A stretch of 64,000 nt of DNA from Martelella endophytica (lineage in GTDB: Bacteria > Pseudomonadota > Alphaproteobacteria > Rhizobiales > Rhizobiaceae). Location: the NCBI RefSeq assembly GCF_000960975.1, contig NZ_CP010803.1:2011944-2075943 (forward strand). The letters are read 5' to 3'. The position numbers and the translations under genes were made by a program. The notes under the pieces were generated by a model, which saw nothing but the letters and a program-made list of their open reading frames with translations, did no database searches and had not been told where the DNA came from. The stretch's first letter is position 1. Each line of letters begins with the position of its first letter. Shown here one piece after another: positions 1-64,000 of the stretch.

Positions 1-547
1 TGATCTCATCCACCTGGACGACCGAGTTGGCTTCGCCTGGATTATAGATGACGCCGATGGTCTTGACGTCCGGAACGAGCTTCTGGATCAGCTCCAGTGC
101 CGGCTTCGGCGGCTGCTTGTCGGAGGTGCCGGTGATGTTGGCTTCCGGCGCTTCGGGGCTCTCGATCAGGCCGGCGGCGACCGGGTCGGTCACGGCGGCG
201 AAGACGACGGGGGCATCGCCCATGGCGTTCTTCAGCGCCTGCGCCGACGGGGTCGAGATGCCGACGGAAACGTCGGGCTTGATGCCGGCGAATTCATCGG
301 CGATCTGCGTCTGCGTGGTCATGTTGCCCTGGGCGGAGCGGGCGACGACCTTCAGGTTCTCGCCTTCCGTGTAGCCCTTTTCGGCGAGGCTTTCGACGAT
401 GCCTTCGCGTACGGCGTCAAGCGCGGGGTGTTCCACGATATAGGTGATGGCAACGGTCTTGGTATCCTGCGCCACGACTGGCGCGGCAAAGCCGGCAAGC
501 GCAGCCATGGCGGCGGTGGCCAGCACCGCTGTCTTCAACTTGAGCAT
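1..547 (-). CDS. ABC transporter substrate-binding protein, TrpX/ABC_sub_bind type (partial, 3' end outside window)
   Basis: Periplasmic binding protein that would deliver a small solute, often an amino acid-like or other unidentified ligand, to an ABC importer. The first 22-24 residues form a Sec signal peptide (Met-Leu-Lys, hydrophobic core, Ala-rich site before AQD). The mature part has the features of the PF04392 family: a TYIVEHPALDAVREGI segment, PDVSVGISTPSAQALK, PVVFAAVTDPVAAGLI and an NITGTSDKQP turn. About 182 codons are visible and the family is usually about 320 residues, so roughly the C-terminal lobe is missing beyond position 1. Permease and ATPase genes would be expected to the left. 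The ligand cannot be told from the sequence. Confidence 0.85.
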   Translation of the reverse strand, partial: MLKLKTAVLATAAMAALAGFAAPVVAQDTKTVAITYIVEHPALDAVREGIVESLAEKGYTEGENLKVVARSAQGNMTTQTQIADEFAGIKPDVSVGISTPSAQALKNAMGDAPVVFAAVTDPVAAGLIESPEAPEANITGTSDKQPPKPALELIQKLVPDVKTIGVIYNPGEANSVVQVDEI

Positions 548-734
548 TTCGAAACCCCCTGTCAGGATTGTTCTTCACGCGGAATAATCGCGTCGGCAGT
601 TTGGACCGCCGTAAAGCCCCGGTCAACGCCGCGGGTTGCGGGTTGAACACATTTTCGCCCTGCTTTCGGGTTTGCCAAATGGCCGGCGCGCCGGTAACAC
701 GACAATAACCAAGTTTCTATGGAGCCAAGGCACG

Positions 735-1436
735 ATGGGCGAGGGCGAAATCAGGTTGGAACAGGGCTGGCGCGAGAAGCTGAAGCCGGAATTCGAGAGT
801 GCCTATATGGCCTCCCTGAAGTCGTTTCTGGTGGACGAAAAGCGCGCCGGACAGACGGTTTTTCCCAAGGGCAACGAATATTTCCGCGCGCTCGACCTGA
901 CGCCGCTCGATCAGGTCAGGGTGGTCATTCTCGGTCAGGATCCCTATCACGGACCGGGGCAGGCGCATGGCCTCTGCTTTTCCGTTCGGCCCGGCGTGCG
1001 CACACCGCCGTCGCTCGTCAATATCTACAAGGAACTCGCCACCGATGTCGGCTTCCAGAAGGTCAATCACGGCTTTCTGGAGCATTGGGCGAAGCAGGGC
1101 GTGCTGCTGCTGAACTCGGTGCTCACCGTCCGGCAGGCCGCCGCCGCATCGCATCGCGGCAAGGGCTGGGAAGAGTTTACCGATGCCGTCATCCGCACCG
1201 TCAACGAGGAATGCCCGCATGTGGTCTTCATCCTCTGGGGCGCCTATGCGCAGAAGAAGGCCAGTTTTGTCGATCGAAACCGGCATCTGGTGCTGAAGGC
1301 GCCGCATCCTTCGCCGCTCTCCGCGCATAACGGCTTTTTCGGCAGCCGGCCGTTTTCCAAGGCCAACCAGTTTCTGCTGGAGCAGGGCATGGAGCCGATC
1401 GACTGGCAGCTTCCGCAGGATCCTGAAGATAGCTGA
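735..1436 (+). CDS. ung: uracil-DNA glycosylase, family 1
   Basis: Removes uracil from DNA to start base-excision repair. Family-1 motifs are intact: GQDPYH at residues 67-72 with the catalytic Asp69, and the HPSPLS leucine-loop region at 191-196 with the conserved His. Length is 233 residues, usual for Ung. I chose the ATG at 735 because the open frame upstream (from 636) encodes no Ung-like sequence and MGEGEIRLEQGWREKL is where homology should begin. It stands alone, diverging from the ABC binding protein and followed after about 57 bases by an aldehyde dehydrogenase gene. Confidence 0.96.
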   Translation: MGEGEIRLEQGWREKLKPEFESAYMASLKSFLVDEKRAGQTVFPKGNEYFRALDLTPLDQVRVVILGQDPYHGPGQAHGLCFSVRPGVRTPPSLVNIYKELATDVGFQKVNHGFLEHWAKQGVLLLNSVLTVRQAAAASHRGKGWEEFTDAVIRTVNEECPHVVFILWGAYAQKKASFVDRNRHLVLKAPHPSPLSAHNGFFGSRPFSKANQFLLEQGMEPIDWQLPQDPEDS

Positions 1437-1493
1437 AGTCATTGCCCTTTCAGCGCCGATGCCCCATTTGAGCTAAAACACTGCGAGGACGCC

Positions 1494-2921
1494 ATGAGCA
1501 ACCATCAGAAATTCTTCATCGACGGCAAGTGGGTCGCGCCGACCGGGGACAAGACGCTCGATGTCATCAATCCGGCAACGGAGGAAGCCTTTACCGCGAT
1601 CGCGCTTGGCAATGCGACCGACGTCGAAAAGGCGGTGATGGCGGCGCGGGGGGCCTTCGACAGCTTCTCGCGCACCACGCGCGAGGAGCGGATGGCGCTG
1701 CTTCAGCGCATCATCGAATGCTATCTGGCGCGCGAGGACGATCTTGTCGAAGCGGTCAGCAACGAAATGGGCGCACCGCTCGCCTTTGCCCGTGAGAACC
1801 AGGTGCCTGTCGGCGCCTCGCATCTGAAATCCACCCTGGAAGCGCTTGCCACATTCGAATTCGAGGAAGTGCGCAACAAGGGACTGATCGTGCGCGAGCC
1901 GATCGGTGTCTGCGCGCTGATCACGCCGTGGAACTGGCCGCTGAACCAGATCTGCGCCAAGGTCGCGCCGGCGATCGCGACGGGATGCACCATGGTGCTG
2001 AAACCCTCCGAGATCGCGCCTGTCTCCGGCATCATCTTCGCCGAGATCATGGAGGAAGCCGGCGTCCCCGCCGGTGTCTTCAACCTCGTCAATGGTACCG
2101 GGCCGGATGTTGGCCAGGTCATGGCGGGCCACCCCGAGGTCGACATGGTGTCGTTCACCGGCTCGACGCGCGCCGGCATCATCGTGGCGAAGACTGCGGC
2201 CGACACGGTCAAGCGCGTCTGCCAGGAACTCGGTGGCAAGTCGCCGAACATCATCCTCGATGATGCCGACCTCGAAAAGGCTGTCGCCCACGGCGTGCGC
2301 AACTGCTTCGACAATTCGGGCCAGTCCTGCGATGCGCCGACCCGCATGCTGGTGCCGGAGGGCAAGCATGATGCAGCCCTTGAAATCGCCAGGGTCACGG
2401 CCGAGAGCCTGAAGACCGGCGATCCCCGCGCCGAGGGTACCGATCTCGGCCCGGTCGTCAGCAAGGTCCAGTACGACAAGATTCAGGGCCTTATCGAGGC
2501 TGCGATCGCGGAAGGCGCGACGCTCGTCACCGGCGGTCCCGGCCTGCCGGAGGGGCTCAGTCGGGGCTACTACATTCGTCCGACCGTGTTCGGCAATGTC
2601 GACAACGAAATGACCATCGCACGACAGGAGGTCTTCGGTCCGGTGCTGTCGATCCTGCCCTACGCCAACGAGGAGCAGGCGATCGCGATCGCCAACGACA
2701 CCGAATATGGCCTCGGCGCCTATGTCCAGTCCGGTTCGCTCGATCACGCCCGCGCCGTCGCGAAGCGGATCCGCGCCGGCAATGTCTCGATCAACGGACC
2801 GACATGGGACACGGCCATTCCCTTCGGCGGCTACAAGCAATCCGGCAACGGACGCGAATTTGCCGACTGGGGCATGCACGATTTTCTGGAAATCAAGGGG
2901 ATACGCGGCTACACGGCTTAA
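1494..2921 (+). CDS. NAD(P)-dependent aldehyde dehydrogenase
   Basis: Oxidises an aldehyde to its carboxylic acid. The 475-residue protein has the whole ALDH fold: PWNWP at 145-149, a Rossmann FTGSTRAG turn near 221-228, the general base Glu245 in ELGGK, and the nucleophile Cys279 in GQSC. GAGGA lies 4 bases before the ATG. Two small genes follow in the same direction, a RidA protein and a GlcG-like protein. RidA removes reactive enamine/imine intermediates, so a catabolic aldehyde pathway is plausible, but the substrate is not known. It resembles the broad-specificity betaine/vanillin-type ALDH group; no residue seen fixes the substrate. Confidence 0.92.
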   Translation: MSNHQKFFIDGKWVAPTGDKTLDVINPATEEAFTAIALGNATDVEKAVMAARGAFDSFSRTTREERMALLQRIIECYLAREDDLVEAVSNEMGAPLAFARENQVPVGASHLKSTLEALATFEFEEVRNKGLIVREPIGVCALITPWNWPLNQICAKVAPAIATGCTMVLKPSEIAPVSGIIFAEIMEEAGVPAGVFNLVNGTGPDVGQVMAGHPEVDMVSFTGSTRAGIIVAKTAADTVKRVCQELGGKSPNIILDDADLEKAVAHGVRNCFDNSGQSCDAPTRMLVPEGKHDAALEIARVTAESLKTGDPRAEGTDLGPVVSKVQYDKIQGLIEAAIAEGATLVTGGPGLPEGLSRGYYIRPTVFGNVDNEMTIARQEVFGPVLSILPYANEEQAIAIANDTEYGLGAYVQSGSLDHARAVAKRIRAGNVSINGPTWDTAIPFGGYKQSGNGREFADWGMHDFLEIKGIRGYTA

Positions 2922-3036
2922 AAACCGTGTCCGATCCGCTACAGTGGCCGCGCCCGGCGCCGCAAGGCTGCCGGGTCAGGCTTGACAGCCGGGCCGAAGA
3001 GAAGCCATGCGTCCCCAACCTTGCGGAGGCTACACC

Positions 3037-3426
3037 ATGAAGAAGATCATCAATCCGGCGGGCCTGCGCCGTCCCTTCAGCAACAGCAGCCACGGCGTCT
3101 ACGTGCCGCCGGGTGCCGGGCTTCTGGTCATCTCCGGTCAGGTCGGCATCGGCCCGGACGATGTCATCCCGCGCTCGGTCAAGGCGCAGGCGGAACTCTG
3201 TTTCGAGACGATCGGCAAGATCCTCGCCGAAGCCGGAATGGGCTTCGAGGACATCATCCGCGTCAACGGCTACGTCACCATGCGCGAGGATATCCCCGCC
3301 TATCTCGAGGTGCGCGACCGCTATGTCGGGGACCCGATGCCGGTCTCGACCCAGCTCATCGTCAGCGGCTTCACCCGCGCCGAATTCCTGGTCGAGGTCG
3401 AGGTGACGGCGGCAAAGGCGGCCTGA
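3037..3426 (+). CDS. RidA family (YjgF/YER057c/UK114) enamine/imine deaminase-like protein
   Basis: 129-residue protein of the RidA superfamily, small trimeric proteins that hydrolyse reactive enamines and imines or act on related intermediates. Visible family features are the SGQVGIGPDD strand-loop, the amphipathic helix QAELCFETIGKILAEAG, a VNGYVTMREDIPAYLEV segment and a C-terminal VEVEVTA strand. The ATG at 3037 is preferred over one at 3007 because GCGGAGG lies 7 bases upstream. The Arg normally in the C-terminal active-site strand is not obvious here (FTRAEFLVEVE is present), so deaminase activity is not assured. Placed 115 bases after the aldehyde dehydrogenase and 41 before the GlcG-like gene. 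Confidence 0.85.
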   Translation: MKKIINPAGLRRPFSNSSHGVYVPPGAGLLVISGQVGIGPDDVIPRSVKAQAELCFETIGKILAEAGMGFEDIIRVNGYVTMREDIPAYLEVRDRYVGDPMPVSTQLIVSGFTRAEFLVEVEVTAAKAA

Positions 3427-3467
3427 GGGCCGGCTGAATGATCCGGACGACGACAAGGACACTGAGC

Positions 3468-3896
3468 ATGAAAAGCATTGCACTGAAGACCGCGCTCTCG
3501 ATTGCAGAGGCCGGGCTTTCCCACGCTGAAAAATCCGGTTTCAAGCCCATGGCCGTGGTCGTCGTTGACGATGGTGGCCGCCTCGTTGCCTTCATGCGGG
3601 GGGATGGCGCCTCGCCGGGCCGGTTCGAACTGGCGCTCGCCAAGGCCAATGGCTGCGTCATGCTGGGTGTCGGCGGCCGGGCGCTTGCAGCACTCAACGC
3701 TTCCAATCCCGGTGTCGTAACCGCCGCCGGCAACGCCTTCGGCGGCAAGCTGTTTCCGGCGCCGGGCGGCGTTCTGCTGCGCGATGGTCAGGGCGCAATC
3801 ATCGGCGCCGTCGGCGTTTCGGGCGATACGCCTGACAATGACGAAGCCGCCGCCATCGCCGGTATCCGCGCAGCAGGCATCGACTTCCAGCCATAA
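3468..3896 (+). CDS. GlcG/HbpS-family (DUF336) protein
   Basis: 142-residue protein of the heme-binding/GlcG family, of uncertain biochemical role but commonly next to oxidoreductase genes. Characteristic segments are AVVVVDDGGRLVAFMR, the Gly/Pro-rich LFPAPGGVLLRD turn, and GAVGVSGDTPDNDEAAAIAGI near the C-terminus. The ATG at 3468 has AAGGA 8 bases upstream and is preferred to one at 3438. It closes the three-gene aldehyde dehydrogenase/RidA/GlcG group and converges on the GH32 gene with about 50 bases between stops. Confidence 0.85.
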   Translation: MKSIALKTALSIAEAGLSHAEKSGFKPMAVVVVDDGGRLVAFMRGDGASPGRFELALAKANGCVMLGVGGRALAALNASNPGVVTAAGNAFGGKLFPAPGGVLLRDGQGAIIGAVGVSGDTPDNDEAAAIAGIRAAGIDFQP

Positions 3897-3947
3897 AGCG
3901 ACCGCATCCTCGCGGACGTCAGATGTTTCCACCTGACTGCGAAATTC

Positions 3948-5657
3948 CTAAAGCGACAGCCCCCAGACCTTTGCCGTCTTGATCCCGCCGCTGCGAATGC
4001 GCAGCGAGTGGATGGGATCGAAGCCGGCGATGCGCTTGGTGCCGGTCCAGCGGCCGTTGTCGGCGAAGACCTCGACCGAGCCGATGTCGAGGAAGACGCG
4101 GATGTGGCTCGGCTTCGCACCAGGGGCGACGTAGTCCGGGGTCGCGCGTTCGATGTCGTCGAGGTAGATGAGGCGCATGCCTTCTGCATCGACCTTGATC
4201 ACGATCTCGATATTGTTGTGGTAGAGATCGAGCTCGAAGGATTCGTTCGAGCCGTCGAGCTCGATCACGATTTCCGCCTGCCCCGTTTCCAGCGTAATCA
4301 GTTCGCCGGCTGCAAGCTGGGTCTCGTCGATCAGGTGATCGCGCAGCTTTTCCACGCCCTCGATCGGCGGCGTCAGCAAAACGTTGTCGGTCGGATCGTA
4401 GACAAGATTTCTCGGTAGGGTCATCGCCGTCGGAAAATCGATTTCGGGGGCGGCGTCGGCCCAGTTGGCGAGCCAGCCGATGCCGACGGGCGTGCCCTGA
4501 TCGAGGAAGGCCTGGAAGGCATAGTTGTCGGTAACGAAATCTAGCTCCTGCTCGAATTCCGGCGTGAAGGTCGTGCCGTCGAAATGGCCGACGGTTGCCG
4601 ATGTCAGGTTGCGGCGGCCTGTGGCCTCGTCGTGGCTGTGCATCAGGCCGCACATCAGCACCCAGTGAGTGTTGGGGTCTCCCGCCGGGCCGTCGAGCGG
4701 CAGCAGGCAGGGACATTCGATGACCTGTGTGTTGTGCCGGCCTTCCGAATGCAGCACATCGACGAATTCCCAGCCGCCCGCGGCCGTCACGTCGGCGGTC
4801 TGGTAGAGCAGCACGACGCCTTCCTCGTTTCGGCGGCTGCCGAGCAGCATCTTCCAGTAGCCGTCGGGACCGCGGAAGACATACGGGTCGCGGAAATCGA
4901 GCGTCAGGCCCTCAAGCTCCGGGCGATTGTCGATCAGCGGATGCGCCTCGCCGGCGAAAATCAGCGATTGCGACGTCGCCATCATCTGGATTTCGCGCTC
5001 CGGCGCACGGTCCGTGACGGATTCGGTGAAGAACACGCGGATGCCGGCGGAATTGTCGAGCGGAATCGCCGAGCCGGAGAACGCGCCGCCGCGCTTGGCC
5101 GGCCGGTGGCTGAGGTCCTCGGAGGGAAACAGGAAGATCGGCATGTGCCGCCAGTGCAGGAAGTCCTCGGAAATCGCATGGCCCCAGTGCATCGTGTTCC
5201 AGGTGAGGCCGTGCGAATAATGCTGGTAGAACAGGTGAGCGGAGCCGTTGAACCGGCCGAAGCCGTTCGGATCGTTCATCCAGCCGAAGGGCGGGCGGAA
5301 GTGGTAACTGCCGGGCGCCGGCGCCGGCGCATTGGCCGCGTGGGTGCGCAGAACGGTGATGCCTTCCTCCAGCACCTTGGCATCGGTAAACCAGTAGGCG
5401 ACGGATACCGTCGTGGTCTCCGGATCGTAGGCGCATTCCAGTTCGCCGCCATGGGGCACGAAGAACATGCGGAATTCGTATTCCTCGGAATTCTGGACGA
5501 AGATGTTGCCGAACACCTGTTCGTTCAGCGACAAACGCATTTCCGCCGGCGCGTGCGGATGAATTGCCTTCAGCCAGACATGGAGCACGGCGTTGACGGG
5601 CACGTGGCTGCGCAGCTTGCGAAGGCGGGTTTCGTCGGCGGTTTTCTGTTCGGACAT
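3948..5657 (-). CDS. glycoside hydrolase family 32 (beta-fructosidase/levanase/sucrase type) with N-terminal extension
   Basis: Hydrolyses terminal or internal fructosyl bonds of sucrose, inulin, levan or a related fructoside. The GH32 triad is visible: nucleophile Asp129 in WMNDPNG (126-132), transition-state stabiliser Asp257 in RDP (256-258), and acid/base Glu314 in the EC motif. A C-terminal beta-sandwich follows (about 430-569, ending near ASSIGSVEVFADNG-like sequence). No signal peptide is present, so it is probably cytoplasmic. About 120 residues precede the catalytic domain, longer than in common invertases, and look like a small beta-rich domain. No transporter or regulator is adjacent. 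Confidence 0.9.
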   Translation of the reverse strand: MSEQKTADETRLRKLRSHVPVNAVLHVWLKAIHPHAPAEMRLSLNEQVFGNIFVQNSEEYEFRMFFVPHGGELECAYDPETTTVSVAYWFTDAKVLEEGITVLRTHAANAPAPAPGSYHFRPPFGWMNDPNGFGRFNGSAHLFYQHYSHGLTWNTMHWGHAISEDFLHWRHMPIFLFPSEDLSHRPAKRGGAFSGSAIPLDNSAGIRVFFTESVTDRAPEREIQMMATSQSLIFAGEAHPLIDNRPELEGLTLDFRDPYVFRGPDGYWKMLLGSRRNEEGVVLLYQTADVTAAGGWEFVDVLHSEGRHNTQVIECPCLLPLDGPAGDPNTHWVLMCGLMHSHDEATGRRNLTSATVGHFDGTTFTPEFEQELDFVTDNYAFQAFLDQGTPVGIGWLANWADAAPEIDFPTAMTLPRNLVYDPTDNVLLTPPIEGVEKLRDHLIDETQLAAGELITLETGQAEIVIELDGSNESFELDLYHNNIEIVIKVDAEGMRLIYLDDIERATPDYVAPGAKPSHIRVFLDIGSVEVFADNGRWTGTKRIAGFDPIHSLRIRSGGIKTAKVWGLSL

Positions 5658-5907
5658 GCGTTTTCGTTCCTTCCCGCAAAGGATTTCATCAGTGCTCTGT
5701 TTGGCGGCCGCTCCCGCCCAAAGGTGCTCCTAGACCTAATGCGACAGACGAGGATGTAAAGGGCGCGGGCGGCTCTTGGCTGTCTTTTTGGCGCGCATGG
5801 TGAAGGATGCGCCGCCGCCGCGAAGGGTGAAGCTTGATCCGGGCTTTTGTCCGGGGTAACGAATTGCGGCTCTCTGCGCTGCTGCGGAGCCCACGGGAGA
5901 TGCACCA

Positions 5908-6650
5908 ATGTCCCAATTCCAGTCCTATGTCATCTGCACCTCGCCGCGCAGCGGCAGCACGCTCTTGTGTCGGCTCCTGGCAGCGACCGGCGTGTCCGGC
6001 AATCCCGGCTCGCATTTCCACCGACCGGACATTGAAGCGTGGCTGCGTTCATTCGGGCTGGAGCGGATCTATGGCGAGAGTTCCGCATCTTGGAAGCGGC
6101 GAAGGCAAAGGGCCGTCTCGATACCGGCATGTTCGGCCTTCGGATGCAGCGCGGAAGCTTTCCATTCTTCATCAGCCGGCTTGGCGTGATGTTTCCGGAT
6201 GCGGCGAGCGAACGGGCGCGCATTGAGGCCGCCTTCGGACCGACGCTGTTCATCCACCTGACGCGCCTCGACAAGGTGGAGCAGGCCGTATCCTGCGAGC
6301 GTGCCCGGCAGACCGGACTGTGGCACCGGGCGCAGGACGGCAGCGACATCGAGCGGCTGGAGCCCGTTTCTGTCGCCGGCTATGACGGTGACGTGCTGCG
6401 CGCGCAGTATGACGAGTTTGTTGCTTTTGACCGGGCCTGGGAGGCCTGGTTTGCGGCGGAGGGTATCGTTCCCTACCGCATCACCTATGAGGCGCTTTCG
6501 GCCGCGCCTGCCGAAGCGCTCGCCGATCTCCTGGCGGCGCTCGGCCTGTCGCGCAGTCACGCCGAGGGGATGAAGCCGGATATCGCCAAGCTTGCCGATG
6601 CCACGAGCGGCGAGTGGATTGCGCGCTTTCGGGCGGAAAACGGGCTCTGA
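5908..6650 (+). pseudogene. Stf0-family (NodH-like) sulfotransferase, frameshifted
   Basis: Two overlapping reading frames together give one Stf0 sulfotransferase. The first (from the ATG at 5908, with GGGAGA upstream) has the PAPS-binding CTSPRSGSTLL loop and a SHFHRPDIEAWLRSFGLER segment. The second (in frame from about 6075 to the stop at 6650) has TGMFGLRMQRGSFPFF, FIHLTRLDKVEQAVS, QTGLWH and the C-terminal KLADATSGEWIARFR. The frame changes between about 6055 and 6085, consistent with one missing base. Such enzymes transfer sulfate to glycolipids or polysaccharides. Everything else is conserved, so the lesion is recent or a sequencing error. It converges on a DMT transporter gene. Confidence 0.82.
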
Positions 6651-6689
6651 TCAGGCCCCCGTCAGGTCCCTATCAGGCCCCTATCAGGC
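6651..6689. repeat. 11-bp tandem repeat, about 3.5 copies
   Basis: Units TCAGGCCCCCG, TCAGGTCCCTA and TCAGGCCCCTA follow one another, then a partial TCAGGC. The array starts at the stop of the sulfotransferase frame (TGA 6648-6650) and its last partial unit contains the stop codon of the opposing DMT transporter gene (6684-6686). Confidence 0.85.
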
Positions 6690-7574
6690 TTTGTGCGGCT
6701 TGCCGAACTCGGCGATCGCAATACCGCCGACGGCAAGCGCCAGGGCGACCGCATGGAAGCCGCCGAAGTGCTCGTCGAGCAGCAAGACCGCAAGCACTGT
6801 GCCAAAGACCGGGATCAGGTTGATGAACAGGCCCGCGCGGTTCGGGCCGATGATCTCGACGCCGCGGATGAAGAAGGCCTGCGAGATCAGCGATGGGAAC
6901 AGGGCGGTATAAAGCACGACGCCGATGCCGACCGGGTCATGCGGCAGGATCGAGTTCCCCGCGACCGCCTCGCCGATGGTCAGCGGGATCGAGGCAACGA
7001 ACGAGCCTGCACAGAACGACATCACCATGACCCGCCAGTTGAGCGGCGGCTTCCAGCGCAGGGCGACGGTGTAGCCGGCATAGCAGAGTGCTGCGAGCAG
7101 GCTCAGCACGTCGCCGGTGTGAATGTCGAGCTGCAGCAGCTTTGCGAGATTGCCTTGCGAGACGACGACGGCGACGCCGACAAGCGTCACCAGAAAGCCC
7201 ACGAGCTGCAGCATCGTCGAGCGCACCCGGAACAGCGCGAAATTGATGACGACGATGAACAGCGGCAGGATTGCCTGCACGATAGAGACGTTGACGGCGG
7301 AGGTGAGCTTCAGCGCCGAGTAGAGGAAGGCGTTGTAGGCGCAATAGCCGACGGCGCCGAAGGCGAAGACAAGCAGCCAGTTGCTGCGGATCGTGGACCA
7401 ATCGCGGCGGACCTGTGGCAACGACAAAAGCCCGATGACGAGCGCCGCGATACCCCAGCGAAGCGAATTCAGCACCATTGGCGACACATGACCCACAGCA
7501 AGTTTGCCCGCCGTCAGATTTCCGCCCCAAAGGAATGTGGTGATGGTCAAAAGCAGATAGGCCTGCCATCGCAT
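6684..7574 (-). CDS. DMT superfamily (EamA) transporter
   Basis: 296-residue integral membrane protein with ten predicted hydrophobic helices in two EamA repeats: TTFLWGGNLTAGKLA opens the first and SLLAALCYAGYTVALRW the second. EamA proteins export amino acids, nucleotide-related compounds or other metabolites. The ATG at 7572-7574 (MRWQAYLL) begins directly at the first helix, so the longer frame reaching 7712 is probably untranslated. It diverges from purA over about 209 bases. The substrate is unknown. Confidence 0.88.
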   Translation of the reverse strand: MRWQAYLLLTITTFLWGGNLTAGKLAVGHVSPMVLNSLRWGIAALVIGLLSLPQVRRDWSTIRSNWLLVFAFGAVGYCAYNAFLYSALKLTSAVNVSIVQAILPLFIVVINFALFRVRSTMLQLVGFLVTLVGVAVVVSQGNLAKLLQLDIHTGDVLSLLAALCYAGYTVALRWKPPLNWRVMVMSFCAGSFVASIPLTIGEAVAGNSILPHDPVGIGVVLYTALFPSLISQAFFIRGVEIIGPNRAGLFINLIPVFGTVLAVLLLDEHFGGFHAVALALAVGGIAIAEFGKPHKA

Positions 7575-7783
7575 GGCGATTCGTCCCTGTTCTGTTTCAC
7601 CCGCATATTCGGTAACGCAGGGATGATGAAAATGCGAATGCAGACCGCATAATCCGTTCGAACCGCGTTTGTCACGAGAAAATTTGGGGCGACAGCGCGT
7701 GGGGGATCGCATTATCCAGATGGGATCGCTATAGATGCTGCGGCCCTTTGGGGCGTGGTATCGGAATTCTTTAGGTAGGTAAG

Positions 7784-9082
<1,299 letters not shown>

Positions 9083-9144
9083 CAGGAAATGCGAGTATTG
9101 TAGCGGGAGCGGCCCCGCGTCGGCCCGCACAATAGGGGTAATAT

Positions 9145-11022
9145 ATGGCGGATTTCACAGCAGTCATTCGACGCGCAGTCGAGGGCTTACCGGATAACAC
9201 TCCAGAACTGCGCGCCCGCGTCTATGAGAAGGCGCGGTCTGCGGTTGTCCGGCAGATGGAAAACATGAATCCGCGCCCGCCGGAAGCGCTGATCAAGCGC
9301 CAGATCGACAAGATCGATGCGGCGATTGCCGAGGTCGAGGCCGAGTTCGCCGAAGCCCTGCCGGAAGACGAGGCCGTCGAGGAACCGCCATTCGTCGCCC
9401 CCGATCTTCCGGGCACCGACAATCCGGAGGCCTATGACGCGCCGGAAAGCGAAGACGAGACTCCGGCCGAGCCTGTCGCCGCGCCCTATGAGGAACCGGC
9501 TGCCGATGACGATCGCGAGGAGGAGGACGAGCCCGAGCCTCTGTCCTGGCAGCAAAGCCCCGAGCCCGAACCGCCGCATCACGAGGAGCCGGTCGAGGAT
9601 ACCGAACCCGAAGAGGCTTACGAGGACGAGCCGGAGGCGCCCGCCTATCGTTACGGCGATACGGCACCCTATGGTGGCTTCCACGGCGCGACCTTCGAAC
9701 CCGTCGATCGAATCGAGGACGAGGAGCCGGAGCCCGACTACAGTTTCGAAGCGCCGGATGAGCCGCTCGATGATAGTGCCGGCGTGGTTCTTTCCGACGA
9801 CGATGAAGACGAGGACGACGAGCTCGACCGCCACACCGGCCAGTCTGACTGGGCCTTTGCAGCCGCAAGCCCGGCTGAGAGCGCGTTCGAGCCTGCACCG
9901 CCGCCGCCGCGCCGCCCCGTGCCGGAAAAGGACTGGGCGCATGTCGACAGCCTGCTCGGACTGGAGCCCGAAGAGCCGGGTAGCGGTTTCGACGAATTCG
10001 AAAATGAGGGCGAGGAAGCAGCCCACCAGGACCCTGGTGACGGTCGCCGCCGGCGGATCGTCATGGCTGTTGTCGGCGTCGTCGTGCTTCTGGTCGTCGC
10101 CGTCGGTGGTTATCTTGGCTGGTCGAACCGCGATACGCTGATGGCGCTGGTTTCGCCCGCCGACGAGCCGGCCGCCGTCCAGACGACGCCGCCGGAAACC
10201 GCCACCTCCGGTCAGGATGGTTCCACGTCGAGCGACCAGGCTGCCGCGCCGGCGCAGGGCGAGACTGCGGGCATCGAAAAGCAATTCACCCAGCGCCTGC
10301 TCCCCGACGGCAACGAGGTCGAGGAAGGGCTTCCCGCTGCCGGAACCGAGACCGGCCCGGCCCGCACTGTTGCCAGCCAGACGACGGCGAGCAGCGAGGC
10401 ACCGCCGGCCGCCGGCCAGAATGCTGCCGATCCGGCCCCGCCCGTCGGTGCGGCGCAGAAGATGTATGTCTATGAGGAACAGCTCGGCCAGTCGGTGCCC
10501 TCGGCCTTCCAGGGAACGGTGGAATGGGAGCTGAAGCAGGAGAAGAACGGCACGGATGTGCCCGAACCGGTCATCGAAGGCACGATGAGCGTGCCGGAGG
10601 CCGGCATTGCCGGGACCGTCACCTTCCGCCGCAACGATGATCCCTCGCTTCCGGCAAGCCACCTCGTCGACATCGCCTTCACGCTGTCGGACAATTTCGC
10701 CGGTGGCGCGGTCGAGAATGTGCAGCGTATTTCGATGAAGAGCACCGAGGCCGCCCGCGGCGATCCGCTGATCGCCGTCTCGGCCAAGATCACCGATGAC
10801 CTCTACATGCTGGCGTTGAACGATTTCGACCAGGCCCGCGCCCAGAACCTTGCGCTTCTCGGCGATCGCAACTGGATCGACATCCCGATCACCTACCGCA
10901 ATGGCCGCCGGGCATTGCTGACGCTGGAAAAGGGCACGACCGGAATGGCGATCTTCGATCGCGCCATCCAGGAGTGGCAGGCCCTCGGCGATATCGGTGA
11001 CAGCGGCAATACCGGCAACTGA
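9145..11022 (+). CDS. uncharacterised acidic single-pass membrane protein
   Basis: Not recognised as a named family. The 625-residue protein has four parts. Residues 1-70 are a helical N-terminus (DFTAVIRRAVEGLPDNTPELRARVYEKARSAV begins it). Residues about 70-295 are highly acidic, Pro/Glu/Asp-rich and probably disordered. A run of Arg is followed by one transmembrane helix at about 303-325 (VMAVVGVVVLLVVAVGGYLGW). After another low-complexity Ala/Thr stretch, a compact domain spans about 430-620, presumably periplasmic. It sits just behind purA and ends at a strong hairpin. The plan of cytoplasmic disordered tail, one helix and an external domain suggests a scaffold or sensor, but this is inference only. 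Confidence 0.8.
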   Translation: MADFTAVIRRAVEGLPDNTPELRARVYEKARSAVVRQMENMNPRPPEALIKRQIDKIDAAIAEVEAEFAEALPEDEAVEEPPFVAPDLPGTDNPEAYDAPESEDETPAEPVAAPYEEPAADDDREEEDEPEPLSWQQSPEPEPPHHEEPVEDTEPEEAYEDEPEAPAYRYGDTAPYGGFHGATFEPVDRIEDEEPEPDYSFEAPDEPLDDSAGVVLSDDDEDEDDELDRHTGQSDWAFAAASPAESAFEPAPPPPRRPVPEKDWAHVDSLLGLEPEEPGSGFDEFENEGEEAAHQDPGDGRRRRIVMAVVGVVVLLVVAVGGYLGWSNRDTLMALVSPADEPAAVQTTPPETATSGQDGSTSSDQAAAPAQGETAGIEKQFTQRLLPDGNEVEEGLPAAGTETGPARTVASQTTASSEAPPAAGQNAADPAPPVGAAQKMYVYEEQLGQSVPSAFQGTVEWELKQEKNGTDVPEPVIEGTMSVPEAGIAGTVTFRRNDDPSLPASHLVDIAFTLSDNFAGGAVENVQRISMKSTEAARGDPLIAVSAKITDDLYMLALNDFDQARAQNLALLGDRNWIDIPITYRNGRRALLTLEKGTTGMAIFDRAIQEWQALGDIGDSGNTGN

Positions 11023-11027
11023 TGCCA

Positions 11028-11062
11028 AACCGGCTGCGGACGTTTGCGCCGCAGCCGGTTCC
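11028..11062 (+). terminator. strong hairpin after the acidic membrane protein gene
   Basis: A perfect 12-bp stem, AACCGGCTGCGG (11028-11039) pairing with CCGCAGCCGGTT (11049-11060), has a 9-base loop and begins 5 bases after the stop codon. Only two T follow, so it could be a weak intrinsic terminator or an mRNA 3' stabiliser. Confidence 0.65.
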
Positions 11063-11306
11063 TCCTCTCAGCCCACCCGCTGCCCCATCCTTCTTGCTCA
11101 GAAACACCGCCGCTGCGCCATTTCCGGATGGTGTTGCGGTTGTCGACGAACTGTGGACGGTCTACATAGTCTGACATTCCGCAAGCCGTCCTGGCTTTGC
11201 CGGAGTGTTCGGGATCGAAACCGCGTTCCGGCCGTTGACAGTCGAGACGCTTTCGCTGCCGTGGAGGAGGAGCGCCTTCGGCGCCGGCACAAGGATTTTG
11301 CAAGAG

Positions 11307-12449
11307 ATGACGATGATCGACGATCAGAATGGCGTGTGGCTCGGACGCGTGTGGCTGCCGGAGGCCGAGGGGCCGGCGGTCGTGACGCTGCGCGGTGGAG
11401 CGGTTTATGACATCACCTCTCCGGTTGCTCCGCTTGTCCGTGATATCTGCGAGATGGAAGCGCCGGCCGATTATGTGCGCGATGCTCCGGGCTTCCGGCT
11501 CGGAACGCTGGAGGAGGTCGCGGCCGCGACGCCGGGCGATATGGAATCCATCCACTTCCTCAGCCCCTGCGACCTTCAGGCGATCAAGGCCTGCGGCGTC
11601 ACTTTTGCCCGTTCCATGGTGGAGCGCGTCATCGAGGAAAAGGCGGCGGGTGATCCGAAGCAGGCGGAAGCGATCCGCGCCCGCATCGGGACGGCGATCG
11701 GCGACAGCCTGAAGAATATCGAGGCAGGCTCCGAGGCGGCGGCTGCCGTCAAGCAGGCGCTGATCGGCGAGGGGCTGTGGAGCCAGTATCTCGAGGTCGG
11801 CATCGGCCCGGACGCCGAAGTCTTCTCCAAGGCGCAGGTCCTGTCTTCCGTCGGACCCGGCGCGGAGGTCGGCCTGCACCCGGTTTCAAGCTGGAACAAC
11901 CCGGAACCCGAAGTGGTGCTCGCCGTTTCTTCGGCAGGGCGCATCGTCGGCGCGACGCTTGGCAACGACGTCAATCTGCGCGACGTCGAAGGCCGCTCGG
12001 CGTTGCTGCTTGGCAAGGCCAAGGACAACAATGCCTCCGCCGCCATCGGCCCGATGATCCGGCTTTTCGCTGATGGCTTTTCGCTTGATGACGTCCGCCG
12101 TGCCGAGCTGACGCTGACAGTGACCGGCGAGGACGGCTACACTATGACCGGCCATTCCTCGATGTCCGAAATCAGCCGCGATCCGGCGGTACTTGTCAGC
12201 CAGACCATCGGCCGGCATCACCAGTATCCGGATGGCTTCATGCTCTATCTCGGCACGCTGTTCGCACCGACCGAGGATCGCGACGTGCCGGGCGAAGGCT
12301 TCACCCACAAGCCCGGCGACCGCGTGGTGATCTCGGCGCCCGGCTTCGGCCGGCTTGAGAACACGGTGCGGCTTTCGACCGAGTGCCCGCCCTGGACCTT
12401 TGGCGTCCGCGCCCTGATGAGTAATCTCGCTGCGCGCGGCCTCGTCTGA
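11307..12449 (+). CDS. fumarylacetoacetate hydrolase-fold dehydratase (probable 2-keto-3-deoxy-pentonate dehydratase)
   Basis: 380-residue protein with the FAH fold: a variable N-terminal domain, then the metal-binding core with VSSWNNPEPEVVLAV (two acidic ligands), LGNDVNLRDVEGRSALLLGKAKDNNAS and the closing PGDRVVISAPGFGRLENTV. It lies 25 bases before a 2-ketoglutarate semialdehyde dehydrogenase gene. This pairing is known from Weimberg-type routes, where an FAH-fold dehydratase converts 2-keto-3-deoxy-pentonate to 2-ketoglutarate semialdehyde. The ATG at 11307 is chosen because AAGGA lies 11 bases upstream; the next ATG (11313) is too far. No sugar dehydrogenase or pentonate dehydratase is adjacent, so the starting sugar is not known. 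Confidence 0.82.
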   Translation: MTMIDDQNGVWLGRVWLPEAEGPAVVTLRGGAVYDITSPVAPLVRDICEMEAPADYVRDAPGFRLGTLEEVAAATPGDMESIHFLSPCDLQAIKACGVTFARSMVERVIEEKAAGDPKQAEAIRARIGTAIGDSLKNIEAGSEAAAAVKQALIGEGLWSQYLEVGIGPDAEVFSKAQVLSSVGPGAEVGLHPVSSWNNPEPEVVLAVSSAGRIVGATLGNDVNLRDVEGRSALLLGKAKDNNASAAIGPMIRLFADGFSLDDVRRAELTLTVTGEDGYTMTGHSSMSEISRDPAVLVSQTIGRHHQYPDGFMLYLGTLFAPTEDRDVPGEGFTHKPGDRVVISAPGFGRLENTVRLSTECPPWTFGVRALMSNLAARGLV

Positions 12450-12474
12450 ACGATCAAACACAAGGAGAAATCCC

Positions 12475-13995
12475 ATGACCTACACCCCGCACGGCAAGCA
12501 CCTCATCGGTGGCGAATGGACCGCCGCCGATATCACCTTTTCCTCCGCGCCGGCCAGCGGCACGCCGCACGAATTTTCCGAGGCGAGCGAAGAGCTGATT
12601 GATGAGGCGGTCAAGGCGGCCGAGGCGGCGTTCTGGTCTTATGGCTATTCCAGCCGCAAGGAACGGGCGGCATTTCTGGAGCGGATTGCCGACGAGATCG
12701 AGGCGCGGGCGGATGACATCACCGCGATCGGCACGGCCGAGACCGGTCTGCCGGCCGGGCGCCTTCAGGGCGAGCGCGGCCGCACCACCGGCCAGCTCCG
12801 CATGTTCGCCCAACATATCCTGAAGGGTGCCTATCTCGACCGCCGCCACGATGTGGCCATTCCCGACAAGACCCCGCCGCGCCCGGACCTGAGGATGATC
12901 GAGCGGCCGATCGGCCCGGTGGCGGTGTTCGGCGCCTCGAACTTCCCGCTCGCCTTTTCCACCGCCGGCGGCGATACCGCATCGGCGCTTGCGGCCGGCT
13001 GCCCGGTCGTGGTCAAGGGCCATCCCGCCCATCCCGGCACGGCGGAAATCGTCGCCGAGGCGATCCTTGCGGCGATCGAGGCCTGCGGCGTCCACCCGGG
13101 CGTGTTCTCGCTGGTTCAGGGAGCCTCCTACGAGGCAGGCGGTGCGCTCGTCACCCATCCGCTGATCAAGGCCGTCGGCTTCACCGGCTCGCTGAAGGGC
13201 GGCAAGGCGCTGTTCGATCTCTGCGCGGCACGCGACGAGCCGATCCCGTTCTTCGGCGAACTCGGCTCGGTCAATCCGAACTTCCTGCTGCCGGAAGCGC
13301 TCGGGCATCGTGGCAAGGACATCGCCAAGGGCTGGGCGGCTTCGCTGACCATGGGCGTCGGTCAGTTCTGCACCAATCCGGGCATCATGGTCACCCTTGC
13401 CGGTCCAGAGGCCGATGGCTTCGCCAAGGCCGCGGCGGAGGCGCTGGGCGAGGTCGGACCGGCGGTGATGCTGACGGAGGGCATCGCCCGGGCCTATCGC
13501 GGCGGGGCCGAGGCTGTTGCGGGCGCGAAGGGCGTCGAGACGCTGGTGAAGGGCAAATGCGAGGCCCGCGAGGGTGCGCCGGCGCTCTACCGCACCACCG
13601 GCAAGGTGTTTCTCGACAACCCCGATCTTGCCCATGAGGTTTTCGGTCCGCTGGGCATCATCGTCATGGCCGCGGACGCGCAGGAAATGCGCGCAGTCGC
13701 CGAGCGGCTCGAGGGGCAGCTGACCTGCACCCTGCACATGGAACGCGACGATACCGAGTTTGCCCGGACGCTGCTGCCGGTGCTGGAGCGCAAGGCCGGG
13801 CGCCTGCTAGCCAATGGATTTGCGACCGGCGTCGAGGTGTCGGATGCGATGGTCCATAGCGGCCCATATCCGGCCTCGACCAATTTCGGCGCGACGTCGG
13901 TCGGCACGCTCGCAATCCGCCGTTTCCTGCGCCCGGTCTGCTACCAGAACATTCCGGAAGCGCTGCTGCCGGAAGATATCCAGCACATCGCGTGA
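12475..13995 (+). CDS. 2,5-dioxovalerate (alpha-ketoglutaric semialdehyde) dehydrogenase
   Basis: Oxidises 2-ketoglutarate semialdehyde to 2-ketoglutarate, the last step of pentonate, galactarate/glucarate or hydroxyproline degradation. The 506-residue sequence belongs to the special ALDH branch that has FGASNFPLAFS and GGDTASALAAGCPVVVKGHP instead of the usual PWNFP region. The general base Glu262 (GELGS) and nucleophile Cys299 (GQFC) are present. CAAGGAG stands 8 bases before the ATG. It follows the FAH-fold gene by 25 bases and is closed by two hairpin terminators. Confidence 0.92.
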   Translation: MTYTPHGKHLIGGEWTAADITFSSAPASGTPHEFSEASEELIDEAVKAAEAAFWSYGYSSRKERAAFLERIADEIEARADDITAIGTAETGLPAGRLQGERGRTTGQLRMFAQHILKGAYLDRRHDVAIPDKTPPRPDLRMIERPIGPVAVFGASNFPLAFSTAGGDTASALAAGCPVVVKGHPAHPGTAEIVAEAILAAIEACGVHPGVFSLVQGASYEAGGALVTHPLIKAVGFTGSLKGGKALFDLCAARDEPIPFFGELGSVNPNFLLPEALGHRGKDIAKGWAASLTMGVGQFCTNPGIMVTLAGPEADGFAKAAAEALGEVGPAVMLTEGIARAYRGGAEAVAGAKGVETLVKGKCEAREGAPALYRTTGKVFLDNPDLAHEVFGPLGIIVMAADAQEMRAVAERLEGQLTCTLHMERDDTEFARTLLPVLERKAGRLLANGFATGVEVSDAMVHSGPYPASTNFGATSVGTLAIRRFLRPVCYQNIPEALLPEDIQHIA

Positions 13996-14008
13996 GATCG
14001 GCAAAAAT

Positions 14009-14034
14009 AAACCCGCCGGAGGCGGCGGGTTTTT
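14009..14034 (+). terminator. intrinsic terminator after the semialdehyde dehydrogenase
   Basis: AAACCCGCC (14009-14017) and GGCGGGTTT (14024-14032) form a GC-rich stem ending in a T tract, 14 bases after the stop codon. Confidence 0.88.
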
Positions 14035-14038
14035 CGAC

Positions 14039-14065
14039 AGGCGGGCGCGACAGCCCGCCTTTTTC
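14039..14065. terminator. second, bidirectional hairpin between convergent genes
   Basis: AGGCGGGC (14039-14046) pairs with GCCCGCCT (14053-14060) and is followed by five T on the plus strand. It lies 15 bases past the efp stop on the other strand, so with the first hairpin it probably ends both transcripts. Confidence 0.82.
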
Positions 14066-14079
14066 ATGCGCTGAAGCGC

Positions 14080-14649
14080 TCAGTCCTTGGCGCGCTCGAC
14101 GTAGGAGCCGTCCTCGGTGAGGATGACGACGCGGGTGCCGGCGTCGATATGCGGCGGCACCATGGTGCGCACCCCGTTCGACAGCATGGCCGGCTTGTAG
14201 GACGACGAGGCCGTCTGGCCCTTGACGACGGGTTCGGTCTCGGTGATCTCCAGGGTCACCTGGCGCGGCAGTTCGAGCGCAATGGCAACGCCCTCGTGGA
14301 TCGACAGGACCACGGTCATGCCCTCGGAAAGATAGGCGGCGGCATCGCCGACATCATCCGCGCTCATGGTGAGCTGATCGTAGCTCTCCGGGTTCATGAA
14401 GTGGAACCCTTCGGCATCGTTGTAGAGGAAGGTGTGGTTGTTGTCTTCGACGAAGGCGCGCTCGACCTGCTCCGTCGTCTTCCACCGCTCCGAAACCTTG
14501 ACGCCATCCGAGATCCGGCGCATGTCCACCTGGGTCACGGGCGTGCCCTTGCCGGGGTGGAAATTCTGGGCGGTGAGAACGACGTAGAGCCTGCCGTCGA
14601 CATCGACGACATTGCCCTTGCGCAGCGACGAGGCAATGACCTTGACCAT
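14080..14649 (-). CDS. efp: translation elongation factor P
   Basis: Relieves ribosomes stalled at polyproline stretches. The 189-residue length is that of EF-P, with the three beta-barrel domains ([68 protein letters not shown]). The modified residue is conserved as Lys34 in HPGKGTP, where EpmA attaches beta-lysine. The start MVKVIASS at 14649 is chosen over an in-frame ATG at 14694 because family alignment begins there. It diverges from epmA, its modifying enzyme. Confidence 0.97.
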
Positions 14650-14770
14650 GAGACTTCCCTGTAACAGCGGCGGTCGGCCGCAAACCTGCTTCAATGTTGA
14701 GAGCGGGACTATCTTAAAAACGTATCAATGGCCAGACCCAAACGCCGAAAGCCTGAGAAAGCCCGCCAAT

Positions 14771-15826
14771 ATGCCGCTTGAAACCCCGAAAACCTCGCCC
14801 TGGTGGCAGCGCGACCGTCATGCCGACCGCAGGCCGATATTGCTGGCACGCAACCGGATCCGGGCAGCTGCCGGCCGCTGGTTCGCCGGCGAAGGCTTCA
14901 TAGAGGTCGACGTGCCGGCCCTGCAGGTTTCTCCCGGCAACGAGACCCATCTACACGCCTTTTCGACGGCGATGATCGGCAATGACGGCGAAGCGCAGCC
15001 GCTCTATCTCCATACTTCGCCGGAATTCACCGCGAAGAAGCTGCTCGCCGCCGGCGAGGAGAGGATCGTCACCTTCGCCCATGTCTATCGCAATCGCGAG
15101 CGCGGGCCGCTGCACCACCCGGAATTCACCATGGTCGAATGGTATCGGGCGGGCGAGGACTACAGCGTCCTGTTCGATGACTGCCGGCGGCTGATGGCGC
15201 TCGCCACCGAAGAGGCTGGAGTCTCGCGGTTCACCTGGCGCGACGTCCACTGCGATCCCTTCGCCGAACCCGAGAGACTGAGCGTTGCCGAGGCCTTCGA
15301 CCGCCATGCCGGTATCGACCTGCTGGCGACCATTGCGCCTTCCGGCGAGACCGACCGCGCGGGCCTTTCGGCGCAGATGCGGGCCGCGGGCATCCGCCAC
15401 GGTGACGACGACACCTGGTCGGATCTGTTCTCGCGCGTCCTTGTCGAAAGGATCGAACCGCATCTCGGCCACGGCCGGGCGACCATTCTCGATGCCTATC
15501 CCGCGCCCGAGGCGGCGCTGGCGCGCAAGAGCCCGCGCGATCCGCGCGTCAGCGAGCGGTTCGAGCTCTATGCCTGCGGCGTCGAGCTCGCGAACGGTTT
15601 CGGGGAACTGACCGACGCGGATGAGCAGCGCACGCGCTTCCTGGCCGACATGGCTGAGAAGGAGCGGCTCTATGGCGAGCGCTATCCGCTGGATGAGGAC
15701 TTTCTGGCGGCCCTTGCCGAAATGCCGCCGGCGAGCGGCATCGCTCTGGGCTTTGATCGCCTAGTGATGATCGCAACCGGCGCAAGGCGGATCGAGGATG
15801 TGCTCTGGGCGCCCGTCGCCGGCTGA
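14771..15826 (+). CDS. epmA: EF-P--(R)-beta-lysine ligase (PoxA/GenX/YjeA)
   Basis: A truncated class II lysyl-tRNA synthetase paralogue (351 residues, no anticodon-binding domain) that adds beta-lysine to Lys34 of EF-P. Class II motifs are visible: FIEVDVPALQVSPGNETHL, LYLHTSPEFTAKKLLAAG, FAHVYRNRERGPLHHPEFTMVEW (motif 2) and SGIALGFDRLVMIATGA (motif 3). The ATG at 14771 gives the usual length; the open frame continues upstream into the efp leader. Divergent from efp with about 120 bases between the starts. The third gene of the pathway, epmB (lysine 2,3-aminomutase), is not in the window. Confidence 0.94.
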   Translation: MPLETPKTSPWWQRDRHADRRPILLARNRIRAAAGRWFAGEGFIEVDVPALQVSPGNETHLHAFSTAMIGNDGEAQPLYLHTSPEFTAKKLLAAGEERIVTFAHVYRNRERGPLHHPEFTMVEWYRAGEDYSVLFDDCRRLMALATEEAGVSRFTWRDVHCDPFAEPERLSVAEAFDRHAGIDLLATIAPSGETDRAGLSAQMRAAGIRHGDDDTWSDLFSRVLVERIEPHLGHGRATILDAYPAPEAALARKSPRDPRVSERFELYACGVELANGFGELTDADEQRTRFLADMAEKERLYGERYPLDEDFLAALAEMPPASGIALGFDRLVMIATGARRIEDVLWAPVAG

Positions 15827-15867
15827 GGCGCTTGCGCCGCTGTGAGGTTGTCGCTTCTCAGCTCAGC

Positions 15868-16959
15868 TCAGCTCTTGGTATTGCAGCTGGCGCGGGTCGT
15901 GTTGCTGCCGAGCACCGGCTGGAGAGTGCGCAGTTGCTGCGTGCCGCCATCGCGTGGATTGGAATGGATGATCATCGGCGAGTCTTTCGGCCACCAGTCG
16001 CCGCCCGCCCAATAGGCCCAGCCGAGCCAGGCGCGCGGGTTCTGCTGGACCACGTCGACCATCTGCTTCAGGCCGCGCAGGCACTGGATCTGTTCGGTTG
16101 TGCCGAATTCGCCGAGAAAGCCCTGAACATCATTGGCATTCAGCCAGGAGGTGAAGTCGTTCAGCGCCGAGACGGCATCGTCGATCTTGGAGCAATCGGC
16201 ATTCTTGCCGGAGAAATCGTCGTCCGTGTACTGGTGGACCTCGTAGGCGAAGTTGTTCGACGAGTCGACGACCTGTGCCATGACGGAGGCGTTCGAAGGG
16301 CCGTAGAAGGTCTGGCTCCAGCTGTGCGCACCGGTCCAGGCGGTGCCCGGAACGAGCACGAGATTGCCGGCGCCGATGGTGCGGATCGCGTCGATCGCGG
16401 CATTGGCCGCAGCAAGCCAGGCCGGCGCGGAAATGTCGTGCGGCTCGTTCATCAGCCCGAAGATGACGTCGTCGTCATTGGCGAAGACCGCGCTGAGCCG
16501 CTTCCAGAAGTCGGCGAAAGCGGCGACGGGCACATTCGGGGTGCCGATCATTTCGCCGTGGTAGCGGGCGTAGTTGTGCACGTCGAGGATCACGACCATG
16601 CCATTGTCGCGGAGGGTCTCGACCGTGTCCTTGATGCGGGAAAGCTCGGTGGCATCAAGCGTGCCGTTTAGTGTCGGCTGCAGCCGTTCCCAGAGAAACG
16701 GAAGACGGACAGCGTTGAAGCCGTCGTCGGCGAAGGCCTTTATGGTGCTCTCGGAGGGGTAGATGTAGCCCTGGCCATAGGGATCGCCGGGCTGGCCGAA
16801 TTCCGCGCCGGAGAGGTTGATGCCGTGGAGTGTCATCTCACAGCCCGCCGCCTGCGCCGAGAGCGGGGCGAGGGTGGTCGCTATGATGGCTGCGGATGCG
16901 GCAAGCATGCGCGGCATGGACGGGAAGAGACGGCATGATCCGTTTCCTTGCAATGGCAT
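15868..16959 (-). CDS. secreted glycoside hydrolase family 5 endoglucanase
   Basis: Cleaves beta-1,4-glucan (cellulase A type) or a related glucan outside the cytoplasm. A signal peptide occupies about residues 15-38 ([16 protein letters not shown], cleavage near AQAAGC). Catalytic residues of GH5 are visible: acid/base Glu172 in GLMNEPH and nucleophile Glu284 in FLGEFGT, plus the structural [15 protein letters not shown] and LDVHNYARY motifs. The start at 16959 has GGAG 8 bases upstream; an internal ATG at 16917 would give a tighter signal peptide but has no RBS. It diverges from purU and has a good promoter match upstream. No carbohydrate-binding module is present. Confidence 0.9.
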
Positions 16960-17027
16960 TCACGAACTCCACTGTCGCCTCCTTCTCGGGAGGGCTGGTT
17001 TCTGCGACGCGGGCGCACCGGCAGCGA

Positions 17028-17056
17028 ATTTAAGCAAGGTTTCAAAAGGTGTTCAA
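17028..17056 (-). promoter_or_regulatory. sigma-70-like promoter for the GH5 gene
   Basis: Read on the minus strand: TTGAAC (17056-17051), a 17-base spacer, then TTAAAT (17033-17028). It lies about 70 bases upstream of the GH5 start. The rest of the 332-base gap 16960-17291 shows nothing else I can name. Confidence 0.5.
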
Positions 17057-17291
17057 GTAGACCTATAGGGCGGCGCGCGCATGTATCAACAGGGCGACAC
17101 CGGCAAAAAGGCAGACGGATGCATTGCCGGCCGCCGCCATTTTGACGGCAAAGCGCATCTTTGCGTCGTAGCTGCTACAGCGCGATGACGGCCGAGATAG
17201 TCAGATGCCTAGGCGGCTGCGCTGTTGAAAGCAGGCCTGCAAGCGATTATGACCAACCGGCCGCAAAGGGTGGCGCGAGAAGGACAGGAAG

Positions 17292-18182
17292 ATGGCGAAG
17301 AACGATTACGTGCTGACGGTAACGTGCCCCTCACGACGCGGCATCGTCGCGGCGATTTCAGGCTATCTTGCCAATGAAGGCTGCAACATCATCGACAGCT
17401 CGCAGTTCGACGATCTTGAGACCGGCCGCTTCTTCATCCGCGTCTCCTTCATTTCGGAGACCGGCGCCGGGCTTGCCGAACTCGAACAGGGGTTTGGCGC
17501 GATCGCGGCACCCTTCGAGATGGACTACCGCTTCCACGACGGTGCCTACCGGCTGAAGACGCTCATCATGGTCTCCCGTTTCGGCCACTGCCTGAACGAT
17601 CTGCTCTATCGCTGGCGTATCGGCGCTCTGCCGATCGATATCGTCGGCGTGGTCTCGAACCATCTCGACTACCAGAAGCTCGTCGTCAATCACGACATCC
17701 CGTTCTACCACATCGCCGTGACCCGCGACACCAAGGCCACGGCCGAAGAGCGGCTGATCGGGCTGATCGACGAGACCGGGGCGGAACTGGTCGTGCTGGC
17801 ACGCTACATGCAGGTCCTGTCCGATACGCTGTGCCGGCGGATGGAAGGCCAGATCATCAACATCCATCACTCCTTTCTGCCGTCGTTCAAGGGGGCAAAC
17901 CCCTACAAGCAGGCCTATCAGCGCGGGGTGAAGCTGATTGGTGCCACGGCGCATTATGTCACGCCGGATCTCGACGAGGGCCCGATCATCGAACAGGAGA
18001 CGGTGCGCATCACCCATGCGCAGAGCCCTGAGGACTATGTCGCACTTGGCCGCGATGTCGAGGCGCTGGTGCTGGCCCGGGCGATCCACGCCCATATCCA
18101 CCATCGGGTTTTCGTCAACGGCAACCGCACGGTGGTGTTCCCGCCTTCCGCCGGCTCCTACGCTTCCGAGCGCATGGGCTGA
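17292..18182 (+). CDS. purU: formyltetrahydrofolate deformylase
   Basis: Hydrolyses 10-formyl-THF to formate and THF, balancing the one-carbon pool. The 296-residue protein has an N-terminal ACT domain (YVLTVTCPSRRGIVAAISGYL, residues about 5-80) and a formyltransferase-like catalytic domain with VVSNHLDY, NIHHSFLPSFKGANPYKQAY (catalytic Asn-His) and DLDEGPIIEQETVRI with the catalytic Asp. GAAGGACAGGAAG precedes the ATG. Monocistronic as far as can be seen; the following 445 bases hold no large gene. Confidence 0.96.
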   Translation: MAKNDYVLTVTCPSRRGIVAAISGYLANEGCNIIDSSQFDDLETGRFFIRVSFISETGAGLAELEQGFGAIAAPFEMDYRFHDGAYRLKTLIMVSRFGHCLNDLLYRWRIGALPIDIVGVVSNHLDYQKLVVNHDIPFYHIAVTRDTKATAEERLIGLIDETGAELVVLARYMQVLSDTLCRRMEGQIINIHHSFLPSFKGANPYKQAYQRGVKLIGATAHYVTPDLDEGPIIEQETVRITHAQSPEDYVALGRDVEALVLARAIHAHIHHRVFVNGNRTVVFPPSAGSYASERMG

Positions 18183-18354
18183 CCCAACGGGTCTGGACAT
18201 TTTACCGATAGTTGCGACTTCTAGGGACGGCAAAATTTAATTTCCGGCGCCCTTGTCTGGCGGCAGCCTGCTCCTATCTGTCTTGGCAGAGTTTGGGATG
18301 CCGTACCGCGCGTTTCGCCGCGCGTGGAATCCGATTTCTCAAACTCCCTTCCTT

Positions 18355-18384
18355 TTGACATCTTTCTGAAGAATATCCTACATA
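18355..18384 (+). promoter_or_regulatory. sigma-70-like promoter upstream of small genes
   Basis: TTGACA (18355-18360), 18-base spacer, TACATA (18379-18384), in a locally AT-rich stretch. It would start a transcript with a leader of about 235 bases before the 69-residue gene at 18628, passing through the 25-codon frame at 18478. Nothing else is seen in 18183-18350 except a short CGCGCG hairpin near 18307-18324. Confidence 0.5.
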
Positions 18385-18477
18385 TAGATAAAATATAAGG
18401 CTGGTTGTCGAGCTGTAGTTCGTTTAGAAACCTGTTTGATGACGTGGCGGAAGCCGCATGAGGAGAGGGAGCTCCAA

Positions 18478-18555
18478 ATGCCCTTTATGATGCGAAAAAC
18501 GATCGTCCTGCGCCCGAACGGCAAATTGGTCTGTCGATCCCGAACGGGATCATGA
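18478..18555 (+). CDS. possible 25-residue leader peptide
   Basis: A short frame beginning MPFMMRKTIVLRPNG and ending at TGA 18553-18555 has AGGAGAGGGAG upstream of its ATG. It lies between the promoter match and the next small gene. Basic and Met-rich at the start. Coding is inferred only from the RBS and context; it could be chance. Confidence 0.3.
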   Translation: MPFMMRKTIVLRPNGKLVCRSRTGS

Positions 18556-18627
18556 ACAGCATCAGGCTGTTGCACTTATAGATTGAAATTGCGGGCAGCC
18601 GCGCATAAGCGGACTGGAATCAGGTTC

Positions 18628-18837
18628 ATGAAAAAGCAGATGATTGAATTCGGCGGTCAGCCGGTCGGCATCGTCGTCCCGGAAAACGGGCGCCTTAAAT
18701 TCGTTGCGGTCAAGTTTCACGTTCACGCGCTTGACGGCGAGCTTTATGATACAATGGATGAGTTGAGGAACGCCATTCGGGCGCAGGTTGCCGCTTTTTA
18801 CGAGGGCGGTGGCGAGCGCGCGGCGGCGGCCGGGTGA
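18628..18837 (+). CDS. conserved small hypothetical protein, 69 residues
   Basis: Not a named family. The protein starts MKKQMIEFGGQPVGIVVPENG and continues with KFVAVKFHVHALDGELYDTMDELRNAI, a beta-rich N-terminal half then one amphipathic helix. I chose the ATG at 18628 (CAGG 4 bases upstream) because the sequence before it is unlike the rest. It precedes two small genes for membrane-associated proteins. Codon use and composition look like its neighbours, so it is probably real. Confidence 0.6.
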   Translation: MKKQMIEFGGQPVGIVVPENGRLKFVAVKFHVHALDGELYDTMDELRNAIRAQVAAFYEGGGERAAAAG

Positions 18838-18941
18838 CGCTGCCGAATTTGCGCCTGTTTCCGGAAGAAGCGCTGGAACAAGCGGAAGGCTGGCGCGTTG
18901 TCCGAACGGCAGCCTTTTTGTAAGAAATTCGGGAGTTCACG

Positions 18942-19283
18942 ATGGCAGAAAACAAATCCACCAGCGCGCGCGCCGCAAGCGCGGCAAGCAGCAAGACAGA
19001 AGCCGACATCCAGGCGCAGATCGATCAGCTGCGCGGTGACATCGCTAACCTCACCAAGCTGATTGGCGATCTGGGCAGCGAGAAGGCCAGCCAGGCCCGC
19101 GCCCGCGCCGAAAAGCTTCGGGACGACGCCACCAAGGCGGGCCAGGAAGCTTATGACCGCGCCCGTGACGAGGCTCTCTCGATGGAGGAAGACCTCGAGG
19201 ATCGCATCCGCATGAAGCCGCTTCAGTCTATTCTGATTGCCGCCGGCGTCGGTTTCCTCGCGGCCCTGTTCACACGGCGCTGA
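18942..19283 (+). CDS. DUF883 (ElaB/YqjD/YgaM-like) membrane-anchored protein
   Basis: 113 residues: a long, highly charged amphipathic helix (about 20-88, Ala/Lys/Glu/Arg-rich) followed by a single C-terminal transmembrane segment with LQSILIAAGVGFLAALF and a closing ARG-ARG. This is the layout of ElaB/YqjD proteins, which in E. coli are tail-anchored and bind ribosomes in stationary phase. It overlaps the next gene by one base (TGATG), so the two are translationally coupled, as yqjD and yqjE are in E. coli. Confidence 0.82.
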   Translation: MAENKSTSARAASAASSKTEADIQAQIDQLRGDIANLTKLIGDLGSEKASQARARAEKLRDDATKAGQEAYDRARDEALSMEEDLEDRIRMKPLQSILIAAGVGFLAALFTRR

Positions 19284-19708
19284 TGATGGAACGATTCGTA
19301 TCTCTGGCAGCGGCCGTCATGAGTCTTGACGGCCGCATGCTGGCGCGATCGGCCCGGCGCAATGCCATTGTCGCCGTCATCTTGCTCTTCCTGTTGTTGG
19401 CCGCTTATGTGAGCGGCGTCGCCGCGCTGGCCATATGGCTGTCGTCGATTTATGGCGCGCTCGGTGCCACGCTGGTGATCGCGATCGCCTCGCTGACGCT
19501 CGCGATCCTGCTTCTGATCTGGGCCATGATGATGAACCGGATGGAAAAGCGGCGCTACAGGGCGGCGAAGTACGCGACCGAGGAAATGCTTCAGGGCGTC
19601 TTCGGTCTCGTTCCGATGATGCTGCAGGAAAAGCCGATTACCGGCATGGGGGCCATTGCGGCCTTCGCCTATGTTCTTGCTCGGGCATCGATGAAGCGTC
19701 GGTCATAG
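19283..19708 (+). CDS. YqjE/phage-holin-superfamily III membrane protein
   Basis: 141 residues with two adjacent transmembrane helices (about 28-53 and 61-86) and a cytoplasmic C-terminal tail containing KRRYRAAKYATEE and a weaker hydrophobic segment near 116-130. The arrangement matches the YqjE/holin 3-6 family and the gene follows the DUF883 gene with a one-base overlap. Function in bacteria is not settled; envelope stress or stationary-phase roles are usual suggestions. Two Met codons stand in tandem at the start. Confidence 0.75.
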   Translation: MMERFVSLAAAVMSLDGRMLARSARRNAIVAVILLFLLLAAYVSGVAALAIWLSSIYGALGATLVIAIASLTLAILLLIWAMMMNRMEKRRYRAAKYATEEMLQGVFGLVPMMLQEKPITGMGAIAAFAYVLARASMKRRS

Positions 19709-19810
19709 CTTGACGTTCTGATCCGGGTCGGATTCGATCGACCTGCCGGGTGCCGGAGACGGCGTCCGGATGTTTTCGTTTTCATTCAAGAGATATTTTG
19801 GGAGGTTTCA

Positions 19811-20821
19811 TTGGCAACTTCTTCCCTGCCGACGCGCAGGCTCGGCACCACGGACATGTCCATCACCCGTGCCGGTTTCGGCGCCTGGGCCATCGGCGGC
19901 GGCGACTGGGCGGCAGGCTGGGGTGCGCAGGACGACGACGACTCCGTCGCCGCAATCCGTGCCGCCGTCGGGCAAGGCCTCAACTGGATCGATACTGCAG
20001 CCGTTTACGGGCTTGGCCACTCGGAAGACGTTGTGGGCAGGGCGATCGCGGATATTCCGGCCTCCGAGCGGCCCTATGTCTTCACTAAATGCGGCCTTGT
20101 CTGGGATGAGACCGACCGGATGGCGTCACCTCGCCGCGTCGGCCACCCGGACAGTCTCGTGGTCCAGACGGAAGCCTCCCTCAAGCGTCTCGGCGTCGAG
20201 GTCATCGATCTCCTGCAGGTTCACTGGCCATCTGACGATGTGCCGCTTGCCGACTACTGGGGCGCCATGGCCAATCTGAAGAAGGCCGGCAAGGTGCGGG
20301 CGATCGGCCTTTCCAACCACTCGGTGGCACAGCTGGAAGAGGCCGAAGCCATAGCCCATGTCGACACGTTGCAGCCGCCATTTTCCGCCATCCGCCGCGA
20401 TACGGCGGCCGAGCTTCTGCCCTGGGCGAAGGAGCACGGGACCGGCGTTATCTGCTACAGCCCGATGCAGGCGGGGCTTTTGACCGGCCGCTTTTCCGCA
20501 GAGCGCGCGGCGGCGCTGCCCGATGACGACTGGCGCAAGAACAATGCACAGTTCAATGGCGAGAAGCTTGAGGCCAATCTGGCGCTGGCTGATGCGCTGA
20601 AGCCGGTTGCCGAACGCCACGGTGTCTCGCAGGCGGCCGTCGCCATTGCCTGGGTTCTCGCCTTTCCGGGGCTGACCGGCGCCATTGTCGGTGCGCGCAA
20701 TCCGCAGCAGATCGAAGGCTGGATCGCGGCCGCTAGCCTCGAGCTGACGGAAGATGATATTTCGGAGATTGCCGCCGCGATCGAGGGCACCGGAGCAGGC
20801 AGTGGACCCGTCCGGCCCTGA
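19811..20821 (+). CDS. aldo/keto reductase (TTG start)
   Basis: 336-residue NADPH-dependent aldo/keto reductase. The catalytic tetrad region is visible: Asp-Thr-Ala-Ala-Val-Tyr (DTAAVYG), FTKCG with the Lys, and LLQVHWPS with the His. The NADP-binding end has GAIVGARNPQQIEGW. I take the start as TTG at 19811 because GGGAGG lies 5 bases upstream and family homology (LPTRRLGTTDMSITRAGFG) begins immediately after. It resembles the L-glyceraldehyde 3-phosphate reductase/YajO-like group. A second AKR of a different subfamily follows after 112 bases. Confidence 0.88.
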   Translation: MATSSLPTRRLGTTDMSITRAGFGAWAIGGGDWAAGWGAQDDDDSVAAIRAAVGQGLNWIDTAAVYGLGHSEDVVGRAIADIPASERPYVFTKCGLVWDETDRMASPRRVGHPDSLVVQTEASLKRLGVEVIDLLQVHWPSDDVPLADYWGAMANLKKAGKVRAIGLSNHSVAQLEEAEAIAHVDTLQPPFSAIRRDTAAELLPWAKEHGTGVICYSPMQAGLLTGRFSAERAAALPDDDWRKNNAQFNGEKLEANLALADALKPVAERHGVSQAAVAIAWVLAFPGLTGAIVGARNPQQIEGWIAAASLELTEDDISEIAAAIEGTGAGSGPVRP

Positions 20822-20933
20822 CACAATTCCTTTCGACCGGTTTGCCGGACGGGAATCCAATATCACCGATAGACTGCGTTCCGCGATCACAGCGATGGGC
20901 GGAACGCACCCAATGCCCTCGGAGGACACACCG

Positions 20934-21746
20934 ATGAAATCGATCAACGGCATCCCGCAGATGGGATTTGGAACCTGGAAGCGGCGCGATGACGAATGCT
21001 ATCGCACCGTGCTTGCGGCCCTTGAGGCCGGTTACCGCCATATCGACACCGCGCAGGCCTATGGAAACGAGGAAAGCGTCGGCCGGGCGCTGGCCGATTC
21101 CGGTCTCGGCGACGACGACGTGTTCGTCACCACCAAGGTCTGGATCGACAACTACGGCGACGATGCGTTTCGGCCGAGCGTCGAGGAAAGCCTGAAGAAA
21201 CTTGGCCGCAACAAGGTTGACCTGCTGCTGCTGCACTGGCCGGGCCGCAAGGGCGGACCTGCCATGGAGGATTACGTCGGACGGCTGGCGGCGGTCTACG
21301 ACGACGGGCTTGCGGCGCGGATCGGCGTTTCGAATTTCACCACAGCGCTCATGGATGAGGCGGCGAAGCTTCTCGGCGACCGGCCGATTTCAGCCAACCA
21401 GGTCGAATGCCACGTCTTCCATCAGAACCGGGTCATCGCCGATTACTGCAAGGAGCACGGCATTGCGATGACGGCCTATTCGCCGCTGGCGCAAGGCAAG
21501 ATCGCCGGCGAACCGGTGCTGAAGGAGATCGGCGCTGCGCACGGCGTCTCGGAAGGTGAAATCGCGCTCGCCTTTCTTCTGGCGGAGGGGCATGTGGTCA
21601 TCCCGACCTCCAGCAAGCCGGAACGGGTGAAGTCAAATCTCGCTGCCGCCGAGATCACGCTGACGGCGGAGGAAATCGATCGCCTGCGCGACCTCGACCG
21701 AAACATGCGGCTGATCAGCCCGGAATGGGCGCCCGACTGGGATTGA
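20934..21746 (+). CDS. aldo/keto reductase, 2,5-diketo-D-gluconate reductase type
   Basis: 270-residue reductase of the AKR5/DkgA-like subfamily. Motifs: GFGTWK, GYRHIDTAQAYGNEESVGRAL (Asp, Tyr), VTTKVWIDN (Lys), LLLLHWPG (His), IGVSNF and PTSSKPERVKSNL at the NADPH adenosine phosphate site. The ATG at 20934 has GGAGGA about 8 bases upstream. Its substrate is not fixed by sequence; members reduce methylglyoxal and other carbonyls. Followed by a hairpin. Confidence 0.9.
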   Translation: MKSINGIPQMGFGTWKRRDDECYRTVLAALEAGYRHIDTAQAYGNEESVGRALADSGLGDDDVFVTTKVWIDNYGDDAFRPSVEESLKKLGRNKVDLLLLHWPGRKGGPAMEDYVGRLAAVYDDGLAARIGVSNFTTALMDEAAKLLGDRPISANQVECHVFHQNRVIADYCKEHGIAMTAYSPLAQGKIAGEPVLKEIGAAHGVSEGEIALAFLLAEGHVVIPTSSKPERVKSNLAAAEITLTAEEIDRLRDLDRNMRLISPEWAPDWD

Positions 21747-21754
21747 GATTATTG

Positions 21755-21778
21755 GCAGCACTCAAATTTGGGTGCTGC
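21755..21778 (+). terminator. hairpin after the aldo/keto reductase pair
   Basis: GCAGCAC (21755-21761) pairs with GTGCTGC (21772-21778) around a 10-base loop, 8 bases after the stop. No T run follows, so termination strength is uncertain. Confidence 0.5.
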
Positions 21779-21876
21779 TAGTATATTGAAATTATTGACT
21801 AAAAATAAAATTTGCGATTGAAGCGCTCACAAAAATACGGCAGCCTTTCTCATTGTCAACGACAATGAGGTGGAAC

Positions 21877-22149
21877 ATGCGATTTGCTTCGGAATTCGAG
21901 ATGCAACTGGCCGGTTACGGGCTGACGACGGCGCATATCCTTTATCGGCTGCCCGATTTCGACAGCCTGCTGCAAACCTATGTCTGGCAGCACTACGACC
22001 TTGCGCCGGATTTTCCAGAGATGAACAAGTTTCTCGCGTTCTGGAAGGACAATCTCGAAGGGCCGCTGCATTCGGTGCGCTATGCCCACAAGCACCTGAT
22101 CGGCCCCAATGAATGGCGGCAGGTCACGGGCGAGTTCGCGATCCACTGA
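21877..22149 (+). CDS. Usg family protein
   Basis: 90-residue protein matching the alphaproteobacterial Usg family (often near tryptophan biosynthesis genes; function unknown). Recognisable segments are LAGYGLTTAHILYRLPDF, LLQTYVWQHYDLAPDFPEM and FWKDNLEGPLHSVRYAHKHLI. The start could be ATG 21865 or the TTG at 21853; the ATG at 21877 has GAGGTGG 5 bases upstream. No trp gene is adjacent here. It converges with the last gene of the nucleoside operon, 12 bases apart. Confidence 0.82.
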   Translation: MRFASEFEMQLAGYGLTTAHILYRLPDFDSLLQTYVWQHYDLAPDFPEMNKFLAFWKDNLEGPLHSVRYAHKHLIGPNEWRQVTGEFAIH

Positions 22150-22161
22150 CGGATCGTTGTC

Positions 22162-22698
22162 TCAGTCGGCCGACGTGTCGGTGACGGCGTCGAGCTGGTC
22201 CCTGGCGGAAAGCGTCATGCCCTCGGGATTTGTGGCGATGATGTCGTCGATCCGGTCCTTGCCGGCCTCATCGACGATCACGAACTGTGTCTCCGACCAG
22301 GCCTGATTGGCCGGGGGCTCGCCGGAGCAGGTGAGGAAGCGGAAGCGAACGTCGACCACCGTCGCATCGCCTTCGCTTACCGCCGGTGCGATCGTGACGT
22401 CGCGCAGCGGGCAACCATCCTGGGCATTGACGACGACGTCGTAGTCGAATGGCGTTCCCATTTCCTCGGCATCCGGCGTCGTCATCGCACGCGCATAGGC
22501 CGCCTTGAAATCGTCGCTGAAAAGCCGGTCGAGTCTCTCTTGCGAGAAGAGGTCCTGAAAAGGCGCGTCACCGGCCCAGTTCGAAACGGTAACGGACATG
22601 ACCTCGCGCACCGGGTCTTCCGGCGCTGCGGCGACGCTCGTCGCGAGAAGACAGGCAAGAGTGGCGGCGAATGCGGCCTTGGCGGGCAGGGTGTTCAA
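22162..22698 (-). CDS. uncharacterised exported protein at the end of the nucleoside operon (TTG start)
   Basis: 178 residues with a clear signal peptide (about 1-25, ending SVAAAPED) and no named domain. The mature part includes DLFSQERLDRLFSDDF, VVNAQDGCPLRDVTI and a C-terminal ETQFVIVDEAGKDRIDDII, reminiscent of small secreted DUF3828-type proteins. The start is TTG at 22698: it overlaps the deoA stop as TTGA, and no later Met would keep the signal peptide. Translational coupling to deoA places it in the nucleoside operon. Two Cys could form a disulfide. A role in nucleoside use is inference from position only. Confidence 0.68.
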   Translation of the reverse strand: MNTLPAKAAFAATLACLLATSVAAAPEDPVREVMSVTVSNWAGDAPFQDLFSQERLDRLFSDDFKAAYARAMTTPDAEEMGTPFDYDVVVNAQDGCPLRDVTIAPAVSEGDATVVDVRFRFLTCSGEPPANQAWSETQFVIVDEAGKDRIDDIIATNPEGMTLSARDQLDAVTDTSAD

Positions 22699-24005
22699 CC
22701 TGTGATCCTTTCCAGTATCAGCGGGCGGTCCGGCGGCGCGGTATCGGCAAACGCTGTGGCCGCGACCATGGCCGATATGGCGGCGCGGGCGTCGTCCTCA
22801 TTGGCGGCATGGACGAAGCCGAGCGGCTCGCCGGCATCGACCTTGCTGCCGATCGGCTTCAGGCCCGAATAGCCGACGCGGTGATCGATCGTATCATCCG
22901 GCTTCCGGCGCCCGCCGCCGAGCGAAACGACGCTGACGCCGATGGCGCGGGCGTCCATGGCGGCGATATAACCGGCGCACGGTGCCTCGACAGGGCGGAT
23001 AACCGGGGCCGCTACACGGTATTTCTCAGACCTGTCGGTGAAATCGGCAGGGCCGCCGAGGCCTGCGACCATCCGGCCGAAGGTCTCCAGCGCCTTGCCG
23101 CTCGAGAGCACTTCGCGTGCTCTTGAAAATGCTTGCCCGTGGCTGCTGCCTTCGGCATTGCCGATCATTTCGGCGGCGGTGGCGAGCACGATGGCCTCAA
23201 GCCGTGTGCCCGCCTTTTCGCCGCGCAGGAAGGCGAGCGCGTTATCGACCTCGAGCGCATTTCCGACCGCATCGGCCAGCGGCTCGTTCATGTCGGTGAC
23301 CAGCGCAGTGGTCGGCAGGCCGGCATCATTGGCGACCTTCACCAGAAGGCGGGCAAGCGCCTGCGCGTCATCGGGGTCGCGCATGAAGGCACCGCTGCCG
23401 TACTTCACGTCGAGCACCAGGGTCTGAAGGCCGGCTGCGAGCTTTTTCGAGAGAATGGACGAGACGATCAGCGGCATGGATTCGACCGTCGCGGTCACGT
23501 CGCGGATGGCATAAAGCCGCTTGTCCGCGGGTGCCAACGCGCCGCTCTGGCCGATGATCGCCGTGCCAGCCTCGCGCATGGTGCGGGCGAGCGTCTCTTC
23601 ATCCGGATTGACCGTGTAGCCGGGGATCGATTCGAGCTTGTCGAGCGTGCCGCCCGTCGGGCCGAGGCCCCGGCCGGAAATCATCGGCACGGCAAGGCCG
23701 CAGGCGGCCGCGATCGGAGCGAGCATTAGCGAGACATTGTCGCCGATGCCGCCGGTCGAATGCTTGTCGGCAACCGGACGGCCGAGATCGTTCCATGAAA
23801 GAACGCGGCCGGAATCGCGCATCGCCAGCGTCAGCGCCACCGTCTCGTCCTCATCCATGCCGCGGAAGAAAACCGCCATGGCAAAGGCGGCGGCCTGGGA
23901 TTCGGTCAGGCTGCCATCGGAAAGCGCGGTCACGAAATCGGAGATCTCCGCACGCGAGAGCAATTGCCCGTCGCGCTTCTTGCGGATGATCTCCTGCGCC
24001 AGCAC
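22695..24005 (-). CDS. deoA: thymidine phosphorylase
   Basis: Phosphorolyses thymidine and deoxyuridine to free base and deoxyribose 1-phosphate. The 436-residue protein has all family landmarks: the helical N-domain EIIRKKRDGQLLSRAEI, phosphate-binding KHSTGGIGDNVSL, the signature SGRGLGPTGGTLDKLE, and VLDVKYGSGAF. The start is GTG at 24005, 3 bases after the deoC stop. It is gene eight of a nine-gene nucleoside operon, supplying substrate for deoC after phosphopentomutase; no deoB is present in the window. Confidence 0.95.
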   Translation of the reverse strand: MLAQEIIRKKRDGQLLSRAEISDFVTALSDGSLTESQAAAFAMAVFFRGMDEDETVALTLAMRDSGRVLSWNDLGRPVADKHSTGGIGDNVSLMLAPIAAACGLAVPMISGRGLGPTGGTLDKLESIPGYTVNPDEETLARTMREAGTAIIGQSGALAPADKRLYAIRDVTATVESMPLIVSSILSKKLAAGLQTLVLDVKYGSGAFMRDPDDAQALARLLVKVANDAGLPTTALVTDMNEPLADAVGNALEVDNALAFLRGEKAGTRLEAIVLATAAEMIGNAEGSSHGQAFSRAREVLSSGKALETFGRMVAGLGGPADFTDRSEKYRVAAPVIRPVEAPCAGYIAAMDARAIGVSVVSLGGGRRKPDDTIDHRVGYSGLKPIGSKVDAGEPLGFVHAANEDDARAAISAMVAATAFADTAPPDRPLILERITG

Positions 24006-24008
24006 GGA

Positions 24009-24782
24009 CTAGTAGCCGCTGCCGCCCGACGACGAAGCCTTGCCGTCGAGCACGCCGAGAATGTCGTTGAGCAGGCTGGAGGCTCCGAAGCGGAAGGTGG
24101 TCGGCATCACCCAGCCTTCGCCCATCACCGTTTCGGCGAGGCTGAGATAAAGCTGGGCATCGCGGACGGAGGAAATGCCGCCGGCGGGCTTGAAACCGAC
24201 GGTGCGGTCGGCCTGGCGGATGACGCCGAGCATGATGTCGGCGGCTTCCAGTGTGGCGTTGACCGAAACCTTGCCGGTCGAGGTCTTGATGAAATCGGCA
24301 CCTTCGGCAATCGCCAGTTCGGAGGCCTTGCGGATCAGGCCCGCATCGCCCAGTTCGCCGGTTTCGAGGATGACCTTCAGGCGCACGGGTTCGCGGCAAT
24401 GAAAGCGCACGGCGCGGATCATTTCACTGACGGCCCACTCATTGCCGGCCTTCAGCTTCTTGTATGGAATGACGAGATCGATCTCGTCGGCGCCGTCACG
24501 GATCGCCTGCTCGGTCTCTTCCTCGACCGCGCTGATCGAGAGATCTCCGGAGGGAAAGTTCACCACGGTGGCGATCTTGATGAGATGGTCCTGCCCAAGC
24601 ATCTGCCGGGCAAGGCTGACGAAACGCGGCCAGATGCAGATCGCCGCCGGCGTGCCGTAGGGCGTGTGGGCGCGCTCGAGCAGGATTTCGATATCCTTCT
24701 CGGTGCAGTCATCCGAGAGATTGGTCAGGTCGAGGAGCGACAGCGAAACGGCGGCTGCCTCCTGGAGACTGTGATGTTTCAT
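24009..24782 (-). CDS. deoC: deoxyribose-phosphate aldolase
   Basis: Splits 2-deoxyribose 5-phosphate to acetaldehyde and glyceraldehyde 3-phosphate. The 257-residue protein has the Schiff-base Lys166 in FIKTSTGK, Asp102 in EIDLVIPY and the second active-site Lys198 in GFKPAGGI, matching the E. coli catalytic triad. Overlaps the purine nucleoside phosphorylase gene by 4 bases (ATGA). The extreme C-terminus (SSSGGSGY) ends in Tyr, as in E. coli DeoC where the terminal Tyr is catalytic. Confidence 0.96.
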   Translation of the reverse strand: MKHHSLQEAAAVSLSLLDLTNLSDDCTEKDIEILLERAHTPYGTPAAICIWPRFVSLARQMLGQDHLIKIATVVNFPSGDLSISAVEEETEQAIRDGADEIDLVIPYKKLKAGNEWAVSEMIRAVRFHCREPVRLKVILETGELGDAGLIRKASELAIAEGADFIKTSTGKVSVNATLEAADIMLGVIRQADRTVGFKPAGGISSVRDAQLYLSLAETVMGEGWVMPTTFRFGASSLLNDILGVLDGKASSSGGSGY

Positions 24783-25579
24783 GGCTTACCCCCGCCAATC
24801 ATGCGTTTTACGATCGCGGCCAGCTTGCGGCCACCGACGGGTGCCATGTTCTTGGTCTCGTCGTGGCCGAGTTCGCCGTCGCTCATGCCGGCTCCGAAAT
24901 TGGTGATCACCGAGGCGGCCGCGACCTTCAGACCCAGAAAGCGCGCCAGAATGACTTCCGGAACCGTGGACATGCCGACCGCGTCGGCGCCCAGGATCCG
25001 GGCCATGCGGATTTCCGCCGGTGTTTCGAAACTCGGACCTGAAAACCACATATAGACGCCTTCGGCAAGGTCAATATCTAAATCTGCGGCTGCCTGGCGC
25101 ATCCGGTCCGCGAGTTCGATGTCGTAGGCTTGGCTCATGCCGGTGAAGCGTCGGTCGCTGGGTTCGCCGATCAACGGGTTCATGCCGGAATAGTTGATGT
25201 GGTCGGAAATGAGCATCACCGAACCGGGCGGCATGTCCTCGCGCAGCGAACCTGCGGCGTTGGTCAGGATCAGCCCCTCGATGCCGAGGGCGGCGAGCGT
25301 TTCGAGCGGCAGGCGCATTGCGGCCGCATCGCCCTGTTCATAGTAATGGACCCGGCCGGACAGCATGATCACCGGCGTTCCGGCGAGCATGCCCGCGACA
25401 AGCCGCCCCTCATGGCCGCTGACGCCGCCGGCGGGAAAGCCCGGCAGTTCGGCAAAGGCGAAGCTTTTCGTGTCCACCAAAGCGTCGGTCAGCCCGCCAA
25501 GGCCGGAGCCGAGCACCAGGGCATAGCGCGGCCGGAATGCGCCGAGGGCGTCCTTCAGGATCAGCGCCGCTTCGGTCAT
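24779..25579 (-). CDS. purine nucleoside phosphorylase (trimeric, class I PNP type)
   Basis: 266-residue phosphorylase of purine (deoxy)nucleosides, low-molecular-mass trimeric family. Landmarks: VLGSGLGGL phosphate loop, LSGRVHYYEQGD with the catalytic His, LTNAAGSL, YMWFSGPSFETPAEIRM and GMSTVPEVILARFLGLKVAAAS, then a NFGAGMS segment where Asn of the purine site is expected. It overlaps cdd upstream and deoC downstream by 4 bases each, so the three are tightly coupled. Usual symbols for this type are punA or pnp; which applies is not certain. Confidence 0.93.
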   Translation of the reverse strand: MTEAALILKDALGAFRPRYALVLGSGLGGLTDALVDTKSFAFAELPGFPAGGVSGHEGRLVAGMLAGTPVIMLSGRVHYYEQGDAAAMRLPLETLAALGIEGLILTNAAGSLREDMPPGSVMLISDHINYSGMNPLIGEPSDRRFTGMSQAYDIELADRMRQAAADLDIDLAEGVYMWFSGPSFETPAEIRMARILGADAVGMSTVPEVILARFLGLKVAAASVITNFGAGMSDGELGHDETKNMAPVGGRKLAAIVKRMIGGGKP

Positions 25580-25974
25580 CCGATGTCCTCGGTATCGAAG
25601 GCATGCGGCAGCAGTGCGGCGACCGTCACCGTCTCGCGCACCCCGCCATCGTCGCAGAGATAGACTTCCGTCGCCTTGTCGGAAAATTCCGCAAGCTTCT
25701 GCCGGCAGCCGCCGCAGGGCGAGCAGAGCGCGAGACGCGGCGCATAGACGGCAACCGCCTTGATTGCCTTCGCGCCCCCCATGATCATATGGCCGATCGC
25801 CACGCCTTCGGCACAGATACCCTCCGGATAGGCGAGGTTTTCAACATTGGCGCCGGCATAGACGGTGCCGTCGTCGGCGAGGATGGCTGCGCCAACGGGA
25901 AATTTCGAATAGGGCGCATAGGCCTTTTCGCTGGCCGCGCGGGCAGCGGAAAAGAGATCTGAAGGGCTCGCCAT
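25576..25974 (-). CDS. cdd: cytidine deaminase
   Basis: Deaminates cytidine and deoxycytidine to uridine forms, feeding the phosphorylases of the same operon. The 132-residue, tetrameric-type enzyme has the zinc site: Cys54-Ala-Glu56 and PCGGC with Cys87 and Cys90, followed by RQ. GANVENLAYPEGICAE is the substrate-binding strand. One residue after the catalytic Glu is Gly where Arg is common, a tolerated variation. It starts 1 base after the second permease gene and overlaps the next gene by 4. Confidence 0.95.
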   Translation of the reverse strand: MASPSDLFSAARAASEKAYAPYSKFPVGAAILADDGTVYAGANVENLAYPEGICAEGVAIGHMIMGGAKAIKAVAVYAPRLALCSPCGGCRQKLAEFSDKATEVYLCDDGGVRETVTVAALLPHAFDTEDIG

Positions 25975-25975
25975 A

Positions 25976-26941
25976 TCAGCGCTCCTTGGTATAGGGCACG
26001 CCGCCGGCCTTCGGTGGGCGAGCCGTGCCGATGAAGCCGGCGAGCAGGACGCAGGTCAGGATATAGGGCATGGCCTGGAAGATCTGCACAGGCACCTCGC
26101 CGATGAACGGCATCGACTTGCCCTGCATGAAGTTCGAGAGCGCATCGAGGAAGCCGAACAGCAGGCAGGCGAGCATCACCGGAACGGGCTTCCATTTGGC
26201 GAAGATCAGCGCGGCGAGCGCGATATAGCCCTTGCCGGCCGACATGTTGTTGATGAACGAGGCCGATTGGGCGATCGAGAGATAGGTTCCGGCAAAACCG
26301 CAGAGAAAGCCGGCGATGATGACGGCGCGGTAGCGTAGCCACGTCACCGAAATGCCAGCGGTGTCGACGGCGCCCGGGTTCTCGCCAACGGCACGAAGAC
26401 GTAGGCCGAAGCGGGTCTTGTAGACCACCCACCAGACGATCGGGACGGTGAGGAAGGCGAGATAGACGAGGATGTTGTTGCCGGAGATCACATCCGAATA
26501 GAACTTGCCGAGGAAACCCATGTCGCGCGCGGCATCGGCGCCGGGAAGCTGGATGCCGGTGAAGCGGGCCGTGTTTTCGAGCTGAGGGGTGCGCCCGCCC
26601 TGGCGGAACCAGGCATTGCCGAGCACGACGGTAAGACCCGCCGCGACGAAGTTTAGCGCCACGCCGGAAACGATCTGGTTGCCGCGCGCGGTGATCGAGG
26701 CATAGCCGTGGACGATCGAAAATACGATCGAGATGCCGATGCCGCCGAGAAGACCGAGCCAGGGAGATCCGGTGTAATAGGCGACGACCGCCGCCGCGAA
26801 GGCCGAGGCCAGCATCTTGCCCTCGAGCCCGATGTCAAAGATGCCGGAGCGTTCCGAGAACAGGCCGGCAAGGGCGGTGAAGATCAGGGGAATGGAGAGC
26901 CGGACGGTCGAGCCGAGCATGCCGATGATGATGTCAATCAT
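25976..26941 (-). CDS. nucleoside ABC transporter permease 2
   Basis: 321-residue BPD_transp_2-type permease with about eight hydrophobic helices. LTALAGLFSERSGIFDIGLEGKML near the N-terminus and GENPGAVDTAGI (EAA-like loop contacting the ATPase) are typical of the second permease of BMP-family nucleoside importers (NupQ-like). It begins 2 bases after the first permease and ends 1 base before cdd. Confidence 0.92.
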   Translation of the reverse strand: MIDIIIGMLGSTVRLSIPLIFTALAGLFSERSGIFDIGLEGKMLASAFAAAVVAYYTGSPWLGLLGGIGISIVFSIVHGYASITARGNQIVSGVALNFVAAGLTVVLGNAWFRQGGRTPQLENTARFTGIQLPGADAARDMGFLGKFYSDVISGNNILVYLAFLTVPIVWWVVYKTRFGLRLRAVGENPGAVDTAGISVTWLRYRAVIIAGFLCGFAGTYLSIAQSASFINNMSAGKGYIALAALIFAKWKPVPVMLACLLFGFLDALSNFMQGKSMPFIGEVPVQIFQAMPYILTCVLLAGFIGTARPPKAGGVPYTKER

Positions 26942-26943
26942 GG

Positions 26944-28053
26944 TCAGGCCCTCGCCATCTGTCGCCGCCCGAACACCCGGACAAGGGCGGGGCGGTATAG
27001 GAATTCAAGCGCGCCGGCAAACAGGATGACGAGACCCTGGATCATCACGATCATGTCGCGGGTGATCTGCGGCATCATGAACGACACCTGAGCGCCACCC
27101 TGGTAGAGGATGCCGAACAGGATGGCGGCGAGCACGATGCCGAGCGGGTGATTGCGCCCCATCAGCGAAACGGCGATGCCGACGAAGCCGGCGCCGGCGA
27201 CGAATTCCACCTGCAGCCGGTCCGCCGAGCCCATCACCACATTGAGCGCCATCATGCCGGCAAGCCCGCCGGAAAGCAGCATGGTGAGGATGACGGTGCG
27301 CGCATAGGGAATGCCGGCATAGGTGGCGGCCGACGGGCTGAGCCCCAACGCCCTCACCGAATAGCCGAACTTGGTGCGCCAGATCAGGAACCAGACGCCG
27401 ACACACATCACCAGTGCGATGATGAAGGAGACGTTGAGCGGCGCCGGGCCGAGCCTGGAGCCGAACATCGCCATCAGCCAGTTGAGGCTCGGCAACTGGC
27501 CGCCGGGCAGGAACCCACGGGTTTCCGGCGACATGGCGCCGGCCGGCTTCAGCACATGCACCAGCAGGTAGACCATCAGCGCCGCGCCGATGAAGTTGAA
27601 CATGATCGTGGTGATGACGATGTGGCTGCCGCGCTTGGCCTGCAGCCAGGCCGGAATGAAGGCCCAGGCGGCGCCGAAGAGCGCAGCGCCCAGCACCGCA
27701 AACGGCATCGTCACATACCACGGCACGTAGTTGTCGAGCGCGAGCGCCACCAGCGCACAGCCGAGCCCGCCGACATAGGCCTGGCCTTCCGAGCCGATGT
27801 TGAACAGACCGGCGTGATAGGCCATCGCCACCGAAAGCCCGGTGAAGATGAAGTTGGTCGCGTAGAACAGGGTGAAGCCGATGCCCATCCCGCTGCCGAG
27901 CGCACCATTGATGAGGATGCCGAAGGCTTCCAGCGGGTTCTGGCCGATCATCAGGATCACCAGGCCGGATATGAGCAGCGCCGTGACCAGGTTGAGCAGC
28001 GGCATCAGGAAAAAGGTGACCCAGCCGGGCAGGGGCGTGTTGGCTGCGCTCAT
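26944..28053 (-). CDS. nucleoside ABC transporter permease 1
   Basis: 369-residue BPD_transp_2-type permease (NupP-like), about nine hydrophobic helices. Visible landmarks are ATNFIFTGLSVAMAYHAGLFNIGSEGQAYVGG, the loop VRALGLSPSAATYAGI that meets the ATPase, and a GAGFVGIAVSLMGRNHPLG segment. The gene starts 7 bases after the ATPase gene. With the other permease it forms the membrane channel of the importer. Confidence 0.92.
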   Translation of the reverse strand: MSAANTPLPGWVTFFLMPLLNLVTALLISGLVILMIGQNPLEAFGILINGALGSGMGIGFTLFYATNFIFTGLSVAMAYHAGLFNIGSEGQAYVGGLGCALVALALDNYVPWYVTMPFAVLGAALFGAAWAFIPAWLQAKRGSHIVITTIMFNFIGAALMVYLLVHVLKPAGAMSPETRGFLPGGQLPSLNWLMAMFGSRLGPAPLNVSFIIALVMCVGVWFLIWRTKFGYSVRALGLSPSAATYAGIPYARTVILTMLLSGGLAGMMALNVVMGSADRLQVEFVAGAGFVGIAVSLMGRNHPLGIVLAAILFGILYQGGAQVSFMMPQITRDMIVMIQGLVILFAGALEFLYRPALVRVFGRRQMARA

Positions 28054-28060
28054 TTCGACC

Positions 28061-29587
28061 TCAGGACGCTATGCCGGCCATCATCAGGCCGAGTTTCTGT
28101 TCTTCCGTCTCCGGCGAGGCCTCGCCGACATTCTCGCCTGCAAACATCACCAGGATGCGGTCGGCAAGCGCACGGATCTCATCAAGTTCCACCGACACCA
28201 GCAGTACCGCCTTGCCGCTGTCGCGCATGTCGATGATCCGGCGGTGGATGAACTCGATCGCGCCGATATCGACGCCGCGGGTCGGCTGACCGACGAGCAG
28301 GATTTCCGGGTCGCGCTCGATTTCGCGGGCGACCACGATCTTCTGCTGGTTGCCGCCGGAAAAATTGGCGGTCTTCAGCGTCGGGTTTGGCGGGCGGATG
28401 TCGTATTTCTCGATCTTTTCCCTGGCATCATCGAGGATTGCCTGTCGGTCGAGCACGCCGGCCTTTCCGTATTTCGGCAGGTTGTGATAGCCGAGAATGG
28501 AGTTTTCGCGCTCCTCGAAGGGCAGGATCAGGCCCATGTGGTGGCGGTCTTCCGGGATATGGGCAACGCCGATCTTGCGGAAAGTCGCAGGGTCGGCATG
28601 TTCGATCTTCTTGCCGTCAATCCAGATTTCGCCCGAATGCGGCTTGCGGATGCCCGAAAGCGCCTCCAGCAGTTCCGACTGGCCATTGCCCGCAACGCCG
28701 GCAATGCCGACGATCTCGCCCTCGCGCACATCGAAGGAAACGTTTTTCACCATCGGCACGCCGCGGTGGTCGTGGACCGTGAGGTTGCGCACCGAAAGCG
28801 CGATCTCGCCAGGCTTGGCCTCGCCCTTTTCGACCCTCAGCAGAACGCGGCGCCCGACCATCAGTTCGGCCAGCTCCTCCACGGTCGTCTCCGCGGTGTC
28901 GCGCGTCGCTACCATCTCGCCGCGGCGCATGACGGAGACGTGGTCGGTAATCGCCATGATCTCGCGCAGCTTGTGGGTGATGAGGACGATGGTCTTGCCT
29001 TGGTCGCGCAGCATGCCGAGGATGCGGAACAGGTGATCGGCCTCAGCCGGCGTCAGCACGCCGGTGGGCTCGTCGAGGATCAGGATTTCGGCGCCACGGA
29101 AGAGCGCCTTCAGGATTTCGACGCGCTGCTGCAGGCCGACGGGCAGCTCCTCGATGACGGCATCGGGATCGACCTCGAGGCCATATTCTTCCTCAAGCCG
29201 CTTCAACTCCTTGCGGGCCGAACTCACGCCGCGGCCGAGCAGCATGCCGCCCTCGGCGCCGAGCATGATATTCTCAAGCACGGTGAAATCCTCGACCAGC
29301 ATGAAGTGCTGGTGCACCATGCCGATGCCGGCGGCAATCGCGGTATCGCTGTCGGCGATCGAAAGCGTCTCGCCGTTGATTTTGATTTCGCCGTTATCCG
29401 CCTGGTAGAAGCCATAGAGAATGGACATCAAGGTCGACTTGCCGGCGCCGTTTTCGCCGATAATGCCGTGGATCGTGCCCTTTTCCACCTTCAGATTGAT
29501 GTTCTTGTTGGCGTGAACGGACCCGAAACTCTTGTCGATGCCGATGAGTTCGATGGCGGGGAGTTTGGGGGCGGGCGTTGTGCTCAA
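28061..29587 (-). CDS. nucleoside ABC transporter ATP-binding protein (tandem ABC domains)
   Basis: Energises the importer; two ABC cassettes in one chain, as in NupO/RbsA-type proteins. Cassette 1 has Walker A GENGAGKST, LPVGLQQRVEILKAL signature and LILDEPTG; cassette 2 has a degenerate Walker A region GVAGNGQSE, signature FSGGNQQKIVVAREI and LLVGQPTRGVDIG, the usual asymmetry of this group. I take TTG at 29585-29587 as the start (AGGAG 11 bases upstream; STTPAPKLPAIELIGIDKSFG follows). The frame stays open to 29668 but crosses the intercistronic hairpin. About 508 residues. Confidence 0.9.
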   Translation of the reverse strand: MSTTPAPKLPAIELIGIDKSFGSVHANKNINLKVEKGTIHGIIGENGAGKSTLMSILYGFYQADNGEIKINGETLSIADSDTAIAAGIGMVHQHFMLVEDFTVLENIMLGAEGGMLLGRGVSSARKELKRLEEEYGLEVDPDAVIEELPVGLQQRVEILKALFRGAEILILDEPTGVLTPAEADHLFRILGMLRDQGKTIVLITHKLREIMAITDHVSVMRRGEMVATRDTAETTVEELAELMVGRRVLLRVEKGEAKPGEIALSVRNLTVHDHRGVPMVKNVSFDVREGEIVGIAGVAGNGQSELLEALSGIRKPHSGEIWIDGKKIEHADPATFRKIGVAHIPEDRHHMGLILPFEERENSILGYHNLPKYGKAGVLDRQAILDDAREKIEKYDIRPPNPTLKTANFSGGNQQKIVVAREIERDPEILLVGQPTRGVDIGAIEFIHRRIIDMRDSGKAVLLVSVELDEIRALADRILVMFAGENVGEASPETEEQKLGLMMAGIAS

Positions 29588-29614
29588 GGGCCTGGTAACT
29601 CCTGGAAAGAGGAA

Positions 29615-29640
29615 AGCGCCGTCCTGTGGGTGACGGCGCT
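29615..29640 (-). promoter_or_regulatory. intercistronic hairpin between binding-protein and ATPase genes
   Basis: AGCGCCGTC (29615-29623) and GACGGCGCT (29632-29640) form a perfect 9-bp stem; on the minus strand it is followed by TTTCCTCTTTCC. It may act as a partial terminator giving more binding protein than ATPase mRNA. Confidence 0.6.
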
Positions 29641-29775
29641 GCCGGAGAGCCGCCGGAAGCCTGCCCACCTGCGGGGCCGTCTTCCGTCGGCTATACGACG
29701 CACCGCCCGGCCGAAGCCGATTTCCAAGACGATACGCCGGTCTTGCCGCTAGCCACAGGGATGTGGCCGGGTGGA

Positions 29776-29794
29776 GGGGCGCGCTGGGCGCCCC
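29776..29794 (-). promoter_or_regulatory. hairpin just after the binding-protein stop codon
   Basis: GGGGCGC (29776-29782) pairs with GCGCCCC (29788-29794), 16 bases past the stop. No T run follows on the minus strand, so it is more likely an mRNA 3' stabiliser than a terminator. Between it and the next hairpin I see no gene. Confidence 0.5.
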
Positions 29795-29810
29795 GCCGCC
29801 TATGCCGCCA

Positions 29811-30803
29811 TCAGTAGGGGCAGCTCGAATCGGTCGAGTAATCGTGAACTTCGATATCGCCGGCGACGATCTCGGCCTTGGCCTTGTCGACCGCGGCCAT
29901 CATGTCTTCGGTGATCAGCGGCTTGTTGTATTCGTCATAGGCCCAGCCCACACCGTCTTCGGCAATGCCGAGGCTGTTGACGCCGGCCTTGAAGGCGCCG
30001 TCCTGGCTTTCCTTGAAGGCATTGTAGACGGCGTTATCGACGCGCTTGACCATCGAGGTCAGGACCGAACCGGGGTGAACATAGTTCTGGTTCGAGTCGA
30101 CGCCGATCGAGTACTTCTCGGCATCGGCAGCCGACTGCAGCACGCCGAGGCCGGAGGCACCGGCAGCCGCGTAGATCACGTCGGCGCCCTGGTCCATCTG
30201 GTTCTTGGTGAGCTCGCCGGCCTTGACCGGGTCGTTCCAGGCAGCACCCGTGGTGCCGACGAAGTTGCGCAGGATCTTGACGTTTTCATCCGCCGCATGA
30301 GCGCCCTGGGCATAGCCGCAGCCGAACTTGTGGATCAGCGGAATGTCCATGCCGCCGACGAAACCGACCGTGCCGCTCTCGGACTTCATGGCCGCCAGCA
30401 GGCCGACGAGGTAGGAGCCCTGCTCCTCCTTGAACACGATCGACTGGACGTTCGGCGCTTCGACGACGTCGTCGACGATGTAGAACTCGGTGTCGGGGAA
30501 CTGCGGCGCGATCTTCTCGACTGCCGATTTCCAGGCGAAGGACAGCGAAACGATCGGGCTGAAGCCCATCGAGGCGAAGTTCAGGATGGCCTGTTCGCCC
30601 TGCGTGTCGCCGGTCGGTTCGAAATCGCGGTATTCGACGCCGGTATCGGCCTTGAACTTCTCGGCACCGTTGTAGCCGGATTCGTTGAAGGACTTGTCGA
30701 ACTTGCCGCCGGTGCCATAGACGAGTGCCGGCTTGAAATCGGCGGCAAGCGCCGAAGTCGACATGGCGGCAACGGCCAGAAGGCCCAGAATGGTTCTTTT
30801 CAT
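29811..30803 (-). CDS. BMP-family nucleoside-binding protein of ABC importer
   Basis: 330-residue periplasmic binding protein (PF02608, BmpA/PnrA type) that captures purine and pyrimidine nucleosides. A Sec signal peptide (1-20, ends SALAADF) has no lipobox Cys. Family landmarks are LVYGTGGKFDKSFNESGYNGAEKF with the nucleoside-binding Asp/Phe, YRDFEPTGDTQGEQAI, VGFVGGMDIPLIHKFGCGYAQG, ADVIYAAAGASGLGVL and IGVDSNQNY. It is the first gene of the nine-gene operon, separated from the ATPase gene by about 220 bases carrying two hairpins, as expected where the binding protein is made in excess. Confidence 0.94.
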   Translation of the reverse strand: MKRTILGLLAVAAMSTSALAADFKPALVYGTGGKFDKSFNESGYNGAEKFKADTGVEYRDFEPTGDTQGEQAILNFASMGFSPIVSLSFAWKSAVEKIAPQFPDTEFYIVDDVVEAPNVQSIVFKEEQGSYLVGLLAAMKSESGTVGFVGGMDIPLIHKFGCGYAQGAHAADENVKILRNFVGTTGAAWNDPVKAGELTKNQMDQGADVIYAAAGASGLGVLQSAADAEKYSIGVDSNQNYVHPGSVLTSMVKRVDNAVYNAFKESQDGAFKAGVNSLGIAEDGVGWAYDEYNKPLITEDMMAAVDKAKAEIVAGDIEVHDYSTDSSCPY

Positions 30804-30987
30804 ATCGCTGCTCTGTTCCCTTAGAGTGAAGCTCAGCGCCCTCCCGTTGACCGACGCGAGGGCGCTCTGCCGGCGTCATCCCGCCGACCTTCCTTCATGG
30901 TTGCACGGCTCCGACAAAATTTCATCACAAAATTTACTTCTTGGGCAAAATTCACCGATTCTTTGTTTTCATTCGGCTTTCCACGAA

Positions 30988-31011
30988 AAAGGGGAGCGCG
31001 TTGCTCCCCTC
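30988..31011 (-). terminator. intrinsic terminator of msrA
   Basis: GGGGAGC (30993-30999) pairs with GCTCCCC (31005-31011); on the minus strand the stem is followed by TTTTTC. It stands about 28 bases past the msrA stop and isolates msrA from the nucleoside operon. Confidence 0.88.
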
Positions 31012-31038
31012 TGTCCGTCGTTGATCGCGCCGCGGCGG

Positions 31039-31689
31039 CTAGCCGATGGGGCAGGAAACCCCGGTGCCCTTCAGGCCGCAATAGCCGGCCGGATTCTTGG
31101 CCAGATACTGCTGGTGATAGTCTTCGGCGAAGTAGAAGGCTCCCGCCTTGGCGATTTCGGTGGTAATCGCGTCAGAGCGGCCACTGGCCTTCAGCGCCTC
31201 CTGGAAGCGGTCGCGCACGTCTTCGGCCAGCGCAATCTCGGCATCGTCGTCGAGATAGATGGCCGAGCGGTAGGTCGTGCCGATGTCGTTGCCCTGGCGC
31301 ATGCCCTGCGTCGGATCATGAGCCTCGAAGAAAATCCTGAGCAGCTCCTCGAGCTCGATCTCGGCCGGATCGTAGATGACGCGGACAACTTCGGCGTGGC
31401 CGGTAAGCCCCGTGCATGTCTCTTCATAGGTCGGGTTCGGCGTGATGCCGCCGGAATAGCCTGCGGCCGTGACATAGACGCCCGGCGTGTTCCACAACAG
31501 CCGTTCAGCGCCCCAGAAGCAGCCCATGCCGAGCAGCACTTCCTTCATGTTCTCGGGGTAGGGCGGGGCGAGCTTGCGGCCCGAAACGAAGTGATGGGTA
31601 GCTGTCGGGATCGGCTCCGAGCGGCCGGGAAGGGCGGTCTCGCTCGTCGGCATAACCGACTTTTCCTTTTTCAGGGTAGAGAAAAACAT
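31039..31689 (-). CDS. msrA: peptide methionine-S-sulfoxide reductase A
   Basis: Reduces S-epimers of methionine sulfoxide in proteins. The 216-residue protein has the nucleophilic Cys57 in [37 protein letters not shown], and a C-terminal region ending [15 protein letters not shown] with candidate resolving Cys residues. The N-terminal 45 residues extend beyond the catalytic core, as in E. coli-type MsrA. AAGGAG lies 7 bases before the ATG. Confidence 0.96.
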
Positions 31690-31946
31690 GCTGTTCTCCT
31701 TGAAACGAGCGCGGCGCGTGGGCGCGAAGCCAGCTGCCTCGCCGCAATTGACGCTAACATAAGTATCCGCGCGCCCTGCGACAAGCCGCCACGCTCTTTG
31801 CCGCCTGCCGAGCGGCGGCTTGCAGGCGTTTGGAATGGGCTGTCAATCATTTCAGAAATCTGACAGTTTCGGGTTGATCAACGCCGCATCATCGGTATAT
31901 ATCGCGCCGTTCCCGCCGCTCGGTTTCTCCGATGACGGCTCTTGAT

Positions 31947-32036
31947 GGACAGGTGGCCGAGTGGTTGAAGGCGCACGCCTGGAACGCGTGTATACGGGTA
32001 ACCGTATCGAGGGTTCGAATCCCTCTCTGTCCGCCA
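31947..32036 (+). tRNA. tRNA-Ser(GGA)
   Basis: A 90-base type II tRNA. The acceptor stem pairs GGACAGG (31947-31953) with TCTGTCC (32026-32032), then discriminator G and an encoded CCA. The anticodon stem encloses CTGGAAC with anticodon GGA at 31981-31983. A long variable arm (about 31991-32010) is typical of serine tRNA, and the T loop reads GGTTCGAATCC. A tyrosine recombinase gene begins 142 bases downstream, so the 3' half is a likely attachment site. Confidence 0.97.
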
Positions 32037-32126
32037 TGCAATTTTCTAAATCTCTTAGTTTTATCCTTTTAAAACAGCGTGTTGGCTGATATTACGCGAA
32101 CGCGTAGCCTTATTTACTTCGTTTCC

Positions 32127-32150
32127 GCTACACAATATGCTACACAATAT
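32127..32150 (+). repeat. 12-bp direct repeat upstream of integrase
   Basis: GCTACACAATAT occurs twice in tandem (32127-32138, 32139-32150), followed by a third, degraded unit GCTCCACATTG. It lies between the tRNA and the integrase start, where arm-type recombinase sites are expected. Confidence 0.75.
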
Positions 32151-32177
32151 GCTCCACATTGACTACGGGAGCGTGCG

Positions 32178-33443
32178 ATGTCGCTCATGCGAAGGGGATC
32201 AATATTCTATATCCGGCGGCGTGTTCCGGCGCGGTTTGCTGCGGTCGACACCCGCAATGAGATCTGGCTGAGCCTCCACACCGATTCCGAGACACAGGCC
32301 AAGGCCAAGGAAGCTTTGATCTGGGCCGAACAGATCGAAGCCTGGGAGGCCCGGCTTGCCGGTGACACTGAGGATGCTGAGCTGCGTTTTCAGGCTGCCA
32401 CGGAGCTGGCCCAACGCCGTGGCTATCGCTACCTGACGGTAGAGAAAGTGGCCGCACTCCCCAGGGCTGAACTTCTTTCGCGTATCGAAACGGTCGATGC
32501 GCAGAGAAGCGAGCCGCAGGAGGCTGCGGCGCTGCTTGGCGGTGTTGCCGAGCCACCTATCACAGTCAAACGTGCGCTGGAGCTTTACTGGCCGCTTGCG
32601 CACGACAGGACGATCGGCAAAAGCGAAGAACAACTGCGGCGCTGGCGTAATCCTCGGATCAAGGCCATCCGGAATTTCATCGCCGTTTGCGGAAATCTGC
32701 CCATTAAAGAGATCACCGGCGACATCATGCTAGATTTTCGCGCCTGGTGGGTGGAACGCGTAGATGTGGAGGGGCTGACGGCAAATTCCGCCAATAAAGA
32801 TATCGGGCATTTTGGAGACATCCTGAAAACTGTCAACAAGATGAAGCGACTAGGCCTCGTGCTTCCTCTGACAGACCTTAAGCTGAAGGAAGGTGAAGCC
32901 AAAACCAGACCGCCGTTTTCCAATGCATGGATACGCAATGAGCTGTTGCGACCAGGTGCTCTGGATGGCCTTAACCCCGAGGCACGTGCTATCATGCTGG
33001 TGATGATCAATACGGGCGCCAGGCCGAGTGAGATCGCTGCTCTGACAACTAGCGAAATCCATCTCGATGCCAAAATTCCCTACATCTCGATCGAACCGAT
33101 TGATCGGCAGCTCAAAAGCAAGAATGCCCGCCGCCGCATTCCTGTGCTAGGCGTTTCACTTGAGGCAATGCGTGATTTTCCAGATGGATTTGACGGATAC
33201 CGCATGCGGTCGGCAGGGTTGAGCGGAACCATCAACAAGCTTCTCAGGGAAAACGGTTTGCGTGAAACGCCCGTGCACACGCTCTATTGTCTGAGGCATT
33301 CATTCGAGGACCGCATGCTGGCGGCCGGCATTGACGAGCGCATCCGGTGTGATCTGATGGGACATGCACCCAATCGCGAGAAGTATGGTGCTGGCGCGAG
33401 TCTGGAGCAGATGAGCCAACTGCTTCAGCCGATCTCATTTTGA
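32178..33443 (+). CDS. tyrosine recombinase/phage-type integrase
   Basis: 421-residue site-specific recombinase. The N-terminus (MSLMRRGSIFYIRRRVPARF) is the arm-binding type of rhizobial integrases, followed by a SAM-like core-binding region (about 130-230) and the catalytic domain. Catalytic residues visible: Arg in NTGARPSEIAAL, HxxR as HTLYCLRHSFEDRM (note Cys before Leu-Arg-His), His in MGHAPNREKYG with the probable nucleophile Tyr just after. GGGAGCGTGCG precedes the ATG. It sits 3' of tRNA-Ser(GGA), pointing away from it. Apparently intact. Confidence 0.9.
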   Translation: MSLMRRGSIFYIRRRVPARFAAVDTRNEIWLSLHTDSETQAKAKEALIWAEQIEAWEARLAGDTEDAELRFQAATELAQRRGYRYLTVEKVAALPRAELLSRIETVDAQRSEPQEAAALLGGVAEPPITVKRALELYWPLAHDRTIGKSEEQLRRWRNPRIKAIRNFIAVCGNLPIKEITGDIMLDFRAWWVERVDVEGLTANSANKDIGHFGDILKTVNKMKRLGLVLPLTDLKLKEGEAKTRPPFSNAWIRNELLRPGALDGLNPEARAIMLVMINTGARPSEIAALTTSEIHLDAKIPYISIEPIDRQLKSKNARRRIPVLGVSLEAMRDFPDGFDGYRMRSAGLSGTINKLLRENGLRETPVHTLYCLRHSFEDRMLAAGIDERIRCDLMGHAPNREKYGAGASLEQMSQLLQPISF

Positions 33444-33709
33444 GCGAGTAACAACCGTGCACGGCTTACGGCACTGTTCGACGTCTTTTCTTTCTCAAGC
33501 TCGATTTCCCGCTCGAGACGCTCGAAAATCGGTACGTAGACCGGGTCCGTGTCGATCAACCTTGCCACAATCATCAGGGCGTCCTCCAGCCGGGCAAGCT
33601 CATCCTGCCCCGCAGGCGAGCAGGATGACGGTCGGCGATACTGCCGACCTTCCGTCCCCTGCAATCGGGTCTGCTCTTCCTGTCCCTGCGCCATAGACTC
33701 CACGCCCAT
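33425..33709 (-). CDS. small hypothetical protein convergent with integrase
   Basis: About 94 residues; not a recognised family. The N-terminal third is polar and low-complexity, the C-terminal two thirds predicts two helices (DELARLEDALMIVARLIDTD, then FERLEREIELEKEKTS). Its end overlaps the integrase end by 19 bases. The frame extends to a TTG at 33784; the ATG at 33709 with AGGAAGG just upstream is my choice, not certain. Composition and heptad-like Leu spacing suggest real coding. Confidence 0.5.
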   Translation of the reverse strand: MGVESMAQGQEEQTRLQGTEGRQYRRPSSCSPAGQDELARLEDALMIVARLIDTDPVYVPIFERLEREIELEKEKTSNSAVSRARLLLAQNEIG

Positions 33710-33784
33710 GCCTTCCTGCGGCATGACTTTCGTGTTTTCTGATGAGCCGAGTCTGACGGGACGGGAAAATTTTATCCATTCCAA

Positions 33785-34470
33785 AATTCACGCCAACTAA
33801 CTGAAAATGTGGAAAGTTTCCCAAATTGTTATGAATGATTCGTCGTCGAGCGAGCATTCTGCTTGCCGCCGTTGCAGCACCGTTTTCTGCGGAGCGGACG
33901 TGTTGTCTGATCTGCATGAATCGCAGGTCTTCCAAACTCCATCTTGGACGGCTCTCCCATAGCTTTCCGAGAAGCCATCGACCTGCCACCGCTCTTGTCA
34001 ATTGATGGCGGGCGTCAACTGCGATCATGGACTTTCCGCCCTCGCGCGATCACAGGGGAAGGTCGGTGTCGAGCTCAGGGGGGCATTACAGAAAAAGCTG
34101 CGGGATCCGGCGACTTATTTGATTTATTGATGAAGTCATGAGCGAAGGCTTTTTAATATCATTGTGCTTTTCGTCATCCGCGACAATCGCTCCGGCCCAT
34201 TGCAGGGCTTTTCTCGCTTAGCTTCCGAGTCGCCAGCGGGACAGTAACCAGCGCTGACTGTTGTTTTCCATCTGAAAAAGAGATTCTAACGGTGAGCGCG
34301 TTGGTCCGCTGTCGTGTACTTTCGAACAGAGACCACACCTTACAATGAGGCGCGCCTGGCCGGCTCTAGCGTTGCTTGATTTGATCGGTCCTCTCCGGTT
34401 GCGCTAGCAGTCTTGATGGAAGAGCACACCGCGAAAGGCTGTGACGTGACCTCCGGACGGCTGAGGCAGT
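33785..34470. other. gene-poor stretch behind the integrase
   Basis: About 690 bases with no convincing gene. Short open frames on both strands lack RBS and recognisable sequence. A part of the minus strand (about 33840-34040) could encode residues such as RWLLGKLWESRPRWSLEDLRF, but I recognise no family and it may be decayed DNA. AT content rises around 34110-34170. Confidence 0.5.
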
Positions 34471-35866
34471 TCAGCCCTGCGACTGTTTTGAGAGGCTTTC
34501 ATTGTCACGCGCCCGCTTCGTCAGTCGACGAATCACGATAACAAGAAGCAGGCAGACTATGATGGCAGCGGCGCCTGCGGCGAGTCTTACCAGCTTGAGC
34601 AGGGGCGATGTGACACCTCCATTTCTCAGTTCTGTGACCCGATGTTGCGTGATGCGTATCTCTGGGTTGCCGAAGGTCGCAAATACATAGTTGGTCAACT
34701 CGGCGATCTCCCCATCCTTCAGCGCATCGGCGAAAGGAGGCATTTCCTGACCAGTTTTTGGAAAGAGACCGGCCAGGACGGCCATGGCGACATTATCGGC
34801 TGTCGGGCGATGGTTCAGAGCCGCGTTGCCAGACATTGCCGGTAGACCGTTGCGGCCCTCGCCATTCAACTGATGGCATGTCGCGCAGTGATCTCCATAG
34901 AGCGTCGCGCCGACAGATGCTGTACCCGCGACCAGAGCAAAGTCCGTGATCACTGATGCCGTTACTGCGGCATTCGTTTGGGGGGGGGGAAGCGTTCATC
35001 GGCTGTGGCGCCACATCATGAATGTAGGTTGCGATGGCCGTAATGTCCCTATCGTGGAGTTGGCTAAGGCTGTTGTTGATTGCTTCAAGCATTGGCCCTC
35101 CAGCTTGTGACCCGGTCGGCGAGCGACCGGTCGAAAGATAGGCCGTGATGTCGCTAATGGACCAGACGCCTATGCCGTCGATCGGGTCCGAGGTGATGTT
35201 GGGCGCGAACCACGTTCCGAGAGACGCTCCAGCAAGCGCCTTACCCTCTTCCTCCGCCATCAGAAAATTGCGTGGCGTGTGGCAGGTAGAGCAATGAGCG
35301 AGGCTTTGGGATAAATAGGCGCCACGGTTCCACTCTTCCGATCGCGTCGGGTCATTCTGGAATGGCGCGCCGCGCGCAAAGATAAGGTTCCATGCCTTCA
35401 TCGTGAACCGGAGGTTAAAGGGGAAGGGAAGCCGGGTCCTACTGGGCTCTTCGTCAACAGGGTCAACGCCATGCATGAAATAGGTGTAGAGCGCCTTCAG
35501 GTCATAGTCGGTGATAGTGGCGTAGGAGGTATAGGGCATAGCTGGATAGAGGTTCCGGCCGTCCTTACGCTCGCCATGACGCACGGCTCGATCGAACTCC
35601 TCAAGTGAATAGTTGCCGATCCCGGCGGTAGTAGAGGGCGTGATGTTGGTGCTGAAGATTTCTCCCAGCGGCGTGGAAAGCGGTAGTCCGCCGCCAAACG
35701 GTTTATCCTTCGTCGCGGTGTGACAGGCTCCGCAGTCTCCAGCGATGGACAGGTACTGGCCCCTGGCCATCAGGGCCGGATCTTCAACGGTTTGGGCGAG
35801 GGCCGGGCCCGCGCCAAACGCCAAAGCCGCAATGAACAGACGGGGGAGTGCCTTGGAGATTGTCAT
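34471..35866 (-). pseudogene. triheme cytochrome c subunit of membrane-bound sugar/polyol dehydrogenase, split by a C10 homopolymer
   Basis: Electron-transfer subunit of flavin-dependent gluconate/sorbitol/fructose dehydrogenases, passing electrons to ubiquinone. From ATG 35866 (GGGAGGA upstream) the frame encodes a signal peptide (ends PALAQ), heme site 1 CGACH (45-49) and heme site 2 CSTCH (192-196). At 34989-34980 a run of ten C on the coding strand puts the frame out; heme site 3 CATCH (near 34887) and the C-terminal membrane anchor (LVRLAAGAAAIIVCLLLVIVI) continue in another frame to 34471. Nine C would give one uninterrupted protein of about 464 residues. Either a sequencing/assembly error, a recent mutation or a phase-variable tract. 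Confidence 0.85.
34980..34989 (-). repeat. poly-C (10) tract at the frameshift
   Basis: Ten consecutive C on the coding (minus) strand, codons TCC-CCC-CCC-CC, between the second and third heme motifs of the cytochrome gene. Nine or twelve C would restore the downstream frame. Confidence 0.9.
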
Positions 35867-35877
35867 CGGTTCCTCCC

Positions 35878-37482
35878 TCATATCCTGCCGAGGATGGCGT
35901 CAGCGATTCTCAGGCTGAGCGCACTCGCCGTCAGCGTGGAATTGGCAGTTGCGACCGTCGGCATCACCCCGGTGGAGGCCATGTAGAGATTTTCGAAGTC
36001 CCATGCACGCCCCACGTGGTCTGTCACCGAGGTGCCGGGATCATCGCCCATCGCCAGCGTTCCGGTGATATGTTGATTGTTGCTGTAGGAGCCTGGCTTC
36101 GAATAGCGCACATCAGTGGCGCCCAGCATGGAAGCGATATCCGCGTAGGCAGCCAACGAGACCTGCATCCCGCGCTCGACGTAGTCGTCGAAAGAGTAGG
36201 AAAAGGCTGGCACGGGCAGACCCAGAGCGTCCTTCTTCGTCTTGCTGAGCATGACGCGGTTGTTCGGGTCTGGAAGCTGCTCCAGCACGTTTTTGATGCT
36301 GAACTCATGCGAAGCGCGATAACGGATAGCATCGGCAAGTGCCTGGCCGGTGAGGCCCTCTTTGATTGCTGCTGCCGTCACGGAGGCAACACGTGAGGAG
36401 TTGGACAGGTCGATGCGGAAGGCTGCGTGTTCTGATCGGAAAAGACCGTCGCGCATCAGCTGAATCGAAGAAGGGCTCATTGGCCCGCGCCCCGGCCATA
36501 TCGGCTCATCGACGTAGAAGGTCGCCGAGTTTGACGGGTGATCCATCAAGTTTCGGCCGAGCTGATCATTGTTGTTACATAGGCCATTGGGGAAGGCGTC
36601 ATCGGCCGACATGAACAGGATTTTCGGGATTTCGATTGCATTGGCGGCAAGCACGAAGACATTGGCTTCGACCCGGTGAGAAGTCTTATCCCAGTCGTAG
36701 TAGTGAAGCGCAGTGATCCGACCTTTGCTGTCATGTTCAAGCTTGTAGACCACGGCTTTGGCAACGAGTTTCACGCCGGCGGCTTCGGCGGCGTCTGCGG
36801 AAAGGCCGCCGTGATACTGGGCATCAATCGGGCAGATCGGCATGCAATTGTTGTTGCCGCAGCACTGTGGGCGCCCGGCATAAGGCAGGCTGTTCCGGCC
36901 GGTCGTATTCGTCAGCACCTCGTATTTGGGCGCGAGGCGGGAGGTGACGCGTTCTTCGAGGTAGGACTTTGCTACGCCCGGCATTGGGAACGGTGCGCTG
37001 CGCGGCGAGTATTTCGCCATCTCTTCCGGCCCAGAAACGCCCCAGAGGATCTCAGCTTCCAGATAATAAGACTCAAGGTCATTGTAGGAGATCGGCCAGT
37101 CGCGGCCGATGCCATAGGTGGTTTTGATATGAAAATCATTCGGCAGCAAGCGCCAGGCCTGGGCTGCCCAGTGCCAGGTCGTTCCGCCGACGACGCGAAT
37201 ATACTCGGGCTTGTAGGGCTTCGGGCCGATCTGTTCGAGATAACCGTTGTCTGCAGGCTGATAGTCCGGGAAGGGCGCAAATTCCGAGTTTGGGTACGGC
37301 GCTATAAAATCGCCCTTACGCGGGGAGCGGCGGAAGTTAGCCACGATTTGGTCGCGCTGAATCCGCGGGCCGGCCTCCAGCATCAATACCTCGCGGCCTG
37401 CCAGCGCGAGCTTGCGCGCGAGAAGTGCGCCCACAATACCGGAACCAACTACGACCACGTCCGTAGAATTTGTCTTCGTCAT
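35878..37482 (-). CDS. GMC-type FAD dehydrogenase, large subunit of gluconate/sorbitol/fructose dehydrogenase-like complex
   Basis: 534-residue catalytic subunit oxidising a sugar, polyol or sugar acid at the periplasmic face. The Rossmann FAD motif VVVGSGIVGALLARKLA is at the N-terminus, GGTTWHWAAQAWRL is the family's flavin-contact region, and CCGNNNCMPICPIDA matches the Cys-rich segment that holds a 3Fe-4S cluster in fructose dehydrogenase-type enzymes. The C-terminal GMC domain has NQHITGTLAMG with the catalytic His and an Asn further on (TVATANSTLTASALSLRIAD). ATG 37482 is preferred to a TTG at 37497. It has no signal peptide and is probably co-exported by Tat with the small subunit. Confidence 0.93.
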   Translation of the reverse strand: MTKTNSTDVVVVGSGIVGALLARKLALAGREVLMLEAGPRIQRDQIVANFRRSPRKGDFIAPYPNSEFAPFPDYQPADNGYLEQIGPKPYKPEYIRVVGGTTWHWAAQAWRLLPNDFHIKTTYGIGRDWPISYNDLESYYLEAEILWGVSGPEEMAKYSPRSAPFPMPGVAKSYLEERVTSRLAPKYEVLTNTTGRNSLPYAGRPQCCGNNNCMPICPIDAQYHGGLSADAAEAAGVKLVAKAVVYKLEHDSKGRITALHYYDWDKTSHRVEANVFVLAANAIEIPKILFMSADDAFPNGLCNNNDQLGRNLMDHPSNSATFYVDEPIWPGRGPMSPSSIQLMRDGLFRSEHAAFRIDLSNSSRVASVTAAAIKEGLTGQALADAIRYRASHEFSIKNVLEQLPDPNNRVMLSKTKKDALGLPVPAFSYSFDDYVERGMQVSLAAYADIASMLGATDVRYSKPGSYSNNQHITGTLAMGDDPGTSVTDHVGRAWDFENLYMASTGVMPTVATANSTLTASALSLRIADAILGRI

Positions 37483-37512
37483 TGGAGAGACTTTCAAACT
37501 TCGGTTCAGTTT

Positions 37513-38028
37513 TCAGGCAGGTTTGTCAGCCCAGCTTCCATAGACGCCGTAGGCGTAACTCGGGGGGCTCAGCACGTCGGCGACAAGCCGGTTGGCAAGC
37601 GCCTGCGTATAGGTGACGCAAATCGCGTCGGCACCAATGCCTGCGATGCCTAGATACCAGCCAGTCAGTATTGTACCTGGGAGATCGTCGATCTCCACGT
37701 ATGCTGGGTCTATCGCGAGTTGGTGTGCCAGATCGGCTGCCAACGGATTTCTTGCAGAGATGAAATCGGCAAGCTTCGAAATCTTGCTCTGGAAAGCCGG
37801 ATCGGTCTTGGTGAAGGCTACCGACAACGCCTGGGCAAACTCCGGTGACAGGTCGGTTCTGCCAGTCAGGAACTTCGAGACCGAAATGAACTCCTCGTTT
37901 GGGCTTGCTTGCGGGGCCTTGGGCCAAGCGGAGAAGGGGAGTAGCGCAATGGCGCCGAGGGTCGCCGCGCTCTGGAGCAGTTTACGGCGACCGGTGTTGA
38001 TATGGGCAAGCGATTTCTGATGAAGCAT
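37513..38028 (-). CDS. small (Tat-signal) subunit of the FAD sugar/polyol dehydrogenase
   Basis: 171-residue subunit needed for export and maturation of the GMC subunit. A twin-arginine leader (TGRRKLLQSAATLGAIALL) opens the protein; the mature part ends with GWYLGIAG...YTQALANRLVADVL...YGSWADKP, typical of gluconate 2-dehydrogenase subunit 3/sorbitol dehydrogenase small subunits. AAAGG lies 8 bases before the ATG at 38028. First gene of the three-gene operon, 30 bases before the large subunit. Confidence 0.9.
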   Translation of the reverse strand: MLHQKSLAHINTGRRKLLQSAATLGAIALLPFSAWPKAPQASPNEEFISVSKFLTGRTDLSPEFAQALSVAFTKTDPAFQSKISKLADFISARNPLAADLAHQLAIDPAYVEIDDLPGTILTGWYLGIAGIGADAICVTYTQALANRLVADVLSPPSYAYGVYGSWADKPA

Positions 38029-38162
38029 GGCTGAACCTTTGAGCCTTCGGTCCTCATGCAATAAAACGCGCTAAAGTCTGCGAATTGTATTTTCCGACGT
38101 AAATCCTGCTCGACCTGCATCTCCGCGACGGCGGTGCCGCTGCGGCAACCAAGTGGGGAAGG

Positions 38163-39107
38163 CTAGGCTTTCCCGGCGCCGCCGGCCGCGCGCACGGCCA
38201 GCAGCATGCCGCCAACCACCAGAACAAGCCCTATGGCAAAGGACGGCGTAATGGCATTGCCCAGTATGATCACCGAAGAGACTATACCGATCAGCGGCAC
38301 GCCCAGCGTGAAGTTCGACATGGCGAAGGCCGTGATCCGACGACCATATTCGGCGGAAATGACGAAGCATGCCGATGTCGCAACCGGGCCGATGAAAAAC
38401 AACAGCTCAAGCAGTGAGCGATCAAAGCTGATACCGGTCGGCGCGCCTTCCAGCGCATAGGCAAAGCCGCTCAGGGGAATTGTTGCGATCAACATCTGCC
38501 AGGGAGCCAGAGACAGGGGCGAGGCAGTCCATTTGTGGCGTCGGATATGCAGAATAACGACCGACCAGCAGATCGCGCCGATCAGCAGAAAGGCGCAGCC
38601 GATGAGGGTCTGTGGATCCGACCAGTCCAGTTCGAGGGGCGAACAGATGATGGCAACGCCGACAAGCCCGACGCCAAGCGCGCCCAGTTGCCGGCCGGAC
38701 GGGGCCTGACGGAACATCAGCCAGCCCATGACAACGGCCCAGAGCGGCGTTGTGTAGGCCAGCAAAACGGCGCGGCTGGTATCTGTGTGGGTCATTGCGA
38801 CCATGCCGAGCCCGGTAAAGGCCATCATCTGCAGCAGGCCCATGCTGGCGACGATCGGCCAGTCCGGCTTTGGCGGAAACCGCAGTTTGCCGCGCAGCGC
38901 CACGAAGACAAACAGGCAAAGCGCGGCACTGCCAAACCGCAATGCAGCGAGCCAGAGCGGCGGCACAACGCCAAGCGCAAGCTTCGTCGCCGGCCAGCTC
39001 AGCCCCCACAGAAGCACCATGGCAGCGAGCCAGAGAAACGTCTCTGTTTTCGTGTCACGCTTTCTGACAGGCGGCTTTTGCAGCGTGCAGTCCTGGCACA
39101 GGCTCAT
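38163..39107 (-). CDS. DMT superfamily (EamA) transporter
   Basis: About 314 residues, ten predicted helices in two EamA repeats (AAMVLLWGLSWPATKLAL and LLIGAICWSVVILHIRRH open the repeats). Probably exports an amino acid or related compound. The N-terminal MSLCQDCTLQ has two Cys in a CxxC pair before the first helix, which is unusual. Start at 39107 has GGAG 8 bases upstream. It is divergent from an Lrp/AsnC regulator, a common exporter/regulator arrangement for amino acid efflux. Confidence 0.88.
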   Translation of the reverse strand: MSLCQDCTLQKPPVRKRDTKTETFLWLAAMVLLWGLSWPATKLALGVVPPLWLAALRFGSAALCLFVFVALRGKLRFPPKPDWPIVASMGLLQMMAFTGLGMVAMTHTDTSRAVLLAYTTPLWAVVMGWLMFRQAPSGRQLGALGVGLVGVAIICSPLELDWSDPQTLIGCAFLLIGAICWSVVILHIRRHKWTASPLSLAPWQMLIATIPLSGFAYALEGAPTGISFDRSLLELLFFIGPVATSACFVISAEYGRRITAFAMSNFTLGVPLIGIVSSVIILGNAITPSFAIGLVLVVGGMLLAVRAAGGAGKA

Positions 39108-39232
39108 GCAGATCACTCCGGTTTCAGGAAGCAGAAATTATTCCGGAATGGAAGGAATTTCTCTTCTCAGTTTTTCAATTTTGAAGGAGAATCGGTTATC
39201 TGTTTCGATATTGTATGAAAATGAGGGTAATC

Positions 39233-39718
39233 ATGCCGACCGTCTTTCCGGCGCTCGATGCGGCAAGTCTGCGCATCCTTGACGAGCTCCAGCGCAATTC
39301 GGAAATCAGCAATGCCGAGCTTGCGGAAAAGGTGGGGCTTTCCGCGTCGCCATGCTGGCGGCGTGTTTCGGAAATGCGCGCAGCCGGCATCATCCGTGGG
39401 GCGGTGACACTGGTTGATCCTTTGAAACTTGGCCTTGCCGTCAATGTCTTCGTGCATGTGACGCTGGCCAGACAGGACAGGGAAACGCTGGAGGTTTTCA
39501 CCAGCGCGGTAAGCGGACGCCCCGAGGTGATGGAATGCTATCTGATGACCGGCGAGGCGGATTTCCTGCTGCGCGTCGTCATCGAGGATCTGATCAAATA
39601 TCAGGCCTTCGTGCTGGAATGCCTGACGCAGATCCCCGGTGTGGCCAATATCCGCTCGAGCTTCGCCCTTGATCAGGTCAAATATACCACCGCCCTGCCG
39701 ACAGGGCATCTGCGCTGA
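39233..39718 (+). CDS. Lrp/AsnC family transcriptional regulator
   Basis: 161 residues: an N-terminal HTH (LRILDELQRNSEISNAELAEKVGLSASPCWRRVSEM) and a C-terminal RAM ligand/oligomerisation domain (FVHVTLARQD...ECYLMTGEADFLLRVVI). Such proteins sense amino acids. The ATG at 39233 has GAGGG upstream and is preferred to ATG 39215 and 39221. The 125-base divergent space with the DMT transporter (AT-rich around 39140-39210) is the probable operator, so the exporter is the likely target. Confidence 0.92.
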   Translation: MPTVFPALDAASLRILDELQRNSEISNAELAEKVGLSASPCWRRVSEMRAAGIIRGAVTLVDPLKLGLAVNVFVHVTLARQDRETLEVFTSAVSGRPEVMECYLMTGEADFLLRVVIEDLIKYQAFVLECLTQIPGVANIRSSFALDQVKYTTALPTGHLR

Positions 39719-39730
39719 GAGCGGGCGGGG

Positions 39731-40096
39731 TCACGCCGTCAGCGCGTCTTCGCGATAGCGGCTGCGCGCGGCGTCCACCTGATCGCCGAACTGCTCTGAC
39801 CAGGCGACAAGCGCGAGGACCGGCGCCTCGATCGAATGGCCGAGCTGCGTAACCCTGTATTCAACGGCAAGCCGCCCTTTGGTGAAGACGTGGCGCTCCA
39901 CAAGGCCGTTCATTTCAAGCCGTCTGAGGCAGGCCGCAAGGCTTTTCTGCGAAACTGCGGGCAAGGCTCTTCGCAGGGCATTGAAACGTGCCGCACCGCC
40001 ACTGTCGCACAGCGCTCCAAGTGCCGGAACGGTCCATCTGTCCGACAGGATGTCGAGTAATACCCGGGTGCGGTCGAGTTCGATGGCGTTGCTCAC
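39731..40096 (-). CDS. HxlR family transcriptional regulator
   Basis: 121-residue winged-helix protein (DUF24): LDILSDRWTVPALGALCDSGG, FNALRRALPAVSQKSLAACLRRLEMNGLVER and VEYRVTQLGHSIEAPVLALVAWSE are the family's core. It lacks the conserved N-terminal redox Cys of many HxlR proteins. The start is GTG at 40096, with GGAGG 8 bases upstream; the open frame to 40126 has no RBS. Divergent from the metallo-beta-lactamase-fold gene, with inverted repeats in between. Confidence 0.9.
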   Translation of the reverse strand: MSNAIELDRTRVLLDILSDRWTVPALGALCDSGGAARFNALRRALPAVSQKSLAACLRRLEMNGLVERHVFTKGRLAVEYRVTQLGHSIEAPVLALVAWSEQFGDQVDAARSRYREDALTA

Positions 40097-40112
40097 AATG
40101 GTTACCTCCACT

Positions 40113-40150
40113 GCACCTGATGGCATGAAGGTGCGTAATTTACATCAGGT
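40113..40150. promoter_or_regulatory. nested inverted repeats, candidate HxlR operator
   Basis: Two interleaved palindromes in the 109-base divergent gap: GCACCT (40113-40118) with AGGTGC (40129-40134), and ACCTGATG (40115-40122) with CATCAGGT (40143-40150). A possible -10 TACTAT lies near 40161. The element could serve both the regulator and the hydrolase gene. Confidence 0.6.
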
Positions 40151-40205
40151 TTCCGTTAGATACTATAGATGCGATCTGAATTTTTCGCATGATGGAGACT
40201 GAAGA

Positions 40206-41063
40206 ATGGATAGTGTTGCCGATACGCGCCCCGATGCCGGTTCCGCCGCGATGCAGCTTGGCGAAATGGAGGTTCAAGCCCTCAGGGATGGCTGCTTCGA
40301 GCTGCCGGCAAGTTATATGCGGGCGCCGGACGTCGTGCCGGACGAGGTGCCGGACGCCGGGGATGGCCGGATGATGCATCTTGATGTCAACGCCTTTCTC
40401 ATCCGCACAAAGAGCGAGAACCTTCTGGTTGACACCGGCGGCGGCTACCGGCTGGAGAAAGACGCCAACCGGTTGTTGCCGGCGCTGGCGGCGGCAGGGC
40501 TTGCGCCGGGCGATATCGACACCGTGCTCATCACCCATATTCATCCCGATCACACCAGCGGGCTTGTCGGAAGGGCGGGGGAAGCGATCTTCCCGCGGGC
40601 CCGCGTCAGGGTGCACCGCGATGAACTGGCCTTCTGGCGCAGCAGCGAGAATGCGTCCCGTGCGCCTGACGGGCAGGCGTTTCAGTTTCAGTGGGCGGTG
40701 GAGGCCTTTGCACCGTATGACGGACGGATCGACGTCTTCACAGAGGGCCCGGTTCTTCCCGGCATCCGCGCCATATCGCTGTTCGGGCATACGCCGTTTC
40801 ACAGTGGCTTCGTCATCGATGGCGGCGACCGGCAGCTGCTGATCTGGGGGGACTGCGTGCACGACATCGGTCTGCAGGCGGCACGGCCGGAGATCGGTTT
40901 TGCCATGGATATGGATGCCGCAATGGCCGAGGCGGCGCGCCGGAAGGCCTTTTCCATGGCCGCCGATGACGGACTTCTGGTTGCCGGAATGCATGTCGCG
41001 TTTCCCGGTTTCGGAACAATCAGCAGACATGGCACGGGCTTCGTCTTCAAGCCGGCGGTCTGA
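40206..41063 (+). CDS. MBL-fold metallohydrolase
   Basis: 285 residues with the metallo-beta-lactamase zinc motif HIHPDHTSG (His-x-His-x-Asp-His), a central LFGHTPFHSGFVI with a further His, WGDCVHD with the bridging Asp, and a late MHVAFPGFG His. The fold covers lactonases, thioesterases and sulfatases; the N-terminal long strand region and HxxxH spacing recall AHL lactonase-like and YtnP-like enzymes, but the substrate is not known. Divergent from an HxlR regulator. Confidence 0.87.
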   Translation: MDSVADTRPDAGSAAMQLGEMEVQALRDGCFELPASYMRAPDVVPDEVPDAGDGRMMHLDVNAFLIRTKSENLLVDTGGGYRLEKDANRLLPALAAAGLAPGDIDTVLITHIHPDHTSGLVGRAGEAIFPRARVRVHRDELAFWRSSENASRAPDGQAFQFQWAVEAFAPYDGRIDVFTEGPVLPGIRAISLFGHTPFHSGFVIDGGDRQLLIWGDCVHDIGLQAARPEIGFAMDMDAAMAEAARRKAFSMAADDGLLVAGMHVAFPGFGTISRHGTGFVFKPAV

Positions 41064-41125
41064 CCCTTTTGAAATGAGACGGCGTGCCCGGAACGGCTGA
41101 CCGTGCCGGGCACGCCGGTCGGGCG

Positions 41126-42322
41126 TCAGGCCCTGCGGGCGAGAGAATATTCGATCGCAAGGGCAATGACCTCGGCGAGGGCTGCGGCAATGGCGATGCC
41201 CCAGACGATCTGCCAGGAGAGTATTTCGGCACCGGCAGCACTGCCGATCGAGAAGCCGAGATACATGGTCGACGTATTGAGCGCTAGCGAGACCGAAGCC
41301 TGCTGCGGCGGGCCGGCAGCAATCAGCCGCGCCATCTGGGCGGGGAAAAAGGACCAGACGCTGAACCCCCACAGCGCGATGGCCGCCAGAACCGGCACCA
41401 GGGCGAATTGCGCCGGCAGCAGCGCCGAAACCGCCATGACCGCGAAGGCGACAGCCAGCGCCACGAGCGAGCCGGCGACGACGTGGTTTGAGCCGAAGCG
41501 GTCGTTGAGCGTGCCGCCCACCGTCACGCCGATGGCGGCGGCAATGCCCCACATCGACACGGTGGCGCTGATGCCATTGGCGGAAAGGCCGAGGATATCC
41601 GTCAGATAGGGCGCGATATAGGGATAGGCGGTATAGGCGCCGATCGACCAGAACAGCGAGACCGAAAGCAGTCTCAGAATTGCCGGTTTGCGGAAAACGC
41701 CGAGCCGCTCGGACAGGCTGGCAACGGCAATATGCATGCCGGCATTGCCGGCAATGCCGCTGAAAATGCCGATGATCGCGACACAGCCCATCACGGCCAC
41801 CGCCAGAAACGTGGCGCGCCAGCCGAAGGCATGGCCGACAATGGCGCCGAGCGGCAGGCCAAGCGCGATGGCAATCGTCATGCCGCCGCTGACAACCGCC
41901 AGCGCCCGGCCGCGCATTTCGGGTCTGACAATGACCCCGGCCAGCCCGTTGGCGCCCGGAACGTAGAGCCCGGAGGCAATGGCCATCAGAATACGGGCAA
42001 GCATCAGCATGGCGAAGCCGGAGGAAAAGGCGGCAATGAAATTGCCGGCGGTAAAGATCAGCATGGCGACGATCAGGGTTTCCCTGCGTCTGAGCCGTGC
42101 CGTCAGTACGGTGGAGATCGGCGAGCTCAGGGCCATGACCAGCGTGAAGACCACGATCAGAAGCGCGGTGGCCGGTACGCTCTTGCCGAAATCGGCGGCA
42201 ATGCGCGGTAGCAACGGTGCGATCATGAACCCTTCGGTCCCGATCGCGAACGTGCCGAGCGCGAGGAAATAGGCCGGAATGAGCGACGATGGCGCCTCGG
42301 CCGGTTTGGTTTGCTGCAGCAT
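41126..42322 (-). CDS. MFS transporter, AraJ/YdhP-type sugar/drug exporter family
   Basis: 398 residues, twelve predicted helices. FAIGTEGFMIAPLLPRIAADF and PISTVLTARLRRRETLIVAMLIF (motif A-like) match the AraJ/YdhP/PbuE exporter group. The ATG at 42322 has AAGGA 7 bases upstream; ATGs at 42337 and 42346 are less well placed. Converges on the MBL-fold gene. Substrate unknown. Confidence 0.88.
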   Translation of the reverse strand: MLQQTKPAEAPSSLIPAYFLALGTFAIGTEGFMIAPLLPRIAADFGKSVPATALLIVVFTLVMALSSPISTVLTARLRRRETLIVAMLIFTAGNFIAAFSSGFAMLMLARILMAIASGLYVPGANGLAGVIVRPEMRGRALAVVSGGMTIAIALGLPLGAIVGHAFGWRATFLAVAVMGCVAIIGIFSGIAGNAGMHIAVASLSERLGVFRKPAILRLLSVSLFWSIGAYTAYPYIAPYLTDILGLSANGISATVSMWGIAAAIGVTVGGTLNDRFGSNHVVAGSLVALAVAFAVMAVSALLPAQFALVPVLAAIALWGFSVWSFFPAQMARLIAAGPPQQASVSLALNTSTMYLGFSIGSAAGAEILSWQIVWGIAIAAALAEVIALAIEYSLARRA

Positions 42323-42489
42323 GAGGAGTTCCTTCATCGCGCGCAATACCCGGCAGTGCGCGCGATGCGCAAGCGGGCTGGCTTATCTGGTCCGGGGCCT
42401 GCAACCTTCGGTCAAACAAGCGCGCTACACGGGTTAAACGGTCCTGAGCGCCACGCCCCCGGACGGGCGCATGGTGCTCGGCACGATCA

Positions 42490-43248
42490 TCAGACGGGAA
42501 TGGGATTGGCGATCATTTCGGCGTTGAAGCCGTTGACCATGGCGTGCTCGCCAATGCCCGGATTGTCACGGATGGCGCGGATTTCCTCGACGAAAATCTC
42601 CTCGTCATCGCTGGCCAGTCCGGCCATCGTCTTTTCGATGAACACTTCGAGCGGCATGGCGCGCGGATCGCCGCTCTTCTTGATCAGGTCGGTATCCACC
42701 CATGGCGGTGCGATTTCCTGAACACCGACATTGGTGTCGCGCAGCATGAACCGCTGCGACATCGCGTAGGAGTGCAGCGCTGCCTTGGATGCCGAATAGA
42801 CGGCGGTGACGGCGAGCGGCACATAGGCCAGAACCGAGGTGTTGTGGATGATGGTGGCGCGCGGCTGGCGCTTCAGGTGCTCGATTAGCGCCGAAGTCAG
42901 GCGGATCGGGCCGAGAAGATTGGTGTCGATGATCCGGCGCGAAACGGTGTCGTCGATTTTGACCGCAGGGTCGTCAAACGGCATGATCCCGGCATTGTTG
43001 ATCAGAACATTGAGACGCGGATAGGCGGCGACAAGCTCCGCAGCCGTGTCATGAATGTCGGCCGGATCCGTGATGTCGAGTGTGATACCATCCATGCCAG
43101 GATTGGCGGCGGTCACCTCGTCAATCAGCGCTTTTCTGCGTCCGGCGATAATGACCTTGTTGCCGAGGGCGTGGAAGGCTTCGGCCACCGCCCGGCCAAT
43201 GCCCGATGTGCCGCCGGTGATGAAGATGGTGTTGTCGTTCATGTTCAT
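42490..43248 (-). CDS. short-chain dehydrogenase/reductase (DltE-like)
   Basis: 252 residues. NAD(P)-binding TGGTSGIGRAVAEAF, structural NNAGI, catalytic Ser in HNTSVLAYVP and YSASK. The sequence belongs to the classical SDRs with a DltE-like C-terminus. A purine-rich stretch (AAAAAAGGAGAACTACC) precedes the ATG. Downstream of the AhpD-like gene but separated by about 140 bases and a hairpin, so probably its own transcript. Confidence 0.9.
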   Translation of the reverse strand: MNMNDNTIFITGGTSGIGRAVAEAFHALGNKVIIAGRRKALIDEVTAANPGMDGITLDITDPADIHDTAAELVAAYPRLNVLINNAGIMPFDDPAVKIDDTVSRRIIDTNLLGPIRLTSALIEHLKRQPRATIIHNTSVLAYVPLAVTAVYSASKAALHSYAMSQRFMLRDTNVGVQEIAPPWVDTDLIKKSGDPRAMPLEVFIEKTMAGLASDDEEIFVEEIRAIRDNPGIGEHAMVNGFNAEMIANPIPV

Positions 43249-43345
43249 GGTAGTTCTCCTTTTTTAAGGTCAGCCCGTCCCGTGCCGCGACCGGACCAGC
43301 CGGAAGGGCATCAAGGCATTGTGGTTGTGAAATCGGGGTAGGGGT

Positions 43346-43368
43346 GGACGGAGCCTCGGGCTCCGTCC
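43346..43368 (-). terminator. hairpin after the AhpD-like gene
   Basis: GGACGGAGCC (43346-43355) pairs perfectly with GGCTCCGTCC (43359-43368) with a 3-base loop, 20 bases past the stop codon. No T tract on the minus strand. Confidence 0.65.
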
Positions 43369-43388
43369 TTCATCGCGTCGTGCGGGGC

Positions 43389-43931
43389 TCAGGCAGCCAT
43401 GCGCTCGACCTTCGGAAAATCGAGCGTCGTGCCGACGATGTTGTTGACGCTGTTTGTCAGGATGCTGACAGCGACATGCGCAATGGTCTCGAGAATTTCG
43501 GCGTCGGAGACGCCGTAGGCGCGGGCGGCTTCAAGCGCCGGCGTGGCGTCCTGGCCATGGGTGGCATTGATCGCGAGCGCAAGCTCGAGCACTGCCTGCG
43601 CATGGCCGTCGGATGAACGCCCGGCCTGTGCGGCGGCGCGGTCTTCGGCGCTGACGCCAGCGGCGCGGGCAGCGCCCGTATGGGCGGCGAGACAGTAATC
43701 GCAGCCATTGGCGGCGGCCACGGCGATGGCGATCAGTTCGCGCGTCGCGGCGGGCAGAACGCCCTTGCGCAGGGTGGCGCCGGAACCGGTATAGACATCA
43801 AGCGCCGCCGGTGCGTTGGCCAGCACGCGATAAAGATTGGGCACCATGCCCATGGACGCCTTCGTCCTGGCGAAGATCTCGGCCACATGCGGTGTGATCT
43901 GCTCGTCGGTAAGCGGTTCGATTGCAGACAT
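43389..43931 (-). CDS. carboxymuconolactone decarboxylase/AhpD-like family protein
   Basis: 180-residue all-helical protein of the CMD/AhpD superfamily. The redox-type motif CDYCLAAH (CxxC then His three residues on) is intact, preceded by LPAATRELIAIAVAAANG. Such proteins act as alkylhydroperoxidases reducing organic peroxides. AAGGAG precedes the ATG. It is 90 bases downstream of the alpha/beta hydrolase gene in the same direction, so co-transcription is possible. Confidence 0.88.
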   Translation of the reverse strand: MSAIEPLTDEQITPHVAEIFARTKASMGMVPNLYRVLANAPAALDVYTGSGATLRKGVLPAATRELIAIAVAAANGCDYCLAAHTGAARAAGVSAEDRAAAQAGRSSDGHAQAVLELALAINATHGQDATPALEAARAYGVSDAEILETIAHVAVSILTNSVNNIVGTTLDFPKVERMAA

Positions 43932-44021
43932 GTCATTCTCCTTGTCATAGGGCGGTTCGCGATCTTCCCGGAAAGGAATAAGAGCGCCGCCGTCGGGTTA
44001 AAAGTGCGGCAAAAGAGCGTT

Positions 44022-44840
44022 TCAGCCTTGTAGGAAGCGCTCAATTTCAGCGACGAAGTCATCGATCTCCTGAAACAGGAAGGCGTGGCCGGCATCGGGA
44101 TAGAGCAGCAGCTTGGCGTCGGGGGCTGTCTGGGACAGCACATATGAGCGATAGGCGGGGATCATCACGTCATGCGCGCCATTGGCCACCAGAACCGGCA
44201 GTTTCAGTTCACGCGCCCGGTGCAGGATGCCGGGCCAGGCCGAAATTGCCTTCACCTGTCTGACGAAGGATTCGGCGGTGACCCTCGGACCGCGCGCCCT
44301 CTGACCGAGGACACGGGAAAGCGACGCCCGGCCGGCAGAGACGGCGCAGTCCGTCTCGGGATAGAACAGGAAGAGGAAGTCATCTTCCCCGTTTTCCGGC
44401 CGGGTCATGACCGACGCCACGCGCGGATGCGGTTGCGGTCCGTCGGCGATCGGGCCCGGGCTGGAGCCGGCAACGATCAGCCGGCGGACCATGTGCGGAA
44501 AATCAAGTGCGAACTGCTGCGCGATGGCGCCGCCGAGCGACCAGCCGAGAAGGTCGATCTGCGCGAGGTTGATCGTGACGAGAAAATCAGCCGCCACCGC
44601 CGCCATGCCGGCCACCGTTTCCGGGACCTGGCCACCGGAACGGCCAATACCGGCGCTGTCGAAACGGATAACCCGGCGATTGGCCGAAAGTCCGGTTATG
44701 AAGGCTGGGTCCCAGTCGTCCATCGTGCCGCGGAAGCGCTGGAACAACACCAGCGGCAGGCCGCCTTCGGGACCGCTGGCCTGCCAGGCGATCCGGCCGT
44801 GGCGGGTTTCGGCATGGCGTATCATCGGGGTTGTCGTCAT
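44022..44840 (-). CDS. alpha/beta hydrolase
   Basis: 272 residues. The nucleophile elbow is GWSLGGAI (Ser), an oxyanion-hole region precedes (VLFQRFRGTMDDWD, where HG is replaced by RF), the acid is in ANGAHDVMIP, and the base His in DAGHAFLF. The common HGxxG oxyanion motif is changed to QRFRG, which is found in one hydrolase subgroup. It sits between the AhpD-like gene and a GlxA-type regulator in the same direction. Substrate unknown. Confidence 0.87.
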   Translation of the reverse strand: MTTTPMIRHAETRHGRIAWQASGPEGGLPLVLFQRFRGTMDDWDPAFITGLSANRRVIRFDSAGIGRSGGQVPETVAGMAAVAADFLVTINLAQIDLLGWSLGGAIAQQFALDFPHMVRRLIVAGSSPGPIADGPQPHPRVASVMTRPENGEDDFLFLFYPETDCAVSAGRASLSRVLGQRARGPRVTAESFVRQVKAISAWPGILHRARELKLPVLVANGAHDVMIPAYRSYVLSQTAPDAKLLLYPDAGHAFLFQEIDDFVAEIERFLQG

Positions 44841-44952
44841 CTGTCTGTCTCCTGAGGGCCGCCCCTTGGGGATGGCTGCGATGACAGAGAGATAGGCGCG
44901 AAGGCTTTTGTCTCAAAAGACGTATAAGCGTCATTTCAGGACATTGGCGCCG

Positions 44953-45942
44953 TCATACCGGTGTCGCGGGTTGGTTTCGGGGGGCGGCCGTTCCGGTGCC
45001 AGCCTCGCCCTCCACCATCTTCAGGCTGCGCCTGAGGGCCTGTGGCGGCTGGCCGAAGAAGCGGAGAAAGGCGCGGCGCATGCGATCGCGATCGGCAAAG
45101 CCGGTATCACGGGCGACAGTGTCGAGGGGATGGCGGCCATCCTCCAGCATGATTTTTGCGGCTTCAAGACGCAGCCGCTCGACCGCCTTGGCCGGTGACT
45201 GACCGGTTTCCTCACGGAAGATGCGGCTGAACTGGCGCGGGCTGAGCGAGGCGGCGTCTGCCAGTTCCTCCACCGTCAGCGGGTTCTTCAGGTTTTCGCG
45301 GGCATAGACCAGAGCGCGGCGTATCCGGTCGGAGCGGGGTTCGAGATCGAGCAGGGCGGAAAACTGCGACTGCCCGCCCGGACGGCGGTGATAGACCACC
45401 AGATTGCGCGCGACGGCGCGGGCGAGGCTTGCCCCGTGATCATCTTCGATTAGCGCCAGCGTCAGATCAATCGCCGCACTCATGCCTGCCGATGTCCAGA
45501 TGTTGCCGTCGCTGACGAAGATGCGGTCGTCATCCACTTGTATATGAGGGAAGCGTTCCTGCAAGCTGCGGGCATGATACCAGTGGGTGGTGGCGATCCG
45601 ACCGTCAAGTAGTCCCGCCTCTGCCAGCACAAAAGCGCCGGTACAAAGGCCCGCGACGCGGCGCGACTGCGCCGCCGCAGCGATGAGATAATTTTCCAAT
45701 CCCTTCGAGATGCTGCGCGGTACCAATTCCCCCACCACCATAAGAGTGTCCGGAAAGTCCGAGAGCGGCTCGGTTTCAATTTTGATGCCGAGGGAGGAGC
45801 GAATTGTCCCGCCTTTTTCTGACATCACGGTCAAGCGGTAGCCGTTCTCGCCCAACGTTTGATTTGCAAACTCGAAGGCGGAAAGGGCCGCCATTCCCAT
45901 GATCTGGAAGCCATCTTCCAGAATGAAACCAACATGCTGCAC
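44953..45942 (-). CDS. GlxA family AraC-type transcriptional regulator (DJ-1/PfpI + HTH)
   Basis: 329 residues: an N-terminal DJ-1/PfpI-like domain (GFILEDGFQIMGMAALSAFE to about 190, with CTGAFVLAEAGLL at the nucleophile elbow) and two AraC HTH motifs at the C-terminus (LTVEELADAASLSPRQFSRIF and TVARDTGFADRDRMRRAFLRFF). Regulators of this type control nearby catabolic or detoxification genes. It is divergent from an SDR gene (100 bases between starts), the likely target. Confidence 0.92.
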   Translation of the reverse strand: MQHVGFILEDGFQIMGMAALSAFEFANQTLGENGYRLTVMSEKGGTIRSSLGIKIETEPLSDFPDTLMVVGELVPRSISKGLENYLIAAAAQSRRVAGLCTGAFVLAEAGLLDGRIATTHWYHARSLQERFPHIQVDDDRIFVSDGNIWTSAGMSAAIDLTLALIEDDHGASLARAVARNLVVYHRRPGGQSQFSALLDLEPRSDRIRRALVYARENLKNPLTVEELADAASLSPRQFSRIFREETGQSPAKAVERLRLEAAKIMLEDGRHPLDTVARDTGFADRDRMRRAFLRFFGQPPQALRRSLKMVEGEAGTGTAAPRNQPATPV

Positions 45943-46042
45943 AACGTGCTCCGTTATGTCTCTAATTAACGCTTATATGACATTTGAGACATTGCCTTAG
46001 ATCAGTAGCCTATCATCGTCAACCAACCCGAAGGAAAGACCC

Positions 46043-46834
46043 ATGACCACAGCACTCATCACCGGCGCATCGTCCGGCATCGGCGCCATCTATGCCGATC
46101 GTCTTGCCGCCCGCGGCGAAGACCTCATTCTCGTTGCCCGCAACGCGACCCGCCTCGAAGCAATCGCCGACAAGCTGAAGACCCGTTATGGCGTCAGGGT
46201 CAGCACGATCGCTGCCGATCTGGCCAGCGCCGGCGGTCTCTCTGCGGTCGAGTCTGTGCTGAAGACCGATGAAACCATCGCCACCCTGGTCAACAATGCC
46301 GGTTTTGGCAGTGCCGCCCCGCTGGTATCGGCCGACGTCGATGAAATGCAGAATATGGTGGCGATTAACGTGACGGCCCCAATGCGCCTTGCCTATGCCG
46401 CCGTGCCGGCCTTCCGCGCCAGGGGCACGGGAACAATCATCAACATTTCCTCGATCGTTGCCATCGGACCGGAAGTCCTCAACGGCGTTTATGGAGGAAC
46501 CAAGGCCTTCATTCTGGCTTTCAGCCATTCGCTGCGCAAGGAACTTGAAGATACCGGTGTCCGTGTGCAGGTTGTCCTTCCCGGCGCCACCGGCACAGAG
46601 TTCTGGGACATTGCAGGCCTTCCGGTCCGAAACCTTCCCGAAGAATGGGTGATGACCGCCGATGATCTGGTCGATGCCGCGCTAATGGGGCTGGACCGCG
46701 GCGAATATGCCACCATTCCCTCGCTGCTTGAGGCGGGACAATGGGATGCATGGGAAGCGGCCCGCGCCACCATGATGCCGCATCTTTCGAGCGCTGTGGT
46801 TGCCGAGCGCTATCGCCAGCAGATCGAGGCCTGA
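46043..46834 (+). CDS. short-chain dehydrogenase/reductase
   Basis: 263 residues. TGASSGIGAIYADRLAARG, VNNAGFG, ISSIVAIGPEVLNGVYGGTKAF (catalytic Ser, Tyr, Lys) mark a functional SDR of the YqjQ/DltE-like group. AAGGAAAGACCC precedes the ATG. Divergent from the GlxA-type regulator; converges on the second HxlR gene with about 20 bases between stops. Confidence 0.9.
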   Translation: MTTALITGASSGIGAIYADRLAARGEDLILVARNATRLEAIADKLKTRYGVRVSTIAADLASAGGLSAVESVLKTDETIATLVNNAGFGSAAPLVSADVDEMQNMVAINVTAPMRLAYAAVPAFRARGTGTIINISSIVAIGPEVLNGVYGGTKAFILAFSHSLRKELEDTGVRVQVVLPGATGTEFWDIAGLPVRNLPEEWVMTADDLVDAALMGLDRGEYATIPSLLEAGQWDAWEAARATMMPHLSSAVVAERYRQQIEA

Positions 46835-46855
46835 TCGCGGTGGGGGGACATGGTC

Positions 46856-47254
46856 TCAGGCGTTTACCCGCTGTGTTTCGTTTGCTCGTTCGCGCGGATC
46901 GTGTCCCTTCGGCTTTCCGAACAGGCTGATATTGGCGTCCCCCCAACCTTTAAGCGACAGCAGGATGGGCTCCATGGTTCGGCCCAGCTCGGACAGCGAA
47001 TACTCCACCTTCGGCGGCACCTGCGCATAGACGGTGCGCACGATCAGCCCGTCTTCCTCGAGCTCGCGCAGCTGGTTGGTCAGCATGCGCGGCGTGACGT
47101 TGACGATATGTCGGCGGATCTCATTGAAGCGCAGAGTGCCGGACAGAAGGTGAAACAGGATCACGGATTTCCATTTGCCGTCGATCAGACCGATCGCGGC
47201 TTCGACTGAACAGCCGGGGCTGCAGTCAAAACGGGAGTGGCGGGCCTTGGCCAT
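46856..47254 (-). CDS. HxlR family redox-type regulator (QorR-like)
   Basis: 132 residues, DUF24 winged helix (LIDGKWKSVILFHLLSGTLRFNEIRRHI, MLTNQLRELEEDGLIVRTVY). It has Cys11 and Cys15 just before the first helix, the position of the redox-sensing Cys in QorR/YodB-type regulators. Start at 47254 with AAGGAG 7 bases upstream. It is divergent from a quinone oxidoreductase-like gene, the same arrangement as qorR-qor2 of Corynebacterium, so it probably represses that gene until quinones or thiol oxidants appear (inference). Confidence 0.92.
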   Translation of the reverse strand: MAKARHSRFDCSPGCSVEAAIGLIDGKWKSVILFHLLSGTLRFNEIRRHIVNVTPRMLTNQLRELEEDGLIVRTVYAQVPPKVEYSLSELGRTMEPILLSLKGWGDANISLFGKPKGHDPRERANETQRVNA

Positions 47255-47269
47255 GTCTTGCTCCTTAAC

Positions 47270-47287
47270 AGTATCCAAAACGATACT
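47270..47287. promoter_or_regulatory. inverted repeat, candidate HxlR/QorR operator
   Basis: AGTATC (47270-47275), six-base spacer, GATACT (47282-47287), in the 124-base divergent gap between the HxlR gene and the oxidoreductase. It lies only 16 bases before the HxlR start, suiting autoregulation. Confidence 0.65.
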
Positions 47288-47378
47288 ATGTGCGTTCGTT
47301 GTGCGTATTGGCTCGATAAGAAGTTAATAGCATTTTGAAAGCACCGCAAGTTTTTGGTCAACAGCAAGGAGACAAGCT

Positions 47379-48392
47379 ATGAAAGCCATTGGATACAAAA
47401 AGCCCGGTGCGATCGATCGTGACGATGCACTCATTGACATTGAACTGCCCCGCCCGAAAGCGACCGGGCGCGATCTTCTGGTCGAGGTTGCGGCCATTTC
47501 GGTGAACCCGGTCGATACCAAGATCCGCGCTGGCGCCACGCCGCCGGAAGGCGAATACAAGGTGCTCGGCTGGGATGCCGTCGGCCGTGTGGTCGAAACC
47601 GGTCCAGATGTGAAGAGTTTCAAGGTCGGTGACGCTGTCTATTATGCCGGTTCGCTGATCCGTCCCGGCGCCAACAGTCAGTTCCATCTGGTTGACGAGC
47701 GCATTGTCGGACACAAGCCGACAAGCCTGACCAATGCCGAGGCCGCGGCCCTGCCGCTGACGGCGATCACCGCATATGAAATGCTGTTCGACCGGCTCGA
47801 CATCGCCCGCCCGGTTCCCGGCGCGGCCAATGCGATCCTGATTGTCGGTGGCGCCGGCGGCGTTGGCTCGATTGCCATTCAGCTTGCCAGGGCGCTGACC
47901 GACCTGACGGTCATTGCCACCGCATCGCGGCCGGAAACCGTATCCTGGGTCAAGGAACTCGGCGCCCACCATGTCGTCGATCACTCAAAGCCGATCGCCG
48001 AACAGGTCGCAGCACTGGGCATCGGCGGGCCCGCCTTTGTCTTTTCGACCACGGAAACCCACCGTCACTTGAAGGAGATCGTCGAGGCGATCGCGCCGCA
48101 GGGCCGTTTCGGTCTGATCGACGATCCCGATGGGCTCGATGTCATGGCGTTCAAGCGCAAGGCCGTTTCCACGCACTGGGAATTCATGTTTACCCGCTCG
48201 ATGTTCGAGACCGCCGATATGGACGCCCAGCAGAAGCTGCTCGATCATGTTGCCGAACTGATCGACAGCGGCCGGATCCGTACCACGGTCACCGACATCC
48301 TGTCGCCGATCAGCGCCGCCAATCTGAAGAAGGCCCATGCGATCATCGAAAGCGGCAAGGCACGCGGCAAGATCGTGCTGCAGGACTTTTGA
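47379..48392 (+). CDS. zinc-independent quinone oxidoreductase-like MDR protein
   Basis: 337-residue medium-chain dehydrogenase/reductase: N-terminal GroES-like half (ISVNPVDTKIRAG), NADPH Rossmann motif VGGAGGVGSIAIQLARAL, and a C-terminal KKAHAIIESGKARGKIVL. The Zn-binding Cys residues of alcohol dehydrogenases are absent; it fits the zinc-type ADH-like/QOR subgroup that reduces quinones or enones. GGAG precedes the ATG (AAGGAGACAAGCT). Next come an ABM monooxygenase and an SDR, probably one transcript. Confidence 0.9.
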   Translation: MKAIGYKKPGAIDRDDALIDIELPRPKATGRDLLVEVAAISVNPVDTKIRAGATPPEGEYKVLGWDAVGRVVETGPDVKSFKVGDAVYYAGSLIRPGANSQFHLVDERIVGHKPTSLTNAEAAALPLTAITAYEMLFDRLDIARPVPGAANAILIVGGAGGVGSIAIQLARALTDLTVIATASRPETVSWVKELGAHHVVDHSKPIAEQVAALGIGGPAFVFSTTETHRHLKEIVEAIAPQGRFGLIDDPDGLDVMAFKRKAVSTHWEFMFTRSMFETADMDAQQKLLDHVAELIDSGRIRTTVTDILSPISAANLKKAHAIIESGKARGKIVLQDF

Positions 48393-48406
48393 GCGGGAGC
48401 ACAATG

Positions 48407-48715
48407 ATGACCACAGGTTCAAAGGCCGAAGTGCATGTCGTGGCAGTGCTGAAGGCCAGGCCGGGCAAGGGCGCGGCACTGCTGGAGGCGCTTGAGGCGA
48501 TCATTCCGGCGGTCCGCAGGGAAGATGGCTGCATCCGCTATGAGCTGACCGTTGACCGCGCAGATGCGGATCGCGCCGTCATGCTGGAAGTCTGGCGCGA
48601 TGAAGCCGCGCTCGGCCGGCATGAGACCGCCGCCCCGTTTGTCTCGCTCGCCGCCTGCTTCGATGAACTGCTGGCAGAGCCGGTCGCCCTGCTGAAACTT
48701 CAGCACCGCATGTGA
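48407..48715 (+). CDS. antibiotic biosynthesis monooxygenase (ABM/YgiN-like) domain protein
   Basis: 102 residues with the ABM ferredoxin-like fold: VHVVAVLKARPGKGAALLEAL, AVRREDGCIRYELTVD, VMLEVWRDEAALGRHE. YgiN of E. coli is a quinol monooxygenase, which suits the preceding quinone oxidoreductase. ATG 48407 lies 7 bases after GGGAG (ATG 48404 is the alternative). Starts 14 bases after the oxidoreductase stop. Confidence 0.88.
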   Translation: MTTGSKAEVHVVAVLKARPGKGAALLEALEAIIPAVRREDGCIRYELTVDRADADRAVMLEVWRDEAALGRHETAAPFVSLAACFDELLAEPVALLKLQHRM

Positions 48716-48775
48716 AACGGTACCGGCCATGTCTGACAGGGCATGGCCGGTCGTCCACACCCGAAAGGACAGATC

Positions 48776-49489
48776 ATGACATCTCTTGAAAATGCCCGCG
48801 TACTCGTCATCGGTGGCAGTTCCGGCATCGGTCTTGCCACGGCCCGTGCTGCGGCTGCTGCCGGCGCCGAAGTCGTCATCGCCTCGCGCTCGGCGAAAAA
48901 GCTCGAAGCCGCAAAACAGGATATGGGCGTCAATGTTACGACAGCCGTGCTCGACATCACCGATGCCGAGGCGCTTGAAGCCTGGTTCGGCGCCGCCGCC
49001 TCGTTCGACCATATCGTGGTTTCTGCCGCGCAGACGCCGACCGGTCCGGTGCGCAAACTCGCACTGGACGACGCCCGCAAGGCCGTCGACAGCAAGTTCT
49101 GGGGCGCCTATCAGGTCGCCCGCGCCGCCCGCTTCTCCGAGCGGGGAACGCTGACGCTGGTCTCCGGTTTCCTCAGCGAGCGGCCGTCGGCAAGCTCGGT
49201 CCTGCAGGGCGCCATCAATGCGGCGCTGGAGGCGCTGGCCCGTGGTCTGGCGCTGGAACTGTCGCCGGTGCGTGTCAATACCGTCTCGCCGGGGCTGATC
49301 GATACGCCGCTGTGGAACGGTCTTGGCGACGACGGCCGGACCGCCATGTTCGACAAGGTTTCGAAGTCGCTTCCGGCAAAGACGGTCGGCAAGCCGGAGC
49401 ATATTGCCAACGCGGTTTTATTCCTGATGACGACGCCGTTCGCCACGGGATCCAATGTCCGTGTCGACGGCGGCGGTGCGATCGGCTGA
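48776..49489 (+). CDS. atypical short-chain dehydrogenase/reductase lacking the YxxxK pair
   Basis: 237 residues. The nucleotide-binding VIGGSSGIGLATARAAA and a C-terminal VNTVSPGLIDTPLW and VRVDGGGAIG are SDR-like. At the NNAG site the sequence is VVSAAQT, and where YxxxK should stand after the Ser region (LVSGFLSERPSA) it reads VLQGAINAAL, so the catalytic Tyr and Lys are missing. It may bind a cofactor without classical SDR catalysis. AAAGGACAG lies before the ATG at 48776. Last gene of the likely quinone-related transcript. Confidence 0.82.
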   Translation: MTSLENARVLVIGGSSGIGLATARAAAAAGAEVVIASRSAKKLEAAKQDMGVNVTTAVLDITDAEALEAWFGAAASFDHIVVSAAQTPTGPVRKLALDDARKAVDSKFWGAYQVARAARFSERGTLTLVSGFLSERPSASSVLQGAINAALEALARGLALELSPVRVNTVSPGLIDTPLWNGLGDDGRTAMFDKVSKSLPAKTVGKPEHIANAVLFLMTTPFATGSNVRVDGGGAIG

Positions 49490-49579
49490 CGCCCCGGTTT
49501 TGGCCGCCTGGAGCGTCTGGCGAAGACGTGGTGACCCGTTTTCGATAACCCGATGCGGCAAAACAGGGAAGCCAGACCA

Positions 49580-49607
49580 TCGGGCGATGCGGATTAGTCG
49601 CCCGATA
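49580..49607. terminator. bidirectional hairpin between convergent SDR and LysR genes
   Basis: ATCGGGCGA (49580-49588) pairs with TCGCCCGAT (49599-49607). It lies 90 bases past the SDR stop and 3 bases past the LysR stop. Confidence 0.65.
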
Positions 49608-49609
49608 AT

Positions 49610-50512
49610 TCAGGGCGGGACCGCGCGCAGCACCGCGATGAAGGCTCTCAGCCGCGCCGGAACCAGCCGGTGGCCGGGATAGTAGAGGCTGAGCCCGGGA
49701 TAGGACGGGCACCAGTCGTCAAGCAACAGCCGCAGCGCACCGGTTTCAAGGTGCGCTGCGGCAATGCGTTCGGGCACATAGGCAATACCAAGGCCCGCAA
49801 GCGCGGCCCGCGTCATCAGTTCGGTGCGGTTCAGAACCAGCCTGCCTTCCGCCTCGATCCGGATGACCTCGCCATTTCGGCCAAACTCCCACTGCTGGGG
49901 TCTTCCAGCCGGTGTACGGCTTGCGATCAGGGCGTGCCCGGTCAGCTCAGACGGTGTCTGCGGCGCGGCGTGCCCCGCAAGATAGGCGGGGGCTGCGACC
50001 GTAACCATGCGCGAGGGACCGCCGATCTTCACGGCGACCATATCCAGCGGCACGGCTTCTCCCAGGCGAAAGGCCGCGTCATAGCCCCCGGCGACGATGT
50101 CGGTGAATTGCGGTTCGGCAACAAGGTCGAGCGTGACGTCGGGAAAGCGTTGCAGAAAGGCCGGCACGGTGCGCCGAAGCAGCAGCGCGGCCACCGTCTC
50201 CGAGGCGCTGATCCTGAGCCTGCCGCGCGCCGTATCGCCGGCACTGCCAACCTCGTCCAGAGCATCGTCAAGGCCTTCGAGCAACGGATGCACGCGTCCG
50301 GCAAACCGCTGACCGGCCTCCGTCAGCGCGACGCTGCGCGTCGTGCGGTTGAAAAGGCGCACGCCAAGCCTTGCCTCGAGATCGCGGATCATGTGGCTGA
50401 GCGTCGAGGGACCGATATCCAGTGCCTCGGCGGCCGCTCTGAAGCTCAGATGACGCGCGACGGCAGCAAAGGCACTCAGCTCGGCAAGCGTTGGACGTTC
50501 ATTCATGGCCAT
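49610..50512 (-). CDS. LysR family transcriptional regulator
   Basis: 300 residues: LysR HTH at 10-65 (LSAFAAVARHLSFRAAAEALDIGPSTLSHMI) and a periplasmic-binding-protein-like effector domain. The group with VRLFNRTTRSVALTEAG and VPERIAAAHLETGALRLLLDDW usually regulates a divergent oxidoreductase. Start at 50512 or 50506 cannot be decided. It diverges from an SDR gene 91 bases away. Confidence 0.92.
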   Translation of the reverse strand: MAMNERPTLAELSAFAAVARHLSFRAAAEALDIGPSTLSHMIRDLEARLGVRLFNRTTRSVALTEAGQRFAGRVHPLLEGLDDALDEVGSAGDTARGRLRISASETVAALLLRRTVPAFLQRFPDVTLDLVAEPQFTDIVAGGYDAAFRLGEAVPLDMVAVKIGGPSRMVTVAAPAYLAGHAAPQTPSELTGHALIASRTPAGRPQQWEFGRNGEVIRIEAEGRLVLNRTELMTRAALAGLGIAYVPERIAAAHLETGALRLLLDDWCPSYPGLSLYYPGHRLVPARLRAFIAVLRAVPP

Positions 50513-50603
50513 TTCACCATCAGTTCATGCCGGATTGATGCGGTTATCAAACAAGAGTGCCGGGCCTATTTCAAGCACACACACGAAAGCCAAGGAGCAG
50601 AAA

Positions 50604-51404
50604 ATGCGTGATACATGGTTCATAACCGGTGTGAGCAGCGGCTTTGGCCGCGCCATGAGCGAACAGGTGCTGGCATCCGGCGGGCGCGTGTTCGGCACGG
50701 TGCGCGAAGCCTCGGCAATCGCCGATCTGCAGAAGCGCTACCCGGACCGTTTCCGCCATGCGGTCGTCGACATGGTCGATGGCGATACGCTTGAAGGCGT
50801 CGTGGCCGATGCCTTTGAGGCCTTCGGCCGCATCGATGTCGTGGTCAACAATGCCGGCTATGGTCTTTTCGGCGCGGCCGAAGCGCTCAGCGACGCCCAG
50901 ATCCGCCACCAGATCGATACCAACCTCGTCGCGCCCATTTTGATCACGAAGGCGGCATTGCCGTATCTGCGGGCGCAGGGCGGCGGACGGATCATCGCGG
51001 TGTCAAGCTATGGCGGTCAGGCGACCCATCCCGGCGCATCGCTTTATCATGCCAGCAAATGGGGGCTGGAAGGCTTCTTCGACGCGCTGGCGCAGGAGGT
51101 GGCGGCGTTCGATATCGGTGTGACGATTGTCGAGCCCGGTGGCGCGCGCACTGGCTTCCGCAGTGCCGCCGGAGCGGGGCTTCCCGATGATATCGCCGAC
51201 TATGCGAAATCGCCGGCCGGCATGGTCCGCAAGGTGCTTGAAAATCCCGGTCACGAACCTGCGGGCGATCCCGACGCCATGTCGGCAGCGATCATCGCTT
51301 CGGCGGATCAGAACCCCGCGCCGCTGCGTCTTGTCCTGGGCGACGATGCCCGTGGCTTTATCGAAAAGGCCCTGAAAGCCCGGCTTGCGGCGCTTGATGC
51401 CTGA
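50604..51404 (+). CDS. short-chain dehydrogenase/reductase
   Basis: 266 residues. TGVSSGFGRAMSEQVLASG, VNNAGYGLFG, VSSYGGQATHPGASLYHASKW (catalytic Ser, Tyr, Lys) identify an active SDR of the type that often carries a long variable C-terminus. AAGGAG lies 7 bases before the ATG at 50604. Probably controlled by the divergent LysR regulator. Ends at a very strong hairpin. Confidence 0.9.
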   Translation: MRDTWFITGVSSGFGRAMSEQVLASGGRVFGTVREASAIADLQKRYPDRFRHAVVDMVDGDTLEGVVADAFEAFGRIDVVVNNAGYGLFGAAEALSDAQIRHQIDTNLVAPILITKAALPYLRAQGGGRIIAVSSYGGQATHPGASLYHASKWGLEGFFDALAQEVAAFDIGVTIVEPGGARTGFRSAAGAGLPDDIADYAKSPAGMVRKVLENPGHEPAGDPDAMSAAIIASADQNPAPLRLVLGDDARGFIEKALKARLAALDA

Positions 51405-51410
51405 GAGCGG

Positions 51411-51442
51411 CGATGACGGTCCGCTGTTGCGGACCGTCATCG
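51411..51442. terminator. 14-bp perfect hairpin between convergent genes
   Basis: CGATGACGGTCCGC (51411-51424) pairs with GCGGACCGTCATCG (51429-51442), loop TGTT. It starts 6 bases after the SDR stop and ends 21 bases before the SLAC1-type gene end, so it can end both transcripts. Confidence 0.8.
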
Positions 51443-51463
51443 TGTTCCTGAACGAGCCGCCTG

Positions 51464-52501
51464 TCATGCCCCGGCGCCGGGGATTGCGGGCCTGAGGTTC
51501 GGGTAAAGGCGCCCGGAGAACAGAAGCCACAGCGTCATCAGCGTCAGGCCGCCGACAAGGATATTGGCCATGATGAACATGGCGATGGCGATGACAGAGA
51601 CGGCGCCGTTGTCGCCATGGGCCATCAGCTCCAGCGGCGCGACGGCAATCGAGGTTGCACCGAAGGTAAAGCCCCAGAAGCCCGCGACCGGACCACTTTC
51701 GCGAAACCATCCGGCAAGGCGCGCCAGGATCGCCAGCTGCAGGATGCCATAACCGATCATCGCGTGAACGAGAATGTCGGGCGCGCCACCGGAGACCGCG
51801 ATATAGGCCACCGCGCCAACGGGCGCAGGTGCGAGATGGATGCCGAGTGTCGGGCGGATCGCCTTTGCCGTCGTCGGCGCGGTCAGAAGCCGGTGCAGGA
51901 TAACCGATTCCATCGCCAGCCAGGCAAAGAAACCCGATCCGAAGGCAAACTGGCCCCAGTCCGGATAGCCAAGCGCGGAGGCAACGGTTGCGGTGACAAA
52001 ACTGCCGGCCACAGTGGGAAGATAGAGCACGGCCGTATTCTGTGCCGGGTCGCGCTCGCCCTTCCACAATTCGCCGGTCCGCCAGACGCCGAAGATCGCG
52101 GTCATGGCAAATCCGCAAAGATAGACGACGGCTGCCGCAGCATAGGAATAGGGCAGGAGGCCGCCGGCAATCAGCATGGTCGCCACCCCGGTCAGGCCGA
52201 TATAGCAGCACATGATCGGATGGGAGGCTTCCTGCCGGAAGGCCGTCAGGCTGGTCAGGATCTTGGTGCCGTAAAGCAGCATCAGGGCGGCCCACACGGC
52301 AGCGCCGAGCGCGAAGATGGCCTCGGATATGAAGCCGGGAAGCGGAAAGATCCGCTCGGCGACCCGCCAGGCATTGGCGAGCCCGCCAAGGCCCAGAACC
52401 ATGCCGAAGAATGAGGCCGGCGTTGCAGCTGCCAGCCGGGCGAACCATCCGCCCGGGGCGATGGCCGGCGGCGCCGATGTCGTCGTGACGGTCGAGGGCA
52501 T
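51464..52501 (-). CDS. SLAC1/TehA family anion or dicarboxylate transporter
   Basis: 345 residues with ten predicted helices. ATPASFFGMVLGLGGLANAWR opens the TehA/SLAC1 fold and the central GFFAWLAMESVILHRL and HLAPAPVGAVAYIA are typical. Members are anion channels or C4-dicarboxylate transporters; in enteric bacteria they give tellurite resistance when overproduced. ATG 52501 gives the usual N-terminus. Monocistronic. Confidence 0.88.
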   Translation of the reverse strand: MPSTVTTTSAPPAIAPGGWFARLAAATPASFFGMVLGLGGLANAWRVAERIFPLPGFISEAIFALGAAVWAALMLLYGTKILTSLTAFRQEASHPIMCCYIGLTGVATMLIAGGLLPYSYAAAAVVYLCGFAMTAIFGVWRTGELWKGERDPAQNTAVLYLPTVAGSFVTATVASALGYPDWGQFAFGSGFFAWLAMESVILHRLLTAPTTAKAIRPTLGIHLAPAPVGAVAYIAVSGGAPDILVHAMIGYGILQLAILARLAGWFRESGPVAGFWGFTFGATSIAVAPLELMAHGDNGAVSVIAIAMFIMANILVGGLTLMTLWLLFSGRLYPNLRPAIPGAGA

Positions 52502-52683
52502 GTCGGTTTCCTTCCTTGAAACGGTCCCGCCCGGGCAAAAGACCACGGTCGCAAAGCGGGCAATCGGTACATCTTGCGCGATCGAATGTATTGCCGGCCG
52601 CCTTCAGCGCGGCATCTGACCGGCAGTGCCAGTTATCGCAGCGCCGGCGCACGCCATATTGGACAATATCGCCATTGCCTGGC

Positions 52684-54210
52684 TCATTGGGGTTTGGGTG
52701 GCGCTCTGGTGACGTTGTCCCCGCCTTGTGCTGGCGATAAAGTAGACAAAGGTTTGTCTGGCAATGAAAGGCCACCCGGCCGGTAAGTTGGTGCGGCTGA
52801 ACGGGAGATCGGTAGACCCAGGTATTGCATTGCCGAGGGATGTTTCACTGGTCTGTTTCCGACCTGGCTGCGGCCAGCGACGTCCTTCAACGGCGATCCT
52901 TCCGGAGGATGAAGCTCCCTGACATAGTCTCGGGTGAGCGCCAGAAGATGATAGCTTTCCCCGCATGCGGAGCGCTCTATGACCGACTTCGACACGAGGC
53001 CGCGTACAGCTTCGTCGAAATGATCTTCTCCGAGTGTTGGTGCGGCCCGGCGCATATCCGCAAGAGAAAACGTCTCCGGCAGGCTTGAGATTGCCGACAA
53101 CAACGCGTGTTCATCCGCCGTGAGCCGGGCGAAGCTGCGCTGCAGCGAGGCTCTCATGCTCTGCTGATAGGCTGGAGCGGTGCGCCGCCCGTGCCGCAGG
53201 ATCGCAAGCGGCCGCTCAATCCGTTGCAACAGGTCGTCCAAGCCGAGTTCCGCAGCCCGGCCGGCCGCCAGCTCAAGCGCTAGTGGCAATCCGTCCAGGC
53301 TTCTGACGATTTCGGTCACCTGTCTGAGACAGGAGCTGCCCGGCGTAGGACGATTGGGTAGGCTACAGCCTGCGCGGTTGAGAAACAGCTGCACGGCCGG
53401 ACTTGCGGCAATCTCCTCGGCATTGGCGGAACGTCCGGGCAATGGCAACGGACGAAGCCTCAGAACGATTTCGCCGGCGATGCGCAAGGGTTCGCGGCTA
53501 GTTACGAGGAGTGTGGTGGGCGGGTTTTCCGCAAGCATCGTCTCGGCAAGACGCGCGACTTGGTCGATCACCTGTTCGCAATTGTCGAGCACCAGCAGCA
53601 GGCGAGATCCCCGAGTGAGAGGGTGTTGTTCGAGAACGGCGTGAACGCGCTCTGCAACATGATGTGTATCGTCGGGCTCTGCAAGATCGATCATGACAGC
53701 GTCCGCACCAGCAGCCGAGTAACGCCGAGCGAAGGCCTGAGCAACAACCGTTTTGCCAACGCCGCCCGGGCCAACAAGACTGATCAGGCCGTGACCGGAG
53801 AGCACCTCCAAATCGGCCAGCGTGTCATCGCGTCCGTGCAGGATGGGGACAGATTTCAGATCGGCAGCATCATGCGCAAGGGGGCTGGGCTGCGTCTCCG
53901 TTTCGGCAACGAAGGCATAGCCCCGCCCGGGGATGGCCCGTACAAAAGGGCAGGTTGCAGTAGCTCCGAGTGCTTTTCTAAGCGCCACCATATGAACCCT
54001 GAGTACCCCTTCAGACACGATGGTGTCCGGCCAGACGGTGGCAATCAGGTCAGCCTTGCCGATTAACTCTCCGGGTCGCGCGGCGAGCGTCGAGAGGATG
54101 TCGAAGGCGCGTGAACCAATCTTGATGGGCTGGTCGTCGCGCGAAAGCTGCCGCGCAGGAATATTGAGCTCGAAATTGGCGAAGCGGATCTTCTCCATGT
54201 GCAGCGTCAT
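52684..54210 (-). CDS. winged-helix (OmpR-type) NB-ARC/AfsR-like ATPase regulator, possibly C-terminally truncated
   Basis: 508 residues. An OmpR/PhoB-type winged helix at 6-102 (SRAFDILSTLAARPGELIGKADLIATVWP, RVHMVALRKALG) is followed by an NB-ARC ATPase with Walker A GPGGVGKT (147-154), Walker B LLLVLDNCE (204-212) and GLPLALELA (307-314). Proteins of this design in rhizobia normally continue with a TPR-like half to about 900 residues. Here the last 65 residues (after DYVRELHPPEGS) are Pro/Ser-rich and unlike the family, so the C-terminus may be lost by frameshift or deletion. Divergent from an SDR gene, its likely target. Confidence 0.85.
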   Translation of the reverse strand: MTLHMEKIRFANFELNIPARQLSRDDQPIKIGSRAFDILSTLAARPGELIGKADLIATVWPDTIVSEGVLRVHMVALRKALGATATCPFVRAIPGRGYAFVAETETQPSPLAHDAADLKSVPILHGRDDTLADLEVLSGHGLISLVGPGGVGKTVVAQAFARRYSAAGADAVMIDLAEPDDTHHVAERVHAVLEQHPLTRGSRLLLVLDNCEQVIDQVARLAETMLAENPPTTLLVTSREPLRIAGEIVLRLRPLPLPGRSANAEEIAASPAVQLFLNRAGCSLPNRPTPGSSCLRQVTEIVRSLDGLPLALELAAGRAAELGLDDLLQRIERPLAILRHGRRTAPAYQQSMRASLQRSFARLTADEHALLSAISSLPETFSLADMRRAAPTLGEDHFDEAVRGLVSKSVIERSACGESYHLLALTRDYVRELHPPEGSPLKDVAGRSQVGNRPVKHPSAMQYLGLPISRSAAPTYRPGGLSLPDKPLSTLSPAQGGDNVTRAPPKPQ

Positions 54211-54379
54211 GTTCGCCCCGTCCCAGATAGAGCCTATGAAAGATGGAAGGCGGAGGAACCTGCCGGCGATGTCGTTGGTTCCGGTCGCTCGAATAAACTT
54301 AACAAAATGATGGGGGCGGGAAAGATATATATACGTATAGGGCAGATATACGCGGGTATGCGGCAGTATTGCTATTTAC

Positions 54380-54402
54380 ACTATCCCTTAGGATAGTTTT
54401 TC
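54380..54402 (+). promoter_or_regulatory. hairpin with T tract in the regulator/SDR divergent gap
   Basis: ACTATCC (54380-54386), loop CTTA, GGATAGT (54391-54397), then TTTTCC. It looks like an intrinsic terminator about 100 bases before the SDR start, perhaps ending a transcript entering the SDR leader. AT-rich near-repeats (TATACGTATA, ATATACG, TATGCG) lie just upstream at 54325-54362 and could be an operator. Confidence 0.55.
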
Positions 54403-54504
54403 CGGTGTGGAATAGCCAGTAAAGCTGAACCCCCGGATATATGCTTTGGAACAGGACACCCAAGTGGCCTGCAGCTGCAGCCAGTTTTAGAACGGAGAAT
54501 TTCC

Positions 54505-55254
54505 ATGGATCGCTTTCACGACCGCACCGCGCTGGTTACCGGTGCTTCAAAGGGCATCGGACGGGCCATAGCCATACGTCTGGCATCCGAAGGTGCGCAT
54601 GTTGCTGTCAACTTCAACGAAGATGAAGACGGCGCAGGTCGGGTTGTCGAACAGATAATTGCGTGTGGCGGGAATGCATTTCCCGTTCAAGCTGATGTTG
54701 GTGCGCCGGGTGACATCGAAGCCATGTTTACGGTCATAGCAGAAAAGTTGGGGCGGCTTGATGTTCTAGTCAACAATGCCGGCATATACCGTTCTAGGCC
54801 TATCGAAGAGCTGGATGCGGCCGAATTCGATCGTCATTTCCACACTAATGTACTCGGCGGCATGATGGCGGTGCAGGCGGCGATGCCACTGCTGAATGCT
54901 GGGTCTGCCATCCTCTTCATAAGCTCTACCGCCAGTACCCAGGCGCCCGCGCTCGGTTCGGTTTACTCTGCCACAAAAGGAGCCGTAACCAGCGTAATCA
55001 AATCACTGGCAAAGGAGCTGGCGCCGTCCGGTATCCGTGTCAATGGTGTAAGCCCAGGTTTCGTTCGTACCGAGGGTGTGGCGTTAGCCGGCATGATCGG
55101 AACGGAATTCGAACAGCAGATCGTGGCAGCCACGCCGCTGGCCCGTGCAGGACGTCCGGAGGACATTGCTGCCGCTGCTGCATTCCTGACCTCCTACGAG
55201 GCAGACTTCATCACCGGTGAGGTGCTGGTGGTCTCCGGCGGACAAGCGATGTAG
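54505..55254 (+). CDS. short-chain dehydrogenase/reductase (FabG-like)
   Basis: 249 residues. TGASKGIGRAIAIRLASEG, VNNAGIY, ISSTASTQAPALGSVYSATKGAV (catalytic Ser, Tyr, Lys) and VNGVSPGFVRTEGV, ending FITGEVLVVSGGQAM, are classical FabG/3-oxoacyl-type SDR features. AACGGAGAATTTCC lies before the ATG. Divergent from the wHTH-NB-ARC regulator with a 294-base gap carrying a hairpin and AT-rich repeats. G+C looks slightly lower than in neighbours. Confidence 0.9.
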   Translation: MDRFHDRTALVTGASKGIGRAIAIRLASEGAHVAVNFNEDEDGAGRVVEQIIACGGNAFPVQADVGAPGDIEAMFTVIAEKLGRLDVLVNNAGIYRSRPIEELDAAEFDRHFHTNVLGGMMAVQAAMPLLNAGSAILFISSTASTQAPALGSVYSATKGAVTSVIKSLAKELAPSGIRVNGVSPGFVRTEGVALAGMIGTEFEQQIVAATPLARAGRPEDIAAAAAFLTSYEADFITGEVLVVSGGQAM

Positions 55255-55719
55255 ATGTTAATGTTAGCTGCACCATAAATAGCACATTTATGCGCGCTAT
55301 ATGATTGTTTTTATTGGATTCCAGTACGGCTTATTTTTTAGACATTATCCGATTCACTGAATGAAAGCATCTGATTCACCAAGTTCGGCTCTTCGCAGCT
55401 TTCTGGTAGAGCGATCACCGATTTGGCCACTCGCGTACAACGCTCTTCAGCTCCGAGATAGGAAAAGCGGTTTCATCCAGATTGACGATGGCGCGCGATA
55501 GGTCCTGTCGCTCGTAAAGCCACACCCATCCAAACAGGATCAGCAATCGGAGGAATTCCCGAATCCGCCATCAGTTTTTGACCTCGACGTGTAAGATGCC
55601 AAACAGTCTGCCGATTGTCCGTCATCGAATGATTATGGACAGAATGGGGTTTGGATTTCAGGAGGCTCTGGCTCGTCTGACTTGTTGATCTAAGCTGCGT
55701 TTGCGTGGTGTTGCAAGCG
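55255..55719. other. gene-poor AT-richer stretch with possible decayed coding remnant
   Basis: No intact gene. On the minus strand about 55415-55570 one frame reads a plausible C-terminus (LRLLILFGWVWLYERQDLSR, then ETAFPISELKSVVREWPNR and stop) without any start, family not recognised. The AT-rich first 150 bases (to about 55400) show nothing. Confidence 0.45.
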
Positions 55720-56142
55720 TCAGTTCTGGATTGTCTGTGGCACCGTCCTCTTTCGCTGTTTCAGGATTTGGCCACCTCTGCCGAAATAGACATCAGTTGG
55801 GGTGAGGTTGCCGAGGCCCCGTGGTATCGGCGGTTGTTGCAATGGTCGATGATTGCACTGATCTGAGCTTCCAGGTCTTCGGGGAAGAAGGAATTTTCGA
55901 GCAGGATCCGGTTTTTCAGTGTCTGGTGCCAGCGCTCGATCTTGTCCCGTCTCAACGCCTTTGAGACAGATCAGGCTCAACGGATAAGGGAGGGTTTTGG
56001 CCATCATAGCGTACGCAAAGACAAGGTGATAAAGGATATCCGCTGGGCCATCCGCAAATTCTATTCCGCTGAGGAGAAGATCAGCATCGTGCTGGAAGGC
56101 CAGCGCGGCGAAGACAGTATCGCCGTGCTCTGCCGGCAAGGA
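55720..56142. mobile_element. degraded IS3-family remnants, orfB end and orfA start in opposite orientation
   Basis: Minus strand, 55720-55958: the 3' end of an IS3-type orfB transposase (KIERWHQTLKNRILLEN, EDLEAQISAIIDHCNN, then after a frame change LTPTDVYFGRGGQILKQRKR). Plus strand, about 56029-56142: the 5' end of a matching orfA (FYSAEEKISIVLEGQRGEDS, then IAVLCRQG). The middle of the element is missing and the two ends face opposite ways, so deletion and inversion happened after insertion. Not functional. Confidence 0.8.
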
Positions 56143-56258
56143 CTCTTATATTCTCTATGAAACGGAAGATGGCGAATGGCATCGGGAATATGCCGAAGGC
56201 GTCGACAGGCCGGAGACGATTGTCGTGGATGACGAGAAACGGGACAAGCGATGAGCCT
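56143..56258 (+). pseudogene. orphan 3' end of an unidentified gene
   Basis: From the IS remnant, one frame reads ILYETEDGEWHREYAEGVD, then RPETIVVDDEKRDKR and TGA at 56256-56258, with no start codon or RBS of its own. A perfect 12-bp terminator follows 20 bases later. This is best explained as the tail of a gene whose 5' part was removed when the IS element inserted or rearranged. Family not recognised. Confidence 0.5.
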
Positions 56259-56277
56259 TAGGCCTCGCATGCACCTC

Positions 56278-56310
56278 AAAAGCCGCCGGAGACTGGAACC
56301 GGCGGCTTTT
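56278..56310. terminator. bidirectional 12-bp intrinsic terminator
   Basis: AAAAGCCGCCGG (56278-56289) pairs with CCGGCGGCTTTT (56299-56310), loop AGACTGGAA. With A runs on one side and T on the other it serves both the orphan plus-strand fragment and the minus-strand small gene that ends at 56326. Confidence 0.9.
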
Positions 56311-56325
56311 GCTTTCGTGGAACCA

Positions 56326-56508
56326 TCATCGGGTTTTCGGCGGAACGAGTTCAGCAAATGTGATTGTGCCTAGGACATCTGGAACACTGAGTTTTATGCG
56401 GCGCCTTGGCGACAGCATCGGGTCGGGCAGGAAGGGCTCGAGGTCCAGGGGCTCCGGTAGCGTTGCGATCCCATCACGGACAGCAATGGCGGTTTCATCC
56501 TTGGCCAT
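56326..56508 (-). CDS. small hypothetical protein, 60 residues
   Basis: Reads MAKDETAIAVRDGIATLPEP and continues Pro-, Asp- and Leu-rich to a basic SPRRRIKLS patch and a C-terminal TITFAELVPPKTR. GGAG lies 8 bases before the ATG. It begins 35 bases after the AraC regulator stop, same strand, and ends at the strong terminator, so it is probably co-transcribed with the regulator. No transmembrane segment or known family. Its length, RBS and position suggest a real small protein. Confidence 0.6.
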   Translation of the reverse strand: MAKDETAIAVRDGIATLPEPLDLEPFLPDPMLSPRRRIKLSVPDVLGTITFAELVPPKTR

Positions 56509-56543
56509 GGATTTTACTCCTCTTGAGATGGTTGCTCGCAGCC

Positions 56544-57104
56544 TCAGGAAAGGCGGTTCTGGGTGGCGCAGGCCCGCCGCCAGCCGGACGGCGTATAGCC
56601 GGTGTGCCGGCGGAAGATGCGCGAAAGATGCGCCTGGTCGGCAAGTCCACAATCAAGCGCAATTTCCGAAAGCGGGGCATCCGTCAGCGCGATCCGCCGC
56701 TTCGCCAGCTCCACGCGTCGGGCGATGACATAGGCATGCGGCGAAACGCCAAAGCTGACCTTGAAGGCGGCCGAGAAATAGCTCACGCTCAGCCGAAGCT
56801 GTCCGGCAAGATCAAGCAAGGCGATCGAACCGTCGATATTCTCCTCGATATAGCGCTTGATCTTGGAAACCTGCCATGGCGCAAGCCCACCCTTGGCGAT
56901 GGCCCGGTTCGCGGATGCCGGAGCTGGCGGCGCGCCGCTGCCAGCCATCATCTGCTGTGCCTGGCTGAGGCAGGCGAGCGCCTTGCCACTGTCGCTGCCG
57001 ATCAGCAGGAGCGCCTGCATGACGATATGCGAGACGTCGGCGGGCGCCTCTTTGCCGGAGGTCGTTACATGGTTGGCGGGCATTGGCAATGTGGCTTCGG
57101 TCAT
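56544..57104 (-). CDS. stand-alone AraC-type HTH transcriptional regulator
   Basis: 186 residues. Both HTH motifs of the AraC DNA-binding domain are present at about 95-180 (SIALLDLAGQLRLSVSYFSAAF; LSEIALDCGLADQAHLSRIFRR) with the FGVSPHAYV linker, but the N-terminal 75 residues carry no recognised sensor domain. This short SoxS-like form suggests control by expression level. GAGCCGAG precedes the ATG. A 60-codon gene follows in the same direction. Confidence 0.9.
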   Translation of the reverse strand: MTEATLPMPANHVTTSGKEAPADVSHIVMQALLLIGSDSGKALACLSQAQQMMAGSGAPPAPASANRAIAKGGLAPWQVSKIKRYIEENIDGSIALLDLAGQLRLSVSYFSAAFKVSFGVSPHAYVIARRVELAKRRIALTDAPLSEIALDCGLADQAHLSRIFRRHTGYTPSGWRRACATQNRLS

Positions 57105-57266
57105 TCTCGGCTCCTTGGAAGCAATCCATCGGGATGTTCGATGCCGTCATTGTTGACTGAAGCCAGTACCGTCGGAATCACACTCTAATGTCGAAAAGCA
57201 AGACATGGGTGTGACGACGCCATACCTGCGTATAGGTATCGGGATCGCAGTGCCCCAAAACATCAA

Positions 57267-57298
57267 AGCCGCCGTGCCATCGGGTGTGGCAGGCGGCT
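57267..57298 (-). terminator. terminator hairpin after dps
   Basis: AGCCGCC-g-TGCCA (57267-57279) pairs with TGGCAGGCGGCT (57287-57298) with one bulged base. On the minus strand it is followed by TTTGATGTTTTGG. It lies about 65 bases past the dps stop. Confidence 0.65.
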
Positions 57299-57363
57299 GA
57301 CAATGTCATGAAAAAAGGCCGGACGGACGCGGAGGTGGACACGCCCGCCCGGCAAGGGCTCCA

Positions 57364-57879
57364 TCAGGCGTTGGTGGAGCGAAGGATCTCGAACAGGAAC
57401 CAGACGCGCTTTTCTGTCTCGTCGATCCAGTTCTCCAGAAGGCTTGCGGTTGCCACGTCATTGTGCTCGTCGCACACGCCATGAAGGGCGCGCATGCGGG
57501 CCGCGAGATCGGCATTGTCGGAGCGCAGCTCCGCCAGCATTTCATGCGGATGGACGAATTCGGCGTCGTTGTCGGCAATGCGCTGTCGGGCGGCGATGGC
57601 CCCGATCGATGTCAGCGTCAGCCCGCCGAGCTTGCGGACGCGTTCTGCCAGCGGATCGGTCATCGCCAGCAGCTCGTCGGACTGGTCGTCAAGCATCAGA
57701 TGCCAATCGCGAAAGCTTGCGCCGGACATGTGCCAGTGAAAATTCTTGGTCTTCATGAAGAGCGCGAAGATATCGGCAAGAAGCGCATTGGCGCCGCCGC
57801 TGATATCCCTCGTTGCGTCTGCACCGAGGCCGGATGGCGTGTGGAGCGAGGCACCGCGGCTTGCATGGGTATGGGTCAT
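57364..57879 (-). CDS. dps: Dps/ferritin-like DNA-protection protein
   Basis: 171-residue Dps-family protein that stores iron and shields DNA in stationary phase. Family ferroxidase region: KTKNFHWHMSGASF with the conserved His, then DWHLMLDDQSDELLAMTDPLAERVRKLG with Asp and Glu ligands, and SLLENWIDETEKRVWFLFEIL at the C-terminus. AACAAGGAAAACGAC precedes the ATG. The gene after it on the plus side is a DUF1275 membrane protein gene (25 bases upstream in transcription order), so the two could be one transcript. Confidence 0.9.
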   Translation of the reverse strand: MTHTHASRGASLHTPSGLGADATRDISGGANALLADIFALFMKTKNFHWHMSGASFRDWHLMLDDQSDELLAMTDPLAERVRKLGGLTLTSIGAIAARQRIADNDAEFVHPHEMLAELRSDNADLAARMRALHGVCDEHNDVATASLLENWIDETEKRVWFLFEILRSTNA

Positions 57880-57903
57880 TGTCGTTTTCCTTGTTGAAGA
57901 CGG

Positions 57904-58770
57904 TTACTCAAATCGTCCGCTCGCCGGTGGATCGCTGGCCGGAAAGCTCTCCCGCAACGTTTCGTCGAGGATGTCATCGGCTGAAGCGTTGCGTTCATCG
58001 CGTTCGACCTTGCCGGCACTCTGCTGACGTTCGCCGGTGAGATGGTCCGGCTTCGGACCTGACGGGATCATGTGAAGGCTCCGATTGAGGCTGGAATTTG
58101 GTATCCCCTCGCCCTCATGCCCCGTCAGCAGCGCCGCGACCATGAGCAGGGGTGGGAACAGAAAGCAGAAACGATGCAGGAAATGGTAGGCGAGCGCCGC
58201 CCCGACGCAGCCGATGGCAAAGCACAAGAGTGCCCGCATCAAGGGCGCAAGCTTCGGCAGAACCGCCCTGGCGGAAGCCTCGCCTCCCCAGAGCAGGTCG
58301 GAAAGGTCGATCATGATCTGGGTTGTGGTCCCGGTCAGCAGCGTCGTCGGTGGCAGATCGGTCATGTGCACACGATGAAGCGCATTCTGGATCGCCATCG
58401 CCACGACAAGCACCATGCCGAGCAGGATCTCGCCAATGCTGCCGGAATAGTGCGCCGGAAGATCAAAGGCCAGCGCCGCGGCAATAACGAACAGCACCAA
58501 TTGAAGGACAAGGAAAACCGGGATCACCGGATAGCGGCTCAGCTGCAGCCACCGACCTGCCCGCCGCACGACCATGACGGTGAGGCAGAAGACCGGTAGT
58601 GCCAGAAGCTTGGCGACCACACCGCCTGTTCCGGTTGCGATCGTGGCGCCGAGGGTCACGAAGTTGCCTGTCACATGCGCGGTAAACAGGCCGCCCAGCG
58701 CGATGAACCCCATCGTATCGACATAGCCGCCGTTAAAACTCAGTATCGATGCAAGCGCTGCCCGCGACAT
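57904..58770 (-). CDS. DUF1275 (YoaK) membrane protein with SFPASDPP tail
   Basis: 288 residues. The first 215 form a six-helix DUF1275 protein (SFNGGYVDTMGFIALGGLFTAHVTGN; RVHMTDLPPTTLLTGTTTQI), a family of unknown transport-like function. The C-terminal 75 residues are hydrophilic and end DDILDETLRESFPASDPPAS, a motif otherwise seen as a separate small protein in alphaproteobacteria. So this looks like a fusion or a tail acquired by the membrane protein. ATG 58770 has CGGAG upstream. Immediately upstream of dps. Confidence 0.85.
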   Translation of the reverse strand: MSRAALASILSFNGGYVDTMGFIALGGLFTAHVTGNFVTLGATIATGTGGVVAKLLALPVFCLTVMVVRRAGRWLQLSRYPVIPVFLVLQLVLFVIAAALAFDLPAHYSGSIGEILLGMVLVVAMAIQNALHRVHMTDLPPTTLLTGTTTQIMIDLSDLLWGGEASARAVLPKLAPLMRALLCFAIGCVGAALAYHFLHRFCFLFPPLLMVAALLTGHEGEGIPNSSLNRSLHMIPSGPKPDHLTGERQQSAGKVERDERNASADDILDETLRESFPASDPPASGRFE

Positions 58771-58828
58771 GTCGGTACTCCGTCCGGGATAAGGCCACGG
58801 CGGGCGCCCCGCCATGGCACAAACCGTT

Positions 58829-59800
58829 TCAGCCCTGGATAAAGGCCAGAATATCGGGATTGATCACCTCGGCATGGGTGGTCAGCATGCCGTGCGGGAA
58901 GCCCGGATAGATCTTCAGCTGCGAGCCGGACACCAGTTTCGCCTGCAGCTCGGAAGCGTCCTTGTAGGGCACGATCTGATCGTCATCGCCCTGCAGGATC
59001 AACGTCGGCACGGTGATCGCCTTGAGATCGTCCGTCTGGTCGGTTTCCGAAAACGCCTTGATACCGTCGTAATGGGCCTTGGCGCTGCCGTTCATGCCCT
59101 GCCGCCACCAGTTGGTGATCACGCCTTGATAGACCTTCGCATCGGGACGGTTGAAACCGTAGAATGGGCCGGAGGCGACATCAAGGAAGAACTGCGCCCG
59201 GTTCGCCGCAAGCTGCGCACGGAAGTCATCGAAGACAGCAATCGGCGTGCCGCCGGGATTGCTGTCGGACTTGACCATGATCGGCGGCACTGCGGCAACC
59301 ATGACGAGGCCGGCAACGCGCCCCTGAGGCTGGCCGAAACGGGCAACGTATGCAAGCGCCTCGCCGCCACCGGTGGAATGGCCGATATGGACTGCATTCT
59401 TGAGGTCAAGCGCGGCAGTGACAGCTGCGGCATCGGCGGCATAATGCGCCATGTCGTGCCCGTCGCTCACCTGCGCCGAACGGCCGTGGCCACGGCGGTC
59501 ATGGGCGACAACGCGAAAGCCCTTGTTGACGAAGAACATCATCTGGGCGTCCCAGTCATCGCTGGAAAGCGGCCAGCCATGGTGGAACATGATCGGCTGG
59601 GCATCTTTCGGACCCCAGTCCTTGTAGAAAATCTCGACGCCATCCTCGGTGGTGATAAAGTTCTCGGCCATCTGGCTCGCTCCTTCAGGTTGATTTTCGG
59701 GCTCATCCGCCATCGCGATTGACGGAAGCACAGCAAAGAAAGATGCGGATGCCCCGCCAATCAGCGCTTGCCGGCGTGTGAGGGAAATCAGGTCGTTCAC
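58829..59800 (-). CDS. Tat-exported alpha/beta hydrolase, non-heme chloroperoxidase type
   Basis: 323 residues. A twin-arginine leader (SLTRRQALIGGASASFFAV, cleavage near AMADEP) precedes the core that starts ENFITTEDGVEIFYKDWG. Oxyanion MFHHGWPLSSDDWD, nucleophile GHSTGGGEAL, acid in QGDDDQIVPY, base His in PGFPHGML are those of bacterial perhydrolases/chloroperoxidases. Close relatives are usually cytoplasmic, so the export signal is an oddity. The gene stands about 58 bases before the DUF1275 gene in the same direction. Confidence 0.9.
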   Translation of the reverse strand: MNDLISLTRRQALIGGASASFFAVLPSIAMADEPENQPEGASQMAENFITTEDGVEIFYKDWGPKDAQPIMFHHGWPLSSDDWDAQMMFFVNKGFRVVAHDRRGHGRSAQVSDGHDMAHYAADAAAVTAALDLKNAVHIGHSTGGGEALAYVARFGQPQGRVAGLVMVAAVPPIMVKSDSNPGGTPIAVFDDFRAQLAANRAQFFLDVASGPFYGFNRPDAKVYQGVITNWWRQGMNGSAKAHYDGIKAFSETDQTDDLKAITVPTLILQGDDDQIVPYKDASELQAKLVSGSQLKIYPGFPHGMLTTHAEVINPDILAFIQG

Positions 59801-59889
59801 GTTCGTCTCCTTCAGATATCGACAAGCCCTTGCGGTTGTTCTGACGGAGACGAAACTAGCGATGAGGGAGACATGCCGATTGTCAAAAC

Positions 59890-60720
59890 ATCAGGCGGTT
59901 TGAACGATCGTGCGGTGGAGTTTGGCTGGCAGATGCGAACTTGCCCCGAGCGCCGGCGCTTCGGCTACCGCCGGATCCATTTCATGCTGGATCGGCAAAG
60001 GATCGTCATGAACCTGAAGAAACTCCGGCGGCTTTACCGGGAAGAGAAGCTGACCGTGCGCAAGCGCGGCAGCCGCGAGAGGGCATTGAGAACAAGGCGA
60101 CCATTGGGCTTGCCCTCACGCCCCATCGAGCGCTGGAGCCCGGATTTCATCAGTGATGCCTTCATAGATGGCCGCCGCTTCCAGGTGTCGTAAATGGCTT
60201 CACCCGCGAATGCTTGTGTCTCGTCGCGGACACATCGCTGTCTGGCGTTCGCCTTGCCCGGGAGCTGGACACCTTCATCGACAGGCGAGGCAAGCCAAGG
60301 ACTACTGTTTCCGATAACGGCACGGAGATGACCAGTATGGCGATCCTCAAATGATGCCAGGAGACCCATATTGAATGGCACTATATCGCTCCCGGCAGGT
60401 CGATGCAGAACGGCTTTATCGAAAGCTTCATGTGTAGACGGCCCCGCGGGCGCAAGTGCTTTAATTGTGATGTCCATCGGTGGTGAGTTTATGTATTCGG
60501 CCTGTTCATGCAGCCCTTGCATGACTGCGGGCCCTGATGGTGTGCGCCGATCAGCGAGACGCTGTTCTCGTCGCTCGCCAAAGCGCGCGCTGCCATCTCA
60601 ATTTGGAAGGAGGATTACAACGCAAACAGGCCGCTTTCATCGCTGGGCAATATCATCACCAACGAGCTCGCAATGAAAATGGCACTGGAGAAACAGGCCG
60701 CTTGAGGCCAGATTGGAAAC
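59890..60720 (+). mobile_element. degraded IS3-family (IS407-group-like) orfB transposase remnant
   Basis: Frames on the plus strand together give a decayed DDE transposase: RRRFGYRRIHFMLDRQRIVM and LKKLRRLYREEKL in one frame (stop 60191-60193), then FTRECLCLVADTSLSGVRLA, VSDNGTEMTSMAILK with TGA in place of Trp, and HIEWHYIAPGRSMQNGFIESF in a second, and finally LFSSLAKARAAISIWKEDYN and a terminal QAA to TGA 60703-60705. At least one frameshift, one nonsense change and a scrambled stretch (about 60440-60560) are present. No intact inverted repeats identified. Confidence 0.85.
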
Positions 60721-60955
60721 CCGATAATCTCCGGAAAATGGAAGAAAATCGGGCCTCAGGTCAACAATCCTCTACACATGCCACCCGTCCGGCGAAGCCG
60801 ATGCTTCACATCGGAACCAAAACCCAACTTTTTGTGACTTTCATTGGGGGCGTTTACAGTTAACGCTCTGCCCAATAACTCTTAACAACACTGAACTCGT
60901 CCGATAGGTGGCTTGCGGTCACTCTTTCTGCATCCAGATGCAAAAGGAGTTTTCG

Positions 60956-61432
60956 ATGATCGCATCTTTGTACAGCAACGACGATCACGTCGTTCCCGGT
61001 TGTGCCAGCCGATTTGCGCCCCCGACCGGACTCGCCGACTGGCAGTGCAAGAAAGTCATACGCTTCGTCGCCGGCAATTACGAGCGTTCCCTGCGGGTCT
61101 CCGATCTCGCCAGCGTTGCGCGACTGAGCGCCAGCCAATTTTCTAAATCATTCCGCGTGAGTTTCGGCATCTCGCCTTACGACTATGTTCTCAGGATACG
61201 CATCGAGGCTGCCAAGGATCTGCTTTGCTGCTCCGACGAGCCCCTCAGCCAGATCGCCTACGGCTGTGGGCTCTATGATCAGGCCCATCTTTCCCGGCTT
61301 TTCAAGAGATATGTCGGCACATCCCCGCAGCGTTGGCGGCGTTTTGTGAAGTCTGAGGAACGATGCGGCACAATCAGACGGAGCGGTGCCGCGACCCTGG
61401 TGAGGTCGCAGACAGTCAGCCGATTGAACTAG
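60956..61432 (+). CDS. stand-alone AraC-type HTH transcriptional regulator
   Basis: 158 residues, consisting of little more than the AraC DNA-binding domain (about 30-128): LRVSDLASVARLSASQFSKSF and LSQIAYGCGLYDQAHLSRLF with a GISPYDYVLRIRIEAA linker. No sensor domain; the last 30 residues are basic. AAAGGAG lies 8 bases before the ATG at 60956. The 250 bases before it hold only the end of the IS remnant. Similar to the AraC-type gene at 56544-57104 in size and both HTH motifs. Confidence 0.9.
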   Translation: MIASLYSNDDHVVPGCASRFAPPTGLADWQCKKVIRFVAGNYERSLRVSDLASVARLSASQFSKSFRVSFGISPYDYVLRIRIEAAKDLLCCSDEPLSQIAYGCGLYDQAHLSRLFKRYVGTSPQRWRRFVKSEERCGTIRRSGAATLVRSQTVSRLN

Positions 61433-61441
61433 GGTGAGCAA

Positions 61442-61711
61442 CTATAGATGGCCGACCGGCAAATGAGGAAGAACGTCATCAACAACCTCGGTCTCCGGCC
61501 GGTCTGCACCCTGGACATCTTCCGCCCGCCAGCGGCCATCCGCCGTCTGGTATAATATATGCGCGTTGCTTCCGCTGGAACGCTGACGTTCTGCCGCGTG
61601 CCGCGCGGCATCGAGGGCCAGGGCATGGCTTGGAAATGGTTCCGACCACACATCATCCAGATGATAGGCGTAACCGCCATCGTGGAACCCGACATGGTAG
61701 ACAACCTTCAT
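61442..61711 (-). CDS. DUF2188-like small protein
   Basis: 89 residues. VVYHVGFHDGGYAYHLDDVW, then FPSHALALDAARHAAERQR and ILYQTADGRWRAEDVQGADRPETEVVDDV resembles the DUF2188 family of small proteins of unknown function: a beta hairpin, a helix and a final strand. AAAGGATATC precedes the ATG at 61711. It converges with the AraC regulator, 9 bases apart at the ends. Confidence 0.75.
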   Translation of the reverse strand: MKVVYHVGFHDGGYAYHLDDVWSEPFPSHALALDAARHAAERQRSSGSNAHILYQTADGRWRAEDVQGADRPETEVVDDVLPHLPVGHL

Positions 61712-61884
61712 TGCTGATATCCTTTTTCAGGGCGAAGTAACCCACCGGCCCATCGTGACCTCGACCGCTTCAGGCCTGCTAACATGCAGATATTCAAGCG
61801 TTTTGAGACCCGCAAATATTGTATGATGTTGCGGTGCCGGATATCCGCGAAGAGGCGTCGATGCCAGGAGCTGTCGGTTCCGCG

Positions 61885-64000
61885 CTAGGCCGCAGAGGTG
61901 GCCTGTACTTTTCCAGCAAGCGGAATGGCGATATCGAAGATCGCCCCGCCGGTGTCGCTGTTGCGTGCAGACAGCGAACCACCGTGCGCTTCGGCGATCG
62001 TTTTGCAGATTGCCAGACCGACGCCCATGCCATCCTTCTTGGTGGTGAAGAATGGGTTGAACAGCTTGGCGAGATTATCGTCTGAAATGCCGGGGCCATT
62101 GTCCGAGATCGTGATGATGGCAAGTCGGTCAGAGGTCTCGTGCGCGCGAACGGCAATTTCCATCTGTCGTTCCGTGGCGGGGCGCTCACGCATGGCCTGG
62201 ATGGCGTTCGTTATCAGGTTCGTCAGTAGCTGCTGCATCTCCAGACGGTCGGCCTGGATGAAGATCGAGGGCTCAGCAAGCCGGAATGCGACTCGCACGC
62301 GTGCGGTCAGCAACTCACGTTCCATAAGATCAAGCACTTCTGAAATCAGCGTCTTGACCTCAAGAGCTCCTACGCTTCGCTTTTCGCCACGCAGCAATTC
62401 ACGCGTCTTCTGAATGATCTTGCTGGCCCTGAGGCTGTGCTGAACCGCACGCTCGGCGGCTTTCGTCGCCGACTGTATATCGGGCGGGCTTGCAGCAAGC
62501 CAGCGCATGCAGGCCTGTGCGCTCATCACGGCTGCCCCGATAGGTTGGTTCACCTCATGGGCAATGGAAGCAGATATGGCCCCGACTGTTGCAATCCGTC
62601 CGGCGCGAGCCAGCTCCCCTTGCGCCAGAAGCATCGCTTCGCGGGCATGTTCGCGCTCCGTGATGTCAACAATAGCGCAAGCAACTCGCTCGAGCGCATT
62701 CGACGGCAGCGCCAGTACGATATGGACCAGCCGCTCTCCTCCATTTCGGTCGATGAGCGCCGTCTCGGTTTCGAGTTGCGATGCACCAGCCGAAAGTGCG
62801 GCAAGCATCTTAACCGGCAATTCGCTTTCGGGCGGAAGAAATACGCTGATCGGTCCCAAAACCTCGCTCGCTCGTTCACATCCGAGCAGCTGAAGCGTTG
62901 CGCGGTTCGCATCGGCGAGAAGGATGAGATCGCCGAAGCTTTCTGGATTTTGCGGTCCGCATTTAGGTGAGGTCGCGCCGCGGTGTTGGCTCGGTTCCTT
63001 TGCCTCGTTGATCACCAAATCGGCGAGCTGTGAGAGGTCAATTTCGCACAAGGCGATGTGATTCTGTTCGAAGATGGAGCGGTACCGTGCCTCGCTCTTT
63101 GATAGGTCGGAAAGCGCACGTCGTCTGGCGCTGGCGTCGAAGGCGACGAGACTAATCCCACCCATGAGCGTTACATAGAAGCCTACGGCCACAAGCCCGC
63201 TCATATTGGCGAGCGTTTGAGAGATGATCGGCGAGAAAGCGCCACCAAGAATGCCGCCGATGTTGAAAGCAACAGACGTTCCGGTGTAGCGCACACGGGC
63301 AGGAAAGAGGCCTGGCAGCCAAGCGCCGAGTGGACCATTGACGACGCCCATGACGGTAAGAGAAAAGGCGAGCAGCATGAATATCGTCACCAGAGAGCCG
63401 CTGCCAAGCATGGGCGCAAGCACTATTCCGGTGACGATCGTGCCGTAGCAGCCGAACATCAGTACGCGTTCGGCATCCTGCCGGTCGGACCACCAGCTTG
63501 CCAGGATGATCGCCACTGCCATGAAGCCGATCGCGGCCAGCTCAATCATCAGGAAGGTTGAGCGTTCGTAGCCGAGTACGCCCGTGCCGTAGCCGAGCAT
63601 GAATGCAGTGACCGTATAGTAGAGCGAAAAGCAGGCAATCACCCCAAGGGCACCGATGATGACTTCACGCCACTGGTTCTTGAACACCTCGAGAAGGGGA
63701 ACCGATGCCGGACTTTCATCCGCCATGGCCTCGGAGTATTCGCGTGTTTCTACCAGATTAAAGCGAACCCAAAGCCCGAGCCAGACTAGTGGAGCGCTTG
63801 CAATGAATGGAATACGCCATCCCCAATCGGCAAAATCTTCGGGTGTCAGGCAAAGCGTTAGGATTAAGAACAGTCCATTGGCCAGCACAAACCCAACAGG
63901 CGCGCCAAGCGGCGCGAACATCGCATAGCGCGTTTTCCAGCCTGGCGGGGCGTTTTCAAAAGCGATGAGCGCCGCGCCGGTCCATTCGCCGCCGAGCGCC
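61885..64000 (-). CDS. MFS (MHS-type) transporter fused to PAS-like and histidine kinase domains (N-terminus outside window)
   Basis: One continuous frame with no internal stop runs from beyond 64000 to 61885 (more than 700 residues). The first third visible is an MFS transporter of the metabolite:H+ symporter kind (the GGEWTGAALIAFENAPPGW signature at the window edge, then six to eight helices down to about 63135). A short linker leads into a PAS-like region (about 63120-62650) and then a sensor kinase: phosphoacceptor His in SIAHEVNQPIG (codon 62557-62559), N-box LLTNLITNAIQAM, G1/G2 DNGPGI and GMGVGLAICKTIAEAHGG. This would couple transport or ligand binding to signalling. No response regulator is visible on this side; it may lie beyond 64000. 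Confidence 0.88.
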   Translation of the reverse strand, partial: ALGGEWTGAALIAFENAPPGWKTRYAMFAPLGAPVGFVLANGLFLILTLCLTPEDFADWGWRIPFIASAPLVWLGLWVRFNLVETREYSEAMADESPASVPLLEVFKNQWREVIIGALGVIACFSLYYTVTAFMLGYGTGVLGYERSTFLMIELAAIGFMAVAIILASWWSDRQDAERVLMFGCYGTIVTGIVLAPMLGSGSLVTIFMLLAFSLTVMGVVNGPLGAWLPGLFPARVRYTGTSVAFNIGGILGGAFSPIISQTLANMSGLVAVGFYVTLMGGISLVAFDASARRRALSDLSKSEARYRSIFEQNHIALCEIDLSQLADLVINEAKEPSQHRGATSPKCGPQNPESFGDLILLADANRATLQLLGCERASEVLGPISVFLPPESELPVKMLAALSAGASQLETETALIDRNGGERLVHIVLALPSNALERVACAIVDITEREHAREAMLLAQGELARAGRIATVGAISASIAHEVNQPIGAAVMSAQACMRWLAASPPDIQSATKAAERAVQHSLRASKIIQKTRELLRGEKRSVGALEVKTLISEVLDLMERELLTARVRVAFRLAEPSIFIQADRLEMQQLLTNLITNAIQAMRERPATERQMEIAVRAHETSDRLAIITISDNGPGISDDNLAKLFNPFFTTKKDGMGVGLAICKTIAEAHGGSLSARNSDTGGAIFDIAIPLAGKVQATSAA

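Follow-up and report, generated by a model that had tools for sequence, protein, structure and literature searches.

A gene at one end of the DNA that we analysed encodes a full MFS transporter domain, a PAS-like domain and a full histidine kinase core in one chain, a transporter-kinase fusion that is a real, inherited gene design. Our preferred reading, to which we give a probability of roughly 70%, is that of a transceptor kinase made once by domain replacement, in which a rhizobial PAS kinase, already paired with a FixJ-type regulator, had its small membrane sensor replaced by an MHS-type MFS transporter. The gene design suggests that the cell uses a transporter as a sense organ; from the sequence, a signalling role of the fusion is likely, and the idea that the transporter acts as a receptor is well motivated.

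The window, a 64,000-nucleotide stretch of the Martelella endophytica genome (G000:C1:2011944-2075943, in an assembly consisting of a single contig of 4,812,500 bases), holds most of this gene at 61885..64000 on the minus strand, the strand of all features of the fusion given below, and the gene continues 356 bases beyond the window edge. The whole gene spans G000:C1:2073828-2076299 when read from an ATG, or extends to 2076341 when read from a TTG. It lies within an 849-codon open frame with zero internal stops in the assembly sequence; the TTG start gives a protein of 837 aa, which we use for residue numbering, and the ATG at residue 15 gives 823 aa, the length of the database copy (P0001). 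The sequence-only reading had taken the region 61885-64000 for a single-frame fusion, and this is borne out, as the region is open throughout and relatives share the architecture. Extending the sequence past 64000, as that reading had proposed, reached the start of the gene within the same frame and revealed a regulator gene beyond it.

A domain search with the full protein placed Pfam MFS_1 at residues 25–390 (74.9 bits, cut-off 33.4), HisKA at residues 609–672 (29.0 bits, cut-off 26.9) and HATPase_c at residues 717–828 (86.5 bits, cut-off 26.4), all above their cut-offs. The transporter half belongs to the MFS, a secondary carrier family of very large size, both by the MFS_1 match and by its fold, since the corresponding part of the AF2 model aligns over 342–406 residues to MFS chains among the 50 matches listed. 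Its in-window part, supported by Pfam and AF2, lies at 63142..64000 (residues 134–419, TM4 to TM12). At an E-value of 0.01 the only transporter families matched in Pfam were MFS_1 and Sugar_tr, which rules out an SLC5 identity; the Pfam search, whose library may lack a STAC model, gave no STAC match, and the AF2 model has one helix at that place. The initial assignment to the MHS type was right in kind but did not reach the curated level: NCBIfam TIGR00883 (MHS) matches over positions 1–399 of 400 with 373.3 bits, below its cut-off of 443.45. Five free relatives (398–429 bits) and three other fused proteins (364–382 bits) also fall short of it, and by sequence the fused transporter clade is MHS-related, yet outside the TIGR00883 cut-off.

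The kinase half is complete, as had been read from the DNA. The DHp/HisKA region (62389..62661, residues 580–670; Pfam and AF2) contains the motif SIAHEVNQP with His614 (codon 62557..62559), which would be the phospho-acceptor, as in histidine kinases generally. This residue is His in 55 of the 56 fused proteins that we aligned (our own and 55 others, near-duplicates included); the distant fused relative P0056 has Lys there and is perhaps a version without kinase activity. The HATPase_c catalytic domain follows at 61909..62370 (residues 677–830; Pfam and AF2), with N, G1, F and G2 boxes recognisable by eye. Structure comparison places the kinase half of the model nearest to FixL-type chimeras, and the NCBIfam FixL equivalog NF041777 matches the kinase core only, with 154.8 bits against a cut-off of 850; judged by these matches, the kinase half is FixL-like but not FixL. 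Between transporter and kinase, the PAS-like section noted previously appears as a variable PAS-like domain in the AF2 model (62665..63060, residues 447–578), whereas its Pfam PAS_9 match is weak (20.0 bits) and under the cut-off of 27. The model, with a mean pLDDT of 79, shows the MFS helices and a TM12 prolonged as one predicted helix that enters the PAS domain (63064..63195, residues 402–445); as a monomer with a pTM of 0.59, it shows the fold and not the coupling geometry.

The protein search yielded at least 120 relatives among 1346 matches, with 7997 candidates scored. A genome scan used two peptide patterns, of which one spanned the fused TM5 signature, and gave 75 loci from the best 80 of 252 matches; these locus counts depend on the choice of patterns and are lower bounds. 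With a query spanning the junction, only the Martelella genome itself gave a full-query match among 297 genomes sampled from its family, the other 35 matching genomes being partial, and it was again the only one in samples of the class (385 genomes) and the phylum (398 genomes). In the family of the Rhizobium deserti carrier, the fusion was found in 3 of 346 genomes, that carrier included; these samples overlap, and few candidates were scored per genome. The low number of copies in the family search raised the idea of a transfer from another order, which we rejected, as the Martelella genome and that of Rhizobium deserti are probably members of one family. Carriers include members of Rhizobium, Agrobacterium, Neorhizobium, Mesorhizobium, Shinella, Azorhizobium, Ancylobacter, Methylobacterium, Tardiphaga and Chenggangzhangella, one Paraburkholderia and a metagenome assembly labelled Janthinobacterium. 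A search of 72,556 plasmid records gave five, from Rhizobium and Agrobacterium, in which the match covers 80% or more of the query. The fusion is rare, scattered and at least partly plasmid-borne. Public names for it are split: mostly ‘MFS transporter’ in the NCBI records found, as for the fusions on three annotated Rhizobium plasmids, sometimes ‘histidine kinase’ in UniRef, and both in some JGI entries, so that some records hide the kinase and others the transporter.

Both halves of the protein point to a single origin. In the MFS tree, all fused domains fall into a single clade (support 100/99) that lies within the free transporters, and the fusion therefore probably arose once. This tree was built from 70 of 116 rows, 43 fused and 27 free, leaving out near-duplicates, partial rows, many free rows and P0057. 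A quicker tree of all 116 rows gives the same picture with one apparent exception, P0057, a 522-aa entry whose MFS domain is identical to that of fused proteins from the Methylobacterium radiotolerans group and which is probably a truncated fused protein. The kinase tree, made with a quick method, likewise unites the fused rows in one clade (SH-aLRT 93), and the only ‘free’ rows inside it are the kinase pieces of two frame-broken loci, L036 and L039. Our own copy sits on a long branch in the quicker MFS tree and in the kinase tree; the latter carries a long-branch warning, and its several long branches, that of our copy included, mean that its fine structure should not be relied on.

Among free kinases, the nearest that the genome scan retained (46 loci, L040-L086 without L066) have a short N-terminus in front of the shared PAS region. 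A crude count puts 2–4 hydrophobic helices in it and may be too low, as the same counter finds only 7 helices in our own fused protein. Since members of the free kinase family carry such a short membrane N-terminus, it appears that a small sensor gave way to the transporter. A FixJ-type gene lies within 1.5 kb of the free kinase in 44 of the 46 loci. The likely history, as judged from sequence comparison, is that a whole transporter displaced a small membrane sensor in a kinase already paired with a FixJ-type regulator.

The regulator had been expected near the fusion and outside the window, and it is there: a divergent FixJ-type gene shortly beyond the window edge (L011:4542-5210), with REC and GerE domains above their Pfam cut-offs, followed by a gene for a stand-alone receiver (REC) protein (L011:5306-5671). 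The NCBIfam FixJ equivalog NF006900 gives the regulator 190.1 bits against a cut-off of 255, which makes it FixJ-type and not FixJ by this measure. An adjacent, divergent FixJ-type gene is found in 25 of 28 related loci (the exceptions being L029, L032 and L039), and a stand-alone REC protein with 49–66% identity in 26 of the 28 (not L032 and L039). A divergent regulator also stands directly next to the fusion on the three annotated Rhizobium plasmids; two of them have the receiver beside the regulator, and in the third a single gene separates the two and the receiver is on the opposite strand. This conserved neighbourhood argues strongly, if indirectly, that the fusion kinase pairs with the adjacent FixJ-type regulator.

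The intergenic region between fusion and FixJ-type gene contains the inverted repeat ACCTA-N10-TAGGT in 10 of 26 cases (L012-L015, L017-L019, L031, L033 and L034), seemingly one close group of relatives, for which it is a possible regulator site. We rejected a common operator in this region; related words do occur in our own region, but they are arranged differently.

A second kinase of the same broad family, with 35% identity in the kinase half, is encoded outside the window, 7 kb beyond the fusion (L011:11279-13195, plus strand), and has its own REC and FixJ-type genes (13181-13558 and 13590-14216, both minus strand), so that two related modules stand side by side. Around them are three short proteins of AraC-type appearance (60908-61432, plus, and 56544-57104, minus, in the window; L011:10066-10557, plus), two confirmed by Pfam HTH_18 and the third read by eye; by clustering, an AraC-type protein is near the fusion in 19 of 30 loci, our own and L066 included.

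The metabolic neighbours vary between groups of loci, and no single ligand or regulon emerges from them. Several relatives have oxidoreductases nearby (an SDR, a zinc alcohol dehydrogenase, a quinol monooxygenase, cytochrome c and, in one case, a molybdopterin enzyme accompanied by a 2Fe-2S protein), together with a short AraC-type regulator and an MRJP-like protein. The genes around our own fusion encode an isochorismatase-like hydrolase, an aldo/keto reductase, an OpuAC-type binding protein and an MRJP-like protein. These genes hint at alcohol, aldehyde or small-acid metabolism. In the gene lists of five loci with free relatives, no common pathway was seen by eye. The window also contains IS3-type transposase-like remnants at 59768-60430, recognised by eye, of which a 55-base piece (60376-60430) matches an IS3 family transposase on a Phyllobacterium plasmid.

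Whether the transporter half still works as a carrier bears directly on how it might sense. Median identities between our protein and the 55 other fused proteins are 72% for the MFS domain, 69% for the linker, 37% for the PAS domain, 71% for DHp and 46% for the ATPase (CA) domain, making the MFS the best conserved domain; such a pattern would follow from selection on the recognition of one ligand, and could equally be compatible with ordinary transport. The 59 free relatives share 28 charged, polar or aromatic positions with a conservation of at least 90%; the fused clade has the same majority residue at 27 of these, among them E30, D33, R73, D85, R89, R128, E148, R195, R212, E217, D305 and R370. 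This retention, together with the conservation of the domain, favours a full transceptor, a plausible reading that we hold at somewhat under even odds: the MFS domain would still transport with protons, and the kinase would read flux or occupancy, much as in CbrA, which transports histidine independently of its kinase domains according to the part of the source available to us (PMC7096432).

The 28th position stands against such a reading. At residue 163 in TM5 (codon 63910..63912), 98% of the 59 free relatives have Gln, but Pro occupies the site in all 56 fused proteins. In total the free and fused groups differ by six switched positions, and four of them, G134A, G159A, P162A and Q163P, cluster in TM4/TM5. 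The objection is weakened by controls: the clustering is modest (p 0.03), and five free-transporter control clades have 0, 2, 8, 10 and 11 switched positions against the six of the fused clade, although two of the three clades with more overlap. We therefore discarded the count of fused-specific substitutions as evidence for lost transport, as three of five controls show more; the number is not unusual, and only the location is suggestive.

The same substitution is what speaks for a dead transporter that serves as receptor only, in which TM5 changes abolished transport and kept binding. A PDB profile search for a close MHS structure returned only distant carriers. In a profile alignment the TM5 Gln lines up with a Gln of human SLC22A1/OCT1, and a TM5 Gln of this kind presumably contacts substrate in OCT1 and in sugar porters; in the phosphate transporter 9kmq the Gln lies three residues further on, which makes the equivalence uncertain. 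Ks-Amt5 is a precedent for transport loss, as far as the accessible part of the report goes (PMC5764959). Against the loss stand the remaining landmark residues, all retained, and we regard a dead transporter as a tentative possibility that falls well below an even chance. The loss of the TM5 Gln fits, weakly, a conversion toward a receptor. With Pro at this site in every one of the 56 fused proteins, against Gln in 98% of free ones, transport may itself have changed or been lost, and the earlier suggestion that the protein senses the metabolite it transports is weakened a little. By analogy, either a working signalling carrier like CbrA or a carrier turned receptor like Ks-Amt5 could describe the protein, and we leave the choice open.

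In a third, unlikely alternative, a working transporter merely tethers the kinase to the membrane and the PAS domain is the real sensor. A PAS-like domain is indeed present and is the fastest-changing part of the protein, as a ligand domain might be, and different helices hold this region at the membrane in the free kinase family. The lengths of the connectors tell against it. Residues 402–460, from TM12 to PAS, have the same length without any indel in 55 of 55 other fused proteins, and residues 578–615 are likewise unchanged in length in all 55; lengths differ from our protein in the PAS body of 46 of the 55 and in the ATPase domain of all of them. The transporter domain is, moreover, better conserved than the kinase's own ATPase domain.

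The junction itself is intact. The end of the transporter had been placed correctly at about 63135, and the assembly DNA, suspected of a missing stop at 63060-63160, is open straight through that interval and reads without interruption across 63040-63180. Among 28 related public loci from one-per-species genomes (L012-L039), 26 have the fusion in a single open frame, confirming its presence in relatives; the frame breaks of the other two, L036 (early MFS and PAS) and L039 (within MFS), lie inside domains. The idea that two adjacent genes were joined by a frameshift, sequencing or assembly error can draw on those two broken loci, but it is ruled out for practical purposes by the 26 intact ones and the constant-length connector, by the position of the breaks away from the junction, and by the kinase piece of L039, which joins P0037, an 841-aa fused protein named to the same species, at zero branch length in the kinase tree.

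The transceptor kinase that we prefer could work as follows. A small external metabolite, as the putative signal, would bind in the central cavity of the MFS domain, and the resulting conformational change would shift TM12, prolonged as a rigid helix into the PAS domain, and onward the DHp helices. This movement would set the autophosphorylation of His614, in whichever direction the response goes, and the phosphate would pass to the putative partner, the divergently encoded FixJ-type regulator, which would control its target genes. The single receiver protein may act as a competitor or phosphate sink. A more specific version, which we put forward as somewhat less than an even bet, is an MFS-based transceptor kinase family in which a proton symporter was turned, once, into a ligand-sensing domain replacing a small membrane sensor; the loss of the TM5 substrate Gln would have made the carrier a receptor, with the remaining transport machinery gating the signal.

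This fusion family bears on the question of how a kinase might be driven by a rocking transporter. It is a natural experiment with one apparent origin, offering free transporters at about 60% identity, free kinases with another membrane N-terminus and a helix of fixed length in the fusions, and domain swaps among fused and free proteins would show whether the kinase reads transporter conformations.

Transporter-kinase fusions are already known among SLC5/STAC proteins and Amt proteins, as described in the accessible portions of earlier reports (PMC9100948, PMC7096432, PMC13022988, PMC5764959). For an MFS-histidine kinase fusion, we found no description in the open-licence literature, judged on titles and the beginnings of abstracts. 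The SLC5/STAC kinases CbrA, CrbS and RpuS share with our protein an N-terminal secondary transporter fused to a kinase and a paired regulator, a PAS domain is likewise part of CbrA, and RpuS is present in rhizobia, according to the sections available (PMC9100948, PMC7096432, PMC13022988). Here, by contrast, the transporter is MFS/MHS-like, the regulator is FixJ-type and, in the AF2 model, one helix rather than a separate STAC-like bundle lies between TM12 and PAS. In Ks-Amt5 a transporter has likewise been repurposed as the sensor of a fused kinase, with neither HAMP nor STAC, but it is an Amt trimer that has lost transport (PMC5764959, seen in part), whereas the fusion described here combines an MFS and a PAS-like domain. 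The UhpC-UhpB-UhpA system is similar in that UhpC, of the glucose-6-phosphate transporter type, stimulates a histidine kinase (PMC7096432, in the portion accessible). Its components are separate proteins, while ours form one chain. UhpC belongs to the MFS, UhpA is a LuxR-type regulator and the Uhp kinase is of another family.

Closest in the kinase half are the free PAS kinases of L040-L086, which are homologous to it at 36–46% identity and share the FixJ-type partner. They differ in their short membrane N-terminus and in their FixJ-type gene, which is mostly just downstream on the same strand and not divergent, and a REC gene with more than 45% identity is present in only 1 of the 46 loci. 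Nitrospirillum amazonense (L066:7953-11351) has an MFS gene (7953-9248) separated by 27 bases from a PAS kinase gene (9276-10586), and a FixJ-type gene lies next to this pair; as MFS and kinase are two genes here and the MFS protein is 29% identical to ours, we regard it as a parallel arrangement of the same parts and not as a direct ancestor of the fusion.
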